Assembly: GCA_013359235.1 (NCBI GenBank)
Contig: JABWCE010000008.1
Coordinates: 62,001-126,000, forward strand
Direction: 5' to 3'
Source of the DNA: Bacteroidota bacterium
GTDB taxonomy: Bacteria; Bacteroidota; Bacteroidia; NS11-12g; UBA9320
Length of the DNA: 64,000 nt
Part shown: positions 1 through 64,000 of the stretch, in pieces
How the letters are laid out: every line of letters starts with the position of its first letter
How positions within the stretch are numbered: position 1 is the first letter of the stretch
The notes under the pieces: generated by a model
What the model was told of the DNA's origin: nothing
Seen by the model: the letters and a program-made list of their open reading frames with translations, nothing else
The model's database searches: none
Translations under genes and position numbers: made by a program

Positions 1-1234
1 AATTTAGAAATATAGCCGATGTTTCAATGCCTCTGCCTCTTGACGATGAAATAGTATGCAAAATAGTATGAACAAAAATATTTGCTTTTTTAATCATTGC
101 ATGTGTCCATTTGCCAACTTCGTTTTTAAAATAAGAATTTTGAATGGTTAAATAATTGCACTGGCTATTAAATGCAATATCGCTTGTATTGTTTATAAAA
201 TAACAACTGTCAAAATAAACATGATGTACGTTTCTCAGGTCAAAAACCATTGCAAGATATGCATCATTTGTATTGCCTAATTCATTTAAAACAGGTTTGC
301 CGAAATTTTTAAATTTTATACCTTTAATTTTCAAATAAGCATTGTTGTTTTTACCGTAAACTGTTAAAAACCTGAACGAGTTTGAAACAGTAACAATAGA
401 ATCATTAGGGTTTATACCTTTATGAGTTTTTATCCAAATTGTATTTTCATCTCTTACAAAACCATCATATCCAAAACTCAAGTTTCTTAAATTGTAGTTA
501 CCCAACAATATTTCAGCGTTTAGCGAAGGGTAGGGGTATATTGAAGTGCTGCCAAGTACGCAAATGTTTGAATGGCGGGCATTTGAAGGTATTGTTGTGT
601 AGTAGAGATTTGAGTCAGTTTGTGTTTGCACCCATTTTGTAGTGATTACCATACCTCCGTCAAAAATTGGTTTGCTGTTAGGTGCAGCAATTATTACAAT
701 AGGTGTATTTTCGGTGCAACTATTATTAATATTCAATTGCAAATCGTTAGTTGAGTAAGTGCCATCAGTAAGGTATATGGTTGTTCCACAAATTACTTTA
801 CCCGAAGTGAATAAATTTTTTAAATTTCCGGGATTTTCTTTTGTGTAATCACCATTCCCATTTGGCGAAACCCATTTAATATCAGAAGTTGGGGTAAATG
901 TTGTTAATGCCCAAGTTTTCTGATTTAAAACTTCAAGTTCTTTGCTATTAGAATTATTAAATAATGTTATTTTTATTTCATAGCTTGTGTTTGCCTCAAG
1001 CAACATAATACTTCCTCTGAATTGTTTTTCATTAGAAATTGTAATTGTATCGGGCTGAAACCCAAGCAACCATTCTGATTCTGATTGTTTTTTGTATTCA
1101 ATTTGGCAACTGTCGTAATTGCCAATTTCACTTATTTTTATTCCAATAGAATTATAAGTTGGAAAAAGCTCTGTTTTTTGAGCTTTTAAATAGGCAGTAG
1201 CAAAAAGTAAAATAAATAGAACTAAAGGTTTCAT
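1..1234 (-). CDS. Secreted parallel beta-helix repeat protein (C-terminus outside the window)
   Basis: The frame is open from an ATG at 1234 to the left edge, giving 411 residues without a stop. It begins with a signal peptide (MKPLVLFILLFATAYLKAQ). A beta-sandwich, fibronectin-like stretch follows to about residue 120. The right-handed beta-helix signature then starts: a conserved NGNGDYT-type entry, GTTIYLTDGTYS, IVIIAAPNSKPIFDGG, and later rungs such as HVYFDSCYFINN. Such proteins are usually polysaccharide lyases or surface adhesins. No catalytic residues can be assigned, because the usual active-site rungs and any T9SS sorting domain lie beyond the edge. It starts 11 nt after the stop of the zinc-ribbon gene on the same strand, so the two may be co-transcribed. 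Family confidence is good; function is unknown. Confidence 0.75.
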   Translation of the reverse strand, partial: MKPLVLFILLFATAYLKAQKTELFPTYNSIGIKISEIGNYDSCQIEYKKQSESEWLLGFQPDTITISNEKQFRGSIMLLEANTSYEIKITLFNNSNSKELEVLNQKTWALTTFTPTSDIKWVSPNGNGDYTKENPGNLKNLFTSGKVICGTTIYLTDGTYSTNDLQLNINNSCTENTPIVIIAAPNSKPIFDGGMVITTKWVQTQTDSNLYYTTIPSNARHSNICVLGSTSIYPYPSLNAEILLGNYNLRNLSFGYDGFVRDENTIWIKTHKGINPNDSIVTVSNSFRFLTVYGKNNNAYLKIKGIKFKNFGKPVLNELGNTNDAYLAMVFDLRNVHHVYFDSCYFINNTSDIAFNSQCNYLTIQNSYFKNEVGKWTHAMIKKANIFVHTILHTISSSRGRGIETSAIFLN

Positions 1235-1245
1235 AAATTTAAGTT

Positions 1246-1506
1246 TTAGTCAAAAAATTCGCTCAACCAATGCTTTTTGCGGTGTTTGTGATAATCGTGA
1301 GAATCGTGATGCCTGTATTCTTTGAATTGCTGAGGTGATTGCTGATAGAATGGAGAACCCTTTTCGTTTGACATTGCTTTGTCAAGAATTTTATCAAGTT
1401 CGCCTCTATCAAGCCATATACCACGGCAACTGGGGCAATAATCAATTTCAACACCTTGTCTTTCTGACATAACTAAATCAACGTTTGTGCAATTTGGACA
1501 TTTCAT
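1246..1506 (-). CDS. Small TFIIB-type zinc-ribbon protein
   Basis: This 86-residue protein has two CPxC knuckles: MKCPNC at the N-terminus and YCPSCRGIWLDRGELDKIL from about residue 23. That matches the zf-TFIIB family of small stand-alone zinc ribbons, in which the second knuckle is followed by GxWLDxGEL. The C-terminal 40 residues are rich in His, Lys and Tyr and look disordered. The molecular role of the family is not established; nucleic-acid or protein binding is the usual guess. A TAnnTTTG box at 1584-1591 (-) could drive it with a leader of about 70 nt. Length is typical for the family. Confidence 0.8.
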   Translation of the reverse strand: MKCPNCTNVDLVMSERQGVEIDYCPSCRGIWLDRGELDKILDKAMSNEKGSPFYQQSPQQFKEYRHHDSHDYHKHRKKHWLSEFFD

Positions 1507-1583
1507 TTTTTATTAATTTAATATAGTTTTTTTAAAAAATTTGTTTTAAAATTATAGTATTTCAAATACTTCTTGAACTTTTA

Positions 1584-1591
1584 CAAAAATA
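1584..1591 (-). promoter_or_regulatory. TAnnTTTG box upstream of the zinc-ribbon gene
   Basis: On the minus strand this reads TATTTTTG, a perfect Bacteroidota -7 element. It lies in the 240-nt gap between the end of rodA (1747) and the zinc-ribbon ATG (1506). No convincing -33 TTTG was found at the expected distance. Confidence 0.35.
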
Positions 1592-1746
1592 TACTTTATT
1601 TATAAAACCTGATTTGGTTTGCTTTGTAATATTTAATTTTCAATTTCAAATTTTTCATTTGATAGTTTTTAAGATAAAGCAAATATAGAAATCTATGTTA
1701 AAATATTTATTATGAATAAAGAATAACCAAAATAAATATATTTGTT

Positions 1747-3030
1747 TTAATACATATCTTTTAAGGTACTCATCTCGGTAGAGCGGGTAGAGTCTAAACG
1801 AATTAGGGTAAATAATAATATTGTAAAACCTATAAGTGATGAACCTCCGTAGCTGAAAAAAGGTAAAGGAATACCAATAACAGGTACAAGCCCAATTGCC
1901 ATACCGATATTTATTGTGAAATGGAAAAATAAAATAGAAGCTACGCAATAGGCAAAAATTCTGTTGAAACGGTTTTTTTGCCTTTCGGCTAAATAATATA
2001 CTCTGGAAATCAAAACCACAAATAAAATTATAATAGTCATACTCCCCACCCAGCCCCATTCTTCACCAATTGTGCAAAAAATAAAATCGGTATGTTGTTC
2101 GGGTACATATCTTAGTTTGGTTTGTGTCCCTTGAAGATATCCTTTGCCTAAAAGCCCACCTGAGCCAATTGCTATTTTTGACTGATGCACATTGTATCCT
2201 TCTTTTTTCAAGTCTTCTAATAAACCAAATGTAACCAAAATTCGCTTTTTCTGATGCTCTTTAAGAACATGGTCCATTATTAAATTTATACTGGAACTAA
2301 AACCCGTAACTGCAAGTGTAATGAGCAATACAGGAATTGTAAGATATTTTTTTCTTGAACTGAAAATGTAAAACAACAGTGCAATGGCTGCAAAAACACC
2401 CGAAACCCAAATATTGCCGAAATACAATGTGAGAACAAAAATAATTACCGAGCAAAGAGCAATGATAAACCAAACCCCCGATAAACCTTCGCGGTATAAC
2501 ACAAGAAAAAATGACAAAAAAACCAATGCAGAGCCTGTATCTTTCTGAAGTAAAATAAGTATCATTGGCAATAAAAAAATCAAAACCGAAATTCTGAAAG
2601 TAAATTTATCGCTAAGTCTTGCATCAGGTGTACCCAAAAACTTGGCTAAAGCAAGCGAAACTCCATATTTGGCAAACTCGGCAGGTTGAAGGTTAAAACT
2701 TCCGATAGCTATCCAGTTTTTGTTTCCTGCTACTTCTTTTCCTATAACAAAAACTGAAATAACAAGTGCAATCAGCAAAAAATAAACGGTATAGGAAAAA
2801 ATATTGAATAGTTTATAATCTAAAAACATCCAAAAAATAGCAATAAATGCCGAGATACAAATGAATAAAAATTGTTTTCCGTAGTTTTTTGAAAGGTCGA
2901 AAATACTACCAGCCGATTCATTCCATGATGCCGAATAAATATTAAACCAGCCAAACAAAACCATAATTGCATAAATTACAATAATTGTCCAGTCAAAAGT
3001 GGCAGTATCAATTATTTTTTTTTCTTTCAT
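1747..3030 (-). CDS. rodA: Rod-shape determining protein RodA (SEDS peptidoglycan polymerase)
   Basis: This 427-residue polytopic membrane protein belongs to the FtsW/RodA/SpoVE (SEDS) family. These proteins polymerise lipid II glycan strands during cell elongation, together with PBP2. About ten hydrophobic segments are visible. Family landmarks include the region around LQPAEFAKYGVSLALAKFL (about 135-155) and the C-terminal VPVIGIPLPFFSYGGSSL motif (about 380-400). The periplasmic loop near PEQHTDFIFCTIGEEWGW is the other SEDS hallmark. The start overlaps the end of mrdA by 23 nt, which suggests tight translational coupling. It is the last gene of the mre operon. RodA rather than FtsW is supported by the mre/mrdA context. 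Confidence 0.95.
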   Translation of the reverse strand: MKEKKIIDTATFDWTIIVIYAIMVLFGWFNIYSASWNESAGSIFDLSKNYGKQFLFICISAFIAIFWMFLDYKLFNIFSYTVYFLLIALVISVFVIGKEVAGNKNWIAIGSFNLQPAEFAKYGVSLALAKFLGTPDARLSDKFTFRISVLIFLLPMILILLQKDTGSALVFLSFFLVLYREGLSGVWFIIALCSVIIFVLTLYFGNIWVSGVFAAIALLFYIFSSRKKYLTIPVLLITLAVTGFSSSINLIMDHVLKEHQKKRILVTFGLLEDLKKEGYNVHQSKIAIGSGGLLGKGYLQGTQTKLRYVPEQHTDFIFCTIGEEWGWVGSMTIIILFVVLISRVYYLAERQKNRFNRIFAYCVASILFFHFTINIGMAIGLVPVIGIPLPFFSYGGSSLIGFTILLFTLIRLDSTRSTEMSTLKDMY

Positions 3031-5002
3031 TTTTGTTTAAAGCAAGTTTTTCTGTTATTAAAGCTACATTTTTAAAATTAGTTTTTGTAGTTTTTCTTTT
3101 GCTTGTATCAGTTTTTTGATTATTTATTTCTTCTCTTTCTAATTCATTCTTCTTTTCAACTGAGTCTTTTGATTTAGGGGTTTTAAGCAGATATGCTTTT
3201 AAAATTCTCTCTTCCATTTCGGGCTTTGACGATACGGTATCACGTTTCAGGTATTTTTCAATCATAAGTGTAGCAATTGGTGCAGCCCAAGTAGCCCCAT
3301 ATCCCGCATTTTCAACTATACACGCAATGGCTATTTTTGGATTGTCTTTTGGTGCAAAACACATAAATACTGCATGATTTTTTCCATGTGGGTTTTGTAC
3401 AGTACCTGTCTTGCCGCATATTTCTATACCCTCAATGCCTGTACGGGCTGCGGTTCCGTTTATAAGTGTTTGTTTCATTCCTTCTACTACTACTTCAAAG
3501 TGTTCTTTTTTTATGTTTATTTTATGTTTGGTTTTAAATTTTACAGGAATAGCATTTTTATCATCAATTTTTTTAATGCAATGTGGTGTGTAGTAGTATC
3601 CACGGTTTGCAATAGCACTTATTACATTTGCCATTTGTAATGGAGTTATCAATATTTCGCCTTGCCCTATTGATAGCGATATTATTCTTGTAAAACCCCA
3701 GCGATTGTTGTGCATTTTATCGTAAAATTCGGGTGTTGGAATATTTCCTTCAGATTCAAAGTTTATATCAGAACCAAGTTTGTTATCTAAACCAAATTGC
3801 AACATAAAGTTTCGCCAATGAATATAAGCATCACGTGTATTTTTGTATTTTGGGTTTTCTATAATTTCTTTAAATGTATTACAAAAATATGCGTTACAAC
3901 TATTTGCTACTGCACCTCTCAAATCAAGATTTTGAGGATGTGGATGACAATTTACATGAAGGTTTGCAATAGAATATCCGCGATAGCACGGAAAAGTAGT
4001 TTCAGGGTATATAACTTCTTCTTCAAGCCCTATTAATCCGTTAAGCAATTTGAAAACCGAGCCCGGAGGATATGCAGCCGTTACTGCTCTGTTGTATAGT
4101 GGCAATGTAGGGTCATTTAATAGTTTTCCATAGTTTAGCTTTTTGTTTCTTATAGTTAAAGCTTCGGGCTTATATGCCGGACTTGAAACTAAAGTGAGAA
4201 TTTCGCCGGTTGATGGTTCTATTGCTACTACGCTTCCTGCTTTGTTTTGCATAAGTTTACTTGCATATTCCTGAAGCATCAAATCAAGGGTTGTTGTAAC
4301 TTTTTTGCCCGATACAGGTGTTTTGTCAAATTTGCCTTTTAGATAGCTGCCTTGTTGCCTTCCTCTGCTATCAACCAATATTACTTCTTCTCCTTTTATA
4401 CCTCTCAAATCTTTTTCATAGTATTTTTCTAAACCAGCCAAACCAATAAAATCACCTTTTGAGTAGTATCCATCTTCATTTTGCTTTTCGAGTTGTTTTT
4501 TTGAAATTTCACCTATGTATCCTAAAACATGAGCTCCTGAATTTGTTTTATACATTCTGTCTGTTTTTATTTCTATATAAAATTTTCCAAATTCGTACAT
4601 TCTTTCTTGCAATGCCGCGTATTTGTAATATTCAAGGTTTTTGTAAAATGTGGCACTACCTTTATATACAGTCTTTTCGGCTTTTTTAAGTCTTTCGATA
4701 AAATTTTCTTTACTTATATTTAAAATATTGCAGAAACCAATAGTATCAAAGTTTTTCAATGAAAAAGGATAGGAAATAGACAAATCATAGAAATTATCAT
4801 TAAATGCAATTAGTTTATTGTGCCTGTCGTATATAAGCCCTCTATTTGGGTGAATTGTAAGAATTTTTTTAGAGTTTGCATTTGCAAATTCAACATAAGA
4901 TGTATCAATCACCTGAAGGTAAAATAAGCGAATAGAGTATATTAGCCCAATTGCTATTACAGCTATTATCAGCGATAAATTTCTATTACCACCCTTAGAC
5001 AT
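3008..5002 (-). CDS. mrdA: Penicillin-binding protein 2 (elongasome transpeptidase)
   Basis: This 664-residue class B PBP cross-links peptidoglycan in the elongasome with RodA. An N-terminal membrane anchor spans about residues 8-30 and is followed by the pedestal/dimerisation domain. The transpeptidase domain shows all three active-site motifs: SVFK (Ser about 315, within YPPGSVFKLLNG), SCN (about 368-370) and KTG (about 531-533). The C-terminal tail of about 60 residues is Lys/Glu/Thr-rich and is probably disordered. The gene overlaps mreD upstream by 8 nt and rodA downstream by 23 nt. The length is normal for Bacteroidota PBP2. Confidence 0.95.
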   Translation of the reverse strand: MSKGGNRNLSLIIAVIAIGLIYSIRLFYLQVIDTSYVEFANANSKKILTIHPNRGLIYDRHNKLIAFNDNFYDLSISYPFSLKNFDTIGFCNILNISKENFIERLKKAEKTVYKGSATFYKNLEYYKYAALQERMYEFGKFYIEIKTDRMYKTNSGAHVLGYIGEISKKQLEKQNEDGYYSKGDFIGLAGLEKYYEKDLRGIKGEEVILVDSRGRQQGSYLKGKFDKTPVSGKKVTTTLDLMLQEYASKLMQNKAGSVVAIEPSTGEILTLVSSPAYKPEALTIRNKKLNYGKLLNDPTLPLYNRAVTAAYPPGSVFKLLNGLIGLEEEVIYPETTFPCYRGYSIANLHVNCHPHPQNLDLRGAVANSCNAYFCNTFKEIIENPKYKNTRDAYIHWRNFMLQFGLDNKLGSDINFESEGNIPTPEFYDKMHNNRWGFTRIISLSIGQGEILITPLQMANVISAIANRGYYYTPHCIKKIDDKNAIPVKFKTKHKINIKKEHFEVVVEGMKQTLINGTAARTGIEGIEICGKTGTVQNPHGKNHAVFMCFAPKDNPKIAIACIVENAGYGATWAAPIATLMIEKYLKRDTVSSKPEMEERILKAYLLKTPKSKDSVEKKNELEREEINNQKTDTSKRKTTKTNFKNVALITEKLALNKNERKKNN

Positions 5003-5513
5003 TTGTAGTTTTGCGACTAAAAATAAAACCTGTTAAAATTATTAAAACAGTGGCTGCAATTCCGCTTGTTGCAGCTTTTATCGAGTTTGAAAGTAACCCT
5101 GAAAATTGAAAAGCTTCCATTACATACATTAGCCAATGATAAAAAAGTGAACAAATCAAAATGTAAATTATATGCCATGTAAATGAAATATTTCTGATAT
5201 TTGGCGACATGCCTCGTTCTATCTCTTCCTTATCAAGCGAAAATTTAATATAAAAGAACCTGAAATAGCCCAATGCAGTACTACAAAAGGCATGTATTCC
5301 GTATGTGTTAGAAAGCCCGTCAATAATTGCTCCGCTTACAAAACCGGCTGTTATACAAAGCCATATATCAGTATTTATTGGCAAAAGCAACAAAAACATT
5401 ATAAACAGTTGAATGTTGAAATAGCTGCTTATATCAAGATTGTTGAGTATAAAAACCTGAAAGCACCCAAGCAATATAAATGAAATTATATGTTTTATAA
5501 TACTAATTGTCAA
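4995..5513 (-). CDS. mreD: Rod-shape determining protein MreD
   Basis: This 172-residue membrane protein has about five predicted transmembrane helices and no soluble domain. Sequence conservation in MreD is weak. The call rests on size, topology and the position between mreC and mrdA, overlapping both (11 nt with mreC and 8 nt with mrdA). The motif-like segment ITAGFVSGAIIDGLSNTYG resembles the conserved MreD loop containing GLxxD. MreD links cytoplasmic MreB filaments to the periplasmic MreC/PBP2 machinery. Confidence 0.85.
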   Translation of the reverse strand: MTISIIKHIISFILLGCFQVFILNNLDISSYFNIQLFIMFLLLLPINTDIWLCITAGFVSGAIIDGLSNTYGIHAFCSTALGYFRFFYIKFSLDKEEIERGMSPNIRNISFTWHIIYILICSLFYHWLMYVMEAFQFSGLLSNSIKAATSGIAATVLIILTGFIFSRKTTNV

Positions 5514-6336
5514 TTTCTAACTGGTTTTCTAAAGTTTCAATTTCGTTTCGCTGCAAATTGTTTATAATGTAAACACTTCTAAGGTTTGTAAAATTAGATG
5601 ATAATTTTACTTTAATTGTAAGAAATGTTTCTGTAACCGATGATTTTACTTCGGTAATTTTTCCAATCATTACATTTTCGGGAAAAATTGTTGAATATGG
5701 GCTAGTTTTTACAATTTCACCTTTTTTAACGGTATTAAATTTATTTACTCCTTCAATGTTTACAAAAAAGGGAGAATTACCCTTCCAAACAATTCTGCCA
5801 ATTGATGAATTTCCGGCAAGTTTTGGAGTAATTTTAAATTTGCTGTTTAGCACTGACATTGCAATACTAAAATTTTCTGATGCCACAACTACTATTCCTA
5901 CTATACCTTCAGGACAAATTACACCCATGTTTTTCTTTACTCCATGCCTTGTTCCTTTGTCAATAGTTAAATAATTGTTTATTTTATCTGTTGAATTTTG
6001 GATGACGTTTCCAGTAATGTATGTAAACTTTTGCCTGAATGATGTGTCGGTATTTCTTATTGTATCGCCTTTATCAATATAATATGATTCGATTATTTGT
6101 TTTCTAAGTTCGTTATTTTCATTTTGCAATCTTATGTTTTCATCGGCAAGGGTAAAATATCTTGTAATATTTGCCCTTTGTTTAATAATGTTTCCGTTTA
6201 CATTGTTTGATGTGTTAAGAATAACGGCATGATGATAAATGTTGAAAGTGTAAATTATATAAAAAGCTAAAGATTCAAGTATTAAAAACAAAAAGAAATG
6301 TGAATATCGCTGTATAAATAGGAAGAAATTCCGCAT
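5503..6336 (-). CDS. mreC: Rod-shape determining protein MreC
   Basis: This 277-residue protein has an N-terminal transmembrane anchor (about residues 10-32). A coiled-coil stretch follows (about 60-95, ENIRLQNENNELRKQI), then the two six-stranded beta-barrels typical of MreC (about 105-265). Conserved family features include YLTIDKGTRHGVKKNMGVI and the GIVGIVVVASENFS region. MreC activates PBP2 in the periplasm. It lies 24 nt downstream of mreB and overlaps mreD by 11 nt. Confidence 0.93.
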   Translation of the reverse strand: MRNFFLFIQRYSHFFLFLILESLAFYIIYTFNIYHHAVILNTSNNVNGNIIKQRANITRYFTLADENIRLQNENNELRKQIIESYYIDKGDTIRNTDTSFRQKFTYITGNVIQNSTDKINNYLTIDKGTRHGVKKNMGVICPEGIVGIVVVASENFSIAMSVLNSKFKITPKLAGNSSIGRIVWKGNSPFFVNIEGVNKFNTVKKGEIVKTSPYSTIFPENVMIGKITEVKSSVTETFLTIKVKLSSNFTNLRSVYIINNLQRNEIETLENQLEIDN

Positions 6337-6360
6337 GTATAATTCACCTCTATAATTTTA

Positions 6361-7383
6361 TTATTGCATAATTGAACGGAAAGATTCAAGATTTTTTAAA
6401 GTATGAGCCGTACCTCTAACAACAGCTCTAAGCGGGTCTTCGGCAATGTAAACCGGTAATTTTGATTTTATCGAAATTCGTTTGTCAAGCCCTCTAAGCA
6501 AAGCACCCCCTCCTGTTAAATAAAGACCTGTATTGTAAATATCAGCACTCAGTTCGGGCGGGGTAAGTTCAAGTGCTTTTAGTACAGCTTCTTCAATTTT
6601 TGATATTGATTTATCTAATGCTAATGCAATTTCTGAATACGAAATATGAATTTGTTTTGGTATTCCGGTCATCAAATCACGCCCATTTACTGGATAATCG
6701 TCAGGTGGATTATCTAACTCGGGTAAAGCAGAGCCTACTTCAATTTTTATAATTTCTGCTGTTCGTTCACCAATTAACAAATTGTGCTGGCGGCGCATAT
6801 ATTCTACAATATCTTCTGTAAAATCATCACCTGCCACTCTTATACTTTGGTCGCATACTATTCCCGAAAGTGCTATCACAGCTATTTCGGTGGTTCCGCC
6901 ACCAATATCTATTATCATATTTCCCATAGGTTCTGATACGTCAATCCCAATTCCAATTGCAGCAGCCATAGGTTCGTGAATAAGATAAACTTCTTTGGCT
7001 CCTGCTCTTTCGGCTGATTCTTTTACTGCCCGTTTTTCAACTTCGGTAATTCCCGAAGGTATGCAAATTACCATTTTGAGTTGTGGCTTGAATAGAGATT
7101 TGCCGGGATTGATAAGTTTTATCATCCCTCTAATCATTTGCTCGGCAGCTTCAAAATCTGCTATTACACCATCTTTCAATGGTCTTATGGTTTTGATGTT
7201 TTCATGGGCTTTGCCGTGCATTTTTTGTGCTTCTCGCCCTATGGCTATTACTTCGCCTGTTGACCTGTTTTTGGCAATAATTGAGGGTTCGTCCACTACT
7301 ACTTTATCTTTATAAACTATTAAAGTGTTTGCGGTGCCTAAGTCAATGGCCAATTCCTGTGTTAAAAAGTTAAAAATGCCCAT
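6361..7383 (-). CDS. mreB: Rod-shape determining actin homologue MreB
   Basis: This 340-residue bacterial actin organises lateral wall synthesis at the membrane. The actin-fold nucleotide motifs are present: phosphate-1 DLGTANTLIVY (about 14-24), phosphate-2 IDIGGGTTEIAVI (about 158-170) and the adenosine motif TGGGALLRGLDKRI (about 289-302). The N-terminus MGIFNFLTQ resembles the amphipathic membrane-binding stretch of other MreBs. It is the first mre gene, 130 nt downstream of purH, and a TAnnTTTG box at 7406-7413 may give it its own promoter. Confidence 0.97.
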   Translation of the reverse strand: MGIFNFLTQELAIDLGTANTLIVYKDKVVVDEPSIIAKNRSTGEVIAIGREAQKMHGKAHENIKTIRPLKDGVIADFEAAEQMIRGMIKLINPGKSLFKPQLKMVICIPSGITEVEKRAVKESAERAGAKEVYLIHEPMAAAIGIGIDVSEPMGNMIIDIGGGTTEIAVIALSGIVCDQSIRVAGDDFTEDIVEYMRRQHNLLIGERTAEIIKIEVGSALPELDNPPDDYPVNGRDLMTGIPKQIHISYSEIALALDKSISKIEEAVLKALELTPPELSADIYNTGLYLTGGGALLRGLDKRISIKSKLPVYIAEDPLRAVVRGTAHTLKNLESFRSIMQ

Positions 7384-7405
7384 TAAAGCTGTTTATATTT
7401 TTCTA

Positions 7406-7413
7406 CAAATTTA
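7406..7413 (-). promoter_or_regulatory. TAnnTTTG box upstream of mreB
   Basis: This reads TAAATTTG on the minus strand, 22 nt upstream of the mreB ATG, within the 130-nt purH-mreB gap. No TTTG-type -33 element was seen at the usual spacing, so activity is a guess. Confidence 0.4.
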
Positions 7414-7513
7414 TTGCGATTTGCTTTGTTTTGTTATTTATTAAAAAAAAATTATTTACAACTGTGTAAAACTATAACTTTATATTTTATTACATCAATT
7501 TTTTGTTTTCAAA

Positions 7514-9004
7514 TTAATGTTTGAAATGCCTGTAACCTGTTATTACCATTGCTATATTTTGCTTATTACAGTAATCAATTGAAAGTTGGTCGTTTATTGA
7601 CCCACCTGGTTGCAAAACTGCTGTTATTCCTTCGTTGTCGGCTATTTCTACACAATCGGGAAATGGAAAAAAAGCATCACTTGCCATTACCGCATCTTTT
7701 AGTTCAAAACCAAAGTGCTTTGCTTTGTGAATAGCTTGTTTTAATGCATCTACTCTACTTGTTTGCCCTGTGCCGGAAGCGAGTAGTTGTTTGTTTTTGA
7801 ACAATACAATTGCATTAGATTTTGTATGTTTTACCAGAATATCGGCAAAAATCAAATCTTCTATCTGCATTTTAAGCGGTTGTTTTTGGGTTACTATTTT
7901 CAAGTTTTCTTCTTTCAAAATTAGATTATCTCTATTTTGTTCCAAAAAGCCATTTAGTACTGTTCGCATTGTATTTTGAGGTAAAAATGGGTTTTTCAAT
8001 TCCAGTATTATTCTGTTTTTTTTGCTTTGCAATATTTTTAATGAATTTTGAGAGTATGACGGAGCTATTATTACTTCAAAAAAAAGTTTATCAATTTCTA
8101 ATGCTGCCTTTTCATCAATTTGTCCGTTGCTGCACAATATACCTCCAAAAGCCGAAAGCGGATCGCATGATAAGGCTTTTTTATAAGCCTCCAAAGTATT
8201 TTCGCCAAATGAAAACCCACAAGCATTATTGTGTTTAATAATTGCAAATACAATTTCATTTTTGGGAAAATCAAGCACAAGGCTCACAGCAGAATCAATA
8301 TCTAAAAGATTGTTATACGACAATTCTTTGCCCTGATATTTTATGAAGAAATTATCGAGATTTCCCTTGAAAAAAGCTTTTTGATGTGGATTTTCGCCAT
8401 ATCTAAGTTCATAAGTTTTAATTTCAGTAAAGTATTCATTAATAAGTTTGTCATAATCCGAAGTATTTTTAAAGGCTTCATTAGCCAATTTTCTACGATA
8501 ATCTAAAGTTGTAGAACATGAGTTTTCGGTAATTGTTTCAAGTAATTTTTGATATTGGTTTTTGTTTGAAATAATTACAGTGTCTTCAAAATTTTTGGCT
8601 GCGGCTCTTATTAATGATACTCCGCCAATATCAATTTTTTCAATAATTTCTTCTTCGGTACAGCCATTATTTACGGTCTCTGCAAATGGATATAAATCAA
8701 CAATTACAAGGTCTATCGGTGGTATATTGAATTGTGAAATTTCAGAAATATCAGTTTCATTTTGCCTTCGGAACAAAATCCCTCCAAAAACTGAGGGATG
8801 TAGGGTTTTTACTCTACCTCCCAAAATTGAAGGGAAACCTGTAATTTTTTCAACAGGAGTAACTTCGATTCCAAGTTTTTCAATAAAAGTTTGAGTTCCG
8901 CCTGTTGAATAAATTTTTACTCCCGAATCGTTTAATTTATTTACTATTTGTTCAAGTCCGTCTTTGTAAAAAACCGAAATTAATGCCGATGAAATTTTTT
9001 TCAT
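7514..9004 (-). CDS. purH: Bifunctional AICAR transformylase / IMP cyclohydrolase
   Basis: PurH catalyses the last two steps of IMP synthesis in the cytoplasm. The N-terminal IMP cyclohydrolase (MGS-like) domain shows ISVFYKDGLEQIV, YSTGGTQTFIEK and GFPSILGGRVKTLHP. The C-terminal transformylase domain shows ELRYGENPHQKAFF, IIKHNNACGF, DPLSAFGGI, and the end segment PGGSINDQLSIDYCN then MVITGYRHFKH. I chose the ATG at 9004 (497 aa). A longer frame from a TTG at 9016 would begin inside the TAATTTTG box at 9014-9021. In related bacteria purH commonly precedes mreB, as here. Confidence 0.97.
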   Translation of the reverse strand: MKKISSALISVFYKDGLEQIVNKLNDSGVKIYSTGGTQTFIEKLGIEVTPVEKITGFPSILGGRVKTLHPSVFGGILFRRQNETDISEISQFNIPPIDLVIVDLYPFAETVNNGCTEEEIIEKIDIGGVSLIRAAAKNFEDTVIISNKNQYQKLLETITENSCSTTLDYRRKLANEAFKNTSDYDKLINEYFTEIKTYELRYGENPHQKAFFKGNLDNFFIKYQGKELSYNNLLDIDSAVSLVLDFPKNEIVFAIIKHNNACGFSFGENTLEAYKKALSCDPLSAFGGILCSNGQIDEKAALEIDKLFFEVIIAPSYSQNSLKILQSKKNRIILELKNPFLPQNTMRTVLNGFLEQNRDNLILKEENLKIVTQKQPLKMQIEDLIFADILVKHTKSNAIVLFKNKQLLASGTGQTSRVDALKQAIHKAKHFGFELKDAVMASDAFFPFPDCVEIADNEGITAVLQPGGSINDQLSIDYCNKQNIAMVITGYRHFKH

Positions 9005-9013
9005 ATTACATGG

Positions 9014-9021
9014 CAAAATTA
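9014..9021 (-). promoter_or_regulatory. TAnnTTTG box just upstream of purH
   Basis: This reads TAATTTTG on the minus strand. Its last base is 9 nt before the ATG at 9004, so an active promoter here would give an almost leaderless mRNA. No matching -33 element was found. Confidence 0.45.
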
Positions 9022-9078
9022 GCTATTTGTAGGTATTTAATAACTTAAAGTGCCAAAGTTGTTAATTAAAATTAGTTG

Positions 9079-10059
9079 TCAGATTTTTAGTTTTTTTGCT
9101 TCTTCTGCAAGTTCTTTTGTGTCAATTGGTACTACACCAAGTTTTTGACAAACCAGCCCGCCTGCTAAATTTGTAATTGTGGCAAGCAATTTATTGCCAA
9201 TTCCAAGTGCAGTGCACAAAGCCGCAATACTCACTACTGTATCACCTGCACCGCTTACATCGGTAATTTTTCTTTTGCGTGCTTTTATATGGTTTGATAC
9301 ATTGCCTGATTTTATAAAGATTCCGTTTTCTGATAGGGTAATCATCACTGTTTTACACTTTAGTTTTAATAGCAGTTCGTCTGCACATTTTTCAATGTTT
9401 TTAATATTATTCAAATCTGCATCGGTTTTTATCCCTTCTTTTACTTCTTTGCGGTTGGGTTTAAATAATGTGCAATTTTTGTATGCAAAAAAATTATCTT
9501 TTTTAGGGTCAACTATTGTAGGTTTTCCGTGTTTATTAGCAATTTCTATTACTTGAGATATTACATTTTTTGAAAGTACTCCTTTGTTGTAGTCTTCAAA
9601 AATTATTGCATCAAAAGTATTAATATGAGTTGTTATAAAATCTATAATTTTTTTCTCTGTTGCAGAATTTATAGGGTTTGTGTTTTCCTGGTCTATTCTC
9701 AATAAATGGTGATTATCAGCAATTATTCGGGTTTTAATAGTTGTTTGCCTATTGTTTTCAACAAAAATTCCATTTACATTAATTCCATTTTTTTTTAGCA
9801 ATTTTTTAAGTTCAAACCCCTCCGGGTCATTACCGGTTACTGCACAAATTGTAGCTTTTGCCCCTAAATTTTTAATATTTAAAGCTACATTTGCTGCACC
9901 ACCAGGGCGGTGGTCTTTATTTAGTACCGTAATTACTTGAACCGGAGCTTCGGGTGATATTCTGTCAACTTTTCCTACAAAATATGAATCAATCATTGCA
10001 TCGCCAATAACGAGAATTTTAAGTTTTGAAAATAATTTAATAATTTGAGAAACAGTCAT
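9079..10059 (-). CDS. rfaE1: D-glycero-beta-D-manno-heptose-7-phosphate kinase (PfkB family)
   Basis: This 326-residue PfkB-family sugar kinase resembles the N-terminal kinase half of HldE, which makes heptose-1,7-bisphosphate for LPS core ADP-heptose. Visible features are VIGDAMIDSYFVGKVDRISPE (about 16-36), the sugar-binding GGAANVALNI (about 54-63), FEDYNKGVLS, VDPKKDNF and the catalytic GAGD loop in DVSGAGDTVVS (about 267-277). The nucleotidyltransferase half is absent, so that step would need a separate gene. Its ATG is 5 nt downstream of the aminotransferase stop, which indicates one operon. Confidence 0.85.
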   Translation of the reverse strand: MTVSQIIKLFSKLKILVIGDAMIDSYFVGKVDRISPEAPVQVITVLNKDHRPGGAANVALNIKNLGAKATICAVTGNDPEGFELKKLLKKNGINVNGIFVENNRQTTIKTRIIADNHHLLRIDQENTNPINSATEKKIIDFITTHINTFDAIIFEDYNKGVLSKNVISQVIEIANKHGKPTIVDPKKDNFFAYKNCTLFKPNRKEVKEGIKTDADLNNIKNIEKCADELLLKLKCKTVMITLSENGIFIKSGNVSNHIKARKRKITDVSGAGDTVVSIAALCTALGIGNKLLATITNLAGGLVCQKLGVVPIDTKELAEEAKKLKI

Positions 10060-10064
10060 TTTAC

Positions 10065-11252
10065 TTAGTTTAATGCTTCTTTTATGCGGTCGAAAGCATA
10101 ATTCAAATCATTTTGATTAACGGAGTAAGAAATTCTAATACATTCCGGGTTTCCAAAAGCCTCGCCCGATACAACCGAAACATTAGCATTGTCAAGCAAA
10201 TAATAACAAAGTTCTCGTGTTGAATTTATTTTGGTCCCTTTTATAGTTTTACCCACAAAATTGCTGAAATCAGGAAAAACATAAAAAGCGCCTTGTGGTG
10301 TATTGGTAACTATTTCGGGTATTTCTTTTATTCGTTGCAAAACAAGATTTCTTCTGTTTAAAAACTCGCTAACCATTGTTTTTGTTGGATCGAGTGGACT
10401 TGTAATTGCAGCAAGTGTAGCCATTTGTGCTATACTATTTGCCCCACTTGTAAATTGCCCTTGAATTTTTTCGCAAGCTTTTGCAATATTTTCTGGGGCT
10501 CCTATATATCCTATTCGCCAGCCGGTCATTGCAAATGCTTTTGCAACGCCATTTACTGTAATTACCCTGTCGGCAATATTTTCAAATTGCCCTATACTTT
10601 CGTGTTTTGATACAAAATTTATATGTTCGTATATTTCATCTGATACAATAAAAATATTTGGATGTTTGGCAAAAACATCGGCTATTTCTTTTAGTTCTTG
10701 CTTGTTGTAAACCGAGCCACTTGGGTTACACGGAGATGAAAACAGAAACATTTTGGTTTTGTTGGTTATAGCTTTTTCAATTTCTTCTGCTGATGTTTTA
10801 TAGTTGTTTTTTACATTGGCTTTTACAAAAACCGGAACGCCAGAAGCGAGTTTAACCATTTCGGGGTAGCTTACCCAGTAAGGGGTTGGCAATATCACTT
10901 CATCGCCTGGATTAATTAATGATAATATTACATTCATTATTGAGTGCTTTGCACCGCTTGAAACTACTATTTGTTCGGGAGAGTATTTTAGTGAATTTTC
11001 TCTTTGAAATTTTTCTGAAATTGCTTTTCTCAAATCTGCAAAGCCAGCAACAGGCGAATATTTAGTAATACCATTGTCTATAGCTTTTTTGGCTGCTTCT
11101 GCAATATGCAATGGTGTTGCAAAATCAGGTTCACCTAAACTCAAATTTATTACTCTAACTCCTTTTGATGAAAGCTCTCTTGCTTTTTTTGCCATTTCGA
11201 GTGTTTGCGACTCGGCAAAATATGAAACCCTTTCGGCTATTCTCTTGTCCAT
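10065..11252 (-). CDS. aspC: PLP-dependent aminotransferase, aspartate aminotransferase type
   Basis: This 395-residue fold-type I aminotransferase resembles class I (AAT I-gamma) enzymes that transfer amino groups between aspartate and 2-oxoglutarate. Landmarks are INLSLGEPDFATPLHI (about 35-50), ITKYSPVAGFADLRKAI, the NPSGSVY segment that contacts PLP (about 175-181), VSDEIYEHINF, and the PLP-lysine region NGVAKAFAMTGWRIGY with the lysine near residue 238. The C-terminal CIRISYSVN supplies the arginine that binds the substrate carboxylate. Substrate specificity cannot be read from sequence alone. It heads an operon with rfaE1. Confidence 0.88.
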   Translation of the reverse strand: MDKRIAERVSYFAESQTLEMAKKARELSSKGVRVINLSLGEPDFATPLHIAEAAKKAIDNGITKYSPVAGFADLRKAISEKFQRENSLKYSPEQIVVSSGAKHSIMNVILSLINPGDEVILPTPYWVSYPEMVKLASGVPVFVKANVKNNYKTSAEEIEKAITNKTKMFLFSSPCNPSGSVYNKQELKEIADVFAKHPNIFIVSDEIYEHINFVSKHESIGQFENIADRVITVNGVAKAFAMTGWRIGYIGAPENIAKACEKIQGQFTSGANSIAQMATLAAITSPLDPTKTMVSEFLNRRNLVLQRIKEIPEIVTNTPQGAFYVFPDFSNFVGKTIKGTKINSTRELCYYLLDNANVSVVSGEAFGNPECIRISYSVNQNDLNYAFDRIKEALN

Positions 11253-11342
11253 TATGACTGCAAATTAAATTTAAAAAATGGATAATTCAGAGTTGATGAA
11301 ATATAAAGTTTTTAATGTTGTGTAAACAAAAATTTACTATAA

Positions 11343-11374
11343 CAGAAAGGCTTCAAAAATATGAAGCCTTTCTG
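11343..11374 (-). terminator. Hairpin downstream of gldJ
   Basis: A 13-bp perfect inverted repeat (CAGAAAGGCTTCA / TGAAGCCTTTCTG) has a 6-nt loop and lies 24 nt past the gldJ stop. The following minus-strand sequence is T-rich but not a clean T run. It probably ends the porP-gldJ transcript. Confidence 0.6.
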
Positions 11375-11397
11375 AAAAATTTATGAAATATATTTTA

Positions 11398-12825
11398 TTA
11401 TTTGCTCGAACCAACTCTATGCATTGCGCATCTGAAACCAAGAGTTGACAAATCTTGTTCTTCATCGAGAAATCTTCTGGTACCGGGGCTCATCCAATAA
11501 GCTCTGTCGTTCCAACTGCCGCCTTTATAAACTCTTGCTTTGTTGTTTATAAGTGATGTTTCGCTCCAAAAATAGCCTTGTTCTCCGTCAGAATATGTTT
11601 CTTCGTCAAGATATCCGATGTTGTCAGATTTTTTATAGTTGCGTCTGTTTTTATTTTCTTCTTCTGTTACAGGTACATAAGTAATTCTTCCCAAACTGTC
11701 TTTTACATCTATTACTCCATCAGCATCAAGTTTTTTTCTTTTATACACGTTTCCTCTGTAAGCATTAAAATCAGTCATATCTTCATAAGATAGAGGGCGG
11801 TAAACATCCATAACCCATTCGCTTACATTACCACTCATATTGTAAAGACCTACATCGTTAGGCCAATACGAACGAACATCTTTAGTAATAAATGCTGCGT
11901 CGTTTTCTTTACCGGCTATACCTGCTTGGTCACCACGGTCACGTTTAAAGTTTGCCATCATCAAGCCGCGATTTTTTTCTTTTCTTCCTTGGTTTCTTGT
12001 AGTTAAACCTCCCCATGAATATATTTTCTTTACGTTTATATTTTCGTAAGTTGATTGTCCAAGGTTGCCATAAGCCGCAAACTCCCATTCTGCTTCAGTT
12101 GGAAGTCTATAATCCGGAAGCATAATTCCGTCTTCCATTCTTACTTTTCTTGTTCCTTTTTTGTTTCTTATGTCTTTTATTGGTTTTTTACCTGGTTTGC
12201 CATCAAATTGCCCTGCGAGATATGTTTTAGTATTAAAATTCTCTTCATTAACTTGACCGGCATCTGGAACTAAAATACCTTCTCTTATAAGTATGTATTC
12301 ATTTACACGGTCGGTTCTCCAAGCAGCATAAGCTGTAGCTTGTATCCAATTTACTCCTACTACCGGATAGTCTTTATAAGCTGGATGACGGAAATAGTAT
12401 TCAACAAATGGTTCGTTATATGCTAATTTATCTCTCCAGCAAAGTGAATCGGGCAGTGCCTGTTTTTGTACCTCAGGATAATCAACATAAACTCTTCCCA
12501 ACCAATGAAGATATTCGAGGTAGTGTAGATTACTTACTTCGGTTTCGTCCATATAAAATGAAGGCACTGTTACACGTCTTTCAATGTTATTGTGTTCATA
12601 AGTAACATCTTGTTCGCTTGATCCCATTGTAAAAGTTCCACCTTCAATTAGTACAAGACCGGGACCAGTTTCTTGTCCGGCATAATCATGTGTTTCAAAA
12701 CCTCCCCATTTGGCATCATTATACTTCCAGCCGGTAGTGCTTGATCGCTCTTTCTTACTACAAGAAGTTGGCAGTAGAAATGCAATCGCTATTGTTGCCA
12801 GAGTAATACTTCTTTTTAAACTCAT
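11398..12825 (-). CDS. gldJ: Gliding motility / T9SS lipoprotein GldJ
   Basis: This 475-residue outer-membrane lipoprotein has a lipobox ending LLPTSC (Cys about 22). The rest is a formylglycine-generating-enzyme (sulfatase-modifying) fold: GLVLIEGGTFTMGSSEQD (about 56-73), FYMDETEVSNLHYLEYL, YPVVGVNWIQATAYAAW, YRLPTEAEWEFAA, NMSGNVSEWVMDV and KGGSWNDRAYW through to STLGFRCAMH. GldJ and GldK share this fold. I favour GldJ because of the N-terminal TGWKYNDAKWGGFE segment and the porU/porV neighbourhood. In gliding Bacteroidota GldJ is needed to stabilise the T9SS/gliding machinery. It lies 78 nt downstream of porP on the same strand and probably shares its transcript. Confidence 0.85.
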   Translation of the reverse strand: MSLKRSITLATIAIAFLLPTSCSKKERSSTTGWKYNDAKWGGFETHDYAGQETGPGLVLIEGGTFTMGSSEQDVTYEHNNIERRVTVPSFYMDETEVSNLHYLEYLHWLGRVYVDYPEVQKQALPDSLCWRDKLAYNEPFVEYYFRHPAYKDYPVVGVNWIQATAYAAWRTDRVNEYILIREGILVPDAGQVNEENFNTKTYLAGQFDGKPGKKPIKDIRNKKGTRKVRMEDGIMLPDYRLPTEAEWEFAAYGNLGQSTYENINVKKIYSWGGLTTRNQGRKEKNRGLMMANFKRDRGDQAGIAGKENDAAFITKDVRSYWPNDVGLYNMSGNVSEWVMDVYRPLSYEDMTDFNAYRGNVYKRKKLDADGVIDVKDSLGRITYVPVTEEENKNRRNYKKSDNIGYLDEETYSDGEQGYFWSETSLINNKARVYKGGSWNDRAYWMSPGTRRFLDEEQDLSTLGFRCAMHRVGSSK

Positions 12826-12903
12826 AATATATTTTTTGTGTATTTTAACGATTATTCTGCAATTATATTGTATTTTTTTGATTCTTAAAATTTTTTTATA
12901 AAA

Positions 12904-13890
12904 TTAAAAATCAGGACAAGTAAGTTTTTTGTATCTGATAGGGCGTTTTGATGCACACCATTCAAGCGATGCTGATACTTCATGGCTTCCAGGTGCTGCT
13001 TGACGTGCTGATGAAACAGTCAAATCGTAACTGTAACCAAATTTAAATCTTTCTTTTCTGAACCCTACTAAAAGCATCAAAGCATCAGAATTTACATAAG
13101 TGCCAAAAGTTTGGCGATACCACAAACCAGAAACAAGTGGTCCTTTATTGAAATAAAAACCTAAATTTAATTGAGTAAATTTGTTTTGCAACATGAAAAG
13201 TACATTTGGAGAAATAGTCATGTTTGGGTCATACCTATTGTCTAATGGAATTACAAGACCAGAATGTATTGTATATCTTCTTGGTAATTTTGAATCTTGA
13301 GTTCCGAGAAATGATTGTATAGGTTCTATTAAATTGTGAACAGCAACTCCTGCATAAAATCTCTCGGTATATCCAAGTACACCAGTACTGAAGTTTGGAA
13401 ATGTAATTCTATTGTAATCCAAAGGTTCTTGTGTGGCTTTTGTAAAACCTTTTGTGGCATCTATTTGATCGGGGAAACGCAATTTAGACCAATCAATTGC
13501 ACGGTTTATTACTTGTGCTTCAAGTCCAAATCTCATAGTAAATTTTCTATTTACCGAAAGTTGATATGAATAAACCCCGGCAAGTGAATTAGAAGTGAGT
13601 TTACCTTCGCCGGCTACATCATTCATTGCAATTATTCCAATTCCACCACCCAAACCGTCAAAATGTTGGTCATAAGATGCAACGGTAGTTACAAAAGTAC
13701 CAGGCAGACTTGGCCATTGGTTACGGTAGTTAAGATTTATTCTGCCACCTCCATTACAACTTCCTGTGCCAGCCATTGCCGGATTAGTATATATAGGTGC
13801 AGCATAATATTGTGTCATCTCAGGATCCTGAGCACTCAATATACCAGTACTTAAAATTGCCAAAAAAATTGTAAAGATTTTATTTCTCAT
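12904..13890 (-). CDS. PorP/SprF family type IX secretion membrane protein
   Basis: This 328-residue outer-membrane beta-barrel protein has a signal peptide cleaved near ILSAQ (about 21). The family opening is present: DPEMTQYYAAPIYTNPAMAG (about 22-41), followed by RINLNYRNQWP. Alternating hydrophobic strands continue to the C-terminus. PorP/SprF proteins are accessory T9SS components that help export or anchor particular cargo. It lies between the divergent porU promoter and gldJ. Genomes of this group often carry many PorP paralogues, so the exact role cannot be assigned. Confidence 0.87.
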   Translation of the reverse strand: MRNKIFTIFLAILSTGILSAQDPEMTQYYAAPIYTNPAMAGTGSCNGGGRINLNYRNQWPSLPGTFVTTVASYDQHFDGLGGGIGIIAMNDVAGEGKLTSNSLAGVYSYQLSVNRKFTMRFGLEAQVINRAIDWSKLRFPDQIDATKGFTKATQEPLDYNRITFPNFSTGVLGYTERFYAGVAVHNLIEPIQSFLGTQDSKLPRRYTIHSGLVIPLDNRYDPNMTISPNVLFMLQNKFTQLNLGFYFNKGPLVSGLWYRQTFGTYVNSDALMLLVGFRKERFKFGYSYDLTVSSARQAAPGSHEVSASLEWCASKRPIRYKKLTCPDF

Positions 13891-14003
13891 TTTATAATTT
13901 TAATTTGTTATTAACCCTTTTATTTTTATAATTATTGTGTAAAATTATTAAATTATTTTACAAATGTTCAACTTTTAATTCAATAAACATAATAAAATTA
14001 CAA

Positions 14004-14011
14004 TAATTTTG
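14004..14011 (+). promoter_or_regulatory. TAnnTTTG box just upstream of porU
   Basis: This reads TAATTTTG, and its final G is 10 nt before the ATG at 14021. A TTG that would extend the frame upstream (14009) lies inside the box and is therefore unlikely to be the start. No clear -33 element. Confidence 0.5.
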
Positions 14012-14020
14012 TTTCGGATT

Positions 14021-17000
14021 ATGAACATGACATCCTCTTTAAGCAAAAAGTTGCTTTTAATTTTAATGTTTTTCCATTTTTTCGGATTAGTTTTTTCGCA
14101 AAGTATCGCTATTAAAATTAAATGGGAAGGTGATATAAAAAGATTACCCGGAAATTTTGAAAATGCTCAATTTATTTCTCTATCAACTTCTGTATCTATA
14201 CCTATTTGGGTATATTCAGAAATTACGGGTAATCAAAAATTTGATGTTAGTATTACAAATGAAGTTTATGAAGCTGTAAATTCTGCTGATAATTTTATAA
14301 AAACAATTGAAGTTCAAAAGAAAATAGAATTTTTTAATTTATATGAAAATGGAAACAACCGTTTAAAAATTAAAATTGTGCCGTTTAGGGTTTTTAATAA
14401 CAAAATTGAAAAACTCATTAGTTTTGATTTGAAATTGAAACCCGCAGGTATTGTTACACAAAAGCAATTTAAAAAGGGTAATAAAACCACATCAATTTTA
14501 GCTACGGGCGATTTTTATAAAATTCAAATAAAAGATGATGGTGTTTATAAAATTGATAAAAATTTTTTTCAAAACAACTCAATAAATACCGAAAATATAG
14601 ATTTATCTACATTAAAAATTTATGGAAATGGAGGAACAATGCTTCCCGAACCTATAAGCTATAACAGGATTGACGACCTTGCCGAAAACAATATTTATGT
14701 TTCTGACTTAAACAGTAATAACAAATTTGATAACGAAGATTTTATACTATTTTATGGAAAAGGTGCTGATGACTGGGAAATAAAAAATGATAATTATTAT
14801 CATATAAGAAATCCATATTCTGATTATGCTTATTATTTTATAACATGGGGCGGTATTTCCGGTAAACGAATTCAAGAAAATGGGGATGGAAGTGGGATTA
14901 TTCCACAGATTAATATAAACGAAGCTGATTTTTTGTATGTTAACGATAATGATGAATTAAATTTTAGGAGCAGTGGAAGAGAATGGTTTGGAGAAAATCT
15001 AACTATTGAAAACAAGAGTTTTGAAGTAAATATTCCAGATGTAATTAATAATGGTTTAAATATTCTTAGGTCAGAAATAGCTACCAGAACCGGAGTTTCA
15101 ACTTTTACAAATCTTTATTTGAATGATACAATAAAAGCTATACATTATGGCGGTGTTATTGATTTTGAAAAAGATGATAATTTTGCATATATTGATAATA
15201 AAAGCCTATTGCTAAATAGCAGTTTTCCTTTAAAATTGAAATATGAATTTTTTAGACCTCAGCTTAGTTCAGAGTGTTGGCTAAATTACTTCGAAATTAT
15301 AGCTAAAAGAAAACTTAAAGCCATAAACGGGCAGATACATTTATTTAATATAGAATCTAAAACTTCGCAAAAAGTAAAATTCAATATCGAAAATCTTTCT
15401 CAACAGCATATTTTATGGGATGTAACAGATATAAATAATGTTATGATACAAAAAACTTATGATGACGGTGGAAAATCATCATTTGTAGTAAATCCATCGG
15501 ATAAATTACTCAAATTTTTAGCATTTAGTATTGGTAGTGAAATGATACCTAAAATGATAGGTAAAATTGAAAACCAAAATTTACACTCATTAGACCCTGT
15601 TGATTTTATTATAATTTCGCATCCCGATTTTAAAAAACAAGCTGAAAAAATTGGCGAATTTCACAAAACTCAAAGTGGTTATTCATATCTTGTAGCTTTT
15701 CCCGAAAAAATATATAATGAATTTTCGAGTGGGGCTGTAGATGTAACTGCCATTCGCGATTTTATAAAAATGTTGTACGATAGAGCCGATAATTTGCATA
15801 AACCCAAAGCCGTTTTATTATTTGGAGATGCAAGTTTCGATTACAAAAATAAAACTGGTAAGGGCGGAAATTTTGTCCCTACAATGGAAAGTTACGAATC
15901 AATAAATTCAATTTCGAGTTATTGTTCTGATGATTATTTTGTAATACTTGATAATAATGCAGGATATTGGCCACGTTTGAATGTTCAGGAGAATTTAGAA
16001 ATAGGAATAGGGCGGTTGCCTGCAAAATCTGAATATGAGGCAGAAGTTTTTGTTGATAAGGTAATACATTATAAAACAAATTCTGTAAAAGGCGAATGGC
16101 GTGAAAACATTACATTTCTTGGCGATGACGAAGATGATGATATTCATTTTACCGATTCAGAAAAATTGACTAATATTGTTGAAACCGAACACAGTAAATT
16201 TAATATTAATAAAATTTATCTCGATGCTTACAAGCAAGTTTCATTGGGCAACGGAAATGCATACCCCGATGTAAACCAAGCTATTGACAATACTATTTCA
16301 AAAGGTACTTTGCTTTTTAACTATTTAGGACATGGCGGTGGCAGCGGAATGGCACATGAAAGAGTAGTTACTATTCCACAAATTTTAAGTTGGAAAAATT
16401 ATGATAATTTGACATTTTTTGTAACCGGTACTTGTGATCTTGCACAGTACGACAACCCAAAGGATGAATCGCCTGGTGAACTTATGTTGTCAAACAATGA
16501 AGGTGGAGCAATAGGTATGATGACAACCACACGAAAAGTTTATATTGGAACAAATACCGAGTATTCTGAAAATTTATTTAAAAATAACCTTTTCAAATAC
16601 AATGGAACAAATTTTACAACATTTGGCGAAGCATATAAAATTGTGAAAAACAGAATGTGGAATGAGTACAATGTTAGAAACTATGTGATGTTGGGCGACC
16701 CCTTGACAGATTTGAATTTACCTGAATTAAATACAAAAATCACAAAAATAAATTCGAAAGATGTACAAAATGGTAATAACGATACGTTAAAAGCCCTTTC
16801 GCATGTTGAAATTGAAGGTGTTGTTACAGATTTAAACGGCACAAATATTACAAATTTTAATGGAGATGTTTCTATTACACTTTTTGATAAAAAGCAAACT
16901 TTTAAAACTCTTGCAAATGACCCCAAAAGCACTGTTAAAACATATAATTTGAGAAATAATGTGCTTTATAGAGGCAAAGCTTCGGTAAAATCAGGAATTT

Positions 17001-17815
17001 TTAAAGTGAAATTTATATTGCCCAAAGACATTGATTATTCAATAGGAAAAGGCAGAATTTTTACTTATGCTTTTAATGATACAACAGACGCCTCGGGAAT
17101 ATTTGACAGTGTAATAGTTGGTGGTACTTCGGCATTGATATCAAAAGATGACAAAGGACCCGAAATTGAAATTTATATGGAAGATGAAAAATTTGTAAAT
17201 GGTGGATTAGTTAAAAAAAATCCGTTATTGATTGTAAAACTTTGGGACGAAAACGGCATAAACACTGCCGGTACAGGCGTAGGTAGAGAAATTTTAGCCG
17301 TGCTTGATTTTGATAAAACAACGAATAAAAATTTTATTTTAAACGATTTTTACTCAACAACATTAGACAGTTATCAGGGAGGTGAAGTAAAACATAATTT
17401 GAGTGAAATACCACCCGGCAAGCACACTTTAAAGGTAAGAGCTTGGGACGTGTATAACAATAGCAGCGAAAAAGTTATAGAATTTGAAGTAGGTAGCAAC
17501 GAAGATTTTACAATTAAAAATTTATTAAATTATCCAAACCCCTTTGTTTCAAACACTGTAATAATGTTTGACCAAAATAAACCAGGAAGCGAAATAGATA
17601 TAGCAGTAAATATTATGACAATAAGCGGAAAAATAGTAAAGACAATATATAAAAAAATAATAAATGCACCATCGCATATTGATAATATTGAGTGGAACGG
17701 ATACGATAATTATGGTCAAAAATTAGCCAGAGGCGTTTATTTATACAAGGTTACAGTAAAATCTGATGACGGAAAAACTCAAGAACAAGTTCAAAAAATG
17801 GTTTTAATAAAATAA
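14021..17815 (+). CDS. porU: Type IX secretion system sortase PorU (C25 peptidase)
   Basis: PorU is the outer-membrane cysteine peptidase that removes T9SS sorting domains from cargo and attaches them to A-LPS or releases them. This copy is about 1264 residues. A signal peptide is followed by a long beta-rich N-terminal region. The gingipain-like C25 domain (about 525-900) contains the catalytic His in NYLGHGGGSG (about 771) and the catalytic Cys in FFVTGTCDLAQYDNP (about 805). The end carries its own sorting-type domain, with NYPNPFVSNTV, GKIVKTIY and GVYLYKVTV. The start was set at the ATG at 14021; a second ATG is at 14027. porV follows after 84 nt, the classic porU-porV pairing. Confidence 0.95.
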   Translation: MNMTSSLSKKLLLILMFFHFFGLVFSQSIAIKIKWEGDIKRLPGNFENAQFISLSTSVSIPIWVYSEITGNQKFDVSITNEVYEAVNSADNFIKTIEVQKKIEFFNLYENGNNRLKIKIVPFRVFNNKIEKLISFDLKLKPAGIVTQKQFKKGNKTTSILATGDFYKIQIKDDGVYKIDKNFFQNNSINTENIDLSTLKIYGNGGTMLPEPISYNRIDDLAENNIYVSDLNSNNKFDNEDFILFYGKGADDWEIKNDNYYHIRNPYSDYAYYFITWGGISGKRIQENGDGSGIIPQININEADFLYVNDNDELNFRSSGREWFGENLTIENKSFEVNIPDVINNGLNILRSEIATRTGVSTFTNLYLNDTIKAIHYGGVIDFEKDDNFAYIDNKSLLLNSSFPLKLKYEFFRPQLSSECWLNYFEIIAKRKLKAINGQIHLFNIESKTSQKVKFNIENLSQQHILWDVTDINNVMIQKTYDDGGKSSFVVNPSDKLLKFLAFSIGSEMIPKMIGKIENQNLHSLDPVDFIIISHPDFKKQAEKIGEFHKTQSGYSYLVAFPEKIYNEFSSGAVDVTAIRDFIKMLYDRADNLHKPKAVLLFGDASFDYKNKTGKGGNFVPTMESYESINSISSYCSDDYFVILDNNAGYWPRLNVQENLEIGIGRLPAKSEYEAEVFVDKVIHYKTNSVKGEWRENITFLGDDEDDDIHFTDSEKLTNIVETEHSKFNINKIYLDAYKQVSLGNGNAYPDVNQAIDNTISKGTLLFNYLGHGGGSGMAHERVVTIPQILSWKNYDNLTFFVTGTCDLAQYDNPKDESPGELMLSNNEGGAIGMMTTTRKVYIGTNTEYSENLFKNNLFKYNGTNFTTFGEAYKIVKNRMWNEYNVRNYVMLGDPLTDLNLPELNTKITKINSKDVQNGNNDTLKALSHVEIEGVVTDLNGTNITNFNGDVSITLFDKKQTFKTLANDPKSTVKTYNLRNNVLYRGKASVKSGIFKVKFILPKDIDYSIGKGRIFTYAFNDTTDASGIFDSVIVGGTSALISKDDKGPEIEIYMEDEKFVNGGLVKKNPLLIVKLWDENGINTAGTGVGREILAVLDFDKTTNKNFILNDFYSTTLDSYQGGEVKHNLSEIPPGKHTLKVRAWDVYNNSSEKVIEFEVGSNEDFTIKNLLNYPNPFVSNTVIMFDQNKPGSEIDIAVNIMTISGKIVKTIYKKIINAPSHIDNIEWNGYDNYGQKLARGVYLYKVTVKSDDGKTQEQVQKMVLIK

Positions 17816-17838
17816 TTTAGTTTTTATTAAAAATATTA

Positions 17839-17846
17839 TATTTTTG
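17839..17846 (+). promoter_or_regulatory. TAnnTTTG box in the porU-porV gap
   Basis: This reads TATTTTTG, 53 nt upstream of the porV ATG, so porV may have its own promoter besides read-through from porU. No good -33 TTTG is present. Confidence 0.4.
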
Positions 17847-17899
17847 TCGAACATATTTTACTAAGCAAGAAAATTAACCGTACATAAAAACATAAAAAT

Positions 17900-19150
17900 A
17901 TGCTTAAAAAGAATTTAATCATTATTTGTTTGATTGCATTGTCATTAAGTGTTTGGGGACAAACTAAAATGACAAAAGATCAATTAGCTGGTCAGTTGAA
18001 CGTTATTACAACAGCGGTTCCGTTTTTAACAATTACGCCCGATTCGCGAAGCGCCGGAATGGGGGATGCCGGGGTAGCCCGCGACCCAGATGCAAATTCA
18101 AGTTTTTGGAATGTTTCGTCAATGGCATTTCTACAAAAAAAAGCAGGAATGTCGTTAAATGCTGCACCATGGTTAAGGCAACTTGTTCCTGATGTTTGGT
18201 TTTATTATTTATCAGGGTATTCAAAAGTTGGAAGACGCAACCAAAGCGTTATTACTGGTTCAATTAGATATTTTTCACTTGGCGAAATTCAGTTTACCGA
18301 CGAATTTGCAAATACAATGGGAAATGGAACCCCCTACGAGTTAGCAGTTGATTTAGGCTATGCAACACAATTGTCAGAAAACTTTTCAATAGGTGGTAAT
18401 ATGAGATTTATTAATTCTTGCCTCACTTGCGGCTCAACCGGTACTGTAGGCAGTTCGTTTAAACCCGGAAAGGCAGCAGCAGGTGATATTGCAGTATATT
18501 ACAAGAAACCTGTTAAATTAGGTAGTATGGAAGCAAAATGGTCATTAGGAGCTTCAATTTCAAACATTGGTAATAAAATAACATATTCAACTTCTGCCGA
18601 AAAAGATTTTATTCCCACAAATCTTAAATTAGGTACAAGTTTAAATATGAAGATTGATGAACATAATGATTTCAATATTTTATTAGATATAAACAAACTA
18701 ATGGTACCTACATACCCGGTATATCTTAAAAAAGCTGATGGCTCGGCAGATAGCTTGGATGTAAATGGAAAAAAAATTATAGAAGCAGGAAAAGATATAA
18801 AAGATGTGAACGTAATTTCGGGTATGTTTAGCTCATTTGGCGATGCCCCAGGTGGATTTAAAGAAGAAATGAAAGAATTTAATGTAGCACTCGGTTTTGA
18901 GTATTGGTATGATAAACAATTTGCTGTAAGGGCAGGATACTTTAATGAAGCTAAAACCAAAGGCGATAGAAAATACGCAACATTTGGAATTGGCTTAAGA
19001 TACAATGTATTTGGTATAGATGCTGCATATCTACAACCATTTACCCAGCGTCATCCATTGCAAAATACAATAAGATTTTCTGTTTTGTTTGATATTGATG
19101 CTTTCAAAAAGCAAAAAGATAAAGACAAAGAACCCAAGAAAAATAATTGA
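17900..19150 (+). CDS. porV: Type IX secretion system outer-membrane protein PorV (LptO)
   Basis: This 416-residue beta-barrel of the FadL-like PorV family receives cargo from the translocon and carries it to the PorU attachment complex. A signal peptide ends at VWGQ (about 21). Family features are AVPFLTITPDSRSAGMGDAG (about 38-57), DPDANSSFWNVSSMAFL, and PWLRQLVPDVWFYYLSGYSKVG. A later DKQFAVRAGYFNEAKTKGDRKYATFG segment (interrupted here for length as residues about 346-371) and a C-terminal barrel strand ending RFSVLFDID also fit. A Lys/Asp-rich tail closes the protein. A strong hairpin terminator follows at 19174-19207. Confidence 0.95.
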   Translation: MLKKNLIIICLIALSLSVWGQTKMTKDQLAGQLNVITTAVPFLTITPDSRSAGMGDAGVARDPDANSSFWNVSSMAFLQKKAGMSLNAAPWLRQLVPDVWFYYLSGYSKVGRRNQSVITGSIRYFSLGEIQFTDEFANTMGNGTPYELAVDLGYATQLSENFSIGGNMRFINSCLTCGSTGTVGSSFKPGKAAAGDIAVYYKKPVKLGSMEAKWSLGASISNIGNKITYSTSAEKDFIPTNLKLGTSLNMKIDEHNDFNILLDINKLMVPTYPVYLKKADGSADSLDVNGKKIIEAGKDIKDVNVISGMFSSFGDAPGGFKEEMKEFNVALGFEYWYDKQFAVRAGYFNEAKTKGDRKYATFGIGLRYNVFGIDAAYLQPFTQRHPLQNTIRFSVLFDIDAFKKQKDKDKEPKKNN

Positions 19151-19173
19151 TAAAACGGTTTTTGCCACTTAAG

Positions 19174-19207
19174 AAAAAGCCATCATTTGCAAATGATGGC
19201 TTTTTTT
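19174..19207. terminator. Bidirectional terminator between porV and lon
   Basis: A perfect palindrome with 16-nt arms, from AAAAAGCCATCATTTG to its reverse complement, is flanked by an A run and a T run on the two sides. It can therefore serve both convergent genes, porV (+) and lon (-). Confidence 0.9.
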
Positions 19208-19280
19208 ATTATTAGTATTTTTAGGTAATTTAATTGAAATTAAAATATCAATTTAATAAAAACAATCTGATAATTTAGAT

Positions 19281-21752
19281 TTATTGAGTTTTCTTTTCAG
19301 TTTCTGTAATTGATATATCAAAACTTATTGGATTGTCAACTTTTTCAGTGAGCAAAGCGATATCCAAAACTTGCAACATATTTTTCACATAATGAAATTT
19401 TAAATCTTTAGTGTACTCTTCACCAATATCATCAACATCTTTACTGTTGTTTTCACACATAATTATTTCATTTATGCCGGCTCGTTTAGCTGCAAGAATT
19501 TTTTCTTTAATACCACCTACAGGCAATACTTTTCCTCTAAGAGTAATTTCGCCTGTCATTGCAAGATTGGGTTTTATTTTTCTCTGTGTAAACCATGATG
19601 CAAGCGATGAAAGTATTGTAATACCAGCCGATGGACCATCTTTGGGAATTGCACCTGCCGGAAAATGTATATGAATATCGTACAAATCAAATACTTTTGG
19701 ATTAATTTCAAGATATTCGGCATTTGCTTTCAGATAAGTAAGGGCAGTAATTGCAGATTCTTTCATCACATCACCTAATTGGCCTGTGAGTGTAAGTTTT
19801 CCTGTTCCTCTTGTAGTTTTGCTTTCAACAAAAAGAATTTCTCCGCCTACCGAAGTCCATGCAAGACCTGCAACCACACCTGCATACGAATTATCCTGAT
19901 AAATTTCTTTTTCAATTTTTTGACGACCTAAAACTTTTTTTACAAAATTTTCATCAATTTTAATTTCATAATTTTCATTACCCACAATTTGTTTTGCTCT
20001 GTAACGAGCAAGAGAAGCAATTCTTTTTTCGAGAGTTCTTACACCTGATTCGCGTGTGTAATTTTCAATTATTACTTCTAATATTTTGTCTGTAATTTTA
20101 AATTGTTCAGGTTTTATACCATGTTCATTCAATTGTTTTTTTACCAAATGTTGTTTTGCAATGTTTACTTTTTCTTCAACAGTGTAACCATTTATTTCAA
20201 TTATTTCCATCCTGTCGAGCAAAGCGGGCTGTATGGTTTCGAGAGAATTTGCAGTAGCAATAAACATAACTTTTGAAAGGTCGAATTCATGTTCAACATA
20301 ATTGTCGTAAAAAGCAGTATTTTGCTCAGGGTCTAATATTTCTAACAAAGCTGATGATGGGTCGCCCCTAAAATCTCTACCTACTTTATCTACTTCATCT
20401 AAAACAAAAACAGGGTTTGCTGTACCAGCTTTTTTCAAAGCTTGAATTATTCTGCCAGGCATTGCTCCAATGTAAGTTTTGCGATGTCCTCTTAGTTCGG
20501 CTTCGTCGTGCAAACCGCCTAAAGACATTCTGGCATATTTTCTGCCAATTGATTGAGCAACACTTTTTCCAAGCGATGTTTTGCCAACGCCGGGCGGTCC
20601 GTAAAGACAAAGAATAGGACTTTTAAAATCGCCTTTTAGCTTTAATACAGCTAAATACTCAAGAATTCTCTCTTTTACTTTTTCAAGCCCAAAATGGTCG
20701 CGGTCTAAAATTTTTCTTGATTTTTTCAGGTCAATATTGTCTTTGCTGTATTCATTCCATGGGAGTTCTAAGAGCAATTCGCAATAATTAAAAGTAACTG
20801 AATAATCAGGGGCAGCCGGGTTGGTACGCATTAGTTTATCAAGTTCGTTATTGAATGAGGCTGCAATTTTTTCGTCCCATTTTTTCTTTTGACCTTTTAG
20901 TCGCAACTTTTCAATTTCTTTATCAGTAGAATCTTGACCTAACTCTGTTTGAATGGCACGCATCTGCTGTTGCAGAAAATATTCGCGTTGTTGCCTGTCT
21001 ATATCGGTTTTTGCTTTGTTTTGAATTTGATTTTTTAATTCCAAATGTTGAAGTTCTGTATTTAAAAAACCAAGTATCAAATTCGATTTCTCATCAAATG
21101 ATTGAGATGAAAGAATTGTTTGCTTTTCGCTTACAGATATTGTGAGATTTGAGGCAATAAAATTTATCAGAAAATTTGGATTTTCTATATTTTTTAATGC
21201 AAAATTAGCATCTGATGGTATATTTGGCGAAAGTTCAATTATTTTTGAAGCCATATCTTTAATAGTGGCAACAATTGCTTTTATTTCACGATTAATTTTT
21301 ACTTTAGCTTCTATAATTGGTTTGGTCTTACAGATCAGAAAAGGGGTTGTTTCTACAGCCAATTCTAATTCGATTTTTCTTTTTCCCTGAATAATAGCTG
21401 TTGTATTTCCATCAGGCATTTTAAACATTCTTAAAATAATTGCTTCTGTTCCTGTTTTGTACAAATCTTCATAAGATGGGTCATCGTTGTTAGGGTCAAT
21501 TTGCGAAGAAACTCCTATAATTTTGTCTTTCTTATATGTTTCTTTAATGAGTTTTACCGATTTATCCCTACCAACAGTTATTGGTATAACAACACCCGGA
21601 AACAATACTGTATTACGCAAAGGCAATACGGGCAGGTTTTTGGGTTCGGGATTATCATTTGTTTCATCTTCTTCGGGTGAAAAAATTGTAACATAATCTG
21701 CAGATTCTTGTTCTGCTTCAATTTCGTTCAAATCGTATATCTTATCCAGCAT
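19281..21752 (-). CDS. lon: ATP-dependent protease Lon
   Basis: Lon is the cytoplasmic AAA+ serine protease that degrades misfolded and regulatory proteins. The N-terminal substrate-binding domain begins at NLPVLPLRNTVLFPGVVIPI. The AAA+ module has Walker A GPPGVGKTSLGKSVA, Walker B PVFVLDEVDK and GDPSSALLEILDPEQN. The protease domain has the catalytic Ser in PKDGPSAGITI and the catalytic Lys in TLRGKVLPVGGIKEK. I chose the ATG at 21752 (823 aa). The longer frame to 21839 would add 29 atypical residues and run through the promoter at 21775-21805. Confidence 0.97.
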   Translation of the reverse strand: MLDKIYDLNEIEAEQESADYVTIFSPEEDETNDNPEPKNLPVLPLRNTVLFPGVVIPITVGRDKSVKLIKETYKKDKIIGVSSQIDPNNDDPSYEDLYKTGTEAIILRMFKMPDGNTTAIIQGKRKIELELAVETTPFLICKTKPIIEAKVKINREIKAIVATIKDMASKIIELSPNIPSDANFALKNIENPNFLINFIASNLTISVSEKQTILSSQSFDEKSNLILGFLNTELQHLELKNQIQNKAKTDIDRQQREYFLQQQMRAIQTELGQDSTDKEIEKLRLKGQKKKWDEKIAASFNNELDKLMRTNPAAPDYSVTFNYCELLLELPWNEYSKDNIDLKKSRKILDRDHFGLEKVKERILEYLAVLKLKGDFKSPILCLYGPPGVGKTSLGKSVAQSIGRKYARMSLGGLHDEAELRGHRKTYIGAMPGRIIQALKKAGTANPVFVLDEVDKVGRDFRGDPSSALLEILDPEQNTAFYDNYVEHEFDLSKVMFIATANSLETIQPALLDRMEIIEINGYTVEEKVNIAKQHLVKKQLNEHGIKPEQFKITDKILEVIIENYTRESGVRTLEKRIASLARYRAKQIVGNENYEIKIDENFVKKVLGRQKIEKEIYQDNSYAGVVAGLAWTSVGGEILFVESKTTRGTGKLTLTGQLGDVMKESAITALTYLKANAEYLEINPKVFDLYDIHIHFPAGAIPKDGPSAGITILSSLASWFTQRKIKPNLAMTGEITLRGKVLPVGGIKEKILAAKRAGINEIIMCENNSKDVDDIGEEYTKDLKFHYVKNMLQVLDIALLTEKVDNPISFDISITETEKKTQ

Positions 21753-21774
21753 TGTCAGCTTGTCAGTATTATTA

Positions 21775-21805
21775 CAAATATATTTTAACTCAACACTAAA
21801 TGCAA
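21775..21805 (-). promoter_or_regulatory. lon promoter
   Basis: Minus strand: a -33 TTG (21805-21803), a 20-nt spacer, then the -7 box TATATTTG (21782-21775), which is the Bacteroidota consensus layout. The lon ATG is 22 nt further on. This supports the shorter Lon start. Confidence 0.65.
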
Positions 21806-21853
21806 TTGACGTACCATAAGGAAAATAATAATAATCCAATTAAAAATTAAATC

Positions 21854-21884
21854 TTGTATATCTTTTTATTTCAGTTTAATTTTG
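21854..21884 (+). promoter_or_regulatory. Promoter of the lipoprotein gene
   Basis: A -33 TTG (21854-21856), a 20-nt spacer and a -7 TAATTTTG (21877-21884). The ATG at 21908 is 23 nt downstream. It is arranged back to back with the lon promoter. Confidence 0.6.
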
Positions 21885-21907
21885 CAAAAATATTTATTAA
21901 AAAAACT

Positions 21908-22771
21908 ATGAAATTAAAAAGAATTTTATTTTACTCAATTACTGTATTTGGTTTATTATTTTTATTGAATTCATGTGGAGATGGAGAATCTACCAATCCT
22001 GCTCCCGAAATTAATCTGATAGCCGAAGGGGGATCATTAACAGCAGATGTATCAATGGATGGAGATACAACTTTTAAAATTGTTTTCAGCGTAAGCGATG
22101 ATTCTAAAAAAATTAAAAAAGTAGAAGTAACATCTACCGTTGACGGAAGAGTAACTCCTCAATTCGATACAACTATCAATGAAACATACACCAAGATAAA
22201 GCTTACACGCCGTACTCTTGCCAGAAAAGCTACTGAAAAATGGACTATTACTGCAACTGACGACCAAGGAGAAAGTTCAAGCAAATCAATTAATATTACT
22301 ACTATAAGTGATAAAGCTGGCGATCCACTTATTTCTTATGATAAAGACGCTTTGAACAATCCATTGAGAGTTTACAATTTCTTAGGTACAAAAGCCGGAG
22401 CATTTGACCTTCTTGACGGAACACCTAAAGTATCTGGTGATAATAATGCCGAAAAAGATGTTCATGATTCTGTTACTACTTCAGAGCTTTCAAACTGGCC
22501 ACACAGATGGACAAGTAAAAATGGTACTTTATTTAAAAAAGTAACTTCTTATACTTATGATAATATTGTTAATACAGGTCAGTTAGACGCTGCTTGGGAT
22601 GCATCTGGTACTGCAACTAAATGGTTAGTTGTTAATGTTGGAGATTTGATAATTGCAAAACTGAGAGGTACAAATACAAAAGTATTATTAAAAATTACTG
22701 ATGTTGTTGTTACATCAGGAACTGGTGAAAATAATGACTATGTTCAATTCAATTTTAAGAAAAAACTTTAA
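21908..22771 (+). CDS. Lipoprotein of unknown function
   Basis: This 287-residue predicted lipoprotein has an N-terminal signal with the lipobox FLLNSC (Cys about 23). An Ig-like or cadherin-like beta domain follows (about 30-135), with PAPEINLIAEGG at the start and KWTITATDDQGESSSKSINI at its end. The C-terminal half (about 145-287) contains VYNFLGTKAGAFDLLDG and ends VQFNFKKKL. It resembles lipoproteins in Bacteroidota that combine an Ig-like stretch with a small beta domain, but no function is recognised. The ATG at 21908 was preferred over an upstream in-frame TTG or GTG-type extension because the lipoprotein signal starts there and the promoter precedes it. Confidence 0.75.
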   Translation: MKLKRILFYSITVFGLLFLLNSCGDGESTNPAPEINLIAEGGSLTADVSMDGDTTFKIVFSVSDDSKKIKKVEVTSTVDGRVTPQFDTTINETYTKIKLTRRTLARKATEKWTITATDDQGESSSKSINITTISDKAGDPLISYDKDALNNPLRVYNFLGTKAGAFDLLDGTPKVSGDNNAEKDVHDSVTTSELSNWPHRWTSKNGTLFKKVTSYTYDNIVNTGQLDAAWDASGTATKWLVVNVGDLIIAKLRGTNTKVLLKITDVVVTSGTGENNDYVQFNFKKKL

Positions 22772-22794
22772 GTTTTAAAATATTTAATAAAATG

Positions 22795-22819
22795 AGCCTC
22801 GCTTCGGCGGGGCTTTTTT
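22795..22819 (+). terminator. Rho-independent terminator after the lipoprotein gene
   Basis: An 8-bp stem (AGCCTCGC / GCGGGGCT, one G-T pair) is closed by a TTCG tetraloop and followed by a run of T. It ends the lipoprotein transcript. Its T run overlaps the putative pfkA -7 box. Confidence 0.9.
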
Positions 22820-22826
22820 ATTTTTG
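22819..22826 (+). promoter_or_regulatory. TAnnTTTG box immediately upstream of pfkA
   Basis: This reads TATTTTTG and ends 4 nt before the pfkA ATG, overlapping the T run of the preceding terminator. If used, the mRNA would be leaderless. It could also be a chance match inside a T-rich tail. Confidence 0.35.
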
Positions 22827-22830
22827 TATT

Positions 22831-23799
22831 ATGAAAAAAATAGCTGTATTTACCTCAGGTGGCGATTCGCCAGGTATGAATGCCTGCATTAGAGCAATTG
22901 TTAGAACTGCTGTTTTTAACAATATCGAAGTTTGTGGGATTATGCATGGATTTATGGGAATGATTGAAAATGATTTTATAAATCTTAATACCGAATCGGT
23001 AGCCAATATAATTCAAAGAGGAGGTACAATTCTAAAAACTTCGAGATCTGAAGAATTTAAAACAATTGAAGGACGGAAAAAAGCATATCAAAATTTGAAG
23101 ACAAACAATGTTCAGGGTTTGATTTGTATTGGAGGTGAAGGAACTTATACAGGAGCCGAAATTTTTTATAATGAATTTTCAATTCCATCAATTGGCATTC
23201 CTGGCACTATTGATAATGATATTTATGGGACTGATCATACGATTGGATACGATACTGCATTAAACACAGCAATTGAAGCAATTGATAAAATAAGGGATAC
23301 TGCTGATTCGCATAATAGGTTTTTTCTTGTAGAAGTGATGGGCAGAAGTACCGGGTTTATAGCTCTTGCAGTTGGTGTAGCCGGAGGTGCCGAATCTATA
23401 CTTATACCCGAAAATGCTGATGATGAGAGATTACTTATTGAAAAATTAAAAAATATTTACCGACGCAAAAAATCTTTTTCAATAATTGTTGTTGCCGAAG
23501 GTGAAAAGGGTGGTGCTGCTTATATAAAAGCCAAACTTAATAAAGAATTTCCCGAACTTGATATCAGAACAACAGTATTAGGTCATATACAAAGGGGAGG
23601 TAACCCTACTGCCAGAGATAGAATACTCGCTACACGCCTTGGAGTTTCGGCAGTTGAAAGACTTTTGAACGGAGGTAAAAATGAATGTGTAGGATTGATA
23701 AACAATAAAGTTTGTTTTACACCTTACAAAGATGCAATAAGTATTAAAAAACCTTTGCCTGAATATATTTATTCGCTTACTGATATGCTTTCGAGGTGA
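22831..23799 (+). CDS. pfkA: ATP-dependent 6-phosphofructokinase
   Basis: This 322-residue enzyme phosphorylates fructose-6-phosphate to fructose-1,6-bisphosphate in glycolysis. Visible motifs are FTSGGDSPGMNACIRA (ATP site, about 7-22), GGEGTYTGAE (about 101-110), the catalytic PGTIDNDI (Asp about 126-128) and EVMGRSTGF (about 167-175). LGHIQRGGNPTARDR holds fructose-6-phosphate residues. The Gly in GGEGT at the position that distinguishes ATP-PFK from PPi-PFK favours ATP. The ATG at 22831 was chosen, because the longer frame from 22792 runs back through the terminator hairpin. Confidence 0.96.
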   Translation: MKKIAVFTSGGDSPGMNACIRAIVRTAVFNNIEVCGIMHGFMGMIENDFINLNTESVANIIQRGGTILKTSRSEEFKTIEGRKKAYQNLKTNNVQGLICIGGEGTYTGAEIFYNEFSIPSIGIPGTIDNDIYGTDHTIGYDTALNTAIEAIDKIRDTADSHNRFFLVEVMGRSTGFIALAVGVAGGAESILIPENADDERLLIEKLKNIYRRKKSFSIIVVAEGEKGGAAYIKAKLNKEFPELDIRTTVLGHIQRGGNPTARDRILATRLGVSAVERLLNGGKNECVGLINNKVCFTPYKDAISIKKPLPEYIYSLTDMLSR

Positions 23800-23932
23800 T
23801 TTTTTTATAATAATAAAAATCATTGCCAATTTATGCAATTTAGCAGAAGTTTATTTATTTGAAGATAATAATTAGAAAGTATCAATAATGATTTATTTTG
23901 TATAATTACATTAGTTTGAATTTTCAACCAAA

Positions 23933-24372
23933 TTATTTTTGATTGCGGTTTTCTTTTAATTGTGCAAACAAATCAAAAGTCTGAATAAAGTCTTTTTTAT
24001 GATTTTGAGTAGAATTTGATATTTTTTTATTGTATGAAATTAAGCCGATACTCATTTTTTATCTTTCCGTTGTTGTCAAACCTGTCAAGTATCATCTGGT
24101 AATATTCTTTATGAATTTCACAATTTATAAAGTTTCTGTTTAAACTCTTGCAAAGTACAAGTTCACTTCCACTTCCGCCAAACAAAATAAAACAATCATC
24201 GTTTTCTTGAGTACATGATTTAATTAGCATTTCAACAAGAGACAAGGGAATTTGACAAGCATGAAATGTTTTATCCTTACTTTTTTCTTTGTTTTTATTT
24301 TCTGCATTGCAGCTAAAAGTTAAGATCAAAGGTATTTAAAAAAATATCTGAAATACTTATATTTTTTCCACT
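23933..24372 (-). pseudogene. Frameshifted C-terminal remnant of a DNA adenine/cytosine-N4 methyltransferase
   Basis: The main piece is a 100-codon frame (24027-24329, first possible start a TTG) with a strong methyltransferase C-terminal half. It has KTFHACQIPLSLVEMLIKS, then FGGSGSELVLCKSLNRNF (the FxGSGT-type SAM motif and helix) and INCEIHKEYYQMILDRF. The catalytic (D/N)PPY region is absent. Two short pieces in other frames look like flanking parts of the same gene: SGKNISISDIFLNTFDLNF (24316-24372) and a tail ending FIQTFDLFAQLKENRNQK (23933 to about 24020). The sulP 3' end lies only 38 nt upstream, so the N-terminal part is gone. The gene is most likely dead; a functional fragment is not excluded. 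Confidence 0.6.
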
Positions 24373-24410
24373 CTATTCAACAATTTGCAAATGGTTATTA
24401 ATCGACAGAA

Positions 24411-25694
24411 TTAGATATTATCAGCCAAATCATCCTCAACATCTTTTAGTTTTAAGAATTTTTTTGCTATAAAAAAAATGGCAGTTCCGCTAAATACGGC
24501 AAAATTCAAATCAATTAAGGCTGTAACAAGCATTGTATATAAAATTATCAATTGTTGCAGGTTTCTTTCTTTTTTCAAATACCATTTGTTTTTTAAATAA
24601 GAAATTAAAAATTCTTTCTCAAACACATCCCATCCTACTTTTAGCAAAACACCTATAAAAACTGCTTTTGTTATGTACGATACATAGTTTTTAAAAACTA
24701 TTAAAAGCAAAAAAGCTAAAATTCCGGTAGCTATGGGAGCAATTCGTGTTTTACCACCTTCTTTGTAAAGCAGTACTGACCTTATTGTAGCTTGTGCGCC
24801 GGGTATTCCCATTAATACTGCCGAAGCAATATTTGCCATTCCTTGCCCTACTAATTCTCTGTTATAATTTGATTGTGTTTTGGTAATTTTATCAATAATC
24901 AATGCTGTAAGCAATGAGTCAAGATAGCATAAAATCAGCAACTGTAAGGAATATGGCAATGCTTTTAAAATATATTTTAGTTTAAAAATTTCATCACCCG
25001 GTAAATATGATTTTAATAACTGGAAGAAACTTTTAAATGAAATTATATTGCTTGAAAGTTCTATTTTGTCAACATTTATATTTAAAAACTGGGTAAAAAT
25101 TGTCATAATCAAAATTGCAGCAAAAGTGAAAGGTATAAATTTTCTAACTTTTGGATGAATTGTAATTTTGGTTAAAAAAGGTACTATAAATATTAAAACC
25201 ACAGTAGATAAACATAGCGAAACATTTAGGTAGATATTACCTTTCAGCGAATTTTCAGCTTTCGAAAAAAACAATAAGTTAATTTGGTCTATCCATATAA
25301 GCAGAGCTATGCCACTCATGAAGCCGAGAATTATTAGTTTTGGAATGTATTTTATAAATTTTCCGGTTTTTAAAAATCCTGCAATAAGCAAAAGCAATCC
25401 TAAAATGATAAAAACAAGGGTAATAAATTGTTCGGCAATTATATTGTCTGAAAAATTTTTGTATGCAAATGCAACTACAACAGCAGATACGGCTGTCATT
25501 GGAGCAGTAGGACCAGAAACGCTTAATTTTGTTCCTCCAAAAATTCCTGTAAAAATAGGAATAATGGCAGCCGCTATCATACCGGCAAAAGCACCACGCC
25601 CCGACATTACTCCAAACGCTGCACCCAATGCCATAGCTGCAAAACTAACAGCTAATCCTGCAATGATATCAGAAATTAAATTGTGTTTTTTCAA
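24411..25694 (-). CDS. SulP (SLC26) family anion transporter without a STAS domain
   Basis: This 427-residue inner-membrane protein has about 11-12 hydrophobic helices. The SulP start is clear: DIIAGLAVSFAAMALGAAFG (about 9-28), then GGTKLSVSGPTAPMTAVSAV (about 54-73). A later family segment reads SNYNRELVGQGMANIASAVL then GIPGAQATIRSVL (about 275-310). Unlike most SulP transporters it ends right after the last helix, with no C-terminal STAS domain. The substrate is not readable from sequence. It begins 18 nt after the formate dehydrogenase alpha stop and is probably co-transcribed. That suggests transport of an anion linked to this enzyme, such as molybdate, formate, bicarbonate or sulfate. 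Confidence 0.85.
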   Translation of the reverse strand: MKKHNLISDIIAGLAVSFAAMALGAAFGVMSGRGAFAGMIAAAIIPIFTGIFGGTKLSVSGPTAPMTAVSAVVVAFAYKNFSDNIIAEQFITLVFIILGLLLLIAGFLKTGKFIKYIPKLIILGFMSGIALLIWIDQINLLFFSKAENSLKGNIYLNVSLCLSTVVLIFIVPFLTKITIHPKVRKFIPFTFAAILIMTIFTQFLNINVDKIELSSNIISFKSFFQLLKSYLPGDEIFKLKYILKALPYSLQLLILCYLDSLLTALIIDKITKTQSNYNRELVGQGMANIASAVLMGIPGAQATIRSVLLYKEGGKTRIAPIATGILAFLLLIVFKNYVSYITKAVFIGVLLKVGWDVFEKEFLISYLKNKWYLKKERNLQQLIILYTMLVTALIDLNFAVFSGTAIFFIAKKFLKLKDVEDDLADNI

Positions 25695-25712
25695 TAAATT
25701 TCAATCTGTAAA

Positions 25713-28430
25713 TCAAACATTTTGATAAACACCTTTACTTTTTCTGATATTTACAGACACAACTTTGTATTCAGGGCAAAGAGCTTCTGTATCGCTTATT
25801 TCTGAAGTGAGTACATTCATTTTTACAAGCGGAAAATGAAAAGTTGACGACAATATTCCAGGTTCAACCTCATCAGTAATGTGAGCTTTTACGTCAATTT
25901 TACCTCTTACGCTCATCACACAAACCATATCACCTTCGGCAATAAAATGTTTTTTAGCATCAACGGGATTTATAAGCAAAACATCGTCAGGTACTATTTG
26001 CGATATGTTTGTTCTTCTTGTCATTGTGCCGCTGTTGTAATGTTCAAGTTCGCGATTGGTAGTGAGTATATAAGGAAAATCTTTTTTATTTTCAGTAATT
26101 TCGGGTGATTCATGCCATGTTGCAGTTTGAAATTTGCCTTTTCCTCTTTTAAAAGTTTCTTTATGTAAAATTTTAGTATCAGAGCCATCGGGCATTACGG
26201 GCCATTGCTTGCCATTTATACCGAGTTCGTTCCATTTGACACCGGCAAAAAACGGAACAATTTTCGAAATTTCTTCGAGGGCGGTTTCGGGGTTGTAATC
26301 TGCTTGTTTGTAACCGAGTTTGTTTATTATATCAATTACAATTTGCCCGTCAGGCTTTGTGCCCTCAATTGGGTCAACAACGGCGTTCACCCTTTGAATT
26401 CGCCTTTCGCCATTTGTAAAAGTTCCGCTTTTTTCCAAAAACGACGAAGCAGGTAAAATAACATGAGCCATTTTTGCTGTTTCGGTCATAAAAATTTCGT
26501 TTACAACAAGCAATTCTAATTTTGAAAGTGCTTCAATCACAAAATTAGAGTTTGGGTCGGTTTGCACTACATCTTCGCCCATTAGTATCATGGCTTTCAG
26601 TTTTCCTTCAACCATTGCTTCAAACATTTCGGGGATTTTGTATCCAATTTTTTGTGATAGTTTTACTCCGTAAAATTCTTCATACAGATTGTGTATTTCA
26701 GGTTTTGTAAAATCGAGATAACCTGCCCCTTGATGTGGTTGGCATCCCATATCTGCCGCACCTTGTACATTGTTTTGTCCGCGAAGTGGATTTACTCCTA
26801 CTCCTTTTTTTCCAATATTTCCGGTTATCATTGCAAGGTCTGAAAGTAGCATTACTGAGTATGTTCCCTGTAAATGTTCAGTAACGCCAAGTCCGTGAAA
26901 AGACATGGCTTTTTCTGCCTTTGCATAAGCTATTGCAGCTTGTTTTACCAATTCTTTATTTACTCCGCTGATTTTTTCAAGTTCGTTAATATTTTGATTT
27001 AGTATATGATTTTTGAACTCATCATATCCTTCGGTACGGTTTTTAATAAATTCAATATCTTCAAGTCCTTCTTCAACAATGTAGTAAAGCATCATATTTA
27101 AAACGGCTACATTTGTTCCCGGTTTTAACTGTAAATGATATTTAGCATAACGGGCAAGTTCTGTTTTGCGTGGGTCTATCACTATCATTGGCTTTTTCAT
27201 TGCAAACTGCTTTAGTTTTGCTCCTGTTACGGGATGTGCATTTGTAGGATTGGCACCGGTTACAAGTATTAAATCGGTATTATTTATTTCATCAATTGAA
27301 TTTGTAGCAGCTCCGGTACCAAATGTACGTTGCATACCTGTTGCAGTGGGGCTATGGCATACTCTTGCACAACTGTCAATATTATTTGTACCTATTACAG
27401 CCCTGAAAAGCTTTTGCATGAAATAGTTTTCTTCGTTTGTGCATCTTGCTGACGAGATACCAGAAATGTAGTCGGGACCGTATTTGGATTTTATTTCATT
27501 AATTTTCTCAGCAATAAAGTCATAAGCTTCGTCCCATGTTGCTGGTGTTAGTTCGCCGTTTTTCCTTATCAGAGGTGTTTTTAGCCTATCGGGGTGGTTG
27601 TAAAAAGTAAAAGCAAATCGTCCTTTAATACATGTATGTCCATTGTTTACTTCGGCATCATAAGGTGCTTGTATTGATTTTACATTTCCGTTTGATACAG
27701 CTACATCGAGGTTGCAGCCTACTCCGCAATATGTGCAAACTGTTCTAACTTTTTTATCATATATTACAGATTTTGATTCAAAAACATCAGAAATTGCCGA
27801 AGTAGGGCAAGCCTGAGCACATGCTCCGCAGCTAACACAATCAGATTCGAAAAAATTATTATTATTACTTTTAATTATTTGACTATCAAAACCACGTCCG
27901 GCCATACTCAAAACCATTTCGCCCTGAACTTCATCGCAAGCTCTGATACACCTGAAACAATTTATACATTTTGCCAAATCAGATGTCATAAATGGATGAC
28001 TTAAATCTTTTTTTCGGTCAAAATGATTTTTTCCTTCGGGATAACGTACATCTCTTATACCTACTTTTGCTGCAACTGTCTGCAATTCGCAATTGTTGTT
28101 CACTTCGCAGGTTAAACAATCTAAAGGATGGTCGGTCAACACAAGTTCTACAATATTTTTTCTTATTTTATTAACTTTTTCGCTGTGGGTATAGATATAC
28201 GAACCTTCTATAACAGGAGTATGACACGAAGCTACTGTTTTGGTATTGCCATTTTTTTGCAATGCAACTTCAACAGTACAAACCCTGCACGAACCGAATG
28301 GTTCTAAGTTTTGAGCATCGCAAAGTGTAGGTATATAATCTTTCTCAAAATATTTGCGAACAAATGAAAGTATCATTTCTCCTTCCGAAAAATTAAAAGG
28401 AATATTATTTATAAATGCTGTTTTAATCAT
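25713..28430 (-). CDS. NAD-type formate dehydrogenase, alpha (molybdopterin) subunit
   Basis: This 905-residue iron-sulfur molybdo/tungsto-enzyme would oxidise formate to CO2 or run in reverse. From the N-terminus come a [2Fe-2S] site (Cys 37, 48, 51, 69), a NuoG-like His-Cys3 cluster (His101, Cys105, 108, 114), and two [4Fe-4S] motifs (Cys155-166 and 198-208). The catalytic domain has its own [4Fe-4S] (Cys232, 235, 239, 267). ARVCHSP (Cys358-His359) places a Cys metal ligand and the adjacent His of formate dehydrogenases; this is a Cys rather than Sec enzyme. The C-terminal MGD-binding domain starts near YILTTNRELEHYNSGTMTRR. It overlaps the beta gene by 8 nt. Confidence 0.92.
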   Translation of the reverse strand: MIKTAFINNIPFNFSEGEMILSFVRKYFEKDYIPTLCDAQNLEPFGSCRVCTVEVALQKNGNTKTVASCHTPVIEGSYIYTHSEKVNKIRKNIVELVLTDHPLDCLTCEVNNNCELQTVAAKVGIRDVRYPEGKNHFDRKKDLSHPFMTSDLAKCINCFRCIRACDEVQGEMVLSMAGRGFDSQIIKSNNNNFFESDCVSCGACAQACPTSAISDVFESKSVIYDKKVRTVCTYCGVGCNLDVAVSNGNVKSIQAPYDAEVNNGHTCIKGRFAFTFYNHPDRLKTPLIRKNGELTPATWDEAYDFIAEKINEIKSKYGPDYISGISSARCTNEENYFMQKLFRAVIGTNNIDSCARVCHSPTATGMQRTFGTGAATNSIDEINNTDLILVTGANPTNAHPVTGAKLKQFAMKKPMIVIDPRKTELARYAKYHLQLKPGTNVAVLNMMLYYIVEEGLEDIEFIKNRTEGYDEFKNHILNQNINELEKISGVNKELVKQAAIAYAKAEKAMSFHGLGVTEHLQGTYSVMLLSDLAMITGNIGKKGVGVNPLRGQNNVQGAADMGCQPHQGAGYLDFTKPEIHNLYEEFYGVKLSQKIGYKIPEMFEAMVEGKLKAMILMGEDVVQTDPNSNFVIEALSKLELLVVNEIFMTETAKMAHVILPASSFLEKSGTFTNGERRIQRVNAVVDPIEGTKPDGQIVIDIINKLGYKQADYNPETALEEISKIVPFFAGVKWNELGINGKQWPVMPDGSDTKILHKETFKRGKGKFQTATWHESPEITENKKDFPYILTTNRELEHYNSGTMTRRTNISQIVPDDVLLINPVDAKKHFIAEGDMVCVMSVRGKIDVKAHITDEVEPGILSSTFHFPLVKMNVLTSEISDTEALCPEYKVVSVNIRKSKGVYQNV

Positions 28431-30081
28431 TGAAATTAATAAAATATGGTGATAACTCTGTTTTAAAATATTTTAGTGCATTTTTTACAGGAAGAGGTAG
28501 CCCGCCTCCAAGTGCACAAAGTGAAGCTTTTTCCATTGTTTCAAGTAAATCGTCCATCAAAGTATAATCAATTTTATAATTGTTATTTATTGATTTTTCA
28601 ATCATTTCCCATCCTCTTATGCTTCCAAGCCTGCATGGAAAACATTTGCCACAACTTTCGTGAGCTGTAAATTTGAATAAGTGGTTTATATATTCAATTA
28701 GTTTAAAATCTTCGGGAATACACACTACAGAGGCATGCCCAAGCAAAAAACCATTTTGTGAAAATGATTCAAAATCTACTGTTAAATCGTTTATTTTATT
28801 TACCGGAACCAATCCGCCCAAAGGACCGCCTATATGCAGAGCCTTTACAGGTTTTTTAAATCCTCCGCCAAGCGTGTAAACCACATTTTGCAATGGTGTA
28901 CCCATTTCTACTTCGTAAATTCCGGGGTTATTGAACCATCCGTCAAGTGATACCAACTTTGTGCCACTTGTTTTTTCTGTTCCAATTCCGGCAAATGTTT
29001 TACCTCCGTTTTCAAAAATGAAAGGCAAATTTGCAAGAGTTTCAACGTTATTTACAATAGTAGGTTTGTTAAAAAGCCCAAATTGAGTTGGGTAAGGTGG
29101 TCTTACTCTTACTTCGGGTCTTTGTCCTTCTATTGAAGAGAGCAATGCTGTTTCTTCGCCACAGATATATGCTCCCTGTGCTTTTATAATTTTAAAATTG
29201 AATGAAAAATTGCTGTTGAAAATATTATTACCTGTAATTTTTAAATTTTTCAATTCTTCCACAGCTTTTTCTACAGACTGGACTGATTCAGGGTATTCAG
29301 CTCTTATATAAATTACTCCATCAGTAGCATTTACAATATATCCGGCAATCAACATTCCCAAAAGCAATAAATGGGTTTGATTTTCTAAAATATAACGGTC
29401 AGAGTAAGCTCCGGGGTCACCTTCATCTGCATTGCAAACTATATATTTTACTGGCGAATTTTCTTTCATACAGGTATCAAGTTTAAACCATATTGGAAAA
29501 CCGGCACCACCTCGTCCTCTTAGCTTAGATTCTTTTAATTCTGTTAAAAGTTCTTCGGGTTTTTTTTCAAGGCATTTTTTCAGTATTTCATAATATTTTT
29601 GGGTTGGTTTGCATTGCGAAGTCAAAATTTTAATACCTGATGATGAAACATTGTATTTTTCATTAGTCAAGGTATTGCTTTTAATAATGTTATCAATGTT
29701 TTCAATATCATTTCCCGAATAATTTTTTCCGTTTATATTAAATGCACTGTTTTCGTGACATCGACCAAGACAACACATTTCACCGGTTTCTTCATCCGAA
29801 AAATGTTTAGAAATTTTATCTTTTAGTACATTTTGAGTGCCCGCCGTAAGACATGCCGAGCCATTGCAAACATATATTTTTTTTCCTTGATTTTCGGGTT
29901 TCAAAAAATCGTAGAAAGTAGCAGTACCAACAATATTTGCTTTGCCTACGAGAAAATCTTCGCTAAGTTTTTCTACATCGTAATTATCCAATTTTTTGCC
30001 TGAAGCGGCTTCTGATACTTTTTCAAAAAGGTTTTGATTAAGACCTTTTCTGCCAGATAAATCTGAAATGTTTTTTGACAT
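28423..30081 (-). CDS. NAD-type formate dehydrogenase, fused gamma-beta (NuoE-NuoF-like) subunit
   Basis: This 552-residue diaphorase-type subunit carries electrons between NAD(H) and the alpha subunit. Residues about 1-130 form a NuoE/FdsG-like domain with a thioredoxin-type [2Fe-2S] site (Cys72, Cys77, Cys104, Cys108; CNGSACLTAG and CCLGRC). The NuoF/FdsB domain follows: LRGRGGAGFPIWFK (NADH and FMN binding), CNADEGDPGAYSDR, GAYICGEETALLSS and RPPYPTQFGLF with NVETLANL. A [4Fe-4S] site near the end has SCGKCFPCRLGS and a distal Cys. No separate NuoE-like gene is seen, because it is fused here. It is the first gene of the fdh unit. Confidence 0.9.
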   Translation of the reverse strand: MSKNISDLSGRKGLNQNLFEKVSEAASGKKLDNYDVEKLSEDFLVGKANIVGTATFYDFLKPENQGKKIYVCNGSACLTAGTQNVLKDKISKHFSDEETGEMCCLGRCHENSAFNINGKNYSGNDIENIDNIIKSNTLTNEKYNVSSSGIKILTSQCKPTQKYYEILKKCLEKKPEELLTELKESKLRGRGGAGFPIWFKLDTCMKENSPVKYIVCNADEGDPGAYSDRYILENQTHLLLLGMLIAGYIVNATDGVIYIRAEYPESVQSVEKAVEELKNLKITGNNIFNSNFSFNFKIIKAQGAYICGEETALLSSIEGQRPEVRVRPPYPTQFGLFNKPTIVNNVETLANLPFIFENGGKTFAGIGTEKTSGTKLVSLDGWFNNPGIYEVEMGTPLQNVVYTLGGGFKKPVKALHIGGPLGGLVPVNKINDLTVDFESFSQNGFLLGHASVVCIPEDFKLIEYINHLFKFTAHESCGKCFPCRLGSIRGWEMIEKSINNNYKIDYTLMDDLLETMEKASLCALGGGLPLPVKNALKYFKTELSPYFINFND

Positions 30082-30128
30082 TTTTTAATCAATTATTTTT
30101 AATAACAATTTATATTAACCTTAGTTCT

Positions 30129-30136
30129 CAAAATTA
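30129..30136 (-). promoter_or_regulatory. TAnnTTTG box upstream of the formate dehydrogenase operon
   Basis: This reads TAATTTTG on the minus strand, 47 nt upstream of the beta-subunit ATG. No -33 TTTG at standard spacing was found. The intergenic region with yqgE (30082-30286) holds no other recognisable element except a near-match box for yqgE. Confidence 0.35.
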
Positions 30137-30286
30137 AATATTTAATCAATATTTGTAAAAATTAATTTAGGTTTTGTGTTAATTTTGTGCTTATTAGTTT
30201 ATGATATTTTTAAATCAATAATATAAAAATTGGCTATATTACAGCATCTATTCTATTATTGAATTTAAATTTTAATTAAATAAAAT

Positions 30287-30835
30287 ATGAAAGAGATAAA
30301 AAAAGGTATGCTGCTTGTTTCAGAGCCGTTTTTGGGAGATCCTGAGTTTGAACGGGCAGTAGTGTTTATAGTTGAAAAAAACGAGTCGGGCACTTTAGGC
30401 TTTGTGTTAAACAATGAACTCGATGTAAAAGTAAATGATGTATTGCCTGAAATGCCTTTTATCAATATACTTTTTAAAGGAGGACCAGTTTGTATTGATT
30501 CGCTTTTTTTTATTTTTAAAAGCAGTGAAAATAATGATAATTTCTTACCTGTAATTGATGATTACTATTGGGGAGGAAACATTGAAGAACTTAGCGAAAA
30601 AATACTGTATGGTAATGTAGATTTGGATTCTGTAAGATTTTTCATTGGATATTCGGGTTGGAGCCCGGGGCAACTTGAAATGGAAATGAAGCACAAAGTT
30701 TGGGAAATTGTAAGTTTTGATTTAGATAAGATTTTTAGTAAAAAACCAGAAAATATTTGGAAAATGATTATGAAATCAATGGGAGGTGAGTATGCAATTT
30801 ATGCTGATTCGCCAATTGACCCACAGTTGAACTAA
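30287..30835 (+). CDS. YqgE/AlgH family protein (UPF0301)
   Basis: This 182-residue protein of the YqgE/AlgH fold shows the family start KKGMLLVSEPFLGDPEFERAVVF (about 5-27; given here in two overlapping parts, GMLLVSEPFLGD and EFERAVVF). Later come GTLGFVLNNEL, LFKGGPVCIDSLFFI, YWGGNIEEL, and FFIGYSGWSPGQLEMEMKH. The biochemical function is unsettled; a transcription-related role was proposed for AlgH. A near-match promoter precedes it (TTG at 30230-30232, 21-nt spacer, TATTATTG at 30254-30261, one mismatch). It is a single gene, convergent with kdsC. Confidence 0.92.
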   Translation: MKEIKKGMLLVSEPFLGDPEFERAVVFIVEKNESGTLGFVLNNELDVKVNDVLPEMPFINILFKGGPVCIDSLFFIFKSSENNDNFLPVIDDYYWGGNIEELSEKILYGNVDLDSVRFFIGYSGWSPGQLEMEMKHKVWEIVSFDLDKIFSKKPENIWKMIMKSMGGEYAIYADSPIDPQLN

Positions 30836-30862
30836 TAATTTAATGTAAAATCTGATTTTTTT

Positions 30863-31378
30863 TTACCAGATACCGATAGTGTTCAAATCCCATTTTTGCT
30901 GGCTACGCAGCACTTTTTCTATCAGTTCTCTTACACAACCGCTACCTCCATTAAAACTTGAAACAAATTCGCTAATATTTAAAATATCTGTTGCAGCATC
31001 AGCCGGGCAACATTTTAAGCCAACTTTTTGCATTATTTGATAATCAGTAATATCATCGCCCATATAAGCAATTTGGCTTAGGTCTATTCCATTGTCGTTT
31101 ATATATTTTTCAAATACGGGTAATTTTTTATGTACTTTATAAAAAATGTCTTCAATTCCTAACCCTTTTAGGCGTGCAATTACCCCGTCGCCACCACCAC
31201 CTGTAATTATACAAATTCTATATCCGAGTTTTACTGCAAGTTGCATAGCAAAACCATCTTTTATATTGAATTGCCTTAGCATATTACCCTCGTCTGTTAC
31301 CAACACTTGTCCGTTGGTCATTACTCCATCAACATCTAATATAAAAGTTGTAATTTCTTTAAGTTTTTTTATATACAT
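30863..31378 (-). CDS. kdsC: KDO-8-phosphate phosphatase (HAD family)
   Basis: This 171-residue HAD phosphatase removes phosphate from 3-deoxy-D-manno-octulosonate 8-phosphate in lipid A/KDO synthesis. It shows motif I FILDVDGVMTNG (Asp nucleophile and acid/base Asp), FNIKDGFAMQLA, motif II IITGGGGDG, and motif III/IV MGDDITDYQIMQKVG. It is short and capless, as expected of KdsC tetramers. I used the ATG at 31378. A TTG at 31387 would extend it by three codons into the end of iscX. It follows iscX by 5 nt, so kdsC, iscX and fdx form one unit. Confidence 0.88.
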   Translation of the reverse strand: MYIKKLKEITTFILDVDGVMTNGQVLVTDEGNMLRQFNIKDGFAMQLAVKLGYRICIITGGGGDGVIARLKGLGIEDIFYKVHKKLPVFEKYINDNGIDLSQIAYMGDDITDYQIMQKVGLKCCPADAATDILNISEFVSSFNGGSGCVRELIEKVLRSQQKWDLNTIGIW

Positions 31379-31383
31379 AAATT

Positions 31384-31626
31384 TCAACTGTTATTATCAC
31401 GCCATTCGTAAACCCAGGCTGACTGTATCATTTCAAGATAAGATTCATTGCATTCTTCTCTGGTTCCTTTAAAGTTTGGAAGACTCAAAACCCATTCAAT
31501 TAAATCTGTGAAACGGATACGATAGATTTTACTTTCACCAAAATCATCTCCAAATTTTTCGTATAAACCAATAGCTATATCTTCTGTGTCTTTCCAATAA
31601 ATAGGTAATTCAAACTTTTTTTCCAT
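31384..31626 (-). CDS. iscX: Fe-S cluster assembly protein IscX
   Basis: This 80-residue acidic protein matches IscX (YfhJ): YWKDTEDIAIGLYEKFGDD (about 10-28), VRFTD-like IRFTDLIEWVLSLPNF and NESYLEMIQSAWVYEW. IscX binds iron and the cysteine desulfurase IscS and tunes cluster assembly. It sits between fdx and kdsC, 16 nt from fdx. No iscS, iscU or hscA gene is visible next to it, so the rest of the pathway must be elsewhere. Confidence 0.88.
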   Translation of the reverse strand: MEKKFELPIYWKDTEDIAIGLYEKFGDDFGESKIYRIRFTDLIEWVLSLPNFKGTREECNESYLEMIQSAWVYEWRDNNS

Positions 31627-31642
31627 TATCGTTATTTTAAAA

Positions 31643-31975
31643 TTAGTGCCCTAAATGAACTGATTGATCTGGTATTATTACCGTTATATCTCCATTTATT
31701 TCGCATTGGCAGGCAAGTCTTGAGTTTAGTTTTGGATTAACTGCTCTATCAATAAAATTTTCTTCAGAATCAGATATTTCAGGTAAAAAATCCATGCCTT
31801 GTTCAATATATACATGGCAGGTACTGCAAGCACAAACTCCGCCGCAATTGTGATGCAATTCTATGTTTTTATCAAGTGCTGTGTCGAGTATTGTGTCGCC
31901 TTGTGTTGCTTCGATTACTGTTTCGGGGGTTTTGCCATCTTCGAATTTGAATTTTACTTTAAATTTTTTTGACAT
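31643..31975 (-). CDS. fdx: ISC-type [2Fe-2S] ferredoxin
   Basis: This 110-residue adrenodoxin-type ferredoxin has its cluster ligands in CGGVCACSTC (pattern C-x5-C-x2-C) and the distal Cys in SRLACQCEI. The segment following the first three ligands, HVYIEQGMDFLPEISDSEE, fits the ISC/adrenodoxin group rather than plant-type ferredoxins. It probably donates electrons for iron-sulfur assembly, in keeping with the neighbouring iscX. A TAAATTTG box lies 7 nt before its ATG. Confidence 0.92.
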   Translation of the reverse strand: MSKKFKVKFKFEDGKTPETVIEATQGDTILDTALDKNIELHHNCGGVCACSTCHVYIEQGMDFLPEISDSEENFIDRAVNPKLNSRLACQCEINGDITVIIPDQSVHLGH

Positions 31976-31982
31976 TTTTTTG

Positions 31983-31990
31983 CAAATTTA
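31983..31990 (-). promoter_or_regulatory. TAnnTTTG box just upstream of fdx
   Basis: This reads TAAATTTG on the minus strand and ends 7 nt before the fdx ATG, so the fdx-iscX-kdsC mRNA would have almost no leader. The -33 is not recognisable. Confidence 0.45.
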
Positions 31991-32039
31991 ATGTATTTTT
32001 AATACGTGTTTTAATGTAATTTTGTTTGTTAAATGGTAA

Positions 32040-32188
32040 ACTAATGCATTCCTTAAAAATAGGATGATTGAGAAAGTAAATATCAAAACTTCAACTGAGT
32101 TTAATATTTCTAAATATTCAAGTGGTTATTATCTATTTAAACTCTATAACGAAAAACAAAATGAAACACATACCATTAGGATTGAACA
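32040..32188 (+). pseudogene. Remnant of a T9SS type-A sorting domain
   Basis: An open stretch with only an internal ATG (32064) encodes the last part of a sorting domain: RMIEKVNIKTSTEFNISKYS, then SGYYLFKLYNEKQNETHTIR. It closely parallels the end of the intact cargo gene at 32853-34451 (RMIEKMSINTSLELNTSKYA ... ETHRIQ). The upstream frame is closed by a stop at 32037-32039, and nothing upstream looks like a cargo protein. It is therefore the stranded 3' end of a lost gene. Confidence 0.6.
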
Positions 32189-32838
32189 TTAATTTATTCA
32201 TTTGCATGCACGCTAAGGCAGGTTTGTATTTTGAACAGGGACTATACACCGATTACCAAAACGTATTAGACAGCATACCTGCCCAAATTGATTTGACAGA
32301 CCAAGAAGCCGACTACCACACCACCTATAGCGATCTTTATAATCAAATAAAAGCTTGGAAACTGGATAGCATGCCATTGCCTTTATTAGATTCTGCTCAA
32401 TTGGTTTGGTTACAAAATTTTTACGAAAGTAACCCTAAGATGCCCGGTATTGGTCATGCGTTACTTGCTATTAATGATACTTCTTATAACATAACAGACC
32501 CTGTTTATATTACAGATACTACAGTTTATTCAGGACCGGAACCTTTTATGCTAGACATAAAAGAAAAGGAAACGGAAAGTACAAAAAAATTAGTAAATGT
32601 ATATCCAAATCCTACCTCAAAAGGCATTACTTTAGAAGTGAAAAACTGTGGTATTGCAGAAAGTTATAAGATAATACTAAGTGATATAAACGGCAGGGAA
32701 ATTATAAAAAGAGAGTGGCCACAAGGTGAAAAGTTTGTAAAAATAGATATGAGCCATTTGCAAGGAGGAATATATTACTGTACTATAAGTAGCCAAGGCA
32801 GAATAATAGAAACCCATAAAGTATTACTTACAAAATAA
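32161..32838 (+). CDS. 5'-truncated T9SS type-A cargo protein
   Basis: About 226 codons from the ATG at 32161 (a GTG at 32122 is also in frame). There is no signal peptide. The first part, CMHAKAGLYFEQGLYTDYQN then VLDSIPAQIDL, resembles the stretch that precedes the sorting domain in many large Bacteroidota surface proteins. The C-terminus is a full type-A sorting domain: VNVYPNPTSKGITLEV, SDINGREII, and GGIYYCTISSQGRII. Without an export signal the product could not reach the T9SS, so this is most likely the 3' remnant of a large gene. Its beginning overlaps the sorting-domain remnant at 32040-32188 in another frame, which marks a recombination junction near 32190. Confidence 0.55.
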   Translation: MKHIPLGLNINLFICMHAKAGLYFEQGLYTDYQNVLDSIPAQIDLTDQEADYHTTYSDLYNQIKAWKLDSMPLPLLDSAQLVWLQNFYESNPKMPGIGHALLAINDTSYNITDPVYITDTTVYSGPEPFMLDIKEKETESTKKLVNVYPNPTSKGITLEVKNCGIAESYKIILSDINGREIIKREWPQGEKFVKIDMSHLQGGIYYCTISSQGRIIETHKVLLTK

Positions 32839-32852
32839 TTATTTTTTAAAAC

Positions 32853-34451
32853 ATGAGGGTTACTTTATTGTATGTATGGTTATTTTCTTTTGCTACATCT
32901 TTTGGGCAGAATGCTTGGTTCAAGCACTTGCCGGGGTGGAGAGCTAAAAGTACTATAGTCATAAACGATACACTATTAACCTGCGGGATGAATAGTTGGG
33001 ATGATAAATTTGGTCACAAGCTCGGCACTTTTTTAACTTGGAATAGCATTAAGGGAGATAGCGTAGATTATTACAAAATTAATTTAGATAGTTTGGAAAT
33101 GGATTCATCCCGGTCAACTACAATCTCTTATAAGTATGCTTCATCAGTATTAATAGGTGTACGTCCCTCATTTTTTTTGGGTTTAAGTTATGGAGATAAA
33201 AAGGAAAGGGCTTTTTTATTTACATTAGATAAATTTCATACTAATAATTATAAATTGAAAGAGCATACAGTAGATACTTTCAATACCTATATCAATAACT
33301 TGGTTTACAATCCATCGTGTAATATTCTTTTCCTTCCTTATGTACTATACACAAAACCACTAGAAACAGAAGTAAATACGGTTATTTATAGAGAAAGGGA
33401 TGGTATTCGAGTGAAGATTAATGAAATCAATAATTCATCATCCTATAAGTATGAAACTAATTGTCACATCAAAAACACCAAATCGGATAAGTCATTTTTC
33501 TTTATAAAACGACAGATGTGGGACTATGCCGGTGCCCCGAGAATGTGGGCAGACTATATCATAAAGATGGATACAAATGGAAATCAGTTGTGGCAATGCT
33601 ACCCTAATAACAGAGACAGTATAAACACCGAAGGTATGCAAATAGTACAAAAGCCTAATGGAAACCTTTTGGTAAGTTGGTGTGATTTTTGGTATAGACC
33701 CTATAAAAATATGATTGGCAGCCAACAACCTCAATTAAACAGAAAATGTACTATATGGTTTGCTGAAATTGATAGTTCAGGCAAAGTGCTTTGGCGTAAA
33801 AATATAAGAAATTATCTTATTGGAAAAATAAAAGATACAACACAAAGTTTAGAACATAATAGAGCTATAGTTACTAAGAATAGTGTGATATGGACAGGTA
33901 ACTACTCCTATTATTATGACCATAATTATTTATTAAAAACCGACTTTGATGGCAACCCGATATGGTACAGGGAATATGAATTATACCCAAATAATACAGC
34001 CTGGCAAGAGTTTAAGTCTTATGATGTAACCGCCACCTCAGATGGAGGCTATGTGTTAACAGGCGAATACATAAGTGATAAAGGAAACATTTTTAAAAAC
34101 GGCTGCCAGTTAGCTACTATAATAAAAGTAGATAGCTTTGGCTGTCTGGAGCCGGGCTGCCAGAAGAATGACAGCTTGGTAGGGGTAAAAACGCTGCCAA
34201 AACCGGTGTGTAAACTATACCCAAACCCGGCCAATGAAACGATACATATTGAATTACCAAAATCTAAAAATGGCGATTATTTACTTGAAGTATATGATAT
34301 GCAGGGTAGGATGATTGAAAAAATGAGTATAAATACTTCACTTGAACTTAACACCTCAAAATATGCCAATGGCTTTATTCTGTTATATATTCTAAATTCA
34401 GAAAGCGGAGAATTTGAAACGCATAGAATTCAAATGAACCATACAAAATAA
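32853..34451 (+). CDS. Secreted T9SS type-A cargo protein of unknown function
   Basis: This 532-residue protein has a signal peptide ending TSFGQ (about 18). A beta-propeller-like body (about 20-445) has repeats containing ...DTNGNQLWQ, DSSGKVLWRKNI, and DFDGNPIWYREYEL, each a strand-turn-Trp unit. Near the end of the body is TSDGGYVLTGEY, typical of such propellers. The sorting domain begins at CKLYPNPANETIHIEL (about 449) with VYDMQGRMIEKM and ends LLYILNSESGEFETHR. It begins 14 nt after the truncated cargo gene. The ligand or enzymatic role is unknown; surface attachment or secretion through T9SS is inferred from the sorting domain. Confidence 0.82.
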   Translation: MRVTLLYVWLFSFATSFGQNAWFKHLPGWRAKSTIVINDTLLTCGMNSWDDKFGHKLGTFLTWNSIKGDSVDYYKINLDSLEMDSSRSTTISYKYASSVLIGVRPSFFLGLSYGDKKERAFLFTLDKFHTNNYKLKEHTVDTFNTYINNLVYNPSCNILFLPYVLYTKPLETEVNTVIYRERDGIRVKINEINNSSSYKYETNCHIKNTKSDKSFFFIKRQMWDYAGAPRMWADYIIKMDTNGNQLWQCYPNNRDSINTEGMQIVQKPNGNLLVSWCDFWYRPYKNMIGSQQPQLNRKCTIWFAEIDSSGKVLWRKNIRNYLIGKIKDTTQSLEHNRAIVTKNSVIWTGNYSYYYDHNYLLKTDFDGNPIWYREYELYPNNTAWQEFKSYDVTATSDGGYVLTGEYISDKGNIFKNGCQLATIIKVDSFGCLEPGCQKNDSLVGVKTLPKPVCKLYPNPANETIHIELPKSKNGDYLLEVYDMQGRMIEKMSINTSLELNTSKYANGFILLYILNSESGEFETHRIQMNHTK

Positions 34452-34538
34452 TTAATAAACTTTTTCTATTTGCTAATAACACGAGTTGTAAGAATAGTAA
34501 TAGTGTAATATACGGTTGTAAAAAAGCAAGAAAATAGG

Positions 34539-34570
34539 TTTGGTAAGTTCAAACAGTCAAAGTAAATTTG
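34539..34570 (+). promoter_or_regulatory. Promoter of the MORN-repeat gene
   Basis: A -33 TTTG (34539-34542), a 20-nt spacer and a -7 TAAATTTG (34563-34570) form a full consensus match. The leader to the ATG at 34635 would be close to 60 nt. The 183-nt gap after the preceding gene contains no clear terminator. Confidence 0.65.
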
Positions 34571-34634
34571 TCTTCAAAAAACGTATGTCATATTCAAAGT
34601 AGCCTTTCGGCAATATGCTAATGTATAAAAAGAA

Positions 34635-35756
34635 ATGAAAAAATTATCGCTTATAATTATTTTACTATCAGTTTCAAAAATATCAAATGCCGGGTATGTT
34701 ATAAATGATTATTTGAAATTTATCGGCAAAAGAGTAAATGAAAATCCATTGGAAAATTGGCTCGATAAAAACAATTTTAAAAAATGTTATGAAGAATTTA
34801 TAGAAGAAGGACCATCAATAAACTTTAAAAACTTTGAAAATGGATACACTCTTAATTTTGATATAAACTTGGTTTTATATTCAATTACATTTTATGATAA
34901 AGGCTCAAGATTTTCGCGGTTTATGGGCTCTTTGCCATACAACTTTAAATTTGGGATGAACAAAGACTCGTTGTACAAAAATTGTCCTTTAAAATTAGAA
35001 GAAACTGATAACAATCCATATATTTTAATTTATAGGCTAAAACACTCAAAAATTGAACTTTATTTCGGTTCAAAAGGCTTAAATCAGGTATATATTTCGC
35101 CACTTGACAGTATGCCCCAGGCAAACGACAACAGTTTTGTAAGACTAATAGCCAACGGCAACAAAGTTACCGGAGATTGCGATACTTCTGAAGGCGAAAT
35201 GACTTGGAATGATGGTTCGGCAACATACATCGGAAATTGGAAAAACAAAATGCCACATGGCAAAGGAAAATTTAAAGATAAATTCAATAATACTTACGAA
35301 GGCGATTTTAAATACGGATATTTTTGGGGAAACGGGAAAATGAAAGTAGCCGGTTATTATTATTACAATGGTGATTTTTTAATAAGCAGGCGACATGGCT
35401 TCGGTACTTGTAATTTTGAAAAACCAAAGGGCGAAAAGTACGAAGGACAGTGGCATTCTGATAAAATGAGTGGTTTGGGTAAATACATTAAAAACTCAAA
35501 TTTTTACTATTATGGCAATTTGAAAAATAATTTGTTTAATGGCAAAGGAAAACTCACAACTTCTGAAGGCTGGATAGAAGGCGAATTTACAGATGGAATA
35601 CCCAATGGCTATATGGTTCAATACATTAAATTGAAAAATCTGACAATAGAAGGTAACTGGGTAAACGGAAAACGAAACGGAAAATTTAAAATCACCGATA
35701 TTGAAACTAAAAAAATCAGCTATAAAAATTTTGAAAACGACATTGAAATGAATTGA
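34635..35756 (+). CDS. Exported MORN-repeat protein
   Basis: This 373-residue protein has a signal peptide (MKKLSLIIILLSVSKISNA). A unique N-terminal domain spans about 20-185. It is followed by about six MORN repeats (about 190-350): ATYIGNWKNKMPHGKGKF, NTYEGDFKYGYFWGNGKM, YYYNGDFLISRRHGFGTC, EKYEGQWHSDKMSGLGKY, YYYGNLKNNLFNGKGKL and WIEGEFTDGIPNGYM. MORN repeats form extended beta-hairpin plates that mediate protein or membrane contacts. There is no sorting domain, so a periplasmic place is likely. Partner and function are unknown. Confidence 0.8.
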   Translation: MKKLSLIIILLSVSKISNAGYVINDYLKFIGKRVNENPLENWLDKNNFKKCYEEFIEEGPSINFKNFENGYTLNFDINLVLYSITFYDKGSRFSRFMGSLPYNFKFGMNKDSLYKNCPLKLEETDNNPYILIYRLKHSKIELYFGSKGLNQVYISPLDSMPQANDNSFVRLIANGNKVTGDCDTSEGEMTWNDGSATYIGNWKNKMPHGKGKFKDKFNNTYEGDFKYGYFWGNGKMKVAGYYYYNGDFLISRRHGFGTCNFEKPKGEKYEGQWHSDKMSGLGKYIKNSNFYYYGNLKNNLFNGKGKLTTSEGWIEGEFTDGIPNGYMVQYIKLKNLTIEGNWVNGKRNGKFKITDIETKKISYKNFENDIEMN

Positions 35757-36129
35757 AATTCCATTTGAATTTTTAACTTAAAATTTTAAACGATTTTTTT
35801 GACATATTCATATAAAAATGATATTGCTAAATCTATTAGAACTGCTTTAAAATTAGCATACAACGTCATTTTTATTTAATTCATCGTATATAAAATAAAA
35901 TTTTTGGTGTAACATATTTTTTTTGTAAGCGTTAATTATATGTACAGCGATTTAAGTAGTGATACTTGTCGTTTGACTTTTTTCATAAATAAGGGTTAAT
36001 TAGATAGAAAATGGTTTCGTTGAACAACGGAGCCATTTTTCTTTATACATGTTTTGGTTTTTAATATAATTTAATGTTGCAGTTTATTTTGAGCCAACTT
36101 TTGGTTAATTTTTATATTTAAAATTAATA
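35757..36129. other. Intergenic region without a recognisable gene
   Basis: This 373-nt AT-rich gap lies between two convergent genes. Apart from the hairpin at 36008-36040 no gene, RNA or repeat was recognised. A 26-codon open stretch near 35800-35880 is too short and unmatched to call. Confidence 0.6.
36008..36040. terminator. Long hairpin between convergent genes
   Basis: A 15-bp stem (AAAATGGTTTCGTTG with CAACGGAGCCATTTT, two G-T pairs) has a very small AA loop, followed by TTTTTC. It can act as a terminator for the MORN gene on the plus strand and for the kinase gene on the minus strand. Confidence 0.8.
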
Positions 36130-36996
36130 TCAAATGCTAAGAGGATAACCCATTTTTTTGCAATAATAGCTTGTAATAGAATTGATTGGTTTCTGAATTA
36201 TATTTCCAATTTTAAAATTGTATTTCAATGAAGTTTCATATAATTCTTCGTTAAACAATTGGGCTACCGACCCAATGAAATGTACTTTGAAATTTGAAAA
36301 ATTATTGAAGGAACTTATGTGAAATTCGGCAAATTTTGCAAAACCTGCAAGTATCATCTGCCTAATGTATTGTTCATTTTTATTGGCAACTATAAATTTC
36401 ATAAACGAAGCTAAAAAAACATTTGCATGAGGTTTTTTATAAATTGTGTCGAGTAAAGTGTTTTTGTCTGTTTTATATTCTTGAACAAACTTTGTGTTAA
36501 TATTTTCAGGGAGTTTTTTATAAAGAAAATCTATCAAAAGCATTTTTCCGAAATAGGCACCGCTTGCTTCGTCGCCAAGGATATAGCCTAACGAGGGGAT
36601 ATTTTCAAACACATCTTTTCCATCAAAAAAACAAGAATTTGAACCTGTACCCAATATGCAAACTATGCCGCTTTGGTCGCCACATGCTGCAATTGCTGCT
36701 CCTTTCATATCGTGTTCAATTGTAAAATCTTTGCAATTGATAAATATGCTAATTAATCCATCTTTTATAATTTTTTTTTTGTTTTCGTTTGAAACACCCG
36801 CACCAAAAAATACAAGTTTTGTAATGCTCGAGGCATTTTTTTTTAATATTTCATTTTTAAATATTTCGCTTTCAATAATTGAACTTGAATGAAAAAAAGG
36901 ATTAAAACCTATGGTTGAAGTTTCAACTTTTTTTCCGTTTGCATCTACCAAAACCCAGTCTGTTTTGGTTGAGCCGCTATCAGCTATTAGTAACAT
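36130..36996 (-). CDS. BadF/BadG/BcrA/BcrD-family kinase, N-acetylglucosamine kinase-like
   Basis: This 288-residue ASKHA-fold ATPase/kinase shows phosphate-1 LIADSGSTKTDWVLVD (about 3-18), phosphate-2 and adenosine motifs VCILGTGSNSCFFDG (about 112-126), and a GYILGDEASGAYFGK loop. Bacteroidota proteins of this type are annotated as N-acetylglucosamine kinase-like, acting in amino-sugar recycling. The true substrate is not shown. It lies one base after the bshB1 stop, so it is co-transcribed with bshB1. Confidence 0.8.
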   Translation of the reverse strand: MLLIADSGSTKTDWVLVDANGKKVETSTIGFNPFFHSSSIIESEIFKNEILKKNASSITKLVFFGAGVSNENKKKIIKDGLISIFINCKDFTIEHDMKGAAIAACGDQSGIVCILGTGSNSCFFDGKDVFENIPSLGYILGDEASGAYFGKMLLIDFLYKKLPENINTKFVQEYKTDKNTLLDTIYKKPHANVFLASFMKFIVANKNEQYIRQMILAGFAKFAEFHISSFNNFSNFKVHFIGSVAQLFNEELYETSLKYNFKIGNIIQKPINSITSYYCKKMGYPLSI

Positions 36997-36997
36997 A

Positions 36998-37711
36998 TTA
37001 AATTAAATTTTGAAGATTGTTTAATTTCAAAGGTTTTGTTTTTGTAAAGCCTTCGGCATACTGTACACCAATGTATCTGCCCATTTCTATTGCTCTGCCT
37101 TCAACATAATTAAAAAAATCTTTGCCCGAAAGTACGGTTTCGGGTTCATTGCTTTCGGGGTTGTAAAACTGGCTTGAGTAAGCTTTTATGCACTCTAATT
37201 TTTTATCAAAAAAATTGCTTATATCAAAAATTACATCGGGTTTCAGATAGTAGCCTTGTATATAATGTAGAACTGTTTTGGGTCTCCATGCTTCGGGAGT
37301 TTGTGTTTTTATTTTTACCAAACCTGCAAGAAAGCAAGCATTGTGTACAAGCTGGGCAGCCCTGCCATGGTCTATATGCCTGTCTTCAACAGCCGGTGCC
37401 AATACAATATCAGGCTTGTATTTTCTTATAATTTCTATTACAGCCAGCTCGCTTTTTTTATTTATTTCAAAAAAACCATCGCCCAAATCGAGGTTTTCTC
37501 TTACATTAATTCCAAAAATTTCTTTTGCTTTATTAGCTTCGCTTTCTCTAATCTGCGATGAGCCTCTTGTGCCAAGCTCGCCTTTTGTGAGGTCTGCAAT
37601 TCCTATTTTTAAACCCTTTTGTATATGCGAAAAAAGTGTACCGCTGCACCCAAGTTCTACATCGTCCGGGTGTGCCCCGAAAGCTAAAATATCTAATTTT
37701 TCTGTTGTCAT
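36998..37711 (-). CDS. bshB1: Bacillithiol biosynthesis deacetylase BshB1
   Basis: This 237-residue LmbE/PIG-L zinc deacetylase removes acetyl from GlcNAc-malate in bacillithiol synthesis. It shows the metal-binding motif GAHPDDVELGCSGTL (about 12-26), LTKGELGTRG, and the second metal motif EDRHIDHGRAAQLV (His about 112-116). The C-terminal IGVQYAEGFTK is also typical of BshB1. Neither bshA nor bshC is adjacent. It overlaps the DUF4294 gene by 4 nt upstream and abuts the kinase gene downstream. Confidence 0.93.
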   Translation of the reverse strand: MTTEKLDILAFGAHPDDVELGCSGTLFSHIQKGLKIGIADLTKGELGTRGSSQIRESEANKAKEIFGINVRENLDLGDGFFEINKKSELAVIEIIRKYKPDIVLAPAVEDRHIDHGRAAQLVHNACFLAGLVKIKTQTPEAWRPKTVLHYIQGYYLKPDVIFDISNFFDKKLECIKAYSSQFYNPESNEPETVLSGKDFFNYVEGRAIEMGRYIGVQYAEGFTKTKPLKLNNLQNLI

Positions 37712-38295
37712 TTATCTTCTATTTCTAATGATCTTATTATGTGTTCAATTTGATAATCTTCAACCGGGTCGTATGTTACTTTTGTGTTTGAACCGTAAAA
37801 TTTTGCAAAAGTTTGCCACATAAAAGCATTTACATTTCCTTTGTATTTCTTTAGTATTTCAAAAGTTGTTGAGCCTGTTTCGCGGTGTATTAGTTTCATT
37901 AGCAAAACACCTTGTGCTACCGAAAGGTTTTTTAATTGTTTTTCAAAATCTTCTTTCAGGGCTTTTTCATGTTTTTTTATGTATTTTTCTTTAGCTCTTT
38001 TTGTTTTTAGCTGGTTGAGGTTGTCTTCTATCATTTGTAGCTTAAATGCTGTGAGTTTTGCATAAGGCAATGTTTTTTTTACATTTCTTACAAGCCAAAG
38101 GTATTTTTTGTGAGCTTCGGGGTCATTCAAATCGCGTAAAATAAATTCGTCAAAAGCATATACCGGAAAAGTATCGCCATCTACTACTTCGTATCTTACA
38201 AGGCGTGTGCGGTGTTTGGTTGTATCTTGGGCAAATACAGTAATTGTGCAAACAAAAAGTGATAAAATTATTGATAACCTCAGGTAAATATTCAT
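37708..38295 (-). CDS. DUF4294-family exported protein
   Basis: This protein of about 195 residues has a signal peptide (LSIILSLFVCTITVFAQ). The conserved DUF4294 core follows: YEVVDGDTFPVYAFDEF, KKYLWLVRNVKKTLPYAKL, KAQGVLLMKLI-like AQGVLLMKLIHRETGSTTFE and FMWQTFAKFYG with DPVEDYQIEHII. This domain is restricted to Bacteroidota and has no known biochemical role. I used the ATG at 38295. The longer frame begins with a TTG at 38325 and would put ten polar residues in front of the signal peptide. Its stop overlaps the bshB1 start. Confidence 0.85.
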   Translation of the reverse strand: MNIYLRLSIILSLFVCTITVFAQDTTKHRTRLVRYEVVDGDTFPVYAFDEFILRDLNDPEAHKKYLWLVRNVKKTLPYAKLTAFKLQMIEDNLNQLKTKRAKEKYIKKHEKALKEDFEKQLKNLSVAQGVLLMKLIHRETGSTTFEILKKYKGNVNAFMWQTFAKFYGSNTKVTYDPVEDYQIEHIIRSLEIEDK

Positions 38296-38401
38296 TAAAA
38301 ATACAAACGACAAATTTCGGTACAATATTCAAAAAAATATTTTTTAATTGAGAAAAAATTCAACCTATTTTTAGCATTTTCAATATTTGCAACACAAGAG
38401 G

Positions 38402-41400
38402 TTATCTTAGCAAATGAATATTGGTGTTATATGATTTTAATGAACCCTGCATTGGGAGTATCCTTATAAAGCAATGATATACACCATCGGGGCAGTCTTT
38501 ATCCATATATTTTCCATTCCAACCGTCTATTAAATTATTGGTTTCAAAAATCTTTTCGCCCCAGCTATTGTATATTTCCATTAAATATTTTCTGTAATAT
38601 TTGCTGCTTATCGGCTTAAAAACTTCATTAAGTCCATTATTATTTGGTGAAAATGAATTTGGAAGGTAGAAATAATAATTCGGATAAAAATAATTTGCTT
38701 TTTGCATAAAGGTATCCAAACATCCAACATCATTTTCAACTATAAGTGTTATTGAGTACTTGCCTGTATCATTATAAGAAACAATAGGATGTTTTTCATT
38801 GCTTTTTATACCATCTCCCATATCCCAATTATTTATAACTACATCATTAGATGATTCGTTATTAAGTTGTAATTTTATATCATCAAATGACAACAACTGG
38901 GTATAACTGAATAATGCTTTTGGTTTAGCTTTTATTACAATATTTTTAAATGATGAATCTGTACAACCATTGTCGCTTATTGCTTTGTATTTTATCAAGT
39001 ATTTAGCCGTTTTATTTGGAAATTTTTTGTTTACAGGTGTACGAACATTATCGGTGGTTCCATCACCAAAATCCCAAAAATGGTTAATAGTTCCATATTT
39101 TATAATTGTATTATTTGTAAATAGAAAATAATTATCATACCAACATAGGCTATCGTTAGGTATTATTACGTTTGCAATGGGTTGAGGCAATATAATTGCA
39201 TTTTTGCTTTGAGTATCTTTACAATTTTTGTCTGAAATTGATATTAGAGAAATTTTAAAAGTATCTTCAGTGTTGAATTTGTAATTGTAAATGTTAGCAG
39301 AGTCAGAAGTATTGTTATCATTCAAAATCCAAAAATATTTTAATTTACCATTGGCTATTGAACTTGTGCTTGTGAAATTGAAGTTGTTCCTATTCAGGCA
39401 CTGGCGGTCATCATCAATATTAAAATTTGAAGCAGGACTTTCGTTTATAATTATTTTTTTATTAAAGCTGTCAATACAATTATTATTCGAAGTGCAAATT
39501 AGCAAAACATTGAACTCACCGGTTTTTGAATACTTTTTTTGAATTACATCTTTGCTTGTACTTGCTGTATTATCGCCCAGATGCCAAATGGTTGTATAAC
39601 TTCCACTTTTAATGGTTGTTTTATTTAAAAAATCAAAAGCATGTTTTTTGAAACATTGAGTATCCAAATTTGTAGAAAATGCAGTATTGGGAGTGCTTTG
39701 AATATAAACCCATTTACTTATACTATCTCTGCAACTGTTGTTTGAAATATTTACTAAAACTACCTTAAAACTATCTTCTGAATTGTAATGCTTGGAAATT
39801 ATATCTTTTTTAAACTGCATATCATTATCGCCCAACATCCAGTAATTTTTTAAAATAAAACCTTTCTCTATGGTAGATTTATCTGTAAAATTATACGAAT
39901 TGTCTTTAAAACATTGATAAACCTTATTTATATCAAAATCGGACTTTGGATTTACAAAAAATGAAATACTTTTTGAAAAGGTATCATTGCATCCTTTGTC
40001 GGTAGTGGTTATTAAGGTGATTTTATAAATTGTATCCTTACTGTATTTTTTTGAATAAATATTTTTAGATGCCGAAAAACTACCATCGCCCAAATCCCAA
40101 ATACTGTTGTAAGAGCCTTTAGAAACGGTAGTTTTATTAATAAATTCAAAATTGTGCCCCACAAAACATTGTGTAGAGCTATTTATATCAAAATCTATGA
40201 CAGTTTGCGGATTTACTATAATACTTTTTGAAATAGAATCAATGCAATTGTTTTTTGTATGAATAATTAACTTTACCTCAAAACTATCAGCAACAGAAAA
40301 TGATTTGATTAAGGAATCGCTGCTATAACTTGTATTATCTGAAAATTTCCATATCAATGTTTTTAATGAATCTTTAATAAACTTTGATGTGTTTTTAAAA
40401 TTAAAATAGTTGTTTTTAAGGCAATGAGTTTTAATATTATTTATATCAAAAGTAGTAATTATGGTTGAATTAGATATTAAAATAGTATCATAAGCTGAAC
40501 AATCATTTAATGTTGACTTAACCCAGTATTTGCCTGCTGCAGTTACTGTTTTTGTCTTAGATGTAGAAAAATCATTCCACAAATAAAATTGAGCAGTATC
40601 AGCACCGTCTAGTTTTATACTGAAATTACCACATATAAATGTATCAATTCCTAAGTTAATTTCGGGGGTATTAGGAACTTTTATATTTTTTTTAATGTTA
40701 TAAGTTATACCTTTATGGTAAACAGTCAAAGTAATATTGTATCTACCCTTTTTTGAATAAGTATGATATGTTTTTTTATTTCTTGATTGATTAAAATTTC
40801 CTGTATCGGCAAAATTCCAAATCAAAGAATCATAACACGAATTTGAAACCATTTCAAATTTGACAGGAGTTTTTAAATCACATGCTGCATTTACAATAAT
40901 ATCAAACTCAGGTTTTGAGATTGATATTGGATGAATTACATTATTTAATCCTAATTGTGAAGTTTGGCTACCTAAACTAAAACCATTTATTGTATAATTT
41001 GCTTTTGCTCCAATACTATCAGGATTATTTATCACATCAAGATAATTTTGTTTATACTTTGCAATATAAAATTTACCATCTGGACCCATAACAAAATCGC
41101 CAAATCTTAAGTTTTGAGTTGTAAATTTATATCTTGAATTTGCAATATTGCTGACAGTTAGGTTGTATTGATAAACATCATTATAGCTACCAACACCCGC
41201 TTCGCCAACATAAAGTAATTTATTATTTGGTGAAAATTCAATACTGTAACATCTATTATGGTCAAAGTTTGTTAATTTAGTTTTTAGATTCATTTTTCCC
41301 GTTGAATTATCAAAATTATAAATTTCTAAAATTCCTTGATACCAGAAGGTTGAAACAACAAATTTGCCATCAGACGAAGGACGTAAATGTCCAATTGCAT

Positions 41401-42022
41401 TTTCAACAGAATTATTTGTTGTAGGTCCTAAAATTGATATAATTGGTGATGTATTTAGACCTTTATCTGTAAGAAGAAAGACTTTAAAATGGTTGTTGTA
41501 CCAATCATGAGTCAATATCCAATAGTCTTTTTTATTTTGATGTAAAACTGCACATATTTTTTCAGATGTTTTTGAATATATTTTATTATTTTTTGAAATT
41601 ACCTGACCATCACCACCCTTTTTTGACATATCAACAATATGATATTGTAATCCAGTATCATTTGCATAAGAATAAACAGTAAAAACATAATATAAACTAT
41701 CTGATAATGGTTTTGGCACATTAATTACTGCTTCGGCAGACTGTATATGCCCAAAAATTCCACTTCCGTTTGACATTATTTGGTGGTTTTTATTATAAAT
41801 ATTTCTACCATCAGAATAAAATAACAAATTCCCACATGGATCTGACATAGTTGCAACCCCCTCAAGAGTTGCAGTTTTGCCACCTGTTATAGTTTTGGGA
41901 CCTGATGATGAAAAAGATAAACCAGCACCATAACCAAAATACCAATTGATGTACCTGTTCTGCGCATGACATAAGTTTGTTAGTAGAAATAAAACGATTA
42001 TATTTTTGATAAATCTTTTCAT
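38402..42022 (-). CDS. Large PKD-repeat protein with T9SS type-B (CHU_C) sorting domain
   Basis: This 1206-residue secreted protein has a signal peptide ending LCHAQ (about 21). An N-terminal propeller-like domain (about 22-370) starts at INWYFGYGAGLSFSS. From about 372 to 1110 lie roughly eight PKD-type modules and one Ig-like insert. Six central modules of about 85 residues carry a matched Cys pair (QCF... near the start and N-x-C-x-D near the end) and WxxGD turns such as IWDLGDGS, YWMLGDND and FWDFGDGT. The C-terminus (about 1114-1206) is the CHU_C/type-B sorting domain: YLPNSFSPNNNGLNEVF, YNSWGEKIFETNN, and DGVYHCFIRI. It is probably a long surface stalk or adhesin. It is divergent from the Kelch/Ig cargo gene. 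Confidence 0.88.
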   Translation of the reverse strand: MKRFIKNIIVLFLLTNLCHAQNRYINWYFGYGAGLSFSSSGPKTITGGKTATLEGVATMSDPCGNLLFYSDGRNIYNKNHQIMSNGSGIFGHIQSAEAVINVPKPLSDSLYYVFTVYSYANDTGLQYHIVDMSKKGGDGQVISKNNKIYSKTSEKICAVLHQNKKDYWILTHDWYNNHFKVFLLTDKGLNTSPIISILGPTTNNSVENAIGHLRPSSDGKFVVSTFWYQGILEIYNFDNSTGKMNLKTKLTNFDHNRCYSIEFSPNNKLLYVGEAGVGSYNDVYQYNLTVSNIANSRYKFTTQNLRFGDFVMGPDGKFYIAKYKQNYLDVINNPDSIGAKANYTINGFSLGSQTSQLGLNNVIHPISISKPEFDIIVNAACDLKTPVKFEMVSNSCYDSLIWNFADTGNFNQSRNKKTYHTYSKKGRYNITLTVYHKGITYNIKKNIKVPNTPEINLGIDTFICGNFSIKLDGADTAQFYLWNDFSTSKTKTVTAAGKYWVKSTLNDCSAYDTILISNSTIITTFDINNIKTHCLKNNYFNFKNTSKFIKDSLKTLIWKFSDNTSYSSDSLIKSFSVADSFEVKLIIHTKNNCIDSISKSIIVNPQTVIDFDINSSTQCFVGHNFEFINKTTVSKGSYNSIWDLGDGSFSASKNIYSKKYSKDTIYKITLITTTDKGCNDTFSKSISFFVNPKSDFDINKVYQCFKDNSYNFTDKSTIEKGFILKNYWMLGDNDMQFKKDIISKHYNSEDSFKVVLVNISNNSCRDSISKWVYIQSTPNTAFSTNLDTQCFKKHAFDFLNKTTIKSGSYTTIWHLGDNTASTSKDVIQKKYSKTGEFNVLLICTSNNNCIDSFNKKIIINESPASNFNIDDDRQCLNRNNFNFTSTSSIANGKLKYFWILNDNNTSDSANIYNYKFNTEDTFKISLISISDKNCKDTQSKNAIILPQPIANVIIPNDSLCWYDNYFLFTNNTIIKYGTINHFWDFGDGTTDNVRTPVNKKFPNKTAKYLIKYKAISDNGCTDSSFKNIVIKAKPKALFSYTQLLSFDDIKLQLNNESSNDVVINNWDMGDGIKSNEKHPIVSYNDTGKYSITLIVENDVGCLDTFMQKANYFYPNYYFYLPNSFSPNNNGLNEVFKPISSKYYRKYLMEIYNSWGEKIFETNNLIDGWNGKYMDKDCPDGVYHCFIRILPMQGSLKSYNTNIHLLR

Positions 42023-42073
42023 AAAATAAAAAGCTAATTATATCTTTTAATTAATTTATTTTAATCGTATTAA

Positions 42074-42081
42074 CAAAAATA
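42074..42081 (-). promoter_or_regulatory. TAnnTTTG box upstream of the PKD-repeat gene
   Basis: This reads TATTTTTG on the minus strand, about 51 nt upstream of the ATG. The region is extremely AT-rich, so a chance match is possible. Confidence 0.3.
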
Positions 42082-42211
42082 ATTAATATTTATAAATTTA
42101 TAAAAAAAATATTTGCACTATTTCAAGTTCATAAAATTAAATTATGAAGTTATAAAAAATTAACAAAAAGTTGTATTAATTATTTCATTTTTTTTAATAA
42201 ATATATATTTA

Positions 42212-42219
42212 TACATTTG
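42212..42219 (+). promoter_or_regulatory. TAnnTTTG box upstream of the Kelch/Ig gene
   Basis: This reads TACATTTG, 22 nt upstream of the ATG at 42242. No -33 TTTG at the expected distance. Confidence 0.4.
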
Positions 42220-42241
42220 CGTATTAATATCTAATATAATA

Positions 42242-45166
42242 ATGAAAAACCATAAATTTTTTACTTTATGTGTAATGCTATTTTGTTTTTTGAGTGTGTA
42301 CTCTCAGAAGTATTGGACAAAACTTAAAAATGTACCAGGTATAAATAGAAATAGTGCTATATGTTTTGGAATAAATGATAAAATATATCTTGGGCTTGGG
42401 CAGGATTCGTCAGGTAAAAAAATGAATGATTTTTATGAATATGATATTTATAAAAAAACATGGACACAGAAGGGTAATTTTCCTGGCAATGGGCTCTTCG
42501 CTCCATCATCTTTTGTTGTAAAAGGGAGAGGTTATGTTTGCTTTGGAGCAAGTAATTCGGGTGTTGCACAAAAAGAAGTATGGGAATATAATCCTTCAAA
42601 TGATTCATGGACAAAGAAAAATAACTTTCCAGGAACTGCAAGATATGGCGTTAGCTGGTTTTTATTAAATGATACAGCATATTTAATTACAGGTTCAACT
42701 GGAGGTTCGCCCTATTTAAGCGAAGTTTATATGTATGTAGCAGCAAGCGATGTATGGGTAAAAAAGAATAATTTTTCGGGTGGTAGTAGATCGCATGGTG
42801 CTGGTTTTACTGTAAATAATGTAGGTTATTTTGGAACAGGAATATCAAACTCTACTACACCAACAAAGGATGTTTGGAAATATAATGTTAAATCTGACAA
42901 TTGGACCCAGGTTAAAAATTATCCGGTATCAATCACAGGTGCAATTGCATTTGAATTAAACGGAAAGGGATATTTGGGGACAGGATACGATTTAACTAAG
43001 TTTTCAAAAGATATTTACGAATATAATGATACTACCGATACCTGGAAAAAATTAGATTCTATTCCTAATACAATGAGTGTGAGAGGAGGTTCTGTAGCTT
43101 TTTCTTACCAAAATACGGTATATTTAGGTACAGGATATGGAGTATCAACAAGTAAGTCTTTAAATGATTTTTGGGAATTTAAGATTGAAAAACCATGCAA
43201 TGCAAAAATTATTACTCAACCCAAAAATCAATTTGGAATAATATTAAGTTCGGTAGATTTTACAGTAGGAGTAATTGATACACCTACAAATTTTAAATGG
43301 CAAGTTGATGATGGAAAAGGCTTTAAAGATATTTCAGATAAAGATCAATATTCTGGTGCATTTACTTCAAAATTAACAATTAAGAATTTGATTTATTCTA
43401 ATAACAATTTAAAATTTAGATGTATAACAAGTAATACTATTTGTAATGATACTTCAAAAACAGCATTACTTCAAATAGTTTGTAAAGATATATTTTTAAA
43501 ACAACCTAAAGATACTAATGTGTTTCTTGGAAATGATGCATCATTCAATATCAAACCATTAAACTATAATGTGAAACTAAATTGGCAAATACATAATGGA
43601 ACAAAATTTGAAAATTTAAGTAATACAGGTCAATATTTTGGTTACAATGCCGATACATTGAAAATATTTAATGTTGATTTAGGTAATAATCTGCAAAAAT
43701 TCAGATGTATAGGCAATTTATTTGGATGCATTGATTCTACTTCTAATTCAACTCTATATGTACATTGTGTGCCTATTTTGAAAACAAATATTGCAAAAAA
43801 TCTTTCAGTATATAAAACCAATAGTATAAAATTTGGAGTAGCTTCATATTTTAAAGAAACAACATATCAGTGGCAAACTGATTTAGGCAATGGATTTAAA
43901 GATTTATTTAATGCAGGTCAATATTCGGGGGCTGATACAGATTCTTTAACTGTTTTAAATACAAATTGGTCAAATGATAATCAAAAATTCAGATGTGTTT
44001 TAAAATATAAAGGCTGTTATGATACTTCAATAGTAGGGACATTAAATATTTTATGTCTTAAATTAATTAAAACACAACCAAACGATCAAAACACTAAAGA
44101 TGGTGAACCGGCTTATTTTAGAGTAATTGTGTCAGAAAATAATAGCACTTACAAATGGCAAATAAATAATGGATTGGGTATGATAGATGTTACAAATTCC
44201 GGTCAGTTCTCAGGAGCCGAAAAAGATACTTTAAAAATAGGGAAAGTAAGTATGTCTAACCACAGAAATTATTTTAGATGTATTGTAAGTTCTGATGGAT
44301 GTAATGATACTTCAAAACAAGCAATATTAAATGTTTCTTGTTTTTCTATAATCAATAAACAACCTGAAGGTAAATTTGGATTGATTGGAAATAATATATA
44401 TCTTTCAGTTTCATCATCAAAGCCAAATTCATCATACAAATGGCAAAGTAACTTAGGATTTGGTTTTATAAACATAAATAATGCTGGGCAATATTCAGGA
44501 GCATTGAAAGATACTTTATTCATTTCAAATTTAAGTTCAGCAAACAACAATCAATTGTTTAGATGTATTGTAGGATATGGTTCATGTTTAGATACTTCGC
44601 AAGTTGTTGTTGTAAATTCAAGTTGTGGTTCTTTAATAGAAGCTCAGCCTCAAAATAAAACAATATTTAAAAACAGTAATACTTATCTTTCTGTAAAGCC
44701 AAGTACATCAAATTGCTCATTTACATGGCAATCAAATATTGGCTTCGGATATACAAATCTTAGTAACGCCGGTCAATATTTAGGAGTTGATAAAGATACA
44801 TTATTCATTTCAAATGTAAATTCTAATAACGACAATCAATTATTCAGATGTATTTTGAAAAAAGGAGAATGTATTGATACTACTGGGTTTGTTATTTTAA
44901 CTATTAAAAATGGTAGTATTGAAATTGTTAAACAAAGGGATGAATTTATAATTTTTCCCAATCCAGGCAATGAATTTATAAATATTTATAAAAGTAAAAT
45001 TATCAATATAAACCAAATTGTAATTTTTGACGAAATTGGAAGAAAAATTTTGATTAAAGATCTAATTAATTCTAATACTAAAATAAATATTGAATATTTG
45101 CCTAATGGTATATACAATATACAAACAAGTCCAAAATTAAAAAATATTAAATTTATTAAATATTAA
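42242..45166 (+). CDS. Kelch propeller plus six Ig-like repeats, T9SS type-A cargo
   Basis: This 974-residue secreted protein has a signal peptide ending VYSQ (about 21). A six-bladed Kelch propeller spans about 22-318, with blades marked by YEYD...WTQKGNFPG, VWEYNPSNDSWTKK, and VWKYNVKSDNWTQV. Six tandem Ig-like modules of about 95 residues follow (about 319-890). Each starts with a Cys, has a YKWQ/FTWQ core Trp and a NAGQYSGA-type loop, and ends FRCIV...C-x-DTS. The C-terminus is a type-A sorting domain (FIIFPNPGNEFINIYKS ... LPNGIYNIQT). The high similarity between modules 5 and 6 suggests recent duplication. A carbohydrate- or protein-binding adhesin is likely; no enzymatic motif is seen. 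Confidence 0.85.
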   Translation: MKNHKFFTLCVMLFCFLSVYSQKYWTKLKNVPGINRNSAICFGINDKIYLGLGQDSSGKKMNDFYEYDIYKKTWTQKGNFPGNGLFAPSSFVVKGRGYVCFGASNSGVAQKEVWEYNPSNDSWTKKNNFPGTARYGVSWFLLNDTAYLITGSTGGSPYLSEVYMYVAASDVWVKKNNFSGGSRSHGAGFTVNNVGYFGTGISNSTTPTKDVWKYNVKSDNWTQVKNYPVSITGAIAFELNGKGYLGTGYDLTKFSKDIYEYNDTTDTWKKLDSIPNTMSVRGGSVAFSYQNTVYLGTGYGVSTSKSLNDFWEFKIEKPCNAKIITQPKNQFGIILSSVDFTVGVIDTPTNFKWQVDDGKGFKDISDKDQYSGAFTSKLTIKNLIYSNNNLKFRCITSNTICNDTSKTALLQIVCKDIFLKQPKDTNVFLGNDASFNIKPLNYNVKLNWQIHNGTKFENLSNTGQYFGYNADTLKIFNVDLGNNLQKFRCIGNLFGCIDSTSNSTLYVHCVPILKTNIAKNLSVYKTNSIKFGVASYFKETTYQWQTDLGNGFKDLFNAGQYSGADTDSLTVLNTNWSNDNQKFRCVLKYKGCYDTSIVGTLNILCLKLIKTQPNDQNTKDGEPAYFRVIVSENNSTYKWQINNGLGMIDVTNSGQFSGAEKDTLKIGKVSMSNHRNYFRCIVSSDGCNDTSKQAILNVSCFSIINKQPEGKFGLIGNNIYLSVSSSKPNSSYKWQSNLGFGFININNAGQYSGALKDTLFISNLSSANNNQLFRCIVGYGSCLDTSQVVVVNSSCGSLIEAQPQNKTIFKNSNTYLSVKPSTSNCSFTWQSNIGFGYTNLSNAGQYLGVDKDTLFISNVNSNNDNQLFRCILKKGECIDTTGFVILTIKNGSIEIVKQRDEFIIFPNPGNEFINIYKSKIININQIVIFDEIGRKILIKDLINSNTKINIEYLPNGIYNIQTSPKLKNIKFIKY

Positions 45167-45230
45167 CTTGATATTTAAAAAAATTAGCTAAATATAAATA
45201 TTGTAATATTGCAAAAATTTTATATTTAAC

Positions 45231-46064
45231 ATGAATTCATTTTCTGAGCATGAACTTGAGGTTTTAGAGGGCAAACGATTCGAATTTGGCAAAAATTGGT
45301 TACAATTTATTAAAACCTTAAATAACGAAAGAGTAAAAGTTGCAGAAAAGTCTTTATTGGAATTTTTGAATATAGAAAATTTAAAAAATAAAAGATTTGT
45401 TGATGTTGGTTCGGGAAGTGGTTTATTTAGTTTAGCTGCCAAAAATTTAGGGGCAGATGTTGTTTCTTTTGATTACGATAGCAGTTCGGTTGCTTGTACA
45501 AACATTTTAAAAAACAAATATTATGAAAATGATAATAATTGGAAAGTTTTTCAAGGTTCTGTATTAGACAAAGAATTCCTTAGTTCGCATGGAAAATTTG
45601 ATATTGTTTATTCTTGGGGAGTTTTGCACCATACCGGCAAAATGTGGGAAGCAATGGAAAATATAATAACTTTGGTAAATAGTGAAGGTAAAGTATTTAT
45701 AGCTTTATACAATGATCAAGGCGCAACTTCGAAAAAATGGTTAAAAGTAAAAAAAATGTATAATTCAGGGTTTTTGGGAAAATTAATAATAGGCTCTGTT
45801 TTTTATACTTATTTTTTTCTAAATTTATTGTTTTATACTTTGAAAAATGGCAAATCTCCCATAAAATATATAAAAGAATATAAGAAAAATAGAGGTATGT
45901 CAGTATTTTATGATTGGAGAGATTGGATTGGTGGCTTGCCCTTTGAAGTTGCATCAAACGAAAAAGTTGTAGATTTTTTTATTAAGAATGGATTTGCATT
46001 AACTAAAATAAGAACTACAAATGGTTTGGGTTGCAATCAATATGTATTTGAAAAAAAACTATAG
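45231..46064 (+). CDS. SAM-dependent methyltransferase (class I)
   Basis: This 277-residue protein has a Rossmann-type methyltransferase core: motif I FVDVGSGSGLFSLAAKNLGA (about 62-81), the acidic loop VVSFDYDSSSV, and motif IV DIVYSWGVLHHTGKMWEAM (about 125-143). The C-terminal 100 residues contain a hydrophobic stretch (SVFYTYFFLNLLFYTL) and a YKKNRGMSVFYDWRDWIGG segment seen in methyltransferases of polysaccharide and secondary-metabolite loci. The substrate is unknown. Its stop is interlocked with that of asnB: the palindrome CTATAG at 46059-46064 supplies both stop codons. Together with asnB and the glycosyltransferase it may modify surface glycans. Confidence 0.8.
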   Translation: MNSFSEHELEVLEGKRFEFGKNWLQFIKTLNNERVKVAEKSLLEFLNIENLKNKRFVDVGSGSGLFSLAAKNLGADVVSFDYDSSSVACTNILKNKYYENDNNWKVFQGSVLDKEFLSSHGKFDIVYSWGVLHHTGKMWEAMENIITLVNSEGKVFIALYNDQGATSKKWLKVKKMYNSGFLGKLIIGSVFYTYFFLNLLFYTLKNGKSPIKYIKEYKKNRGMSVFYDWRDWIGGLPFEVASNEKVVDFFIKNGFALTKIRTTNGLGCNQYVFEKKL

Positions 46065-47954
46065 TTTAATATTTGTGTTTTCATATTTCAAGTGAAAAAC
46101 TCTGAGCCAAATCTCAAATATTAGCATACTAAAAAGCAATTTTTCCATTTGTGAAGGCTTTGCTTTTTTGTACCATTCAATAAGTTTTATACTTCCCTCA
46201 ATATTAGTGATACCAAGTTCATAAGAAATTCCTTCTTTTATAAATTTAATTAACAAATCACTCCATGTTGAATTGAAATAATCTCTAACCGGAATTCGAA
46301 AACCCGTTTTTTTCTTATAAATAATTTCATTGGGCAAATATTTTTCACAAATTTTCTTGAGCAAAAACTTTTCTTTTCCATCTGGCATCAATATTTCAGG
46401 TTTAAGTTTTGAAGTAAATTCAATTAGTCTATTGTCAAGAAAAGGTGCTCTTGATTCAAGCGAAGCAAACATAGTCCCGCTATCAACTTTCATAAGAAAA
46501 TCGTCAGCAAGGTATCCTTTAACCCCTAAGTAAAGCATTAAGTCGTGGTCTGTAAAACCTTTATTTTCTACTTTTCTTATTATAGATTTTTGAAAATGTG
46601 CTTGCTCATTATAAAGATTATCAATAAAATTTTTCCTGAACAAATATTTTCTAATGTTTGAAGGTTCGTAATCCATAGAATTACAGTAACTGTATATTCC
46701 GCCATATTTTATTAATCTTTCGGTATTAGCAATTTTAGATAAATATTTTGTTCCGGGTTGAAATCTTAGATTTGATAAATACTCTATGATTGTTTTAAAA
46801 GGTAAACTACTTCTTTTAATTTGTTTAAATATTGTAGGAATACCATAGCCTCCAAAAATTTCATCACCTCCATCACCTGTTAATACAACAGTTAAATGAT
46901 TTCTTGCAATTTGCGAAACAGCAATGGTAGGTATAATAGAGCTATCGGCAAAAGGTTCAATCATTTGTAACAAATTTGGCAATATATTTATACAATTGAT
47001 ATCAATGTCTATCTGTTTATAGTTTAGATTGTAGATTGAAGCAATTTTTTGAGCATAGATTGATTCGTCAAGTTCCGTATTGTGTGGAGTTGACATTGTA
47101 ATACTTGTAATATTTTTTTTGTATTGCGAAGCAATTGCTGCTACAAGACCTGAATCATTTCCTCCGCTTAAAAACAAGCCTAAAGGAACATCAGAAACCA
47201 GTTTTTCTTTTACACTACTATGTAATATTTCTTCAATTGTTACCTGTGCCTTTTCAAATGAAATATCAATTTTTTCAGAGTAAGAAACTTCCCAATATGA
47301 ATTAATTTTCATTTCGTTTTTGTTAATAATTGCAAATTGTGCCGGCAAAAGTTTTTTGATATTTGTATAAATGCAATTATTTTGTGAAATGTATTGATAT
47401 GCATAAAGTTCTGAAACGGCATTTGGGTTTATTTCATTGTTTTCTACAAGTTTGGTAATTCCAGATAAGTTTGAGGCAAAACTAAAACTATCGTTTTCAA
47501 AACAATAAAAAAAAGGTTTTTCCCCAAATCTATCACGGGAAACAAACAATTCTTCTTTGATATTATCCCAAATTGCAAACGCCCACATTCCTCTTAAATG
47601 TTTCAAAATTTCTGTTCCAAGAACAATATAACCCTTCAACAATACTTCAGTATCTGATTTAGTTAAAAAAGTTAAATTATAACTTTGTTCAAGATATTTT
47701 TTTACTTCATTAAAATTGTAAATTTCACCATTAAATACTATTGCATATCTTTTGTCTTCTGAAAAAAAAGGTTGATTTGCTTCTGCACTCAAATCAATAA
47801 TTGCAAGTCTGCAATGACCAAGTACTGCTTTTCCAGTTTTGATAATTTTTTGAAAGTCAGGTCCTCTATTAATCATAGACATACATGCTGCCTCTACTTT
47901 AATTTCGTTTTCGTCGAAGTTTTTAAAAGATATTTTACCAGCTATGCCACACAT
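46059..47954 (-). CDS. asnB: Asparagine synthase (glutamine-hydrolysing), AsnB family
   Basis: This 631-residue protein has an N-terminal class II glutamine amidotransferase with the nucleophilic Cys2 (MCGIAGKISF), RGPDFQ, HCRLAIIDLS, IVFNGEIYNF, and GDGGDE-linked chemistry downstream. The synthetase domain has the ATP/PPi loop LFLSGGNDSGLVAA (about 254-267), VVLTGDGGDEIFGGYG and the KKTGFRIPV segment. This length fits AsnB relatives found in surface-polysaccharide clusters, which amidate sugar acids, as well as true asparagine synthetases. The neighbouring methyltransferase and glycosyltransferase make the glycan role plausible but not proven. Confidence 0.85.
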   Translation of the reverse strand: MCGIAGKISFKNFDENEIKVEAACMSMINRGPDFQKIIKTGKAVLGHCRLAIIDLSAEANQPFFSEDKRYAIVFNGEIYNFNEVKKYLEQSYNLTFLTKSDTEVLLKGYIVLGTEILKHLRGMWAFAIWDNIKEELFVSRDRFGEKPFFYCFENDSFSFASNLSGITKLVENNEINPNAVSELYAYQYISQNNCIYTNIKKLLPAQFAIINKNEMKINSYWEVSYSEKIDISFEKAQVTIEEILHSSVKEKLVSDVPLGLFLSGGNDSGLVAAIASQYKKNITSITMSTPHNTELDESIYAQKIASIYNLNYKQIDIDINCINILPNLLQMIEPFADSSIIPTIAVSQIARNHLTVVLTGDGGDEIFGGYGIPTIFKQIKRSSLPFKTIIEYLSNLRFQPGTKYLSKIANTERLIKYGGIYSYCNSMDYEPSNIRKYLFRKNFIDNLYNEQAHFQKSIIRKVENKGFTDHDLMLYLGVKGYLADDFLMKVDSGTMFASLESRAPFLDNRLIEFTSKLKPEILMPDGKEKFLLKKICEKYLPNEIIYKKKTGFRIPVRDYFNSTWSDLLIKFIKEGISYELGITNIEGSIKLIEWYKKAKPSQMEKLLFSMLIFEIWLRVFHLKYENTNIKL

Positions 47955-48027
47955 TTATTATTATTGCTTCAAATTAAATTCAATTAATTATATAGAACTA
48001 TTTTTAATTCAAATTTTTTTATAAAAC

Positions 48028-49248
48028 ATGCGTATAGCCCTTGCCACTACCGAATTTTTAACTGAAAAAACTTTTGATGGCGGGCTTGCCAATTATGTTT
48101 TCAGAGTTGCTGAATCGCTTATTACTTTTGGACATATTCCTGTAATTTTTGTAGCATCAGACAAAAATGAAGTTTTGATTTTTAAAAATATTGAAGTTGT
48201 GAGGATAAATGAAAAGCAATTTACATGGTGGTTTTGGTTTTTGAATGTATTAACTTTATTTCGGTTAAACCCATCATTGTTATTTGTTTTGCGTAGCTAC
48301 AGAATTAAAAGTGCTATTTTAAAATATAATAAAACCCGAAAAATAGATATTGCCCAATACACAAATTCTATGTCGCTTGGAATTCTTCTGCCTTCAAAAA
48401 TTCCTTGTGTAATAAGGATTTCAAGCTATCAAAAGTTACTTGATGAAGTTTATGGACACAAACAAACTTTCAGACTTTGGCAAAAACAATTTTTGCAAGA
48501 TTTGATGCTCAAAAATTCTCAATTCATTTTTGGTCCAAGTAAAAAAATAGGTGATTTTATCAGTAAGAAGTTCAATAAGAATGTAGAAATAATAGAAAGC
48601 CCATTTTTGGTTGACAAATCTGTTTTTGATGAAACAATATTAAATGAAATTTTAACAAAAACAAGCCAAAACCCATATCTGCTCTATTTTGGCTCGCTTA
48701 CAGTTTTAAAAGGTGTAACAGATATTGCCGAAATTTTAAATGATTTTTTTGAAAAGCACAATGAATATTATTTTGTGTTTGTCGGCAAAACTATTGATGT
48801 AGATGGCGTGTCAATTCTCGAAATACTGAAAGAAAAAGCCGGAAAATACTATGATAGAATAATTTGGAAAAATAGCTTAGAGCATAAATTTCTTTATCCG
48901 ATTATAGAAAAAGCTGATTTGGTAGTATTGCCCTCGCGTATTGATAATTTTCCCAACACTTGCATAGAGGCAATGGCAATAGGCAAAATTGTGATCGGTA
49001 CTTTTGAAACAAGTTTTGAGCAATTGATTGACAATAATATATCAGGAATTTTATGCAAACCTGCCAATCCACAAAGTTTGATAAATACTATTGATTTTGC
49101 ATTAAAGCTAAATAATGATGATAAGCAAAAAATGTCGCAAAATGCTATTGATAGGATTGAAAAACTAAAACCTGAAATTGTTGTAAAAAAACTTATAGAT
49201 TATTATAAAACTGTAATTGAAAGAAACAATAACCATCAATCTGTGTAA
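48028..49248 (+). CDS. Glycosyltransferase, GT4-like
   Basis: This 406-residue GT-B fold glycosyltransferase has an N-terminal start RIALATTEFLTEKTFDGGLA with the Gly-rich loop. The C-terminal donor domain shows YLLYFGSLTVLKGVTDIAEI (about 221-240), FVFVGKTIDVDG, and the E-x7-E type motif in LPSRIDNFPNTCIEAMAIGK (about 309-328). ISGILCKPANPQSL follows. It probably transfers a sugar from a nucleotide-sugar donor during LPS or exopolysaccharide synthesis. Donor and acceptor cannot be read. The 3' end overlaps lysC tail to tail by 13 nt. Confidence 0.85.
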   Translation: MRIALATTEFLTEKTFDGGLANYVFRVAESLITFGHIPVIFVASDKNEVLIFKNIEVVRINEKQFTWWFWFLNVLTLFRLNPSLLFVLRSYRIKSAILKYNKTRKIDIAQYTNSMSLGILLPSKIPCVIRISSYQKLLDEVYGHKQTFRLWQKQFLQDLMLKNSQFIFGPSKKIGDFISKKFNKNVEIIESPFLVDKSVFDETILNEILTKTSQNPYLLYFGSLTVLKGVTDIAEILNDFFEKHNEYYFVFVGKTIDVDGVSILEILKEKAGKYYDRIIWKNSLEHKFLYPIIEKADLVVLPSRIDNFPNTCIEAMAIGKIVIGTFETSFEQLIDNNISGILCKPANPQSLINTIDFALKLNNDDKQKMSQNAIDRIEKLKPEIVVKKLIDYYKTVIERNNNHQSV

Positions 49249-50513
49249 ACTAACTGGATTGCTTCTTTTGAGTGTTGTTCTATCAATATTTCTTTTTCAG
49301 AAACAAAATCGGGCAATTGGTGGCTATTATGGTTGTAAAGCGTTAATAGAGTTAAGTTTTTAATAATTTCAGTATCAAACATTGTAGCCAGTTGAGAGAT
49401 CAGGTTTTCAAATTTTCTTTCATCAAAATTTGCACAAAACGAAAAACTTATTGCTGAGTTTTGCATAAGATTTACCTGCACTTTGGCATTTGCAATAAGT
49501 TCAAAAATTGATTTTAAATTTGATTCAACAATAAATGAAAAATCTTTTGAAAATAGTTTTATTAAAACCTGATTGTCTTTAAAAATATAACATTCTTTTG
49601 ATGTTTCTTTTATGTCGCTATCAGCTTTAATAGCTGTGCCTTTTGCTTCGGGGTTTACAAATGATTTTACATACAGTGGAATAGATTTTTTTAACAAAGG
49701 CTGTATGGTTTTTGGATGGATAATTGTAGCTCCGTAATAAGCGAGTTCTATTGCTTTGCTAAATGACAGTTCGCTAATAATTTCGGTATTTTTCATGCGT
49801 TTGGGGTCTGCATTCATCACCCCTTCCACGTCTTTCCAAATAGTTACACTTTGTGCATTTAGGCAATATGCAAAAATTGATGCCGAGTAGTCAGACCCTT
49901 CTCTACCAAGTGTAGTAGTGTTATTGCGGTTTGTACGCCCAATAAAACCTTGTGTTATTACAATTTGGCGATTTACAAGTGGTAATAATCTGTTTGAAAT
50001 TATTTCTTCGGTAGCTTCCCAGTTTATTTTTGCCTGACGGTAATCTTCGCTTGTATTTATAAAATTTCTTGCATCAAGCCAGCGGTTGTCTATTCCCACT
50101 GTTTGCATATAAATACTAATAATTTTTGTGCTAATCAATTCTCCATATCCAACAATTTGGTCGTACAAAAAATCAAAATCAGTATTTACAGGTTTAGTTT
50201 CAATCATACACTCAAGCTCAATAAACAAATTATCAACTTCATGATAATTGTTTTGAAGGCTTCCACCAATTAGTTTTTGAGTAATATTATTATGAAAGGT
50301 CTTAATTTCATCAAGTTCTTTTGCGGCATCTTTGTTTCTACCTTCAAACCATGCATCGAGCATTCGTTCAAGAGCATTTGTAGTTTTGCCCATTGCACTA
50401 ATTACAACAAGCAGTTTTTCGTTGTTTTTGCAATGTTTTGAAATTATTTCGGCTACATTTCTTACAGCATCAGCATCTTTTACTGATGCTCCGCCAAATT
50501 TGAATACTTTCAT
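49236..50513 (-). CDS. lysC: Aspartate kinase
   Basis: This protein phosphorylates aspartate, the first step to lysine, threonine and methionine. The about 425-residue protein starts MKVFKFGGASVKDADAVRN with the KFGG motif. It also has LLVVISAMGKTTNALERML, VITQGFIGRT, the TTLGREGSDYSASIFA substrate and ATP region, and WKDVEGVMNADPKRM. A C-terminal ACT-type regulatory region follows (about 305-425). No homoserine dehydrogenase domain is fused. The ATG at 50513 is chosen, because the TTG at 50522 that would extend it lies in the promoter box at 50520-50527. Confidence 0.94.
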   Translation of the reverse strand: MKVFKFGGASVKDADAVRNVAEIISKHCKNNEKLLVVISAMGKTTNALERMLDAWFEGRNKDAAKELDEIKTFHNNITQKLIGGSLQNNYHEVDNLFIELECMIETKPVNTDFDFLYDQIVGYGELISTKIISIYMQTVGIDNRWLDARNFINTSEDYRQAKINWEATEEIISNRLLPLVNRQIVITQGFIGRTNRNNTTTLGREGSDYSASIFAYCLNAQSVTIWKDVEGVMNADPKRMKNTEIISELSFSKAIELAYYGATIIHPKTIQPLLKKSIPLYVKSFVNPEAKGTAIKADSDIKETSKECYIFKDNQVLIKLFSKDFSFIVESNLKSIFELIANAKVQVNLMQNSAISFSFCANFDERKFENLISQLATMFDTEIIKNLTLLTLYNHNSHQLPDFVSEKEILIEQHSKEAIQLVYTD

Positions 50514-50519
50514 TTTTTG

Positions 50520-50527
50520 CAAAGGTA
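50520..50527 (-). promoter_or_regulatory. TAnnTTTG box immediately upstream of lysC
   Basis: This reads TACCTTTG on the minus strand, ending 6 nt before the ATG, which predicts a nearly leaderless lysC mRNA. The GC-containing spacer makes a random AT-rich match less likely. Confidence 0.5.
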
Positions 50528-50586
50528 TAAAAATTGAAAAGTTCTTATTCCTAAAAAGTTTTATTCAATGATTTTATTTATTAATA

Positions 50587-51657
50587 TTACTCAACCCAAT
50601 CTGCAATAAAAAGATTTGTGTCTTTTGTGCCTCCGTTGTTTCTGTTTGAACTGAAAATTAGTTTTTTCCCATCTCTTGTAAACATTGGAAAGGCATCAAA
50701 CCCATTGTCGCGGCTAAGTTTTCTTAAACCGGTTCCATCAATATTCATAATGTATAGATTAAAGGGAAAACCTCGTTTGTATTCATGATTTGAAGCAAAA
50801 ATTATTCTATTGCCTGTATAATCAAAATTAGGAGCCCAATTTGCATTGCCGAGGTTTGTAATTTGTTTAACTTCGGTTCCGTCAACATTTGCTACAAAAA
50901 TTTCCATTTTTGTAGGTGCAACAAGTCCCATATTTAAAAAGTTTTTATATTCTTCAATTTCGTCGGGTGTTTTAGGACGCGAAGCACGCCAAACAATTTT
51001 GCTGCCATCAGGGCTAAACCAAGCACCGCCGTCATAACCTAAATTATAAGTAATTTGTCTTACATCTTTTCCGCTTGTATCCATTATATAAAGGTCTAAA
51101 TCACCGTTTCTCATGCTTGTAAAAATTATTTTATCACCTTTGGGTGAAACTACTGCTTCGGCATCATATCCGGGTGTTTCGGTAAGTTTTTTGGTAATTT
51201 TGCCGTTTAAATCTGTAATATAAATATCAAAACTCGGATAAATTGGCCAAAGATATTTTTTAGTAAGATTTTTATCAGGTGGTGGAGGGCAGTTGGTATC
51301 AACTTCGTGAGTAGAAGCGTAAATAATATGTTTTCCATCGGGCATAAAATAAGAACATGTTGTACGTCCTTTGCCAGTACTTACCATTTTGTATTCAAAT
51401 TTTTTGTTTTTTTTGTTTGGCAATTTTCCATAAAAAATCTGGTCGCATTGTATTCCATCTTTAATGCTTGTGCGTTGAAAAACTATACTTTTTCCATCAG
51501 GGCTAAAGTATGCTTCGGCATTATCACCGCCAAAGGTCAATTGTTTAATTGCTTTAAAATGTTTTTCGCCTTTAAAAATTAAAGTATCATTATTTTGTGC
51601 ATTAGTAACAAAAGTTATAAAAGTAAGCAGAACCGTAATGAATGTGTATTTATACAT
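50587..51657 (-). CDS. Exported TolB-like (PD40) beta-propeller protein
   Basis: This 356-residue protein has a signal peptide (FITVLLTFITFVTNAQ). Multiple PD40/WD40-like blades follow: AEAYFSPDGKSIVFQR, TCSYFMPDGKHIIYAS, AEAVVSPKGDKIIFTS, GGAWFSPDGSKIVWRA, WAPNFDYTGNRIIFAS and AFPMFTRDGKKLIFSS. These make a six-bladed propeller, like TolB without its N-terminal domain. A CPPPP stretch is near residue 128. It is probably periplasmic and binds a protein or peptide partner. It begins 5 nt after the membrane-protein gene upstream, so the two are a likely functional pair. Confidence 0.83.
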   Translation of the reverse strand: MYKYTFITVLLTFITFVTNAQNNDTLIFKGEKHFKAIKQLTFGGDNAEAYFSPDGKSIVFQRTSIKDGIQCDQIFYGKLPNKKNKKFEYKMVSTGKGRTTCSYFMPDGKHIIYASTHEVDTNCPPPPDKNLTKKYLWPIYPSFDIYITDLNGKITKKLTETPGYDAEAVVSPKGDKIIFTSMRNGDLDLYIMDTSGKDVRQITYNLGYDGGAWFSPDGSKIVWRASRPKTPDEIEEYKNFLNMGLVAPTKMEIFVANVDGTEVKQITNLGNANWAPNFDYTGNRIIFASNHEYKRGFPFNLYIMNIDGTGLRKLSRDNGFDAFPMFTRDGKKLIFSSNRNNGGTKDTNLFIADWVE

Positions 51658-51662
51658 TTTGA

Positions 51663-52529
51663 TTATATATTTTGATTGATGTTTCTTTTTCCTTGTGTAA
51701 AGTAAAATACGGTGAATATTAACAATAAGGTGAGTATAATTAGGTTTTCAACCCAGTATTCGAACGGATGTACCCAAATTTCTTTGAAATAATTCCAACG
51801 TCCGATAATTTCTATAAAATTCCAGAAAATTATTACTGTAGGTATTGCATATCTGATAGAGTAATCAAATTTATTGATTTTAATAAGATTTAAAAACAAA
51901 TATGCCGCCCATGTAAGCGAACCAAATGCAACAGCAAATGTAATGGGGTGGCGGTCGCCGGCTATGCTTTTGTCATAAATTACTAATAGCAGTATGTAAA
52001 AAAACCATAAAAGCATAATGGTTTCTATAAAGGTAATTATTGAATAAAGTTTTGTACTTTTATTTTCTTTTCCTAATTTATTTTTAATATTGGTTAGTTT
52101 CTGAAAAAATACAAAAAAATTGCAATTGGTTGCCCTAAGCATAAAAAACGAAAGTACTGTTAATAATAATCCTAATGACGACAGCATTACAAGATATTCA
52201 GGTTTGGTTACTATTTCGCCATTTTCCATTAATGGTGCAACATTTAGTTTTTGTGCAATCCATACAAATGAAAATTCTACCCAGCCTGTCCAAACTAAAA
52301 CACCTGCTAACAAACCCATTAATGTTGCAGTGTTTGACTTATCGTTTTTATAAATTCCGATTATTAGGCTTATTAAACCGGCTAAGCCTATTAAAAAAGC
52401 GCCAATAAACATTTTATTTTCTAAAACTTTTTCGTTTACAACCATTAGGGCGTGCCCAATTGGCATAAATAAAAGAACTATTAAAAATGAAATAATTCCT
52501 TTGAAAAATGGTGTTTTAAACATTTTCAT
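51663..52529 (-). CDS. Eight-helix membrane protein of unknown function
   Basis: This 288-residue inner-membrane protein has about eight hydrophobic helices: near residues 10-32, 40-60, 67-92, 110-133, 160-182, 194-217, 226-246 and 261-281. No recognisable domain or catalytic motif is seen. Conserved-looking polar features are the WVEFSFVWIA helix and a His-Pro pair (RHPITFAVAFG). The loop regions are short. It is transcribed ahead of the PD40 propeller gene with only 5 nt between them. A TAATTTTG box sits 22 nt upstream of its ATG. Confidence 0.7.
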   Translation of the reverse strand: MKMFKTPFFKGIISFLIVLLFMPIGHALMVVNEKVLENKMFIGAFLIGLAGLISLIIGIYKNDKSNTATLMGLLAGVLVWTGWVEFSFVWIAQKLNVAPLMENGEIVTKPEYLVMLSSLGLLLTVLSFFMLRATNCNFFVFFQKLTNIKNKLGKENKSTKLYSIITFIETIMLLWFFYILLLVIYDKSIAGDRHPITFAVAFGSLTWAAYLFLNLIKINKFDYSIRYAIPTVIIFWNFIEIIGRWNYFKEIWVHPFEYWVENLIILTLLLIFTVFYFTQGKRNINQNI

Positions 52530-52551
52530 CTTCTCGATATAAATTTTGTTG

Positions 52552-52559
52552 CAAAATTA
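52552..52559 (-). promoter_or_regulatory. TAnnTTTG box upstream of the membrane-protein/PD40 pair
   Basis: This reads TAATTTTG on the minus strand, 22 nt from the ATG at 52529. The 181-nt gap to sdhB holds nothing else recognisable. Confidence 0.4.
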
Positions 52560-52710
52560 CCCTTATTTAGAAACATTCCAAACTAATAGTTGTCACTTTT
52601 TATAAAATTAAAATCAGTTTTTTTTCAAAACAAAATCAAAGTATGATTTAAGTGGTTAATTATAAAAAAAATAAATGAATAAATTAAAAACTGACAAAAC
52701 AAAACTTCAC

Positions 52711-53475
52711 TTATTCATGGCTATCTACTACATTGGCTTTAACAAATTCGCAATTCATAGCAGCAATATTCACAAGTGAAATTTCTTTTGGGCATTCGGC
52801 ACTGCAAGCACCTGTATTTGTACATGCTCCAAATCCTTCCTTATCCATTTGATGTACCATAGCTCTTGCTCTTTGCATTCGTTCAGGTTGGCCTTGTGGC
52901 AAATGTGCAAGTTGATTGATTTTTGCTGAAACAAATAACATTGCTGAGGCATTTTTGCAAGCTGCAACGCAAGCTCCACAGCCTATACAGGCGGCAGCAG
53001 CAAATGCTATATCGGCATCATTTTTTGAGATAGGTATTGCATTGCCATCCTGAGCATTTCCGGTGTTTACCGAAACAAAACCTCCGGCAGAAACAATTCT
53101 GTCAAATGCCGAACGGTCAACTACCAAATCTTTTATTACGGGAAAGGCATTTGCACGCCATGGTTCAACAATTATAGTATCACCATCGGCAAAACTACGC
53201 ATGTGTAGCTGGCAAGTGGTAATTCCTTCTTTCGGTCCATGAGGTCTTCCGTTAATAAACATACTGCACATGCCGCAAATACCTTCGCGACAGTCATGGT
53301 CAAATGCTATTGGTTCATTTCCTTTCGAAATAAGTTGCTCGTTTAAAACATCAAACATTTCAAGAAACGACATGTCAGGAGATATATCATTTACTTTGAA
53401 TTCTTCAAAATTTCCTTTGTCTTTATTACTTTTTTGTCTCCAGACTTTTAAAGTCAAATTCATGTTACCACTCAT
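52711..53475 (-). CDS. sdhB: Succinate dehydrogenase / fumarate reductase iron-sulfur subunit
   Basis: This 254-residue subunit carries electrons between the FAD subunit and quinone. It has a [2Fe-2S] site ([15 protein letters not shown] and the distal TCQLHM), then [4Fe-4S] and [3Fe-4S] motifs ([17 protein letters not shown] and [15 protein letters not shown]). The GMC, CIGC and CPKEI patterns fit the Bacteroidota and epsilonproteobacterial type B enzyme. It is the last gene of sdhCAB, 28 nt after sdhA. Confidence 0.95.
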
Positions 53476-53503
53476 TTTCTTTATTTTAAATTAATGCTTT
53501 TTT

Positions 53504-55477
53504 TTATTTGTAGCTTCTTTGTGCTATTTTAATATTTTCAAACTTCAATTCTTCTTTGTGCAATTTCCAATTGTTTTGGCTGTACTCCCAAGCAGCAACA
53601 TAAGAAAACTCTTGGTCATTTCTCAAAGCTTCGCCTTCATTAGTTTGCGATTCTTCTCTGAAATGTCCGCCACAACTCTCGTTTCTATGAAGTGCATCAA
53701 TACACATAAGTTCTCCCAATTCTAAAAAATCAGCAACTCTACCTGCTTTTTCGAGTTCAGGATTAAATTCGTTGGCTTTTCCTGTAACTCTTAAATTTTG
53801 CCAGAATTCATTTCTTATTACTTTTATTTCATCAATTGCCTCTTGTAAGCCTTTGGCATTTCGAGCCATTCCACATTTATCCCACATTACCTTACCCAAT
53901 TTTTTGTGATAATGGTCAACTGATTTTGTTCCATTTATTGAAAGTAATTTTTCAATAGTTTCTTTTACACTGTTTTCAGCATCAACAAAAGCCTGATGGT
54001 CGGTTGATTCAGGTTTTACTGAAATTTCATTAGCTAAGTAAGCTCCAATAGTATATGGAATTACAAAATATCCATCAGCCAAACCTTGCATCAATGCTGA
54101 AGCACCAAGCCTGTTGGCTCCGTGATCTGAAAAGTTTGCTTCGCCCAAAGAATATAAGCCCGGAACGGTTGTCATCAAATTGTAGTCAACCCACAATCCA
54201 CCCATTGTGTAATGTACTGCAGGGTAAATTCTCATTGGGGTTTCGTATGGATTTTCGCCTGTAATTTGCATATACATATCAAACAAATTGCCATATTTTT
54301 CTTTAATAACATCTTTTCCGAGTTTTAAAATTTCGTTTTCGCTTGGGTTTTCAATTCCCATTTTATTGGCTTCTACTCTACCATATCTCATCATATTAAA
54401 TTTAAAATCGAGATAAACTGCCATTTTCGAACTGCCAACGCCAAAACCTGCGTCACATCTCTCTTTGGCTGCACGGCTTGCAACGTCACGTGGTACAAGG
54501 TTGCCAAAAGCCGGATATCGCCTTTCTAAGTAATAATCTCTTTCTTCTTCAGGTATTTCGTTAGGATTGCGGTTGTCGTTTGATTTTTTGGGTACCCAAA
54601 TTCTTCCATCGTTTCTGAGTGATTCGCTCATTAGGGTAAGTTTGCTTTGGTGGTCGCCACTTACAGGAATACATGTAGGATGAATTTGTGTAAAACAAGG
54701 GTTGCCAAAATACGCTCCTGATTTATGTGCTTTCCAAGCTGCTGTTGCATTGCTGCCCATTGCATTTGTACTTAAATAAAATACATTTCCATATCCTCCC
54801 GAACATATTAAAACTGCATGTCCAAAGTGCCTTTCGAGCTCGCCAGTTATAAGATTTCTTGCAATTATACCTCTTGCTTTTCCTTCAATTTTTACAATTT
54901 CAAGCATTTCGTGGCGGTTGTACATTTGTACATTGCCCATTCCTATTTGTCTTTGCAAGGCACTGTATGCTCCCAAAAGCAATTGTTGTCCTGTTTGCCC
55001 AGCAGCATAAAAAGTTCTTTGCACTTGTGTTCCGCCAAAAGAGCGGTTGCTTAGCATTCCTCCGTATTCTCTTGCAAATGGTACACCCTGTGCTACACAT
55101 TGGTCAATAATATTAGGGCTTATTTCGGCAAGGCGATATACATTTGCTTCTCTTGCACGATAGTCACCTCCTTTAATGGTATCGTAAAATAAACGATAAA
55201 TACTGTCTCCATCGTTTTGATAATTTTTTGCTGCATTTATTCCGCCTTGTGCAGCAATTGAATGTGCCCGTCGTGGGCTATCCTGAAAGCAAAAGCATTT
55301 TACTTTGTACCCAAGCTCTGCCAACGATGCCGCTGCAGATGCTCCTGCAAGACCGCTTCCAATAATGAGAACTTCCAGATTTCTTTTGTTTGATGGATTA
55401 ACAAGTGGTACAGTACTTTTGTATTTAATCCATTTTTCTTCTAATTTTCCTTCTGGTATATTTGAATTTAATGACAT
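53504..55477 (-). CDS. sdhA: Succinate dehydrogenase / fumarate reductase flavoprotein subunit
   Basis: This 657-residue FAD subunit oxidises succinate to fumarate or the reverse. It shows the dinucleotide fold [20 protein letters not shown] (about 31-50), the FAD-linking His region [20 protein letters not shown] (His about 71), the active-site [12 protein letters not shown], and [17 protein letters not shown] with the catalytic Arg. [12 protein letters not shown] and [20 protein letters not shown] follow. The C-terminal capping region has [11 protein letters not shown]. It lies 18 nt downstream of sdhC. Direction in vivo is not readable from sequence. Confidence 0.96.
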
Positions 55478-55495
55478 TGTTCTATTATTAATAAT

Positions 55496-56167
55496 TTATT
55501 TAATCCAACCAAAATGTACAGCAAGTGGCATAGCTGCAAACAAAACCGAAATTATAATACTGTACCAAAAACCTAAAGATTTTATAAAAGGTGTGTATTT
55601 TCTGTGATTTAAACCAAGTGATTGAAAAGCTGATTGAAAACCATGTAACAAATGGTAGGTAAGAGATATTACACCTATTATATATGCTGCAACTACAATA
55701 GGGTTTGCAAAAACTTCTTTCATTTCGCCAAATAATGTATCTTCTCCACTTGTAATTTCTTCGGTAAGACGACTCACATACCAAAAATGCTTGAGGTGTA
55801 ATATTAAAAAAAGCGCTAATAATGTGCCAAGCAAACCCATACTGCGAGAGTACCATTTGCTGTTGGCATTGCCATTAAACTTATAATATTTTACCTTACG
55901 TGCATTCATATTTTTAAATGTAAGGTTCATACCTTGCAAAGCATGTATAATCAAACCCAAAAACAGAAAAATTTCCATAGTTCTGATTAGAATATTATGA
56001 GCCATAAACTCGGCTGCCTTATTGAAAAGTTCGCCTCCATCATTAACAAATATTAATGAATTAACAAAACAATGAACTGCTAAAAACACTACCAGAAAAA
56101 TGCCGGTAATACCCATTATTATTTTTTTGCCTATTGATGAATTTATTAAAAAAGAAAATGCTCCCAT
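55496..56167 (-). CDS. sdhC: Succinate dehydrogenase cytochrome b558 subunit
   Basis: This 223-residue membrane anchor has five predicted helices. His residues in the helices (FLAVHCFVNSL, LGLIIHALQGMNL, LILHLKHFWYV, SLTYHLLHGFQSAFQSLG) are the expected ligands of the two haems in the type B (single large subunit) cytochrome b. It anchors SdhA and SdhB and exchanges electrons with menaquinone. It is the first gene of sdhCAB, divergent from pyrD. Confidence 0.93.
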   Translation of the reverse strand: MGAFSFLINSSIGKKIIMGITGIFLVVFLAVHCFVNSLIFVNDGGELFNKAAEFMAHNILIRTMEIFLFLGLIIHALQGMNLTFKNMNARKVKYYKFNGNANSKWYSRSMGLLGTLLALFLILHLKHFWYVSRLTEEITSGEDTLFGEMKEVFANPIVVAAYIIGVISLTYHLLHGFQSAFQSLGLNHRKYTPFIKSLGFWYSIIISVLFAAMPLAVHFGWIK

Positions 56168-56264
56168 TTTTTTTGATTTTTTCTAAAGAGAATGTACTTA
56201 AAACTTGCTGCGAAATTAATTTTTCATTTAAAAAATAAAAATAAAGTTGATATTTCTTTAATAT

Positions 56265-56272
56265 TATTTTTG
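56265..56272 (+). promoter_or_regulatory. TAnnTTTG box upstream of pyrD
   Basis: This reads TATTTTTG and ends 14 nt before the pyrD ATG. A TTG at 56247-56249 is closer than usual (15-nt spacer), so the -33 is doubtful. Confidence 0.45.
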
Positions 56273-56286
56273 TCACTCCAATTCAA

Positions 56287-57318
56287 ATGTACAGAATAAT
56301 AAGGTTTTTTTTATTTATACTCCCTCCTGAAAATGCTCATATTTTTGTTATGAAAGCATTGAAAATCATAACTTTTATACCTGGAGTTAAATATATTTTT
56401 AAGCAACTTTTTTGTATAAATAATCAATCGCTACAAAAAGAAATAGCAGGTGTTAAATTTAAAAACATTGTTGGTTTAGCGGCCGGATTTGATAAGGATG
56501 CAAAATATATTGATCAGTTTGCTTTGTTGGGTTTTGGCTTTATTGAAATAGGCACTATAACTCCACGAGCACAGCCTGGCAACGATAAACCAAGGATTTT
56601 CAGGCTTAAAAAAGACAATGCTTTGATAAACCGTATGGGTTTTAATAACAATGGTGCTGATGAAGCTGTTAAAAATCTTAAAAAAGTAAAAGCTGATATT
56701 ACTATTGGTGGTAATATTGGAAAAAATAAAATTACACCAAACGAAGAGGCATTCAAAGACTATCTGTATTGTTTTGAAAAACTATATGATTATGTTGATT
56801 ACTTTGTTGTAAATGTAAGTTCGCCTAATACACCTGGGCTTAGAGAATTACAGGAAAAATCATCACTCGAAAAAATTTTCGTTACTTTGTTTAACAAAAG
56901 AAATGAATACATTGATGAAGGAAAATTAAAAAAACCGGTATTTCTAAAAATTGCCCCCGACCTCGAAAAATCTCAACTTGACGATATAGCAGAACTTGTA
57001 AATTTATTAAAAATTGATGGATTGATAGCCACAAATACTACAATAGACCGGGCTAATCTTAAATCTGACCAAAATTTAATAAATTCATTAGGCAATGGCG
57101 GACTGAGCGGAAAACCTTTAAAAAACAAATCGGATGAAATTTTGAAATATGTTATTTCAAAACTTGGAAATAAGACACCAATAATTGGAGTTGGTGGAAT
57201 ACACTCGGCTGATGATGCTTTGGATAAAATAAAATCAGGAGCAGCGGCAGTTCAACTTTATACAGGTTTTATTTATGAAGGACCTTGTCTGACAAAAAAA
57301 ATCCTTAAAAAAATATAA
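56287..57318 (+). CDS. pyrD: Dihydroorotate dehydrogenase (quinone), class 2
   Basis: This 343-residue FMN enzyme oxidises dihydroorotate to orotate in pyrimidine synthesis and passes electrons to quinone at the membrane. The N-terminal helical extension (MYRIIRFFLFILPPENAHIF) is the quinone-binding part that marks class 2. The barrel has VGLAAGFDKDAKYIDQFALL, FIEIGTITPRAQPGNDKPRI, and NRMGFNNNG. The catalytic Ser occurs in VNVSSPNTPGLRELQ (about 177-191), followed by FLKIAPDL and IIGVGGIHSADDAL. The start is the ATG at 56287, just after its promoter box. It is followed by the divIC-like gene after 80 nt. Confidence 0.95.
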   Translation: MYRIIRFFLFILPPENAHIFVMKALKIITFIPGVKYIFKQLFCINNQSLQKEIAGVKFKNIVGLAAGFDKDAKYIDQFALLGFGFIEIGTITPRAQPGNDKPRIFRLKKDNALINRMGFNNNGADEAVKNLKKVKADITIGGNIGKNKITPNEEAFKDYLYCFEKLYDYVDYFVVNVSSPNTPGLRELQEKSSLEKIFVTLFNKRNEYIDEGKLKKPVFLKIAPDLEKSQLDDIAELVNLLKIDGLIATNTTIDRANLKSDQNLINSLGNGGLSGKPLKNKSDEILKYVISKLGNKTPIIGVGGIHSADDALDKIKSGAAAVQLYTGFIYEGPCLTKKILKKI

Positions 57319-57398
57319 TTTTAAAATGTCCATTTTTTATAAAAACTTGTGGATAGTCATGATTTTTTTTTATAACTAAAAAACTTTAAAATTGAAGT

Positions 57399-57680
57399 GT
57401 GTTAAAACTTTTAAAAAACAAATATTTTATTACATTGATTGTTTTTGTTGCGTGGATGATTTTTTTTGATCAAAACAGTTTTGTATTTCAAGCAAAAATA
57501 TCAAAAGAATTAAACCAGCTAAAAGCCCGAAAAAAATTTTACATCAACCAAAATAATGTACTTTTAAAGCAAAAAAACGATTTGGAAAAAAACTTATTAA
57601 ATCTTGAAAAACTGGCTCGTGAAAAATATCTTATGAAACGCGATGATGAAGATGTATTTATTGTAAATACCGAAGATTAG
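57399..57680 (+). CDS. FtsB/DivIC-type septum formation initiator
   Basis: This 93-residue protein has a short cytoplasmic start, one transmembrane helix (ITLIVFVAWMIFF, about 12-24) and a coiled coil (about 35-80, ELNQLKARKKFYINQNNVLL). The conserved DivIC-type end is EKLAREKYLMKRDDEDVFIV. These proteins scaffold the divisome in the periplasm together with FtsL and FtsQ. The start is a GTG at 57399: an in-frame TGA lies six bases upstream and no ATG precedes the helix. The stop overlaps the pdhB stop by 4 nt, tail to tail. Confidence 0.85.
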   Translation: MLKLLKNKYFITLIVFVAWMIFFDQNSFVFQAKISKELNQLKARKKFYINQNNVLLKQKNDLEKNLLNLEKLAREKYLMKRDDEDVFIVNTED

Positions 57681-58657
57681 TTACTGTATAAAACGCTTTT
57701 TACTGCTTCGTACACTTTTTTTACATCGGGCAAAAATGCTTCTACAAGTGTAATAGAATATGGCAAAGGCACATCGCAAGTAGTAACTCTCAAAACCGGT
57801 GCATCAAGATAATCGAATGCGTATTTCTGTACATGATATGCAATTTCTGATGAAATACTTGCAAGTGGCCAGGCTTCTTCAACTACAACAAGGCGATTGG
57901 TTTTTTTTACAGATTCAATCACCGTTTTATAATCAATTGGTCTAACAGTACGCAAATCTATAATTTCAGCATCAATTCCGTTTTTTATAAGTTCAATATT
58001 TGTTTGTTCAACTACTCTCATCATTTTGCCGAAAGAAAGAATTGTAACATCATTGCCTGTTTTTACAACCGAAGCTTTTCCAATAGGCAGTAAATATTCA
58101 CCTTCGGGTATTTCGCCTTTCAAGCCATACATTTGCTCTGATTCCATAAAAATCACAGGGTCGTTATCTCTTATTGATGTTTTAAGTAAGCCTTTGGCAT
58201 CAGCAGGATTAGAAGGAACAACTACTTTTAGCCCAGGACAGTTTGCATACCAATTTTCAAAGTTTTGCGAATGTTGAGCACCAAGTTGACCTGCACTACC
58301 GGTTGGTCCTCTAAAAACTATCGGGATATTAAAATTACCACCGCTCATCGAAAGCATTTTTGCGGCAGAATTAATAATTTGATCAATTGCCACAAGCGAA
58401 AAATTAAAAGTCATAAATTCTACAATTGGTCTTAGGCCGTTCATCGCTGCACCTATTGAAATACCTGTAAAACCAAGCTCTGCAATGGGAGTATCAATTA
58501 CTCTTTGTTTACCAAATTTATCAAGTAACCCTTGACTTACTTTATAAGCTCCATTGTATTCGGCAACTTCTTCACCTATAAGAAAAATATTTTTATCAAG
58601 CTCCATTTCTTCGGCAATAGCTTCTCTTATTGCCTCTCTGAACTGAACAGTTTTCAT
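57677..58657 (-). CDS. pdhB: Pyruvate dehydrogenase E1 component, beta subunit
   Basis: This 326-residue transketolase-type subunit pairs with an E1 alpha (not in the window) to decarboxylate pyruvate with thiamine diphosphate. It has MKTVQFREAIREAIAEEMEL, FLIGEEVAEYNGAYKVSQGL (the Glu that activates TPP), DTPIAELGFTGISIGAAMNG, EFMTFNFSLVAIDQIIN, and FRGPTGSAGQLGAQHSQNFE. The C-terminal domain includes VEEAWPLASISSEIAYH and the DVPLPYS motif typical of PdhB. It is a single gene in this region. E1 of branched-chain dehydrogenases is a less likely alternative. Confidence 0.92.
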   Translation of the reverse strand: MKTVQFREAIREAIAEEMELDKNIFLIGEEVAEYNGAYKVSQGLLDKFGKQRVIDTPIAELGFTGISIGAAMNGLRPIVEFMTFNFSLVAIDQIINSAAKMLSMSGGNFNIPIVFRGPTGSAGQLGAQHSQNFENWYANCPGLKVVVPSNPADAKGLLKTSIRDNDPVIFMESEQMYGLKGEIPEGEYLLPIGKASVVKTGNDVTILSFGKMMRVVEQTNIELIKNGIDAEIIDLRTVRPIDYKTVIESVKKTNRLVVVEEAWPLASISSEIAYHVQKYAFDYLDAPVLRVTTCDVPLPYSITLVEAFLPDVKKVYEAVKSVLYSN

Positions 58658-58702
58658 TTAATTATATTTAAAAATTATAATGTGTATTTTTAAAAACAAA
58701 AA

Positions 58703-58790
58703 CAAGTCAGTATCGCACCGCTACAACCTTCTACCCTTGCTGCATTCCTGCCCTGGGGGATTAAAAGGGAGCTGGTCGTACTGACTTGCG
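58703..58790 (-). ncRNA. ffs: Signal recognition particle RNA (small bacterial type)
   Basis: The minus strand holds the conserved SRP domain IV core, GGCAGGAATGCAGCAAGGGTA (at 58732-58752, 21 nt in total with its neighbours). It is flanked by the symmetric internal loop and closed by complementary ends: CAAGTCAGTA (58703-58712) pairs perfectly with 58779-58788. A run TTTTTGTTTTT follows the stem on this strand and would terminate it. A TAGTTTTG promoter box lies just upstream. The RNA binds Ffh and targets membrane proteins to the translocon. Confidence 0.93.
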
Positions 58791-58794
58791 GGTG

Positions 58795-58802
58795 CAAAAC
58801 TA
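58795..58802 (-). promoter_or_regulatory. TAnnTTTG box for the SRP RNA
   Basis: This reads TAGTTTTG on the minus strand, ending 5 nt before the first base of the mature-looking SRP RNA hairpin. That is the distance expected for a -7 element and supports the assigned 5' end. Confidence 0.6.
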
Positions 58803-58872
58803 ATATATTTAACATATTTTTTAAATACTTGTTTTAAATAAAATTTAACTGAAAATAATTGATGTATATTTC

Positions 58873-58880
58873 TAAATTTG
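58873..58880 (+). promoter_or_regulatory. TAnnTTTG box just upstream of the carboxylase gene
   Basis: This reads TAAATTTG and ends 6 nt before the ATG at 58887. The upstream TTG that would extend the frame (58878) is part of this box. Confidence 0.5.
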
Positions 58881-58886
58881 CAAAAA

Positions 58887-60503
58887 ATGATAAATATTGA
58901 ATTTAATAGAAATGAGGACAACTACAAACTTCTATTAGACCAAATGAGGCGATTGGAGGAAGAGATTAAAAAAGGGGGAGGAGCCGCAGCACGGGCAAAA
59001 CACATAGAAAAAGGAAAAATGCTTGCCCGTGAAAGAATTGAATATCTAAAAGACAAAGATGCCGATTTTTTTGAAATAGGTATATTGGCAGGTAATGGAA
59101 AATATGATGAACACGGTGGATGTCCGGCGGGTGGTGTTGTAGGAGGAATAACAAAAGTTTCGGGAAGGCAATGTGTAATTGTAGCCAATGATGCAACTGT
59201 AAAAGCCGGAGCTTGGTTTCCTATTACTGTAAAAAAAAATCTCAGGTTTCAGGAAATAGCAATGGAAAATCGCATACCGATAATCTATCTTGTTGATAGT
59301 GCGGGTGTGTTTTTGCCATTGCAAGATGAAATATTTGCTGATAAAGAACATTTTGGAAGAATTTTTAGAAATAATGCTGTAATGAGTAGTCGCGGAATTA
59401 CACAAATTGCCGCTGTTATGGGCAGTTGCGTAGCAGGTGGGGCATATTTGCCTATAATGAGTGACGAGGCATTGATAGTGGAAAAAACTGGTTCTATTTT
59501 TCTTGCAGGTGGTTTTTTGGTAAAAGCAGCTATTGGCGAAACTATAGATAACCAATCGCTTGGCGGTGCAATAGTTCAAACCGAAATTTCGGGAGTTATT
59601 GATGATCATTTTCCCGACGATAAATCATGTCTTGACAGGATAAAAAATATAATGGATAAGCTTGGGCATTTCGAAAAAGCAGGATTTGACAGAACAAAAT
59701 CGCAAAAGCCACTTAAAGATGTTAATGAAATTTATGGATTAATTCCCGAAAATAAAGCTAAACCTTACAAAATGCTTGAGATTATTGAAAGATTAGTTGA
59801 TAAATCGGAGTTTGAACAATATAAAAAAGACTATGGCAAAACAATTTTATGTGGATATGCAAGAATTGATGGTTGGGCAGTGGGTATTGTAGCAAACAAC
59901 CGCGAAGTTGTTAAAACACGAAAGGGCGAGATGCAGTTTGGAGGAGCAATTTACTCAGATTCTGCCGACAAAGCAGCAAGATTTATTATGAACTGCAATC
60001 AAAAGAAAATCCCATTAGTATTTTTACAAGATGTTACAGGTTTTATGGTTGGTTCGAGGAGCGAACATGGCGGGATAATAAAAGACGGTGCAAAAATGGT
60101 AAATGCCGTTGGAAATAGTACTGTACCTAAATTTACAATTGTGGTTGGTAATAGTTACGGAGCAGGAAATTACGCAATGTGTGGAAAAGCCTATGACCCC
60201 AGATTAATACTTGCTTGGCCCACAGCCAAAATAGCGGTGATGGGAGGTGAGCAAGCTGCAAATACTATTTTACAATTAGAATTGTCAAGAATTGGTACTA
60301 TACCACTTGAAGATGGTCAAATGCTTATTGATAAAGTGATAAACAAGTACAACGAAAGAACAACGGCTGTATTTGCAGCCTCAAATCTATGGGTTGATGC
60401 TATTATTGACCCTATTCATACCCGTAATTGGCTATCAGCAGGACTTGAAGCAGCTAATAATGCAAAAATTGCAAAGTTTAATGTAGGAGTAATTCAAACT
60501 TAA
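58887..60503 (+). CDS. Acyl-CoA carboxylase, carboxyltransferase (beta) subunit
   Basis: This enzyme of about 538 residues transfers carboxyl from biotin to an acyl-CoA. It has MLARERIEYLKDKDADFFEI (about 43-62), GKYDEHGGCPAGGVVGGI, IPIIYLVDSAGVFLPLQDE, MGSCVAGGAYLPIMSDEA and the C-terminal half MQFGGAIYSDSADKAARFI with PLVFLQDVTGFMVGSRSE. GNSYGAGNYAMCGKAYDPR and MGGEQAANTIL follow. The LPLQDE and SYGAGNYAM features favour the methylcrotonyl-CoA carboxylase-type branch over propionyl-CoA carboxylase, but substrate is not certain. The biotin carboxylase partner is not adjacent. The start is the ATG at 58887. Confidence 0.9.
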   Translation: MINIEFNRNEDNYKLLLDQMRRLEEEIKKGGGAAARAKHIEKGKMLARERIEYLKDKDADFFEIGILAGNGKYDEHGGCPAGGVVGGITKVSGRQCVIVANDATVKAGAWFPITVKKNLRFQEIAMENRIPIIYLVDSAGVFLPLQDEIFADKEHFGRIFRNNAVMSSRGITQIAAVMGSCVAGGAYLPIMSDEALIVEKTGSIFLAGGFLVKAAIGETIDNQSLGGAIVQTEISGVIDDHFPDDKSCLDRIKNIMDKLGHFEKAGFDRTKSQKPLKDVNEIYGLIPENKAKPYKMLEIIERLVDKSEFEQYKKDYGKTILCGYARIDGWAVGIVANNREVVKTRKGEMQFGGAIYSDSADKAARFIMNCNQKKIPLVFLQDVTGFMVGSRSEHGGIIKDGAKMVNAVGNSTVPKFTIVVGNSYGAGNYAMCGKAYDPRLILAWPTAKIAVMGGEQAANTILQLELSRIGTIPLEDGQMLIDKVINKYNERTTAVFAASNLWVDAIIDPIHTRNWLSAGLEAANNAKIAKFNVGVIQT

Positions 60504-60557
60504 AAACTTATAAAAAAAACTAAAAAATTGCGGAACATGTTCAATTATTTTTGCGTC

Positions 60558-60588
60558 TTTGAAAAAATGAATCCTGAAATTATATTTG
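60558..60588 (+). promoter_or_regulatory. Consensus promoter of the FN3/PKD secreted gene
   Basis: A -33 TTTG (60558-60561), a 19-nt spacer and a -7 TATATTTG (60581-60588) make a full Bacteroidota consensus. The ATG at 60597 is only 8 nt further, so the transcript would be almost leaderless. Confidence 0.7.
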
Positions 60589-60596
60589 TATATTGA

Positions 60597-62750
60597 ATGC
60601 GTAAGACAATTATTTTCATTTTCTTAATGACATTGTATAGTGTTTCTTTTTGCCAAACACCTACAATTGCTGCATCTAATATTGTTTTTTCTAATGTTGG
60701 TTGTAATGAATTTACAGTTTCATGTACAAAAGGAAACGGAATGGAAAGAGTAATTTTTGTTCGCGAAGGTTCAGCATTTACTGATGTCCCTCAAAAGAAC
60801 GAATTTTATACAGACTATCCGGTTTTTAAAAAAGGAGGTTCAGAATCAATTAAAAACGACAATACACATTTTTGTGTTTACCGTGGTAATGGAAATTCTG
60901 TTACTGTTTCAGGCTTAAAAAAAAATACAAAATATTACGTTGCTATTTTTGAATACAATGCCCCCGGAGGAGGAGTTTACGATTATCTTACTTCATCATA
61001 TCCTTCCGAAAATGTTATTTCAAAGGGTATTATTGCAGATTTTTCATTAACAGATACTTCGCAGTGTTTCAACGGAAACAGTTTTAAATTTATAAATAAA
61101 TCTACATCAGACCGTAGCCCGATGACTTATAGCTGGTTTTTTGGAGATGCAAATACTTCTACATCTACTGACCCAGTTCATAGCTATGCCTCACCCAATA
61201 TTTACAAAGTAAAACTAATAGTAAACTCGCCCGGATGTACTGATACCATTATTAAAAAAAGCCATGTACATCCACACCCGGTTACAAAGTTTGTTCTTGA
61301 TCCGCTAAAACCCAAAAATGATTCAATTCAATGTTTTTTCGGGAACAGATTTACTTTTAAAAATCTAAGCACTTTGGTTGATATTGGAGATCCAAATTCA
61401 AGTATGAGCTACGAATGGAAAATGGATAACGGCTATACTCAAACTGGTTTTAAAGCTGATAGATCTTTTCCTCAACCAGGAGTATTCACTATCAATCTGG
61501 TTGCAACATCATTTTATGGCTGCAAAGATTCTACTTACAGATTTTATAAAGTACTACCACGTGCAATTGATACTTCTCAAGTTATATACAATGCACATTC
61601 AATGTGTTTGAGTAATAACAAATTTGTTTTTACAAATAACAGTTCTAATTCAATAAATAACAGTTGGAGGTACAGAGAAGAATTTGCATCAAAAGATTTA
61701 GATTCAACATTTGGTATTACAGCTAATTACACCTTTAAAAAAACAGGAAAATACTACGTAACACTAAGAGCTTATGATTTGGGAGGTTGTCTTGATCAAT
61801 TACGTGATAGTGTAGAAGTATATTCAAATACAAATGTATCGTTTACAGGATTAGCGCCATGGTATTGCCTAAATGATAAAGATGCAATTTTAAAACCACA
61901 ACCAGGTAAGGGAATTTTTATAGGAACAAACGTAAATCCAACAGACAGTTCATTTTCGCCCAAGTCAACGGGGATATTTAATATTGGTTATGTTTTTTCT
62001 AAGGGAAGTTGTAGAGATACTGTTTGGAACAAAACTGAAGTTTTCAATCGCCCAATAATTAATATTGGAAGAGATACTGTAATTTGCAATTCAAGTCCAC
62101 TTCAATTAAATGTTGATCCCAAATATACTACAACATGGAAAGGACCATCAATGACCGTTAATGGTTCATTTATTAACGTTGATAAATCAGGAACATACAC
62201 AGTAAGGTCGGTTGACGGAAATTGTGATGCATTTGATACTATTGTGATAAAAGCATTGGCAAATCCAAAACTTCCCCCAATGGTAGATACAACACTTTGT
62301 GGTGGCAGTTTTTTAAAATTTGAATTAAAAGTAGAAATGGGAAATGTGTGGTGGAATGACGGAAATAATGATAATGAAAGAGTGCTAAATAAATCGGGAT
62401 TTTATAAAGTTACCTTGTCAAACAAATGTGGTTCGGTTAGCGATAGTTTGAATCTCAATGTAGAAGAAACGGCATGTGTTATATTTTTTCCAAACTCATT
62501 TAGCCCTAATGATGACCAATTGAACGATATTTGGAAACCTTTTGGCAAATACGAATTTATAAGAATGACAATATTTAACCGTTGGGGCGAAAAAGTGTAT
62601 TTTTCAGATAAAAGTCCCGAGTGGAATGGTTATAATGAAAAAAACTTATGCCTTTCAGGAATGTATAAATGTATATTCGAATACCTGATACAAGATGGAA
62701 ATTCGATGAAAAAAGAATCGAAAGGTATTCAAATTTATCTTGTAAAATAA
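60597..62750 (+). CDS. FN3/PKD-repeat protein with T9SS type-B (CHU_C) sorting domain
   Basis: This 717-residue secreted protein has a signal peptide ending SFCQ (about 20). A fibronectin-III-like domain spans about 22-140. Three to four PKD-like modules follow (about 145-420), with QCFNGNSFKFINKSTSDRSP, SWFFGDANTSTSTDPVHSYA and repeated Cys pairs. An Ig-like region (about 420-620) has VICNSSPLQLNVDPKYTT. The CHU_C sorting domain ends the protein: CVIFFPNSFSPNDDQLNDIW, then FNRWGEKVYFSD and LSGMYKCIFEYL. Its modules resemble those of the 1206-residue protein at 38402-42022. It is probably a surface adhesin or stalk. Confidence 0.87.
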   Translation: MRKTIIFIFLMTLYSVSFCQTPTIAASNIVFSNVGCNEFTVSCTKGNGMERVIFVREGSAFTDVPQKNEFYTDYPVFKKGGSESIKNDNTHFCVYRGNGNSVTVSGLKKNTKYYVAIFEYNAPGGGVYDYLTSSYPSENVISKGIIADFSLTDTSQCFNGNSFKFINKSTSDRSPMTYSWFFGDANTSTSTDPVHSYASPNIYKVKLIVNSPGCTDTIIKKSHVHPHPVTKFVLDPLKPKNDSIQCFFGNRFTFKNLSTLVDIGDPNSSMSYEWKMDNGYTQTGFKADRSFPQPGVFTINLVATSFYGCKDSTYRFYKVLPRAIDTSQVIYNAHSMCLSNNKFVFTNNSSNSINNSWRYREEFASKDLDSTFGITANYTFKKTGKYYVTLRAYDLGGCLDQLRDSVEVYSNTNVSFTGLAPWYCLNDKDAILKPQPGKGIFIGTNVNPTDSSFSPKSTGIFNIGYVFSKGSCRDTVWNKTEVFNRPIINIGRDTVICNSSPLQLNVDPKYTTTWKGPSMTVNGSFINVDKSGTYTVRSVDGNCDAFDTIVIKALANPKLPPMVDTTLCGGSFLKFELKVEMGNVWWNDGNNDNERVLNKSGFYKVTLSNKCGSVSDSLNLNVEETACVIFFPNSFSPNDDQLNDIWKPFGKYEFIRMTIFNRWGEKVYFSDKSPEWNGYNEKNLCLSGMYKCIFEYLIQDGNSMKKESKGIQIYLVK

Positions 62751-62771
62751 GAAATTGCAAAGCTAACTTTG
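62740..62771 (+). promoter_or_regulatory. Promoter of hutU
   Basis: A -33 TTG (62740-62742), a 21-nt spacer and a -7 TAACTTTG (62764-62771). The -33 lies inside the end of the preceding gene. The hutU ATG at 62788 is 17 nt downstream. Confidence 0.5.
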
Positions 62772-62787
62772 CTACAAAATTTTTTTT

Positions 62788-64000
62788 ATGACAGAATCAA
62801 CTGCAAAAAGAATAATTAAAGCCCCAATTGGCAGTAAAATTTCTTGCAAAGGGTGGGTACAAGAGGCAGCATTAAGAATGCTATGTAATAACCTTGACCC
62901 CGAAGTAGCAGAAAAGCCCGATGAACTTGTAGTATATGGCGGAACAGGAAAAGCTGCACGCAACTGGGATAGTTTTAATTTAATAATCAAAGCCCTTAAA
63001 GACCTAAATGAAGATGAAACATTATTAATCCAATCAGGCAAACCCGTTGGTATTTTGCCTACACACAAAAATGCTCCAAGAGTTTTAATAGCAAATTCAA
63101 ACATTGTACCTCACTGGGCAAATCTTGAAAATTTCAGAAAACTTGAATCCGAAGGATTAACCATGTATGGACAGATGACTGCCGGTTCTTGGATTTATAT
63201 CGGCTCGCAGGGGATAGTTCAAGGCACTTATGAAACATTTGGCGAAGCTGCCAAACAATACTTTAACAATACTTTAAGCGGAACTTTGACAGTTACAGCA
63301 GGTCTCGGAGGCATGGGTGGTGCACAACCACTTGCAGTTACTATGAACGAAGGTGTATGTCTTGTTGCCGAAATGGAGGAGTGGAGAATTAATAAAAGAA
63401 TTGAAACAAAATATCTTGATTTTTTTGAGAAAAACATTGATGAAGCAATAAACAAAGCTTTAGAAGCAAAAAATAAAAAAATATCAGTTTCTATTGCTTG
63501 GTGTGGAAATGCTGTTGATTTGCTCAATAGACTAAAAGAAAGAAATATAATTCCCGATTTGCTTACAGACCAAACAAGTGCTCACGATCCATTAGTAGGC
63601 TATTTTCCTACAGGTTTTAGTGTTGAAGAAGCTCAAAAACTTAGAAATGAAAACCCTGATAAATACATTGAACTGAGCTATCAAACAATGGCAGAACATG
63701 TAAAACTTATGATTTATTTCAAAGAAAAAGGAAGTATAACTTTTGATTATGGCAATAATTTAAGAGGTAGAGCTTTAGAAAAAGGATTGAGAAACGCAAT
63801 GGACTATCCTGGGTTTGTTCCTGCATTTATACGTCCTTTGTTTTGCGAGGGAAAAGGTCCTTTCAGATGGGCTGCACTAAGTGGCGACCCCAATGATATA
63901 TATACAACCGATGAACAAATTTTAAAATTGTTTCCCGAAAACAAAAGTTTGAACCGATGGATAAAAATGGCACACAAGAAAATTAAATTTCAAGGTTTGC
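62788..64000 (+). CDS. hutU: Urocanate hydratase (C-terminus outside the window)
   Basis: 404 residues are visible before the right edge. Urocanate hydratase converts urocanate to imidazolone propionate in histidine breakdown, with NAD+ as an electrophilic cofactor. Motifs are [19 protein letters not shown] (about 49-67), [38 protein letters not shown] (about 128-147), and [20 protein letters not shown] (about 172-191). [16 protein letters not shown] (about 265-280) also fits. The N-terminal [20 protein letters not shown] and [11 protein letters not shown] belong to the longer form of the enzyme. The rest, and any hut neighbours, lie beyond the edge. Confidence 0.95.

Follow-up and report, generated by a model that had tools for sequence, protein, structure and literature searches.

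A block of type A T9SS cargo genes with headless sorting-domain tails, probably inserted between ferredoxin and MORN-repeat genes in a Bacteroidota genome

Gene content of the locus

The window analyzed here is 64,000 nucleotides long and spans bases 62001-126000 on contig 44 in a draft Bacteroidota genome, G000, which comprises 2.65 Mb in 44 contigs. It was compared with the rest of its own genome and with six congeners, G001 to G006 (C plus a number denotes a contig). Between a ferredoxin gene on the minus strand (31643-31975) and a MORN-repeat gene on the plus strand (34635-35756) lies a block at 32036-34624, with approximate ends, that contains two tails of T9SS cargo genes and one intact cargo gene, all on the plus strand. 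The original prediction placed the feature at 32040-32838. The tails within those limits are real, but the limits are too narrow, as the whole stretch belongs together.

In the first tail (tail 1, 32060-32192), only the 3′ part of a type A C-terminal sorting domain (CTD) is present; the tail has neither a body nor a start of its own, and its frame opens after 32039. The match of 32064-32192 to PF18962 covers profile positions 38-73 of 75 at 21.4 bits (E 3.1e-4; cut-off 27 bits), and TIGR04183 gives 19.2 bits (cut-off 23 bits). Thus, tail 1 is half a domain that scores under both curated cut-offs, unlike the type A cargoes. The second tail, ORF2 (225 aa, 32161-32838), ends in a complete type A domain (32599-32838) that exceeds both cut-offs (PF18962 47.1 bits, E 2.9e-12; TIGR04183 35.4 bits), and it differs from typical cargoes in that a short N-terminal part appears to be fused to it. 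The presence of two cargo C-termini in different frames, as originally described, is therefore borne out. The intact cargo gene (532 aa, 32853-34451) also ends in a domain over both cut-offs (43.9 and 35.1 bits), has a signal-like start by a crude home-made score, and can be classed as a type A cargo.

Tail 1 was previously said to match the end of this intact neighbor closely, which overstates the similarity. The two sequences share 72% identity over 78 nt, 74% over 73 nt, and 45% of amino acids over 44 residues, whereas the CTD of a cargo on contig C76 of G003 is nearer (61% of amino acids over 44 residues; 71.7% of DNA over 138 nt). The stops preceding the frames of tail 1 and ORF2 end at 32039 and 32079, and the two frames overlap by 32 nt (32161-32192), where the CTD end ETHTIRIEH and its stop are read in one frame and the ORF2 start MKHIPLGLNI in the next.

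The ATG at 32161 opens MKHIPLGLNINLFICMHAKA, followed by G, and this stretch (32161-32217) is weakly signal-peptide-like as judged from hydropathy and an AXA-like site. On our home-made signal score it is equaled by 28 of the 490 ATG frames in the window, real genes included, and the same score misses one probable signal peptide (38402-42022). Similar overlaps occur elsewhere in G000, two in C24 (32 nt each) and one in C15 (29 nt), and because these three place the CTD end and the following ORF alike, the ATG at 32161 is plausible as a candidate start of ORF2. Of the four signal-like stretches, that of ORF2 is the weakest (maximum 10-residue hydropathy 1.83 versus 2.24-2.72). The earlier statement that neither tail has an export signal is thus doubtful for ORF2 only. 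It is no more than possible that ORF2 is made and exported.

The remainder of ORF2 has a clearer origin. Residues 20-225 correspond to the C-terminal 206 residues of a 1405-aa frame in G001 (C31; 49% of amino acids), and residues 20-94 align with the end of a 1238-aa frame cut by a contig end in the same genome (C37; 95%). The DNA agrees with the latter at 205 of 226 positions, and the differences in 75 codons comprise 17 silent ones and 4 in replaced codons; therefore, most of this divergence probably arose under purifying selection. Homology to the large relatives begins at residue 20 (32218), after the signal-like stretch, so that the breakpoint formerly proposed near 32190 roughly holds and the putative signal peptide would not derive from the large cargo. 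ORF2 is thus most probably the C-terminal end of a large cargo, of which about 206 residues were kept and the 5′ part lost (the relative's frame has 1,238 residues before the contig end). Its closest relative, the cargo on C37, carries a subtilase domain (PF00082). A stop codon divides the C31 gene into two frames, of 310 and 1405 aa. The C31 and C37 cargoes (at L096:2-3715 and L092:10750-14967) align only from residues 554 and 518 onward (56% of amino acids); these two large cargoes of G001, one of them a subtilase, have about 720 C-terminal residues in common and N-terminal parts that do not align, so that a single genome combines different N-terminal parts with one kind of C-terminal part. 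The C-terminal module of ORF2 was found in 4 of 97 genomes, its own included, which is too few for statistics.

Type A sorting domains are abundant in this genome. TIGR04183 has 148 matches in G000 at E values up to 1, and 129 of these exceed the cut-off (counted by hand; 150 of 167 candidates scored). At least 13 of the 148 lie within 300 bases of a contig end, compared with 1.5 expected, so the sorting domains are repetitive enough to have interrupted the assembly. It might be proposed on this basis that the block is an artefact in which contigs were misjoined at repeated sorting-domain DNA. However, tail 1 and both other CTDs of the block have no near-identical copy among the own-genome matches (the best of the others reaches 74% over 73 nt), which leaves no obvious repeat to misjoin. 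Furthermore, an ORF2-type CTD followed by the intact cargo recurs in other genomes (see below). We therefore consider a misassembly very improbable.

Several other features of the genome were recorded. When CTD loci of G000 were compared with one another (the best 30 of the 148 hits, seven hand-picked stretches, and the window), a CTD-end repeat of about 110 nt emerged, which is present in the genome in 12 copies that are 90-95% identical (C36, C23, C11, C39, C19, C21, both ends of C7, C5, C35, C29, and L104:4836-4956 on C6). Eleven copies are no more than 300 bases from a contig end; the twelfth is isolated and follows a UDP-glucose dehydrogenase gene. We considered this repeat as a second mobile class and dropped the idea, as the 5′ sides of the copies are mostly unassembled. 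Within the window, positions 19174-19205 form a perfect 32-nt palindrome. A gene at 38402-42022 (minus strand), 4 kb away from the type A cargoes, encodes a protein of 1206 aa that carries several PKD domains together with a sorting domain of type B (CHU_C).

Empty sites in congeners and two further inserts

The block is missing at this locus in all six congeners. In G001, contig 29 matches window positions 30864-32033 (at 2828-4002) and 34625-36044 (at 4054-5485), and no more than a short spacer separates the two matches. The flanks are 181, 211, 210, 371, and 386 bases apart in G003, G006, G004, G005, and G002, respectively, and part of this distance is made up of diverged starts of the flanking genes. 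The block ends are fuzzy, since identity to the nearest empty site is only about 76%. The right arm of the block (34452-34624) has no homologue among the loci compared, and the match to G001 resumes at 34625. The simplest reading is that the block was inserted in the lineage of the window, although absence in relatives alone cannot separate gain from loss.

The original prediction attributed the two tails to recombination between paralogous cargo genes that deleted their 5′ parts. Elements of this proposal are retained, since recombination near the start of the sorting domain and 5′ loss in ORF2 are both indicated. Moreover, tail 1 and the CTD of the intact neighbor form a direct repeat (2247 nt apart) that could support a deletion, and most of the body of ORF2 has been lost. 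However, a deletion between those two repeats would have taken out the intact cargo, which is present, and comparison of the locus among relatives, as had been suggested, shows no cargo there in any of the six congeners. Because the block is absent from all six congeners, insertion with the tails as baggage is more likely than local loss of 5′ parts, and in-situ deletion between resident paralogues is not supported; we dropped it as the main explanation and regard it as improbable.

Two further sites bear on this question. In G003 and G006, a related cargo (on C94 and C6, respectively) sits between tRNA-Arg and panD. The same site is empty in G004, where it is about 93% identical to that of G003 and the flanks are 13 bases apart; G005 and G002 likewise lack the approximately 2 kb, and G000 and G001 align on the panD side only. 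Around panD, G003 and G004 resemble each other more than they resemble G006, yet the insert is common to G003 and G006, and therefore a loss in G004 or a transfer between G003 and G006 is also required. The second site is on C76 of G003, where a related cargo (64% of amino acids) lies within an insert of 1,982 bases that is absent in G004, G001, and G005; G006 can be aligned there on one side only, and no match was obtained from G000 or G002.

At both sites, a headless piece of the ORF2 sorting domain precedes the cargo, consisting of 12 codons and a stop on C94/C6 and of a 72-residue frame on C76. From 32650 onward, the CTD DNA of ORF2 is identical to the headless tail on C76 at 175 of 189 nt. 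The cargo starts 4-14 nt after the tail in the G003 and G006 inserts. G001 has a fuller version of this order on C31, where the end of the large cargo overlaps the start of a small cargo by 4 nt.

Known classes of mobile DNA were also considered. No transposase-like ORF was seen in the block (ORFs checked by eye, and the two main ORFs with Pfam), no terminal inverted repeats were found at the ends of the three inserts, and no target duplication was seen by eye at the two sharper empty sites. A transposon or MITE was rejected, as neither a transposase nor terminal repeats were seen. Similarly, an RNA element was rejected for lack of an Rfam match in 31900-34700, and a phage origin for lack of a PHROGs match for ORF2 or the intact cargo. 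Integron gene cassettes are single genes that move between loci as units. The inserts described here resemble them in that single genes appear to move as units, but the ends of the three inserts differ, and no common end sequence was seen among them.

Recombination at the body/sorting-domain boundary

The intact cargo of the block is a mosaic of body and sorting domain. Its body is identical to that of the cargo on C94 of G003 at 1196 of 1329 nt (90.0%) and to that on C6 of G006 at 1186 of 1329 nt (89.2%), compared with 887 of 1329 nt (66.7%) for the cargo on C76 of G003. The relationship is inverted in the CTD, for which the identity is 102 of 207 nt (49.3%) to each of the first two and 179 of 231 nt (77.5%) to the third. 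Among 503 sites that separate the C94 and C76 cargoes, the best split, at 34085/34100, partitions them 354:42 before and 23:84 after, and none of 1000 shuffles reaches this value, with the caveat that shuffling ignores dependence between neighboring sites. In 60-nt steps, the identity to the C94 cargo is still 95% in the step that starts at 34060 and is down to 57% in the one that starts at 34180. These observations place a probable breakpoint zone at 34085-34180, just before the CTD, which begins at about 34215.

Tree comparisons point partly in the same direction. The tree of the body rejects a grouping of the window cargo with the C76 cargo (AU p 0.00035). The tree of the CTD is too weak on its own to reject the grouping of the body (window, C94, and C6; AU p 0.416), and consequently the case for a CTD swap rests on the identities and the site split.

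The DNA flanking the inserts is only 66-68% identical between G000 and G003 or G006. Against this background, the 90% identity of the body indicates that the body has passed between the lineages. The same result bears on the idea that a cargo cluster was ancestral at the window locus and was lost independently in the congeners. As noted above, absence alone cannot tell gain from loss, but this scenario would require loss in all six and would leave unexplained why the body is 90% identical to cargoes that G003 and G006 carry at a different locus, when the background is near 67%. We consider it extremely improbable.

The C94 and C6 cargoes are 96.2% identical in the body and identical at 222 of 222 nt in the CTD, a near-identity that suggests a recent exchange between G003 and G006. 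Separately, at L093:2197-2690 and its L094 counterpart, the two species do not differ in the CTD, the 3′ end, or the spacer leading to panD, whereas panD itself is different, which may be a sign of recent interspecies exchange. The CTD type of these two cargoes has 13 further matches in G003, 9 in G004, 21 in G006, and a single match in each of G001 and G002, with no match in G000 or G005 (up to 40 candidates scored per genome; six matches confined to the 3′ flank of the query left out). At the protein level, its match to two such cargoes with frames of 1280 and 1138 residues is limited to the last 90-100 residues. Recombination between cargo genes close to or at the start of the CTD is supported, as is the presence of different CTDs on near-identical bodies. 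Cargo turnover, which had earlier been suggested as a possibility for this locus with new N-termini exchanged onto common sorting domains, is likewise supported.

Headless tails and the proposed movement of cargo genes

Eight headless tails could be read on both sides. These are tail 1 of the window, those on C24, C27, C15, and C6 of G000, that on C76 of G003, that of the C94/C6 inserts (counted once), and that on C20 of G006. They form a non-systematic sample, from which a tail on C29 of G000 was left out because the contig ends 5 bases past it. A cargo on the same strand is next downstream in six of the eight; the exceptions are the tail on C6 of G000, which follows the UDP-glucose dehydrogenase gene, and that on C20 of G006. 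Headless CTD tails therefore look like the 5′ baggage of the next cargo gene. Two neighboring observations are worth recording. In L105:1-2569 (C27 of G000), a unit of about 0.93 kb is duplicated in tandem (69% identical) and contains a CTD tail as well as the start of the cargo that follows. At L103:8513-9057 (C24 of G000), a transposase-like remnant, named by eye, lies directly upstream of the headless CTD tail and a cargo array.

The overlaps in G000 invite a different interpretation. Perhaps the CTD end and the start of the next cargo, with its signal peptide in the next frame, constitute a built-in, repeated joint. A body placed between two joints would gain a signal peptide in front and a CTD behind, and recombination between joints could add, remove, or swap whole bodies while restoring both parts. 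Tail 1 would be such a joint in a cassette system that operates without a transposase, and ORF2 would be its product, a young chimeric cargo. Indeed, the pattern ATGAAACNCATA occurs seven times in G000, compared with once for its reversed control, and four of the seven sites (the window, two in C24, and one in C15) are CTD ends with a signal-like ATG frame in the next frame. In C24, the overlap joins cargoes of 551 and 330 aa whose bodies do not align, and yet they show 84.6% DNA identity in a 246-nt CTD stretch that begins at the YPNP motif and ends shortly after the stop. Downstream of the 330-aa gene, only a 22-aa signal-like ORF is left. In C15, a CTD tail of 17 residues contains the start of a 286-aa cargo.

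However, only four such cases are known, two of which come from one array, and the signal-like stretch of ORF2 is the weakest among them. The pattern has 18 sites in the congeners (in five of the six), compared with 19 for the reversed control, and none shows a recognizable CTD end with such an overlap, although the site on C41 of G003 is too short for a judgment. No joint sequence common to the genus was thus found. Nor do the G003 and G006 inserts include an overlap. We consequently view a dedicated joint as a tentative and rather unlikely explanation, and ORF2 as a product of such a system as equally doubtful.

The reading we favor, at a probability of roughly 65%, is that a segment of a T9SS cargo cluster was inserted between the ferredoxin and MORN-repeat genes, with tails carried along as baggage and CTDs exchanged near the body/CTD boundary. 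The segment would comprise, in order, the 3′ CTD tail of a first cargo, a shortened second cargo (a signal-like start joined to the C-terminal 206 residues of a large cargo), and a third cargo that is complete. In this genus, cargo genes can stand head to tail with little or no spacing, some with start codons inside the preceding CTD, and the movement of a cargo gene with its start would bring along the tail of the gene before it. Headless CTD tails would precede cargo genes for this reason. Recombination near the body/CTD boundary would swap CTDs, such that bodies could spread over species and loci and end up with different CTDs. As for the route of entry, we infer uptake of foreign DNA, perhaps with some sides joined by homologous recombination at sorting domains and the other sides illegitimately.

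Related phenomena are known in Porphyromonas gingivalis, in which surface proteins undergo domain rearrangement and allelic exchange and in which alleles and adhesin modules are swapped between strains of one species (PMC5266723). Those proteins, like the cargoes described here, are modular T9SS substrates diversified by recombination and horizontal transfer. In the present case, whole cargoes with preceding CTD tails appear to enter new loci and CTDs differ between species; CTD replacement is not described in the available parts of that source. BrickBuilt and other MITEs of P. gingivalis adjoin CTD genes, and they are intergenic with inverted-repeat ends, according to the parts available (PMC4596501). 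Although mobile DNA is associated with T9SS sorting-domain genes in both cases, the inserts reported here have no inverted-repeat ends, and it is the cargo genes that make them up. In the literature searched, which largely excluded subscription journals and included the available parts of PMC5266723, PMC4596501, and PMC11285876, we found no account of headless CTD tails preceding inserted cargo genes, nor of an overlap between the end of a CTD and the signal peptide that follows.

Bacteroidota genomes can carry more than 100 T9SS cargoes with the same kind of sorting domain, as G000 does, and the joining of bodies and sorting domains in these proteins is sparsely documented in the literature searched. 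Here, one cargo family has apparently been caught at three insertion places, with empty sites in relatives and with differing CTDs on a near-identical body. For annotation, a short headless sorting-domain frame before a cargo gene may be baggage of that gene, or it may contain the start of the next gene.
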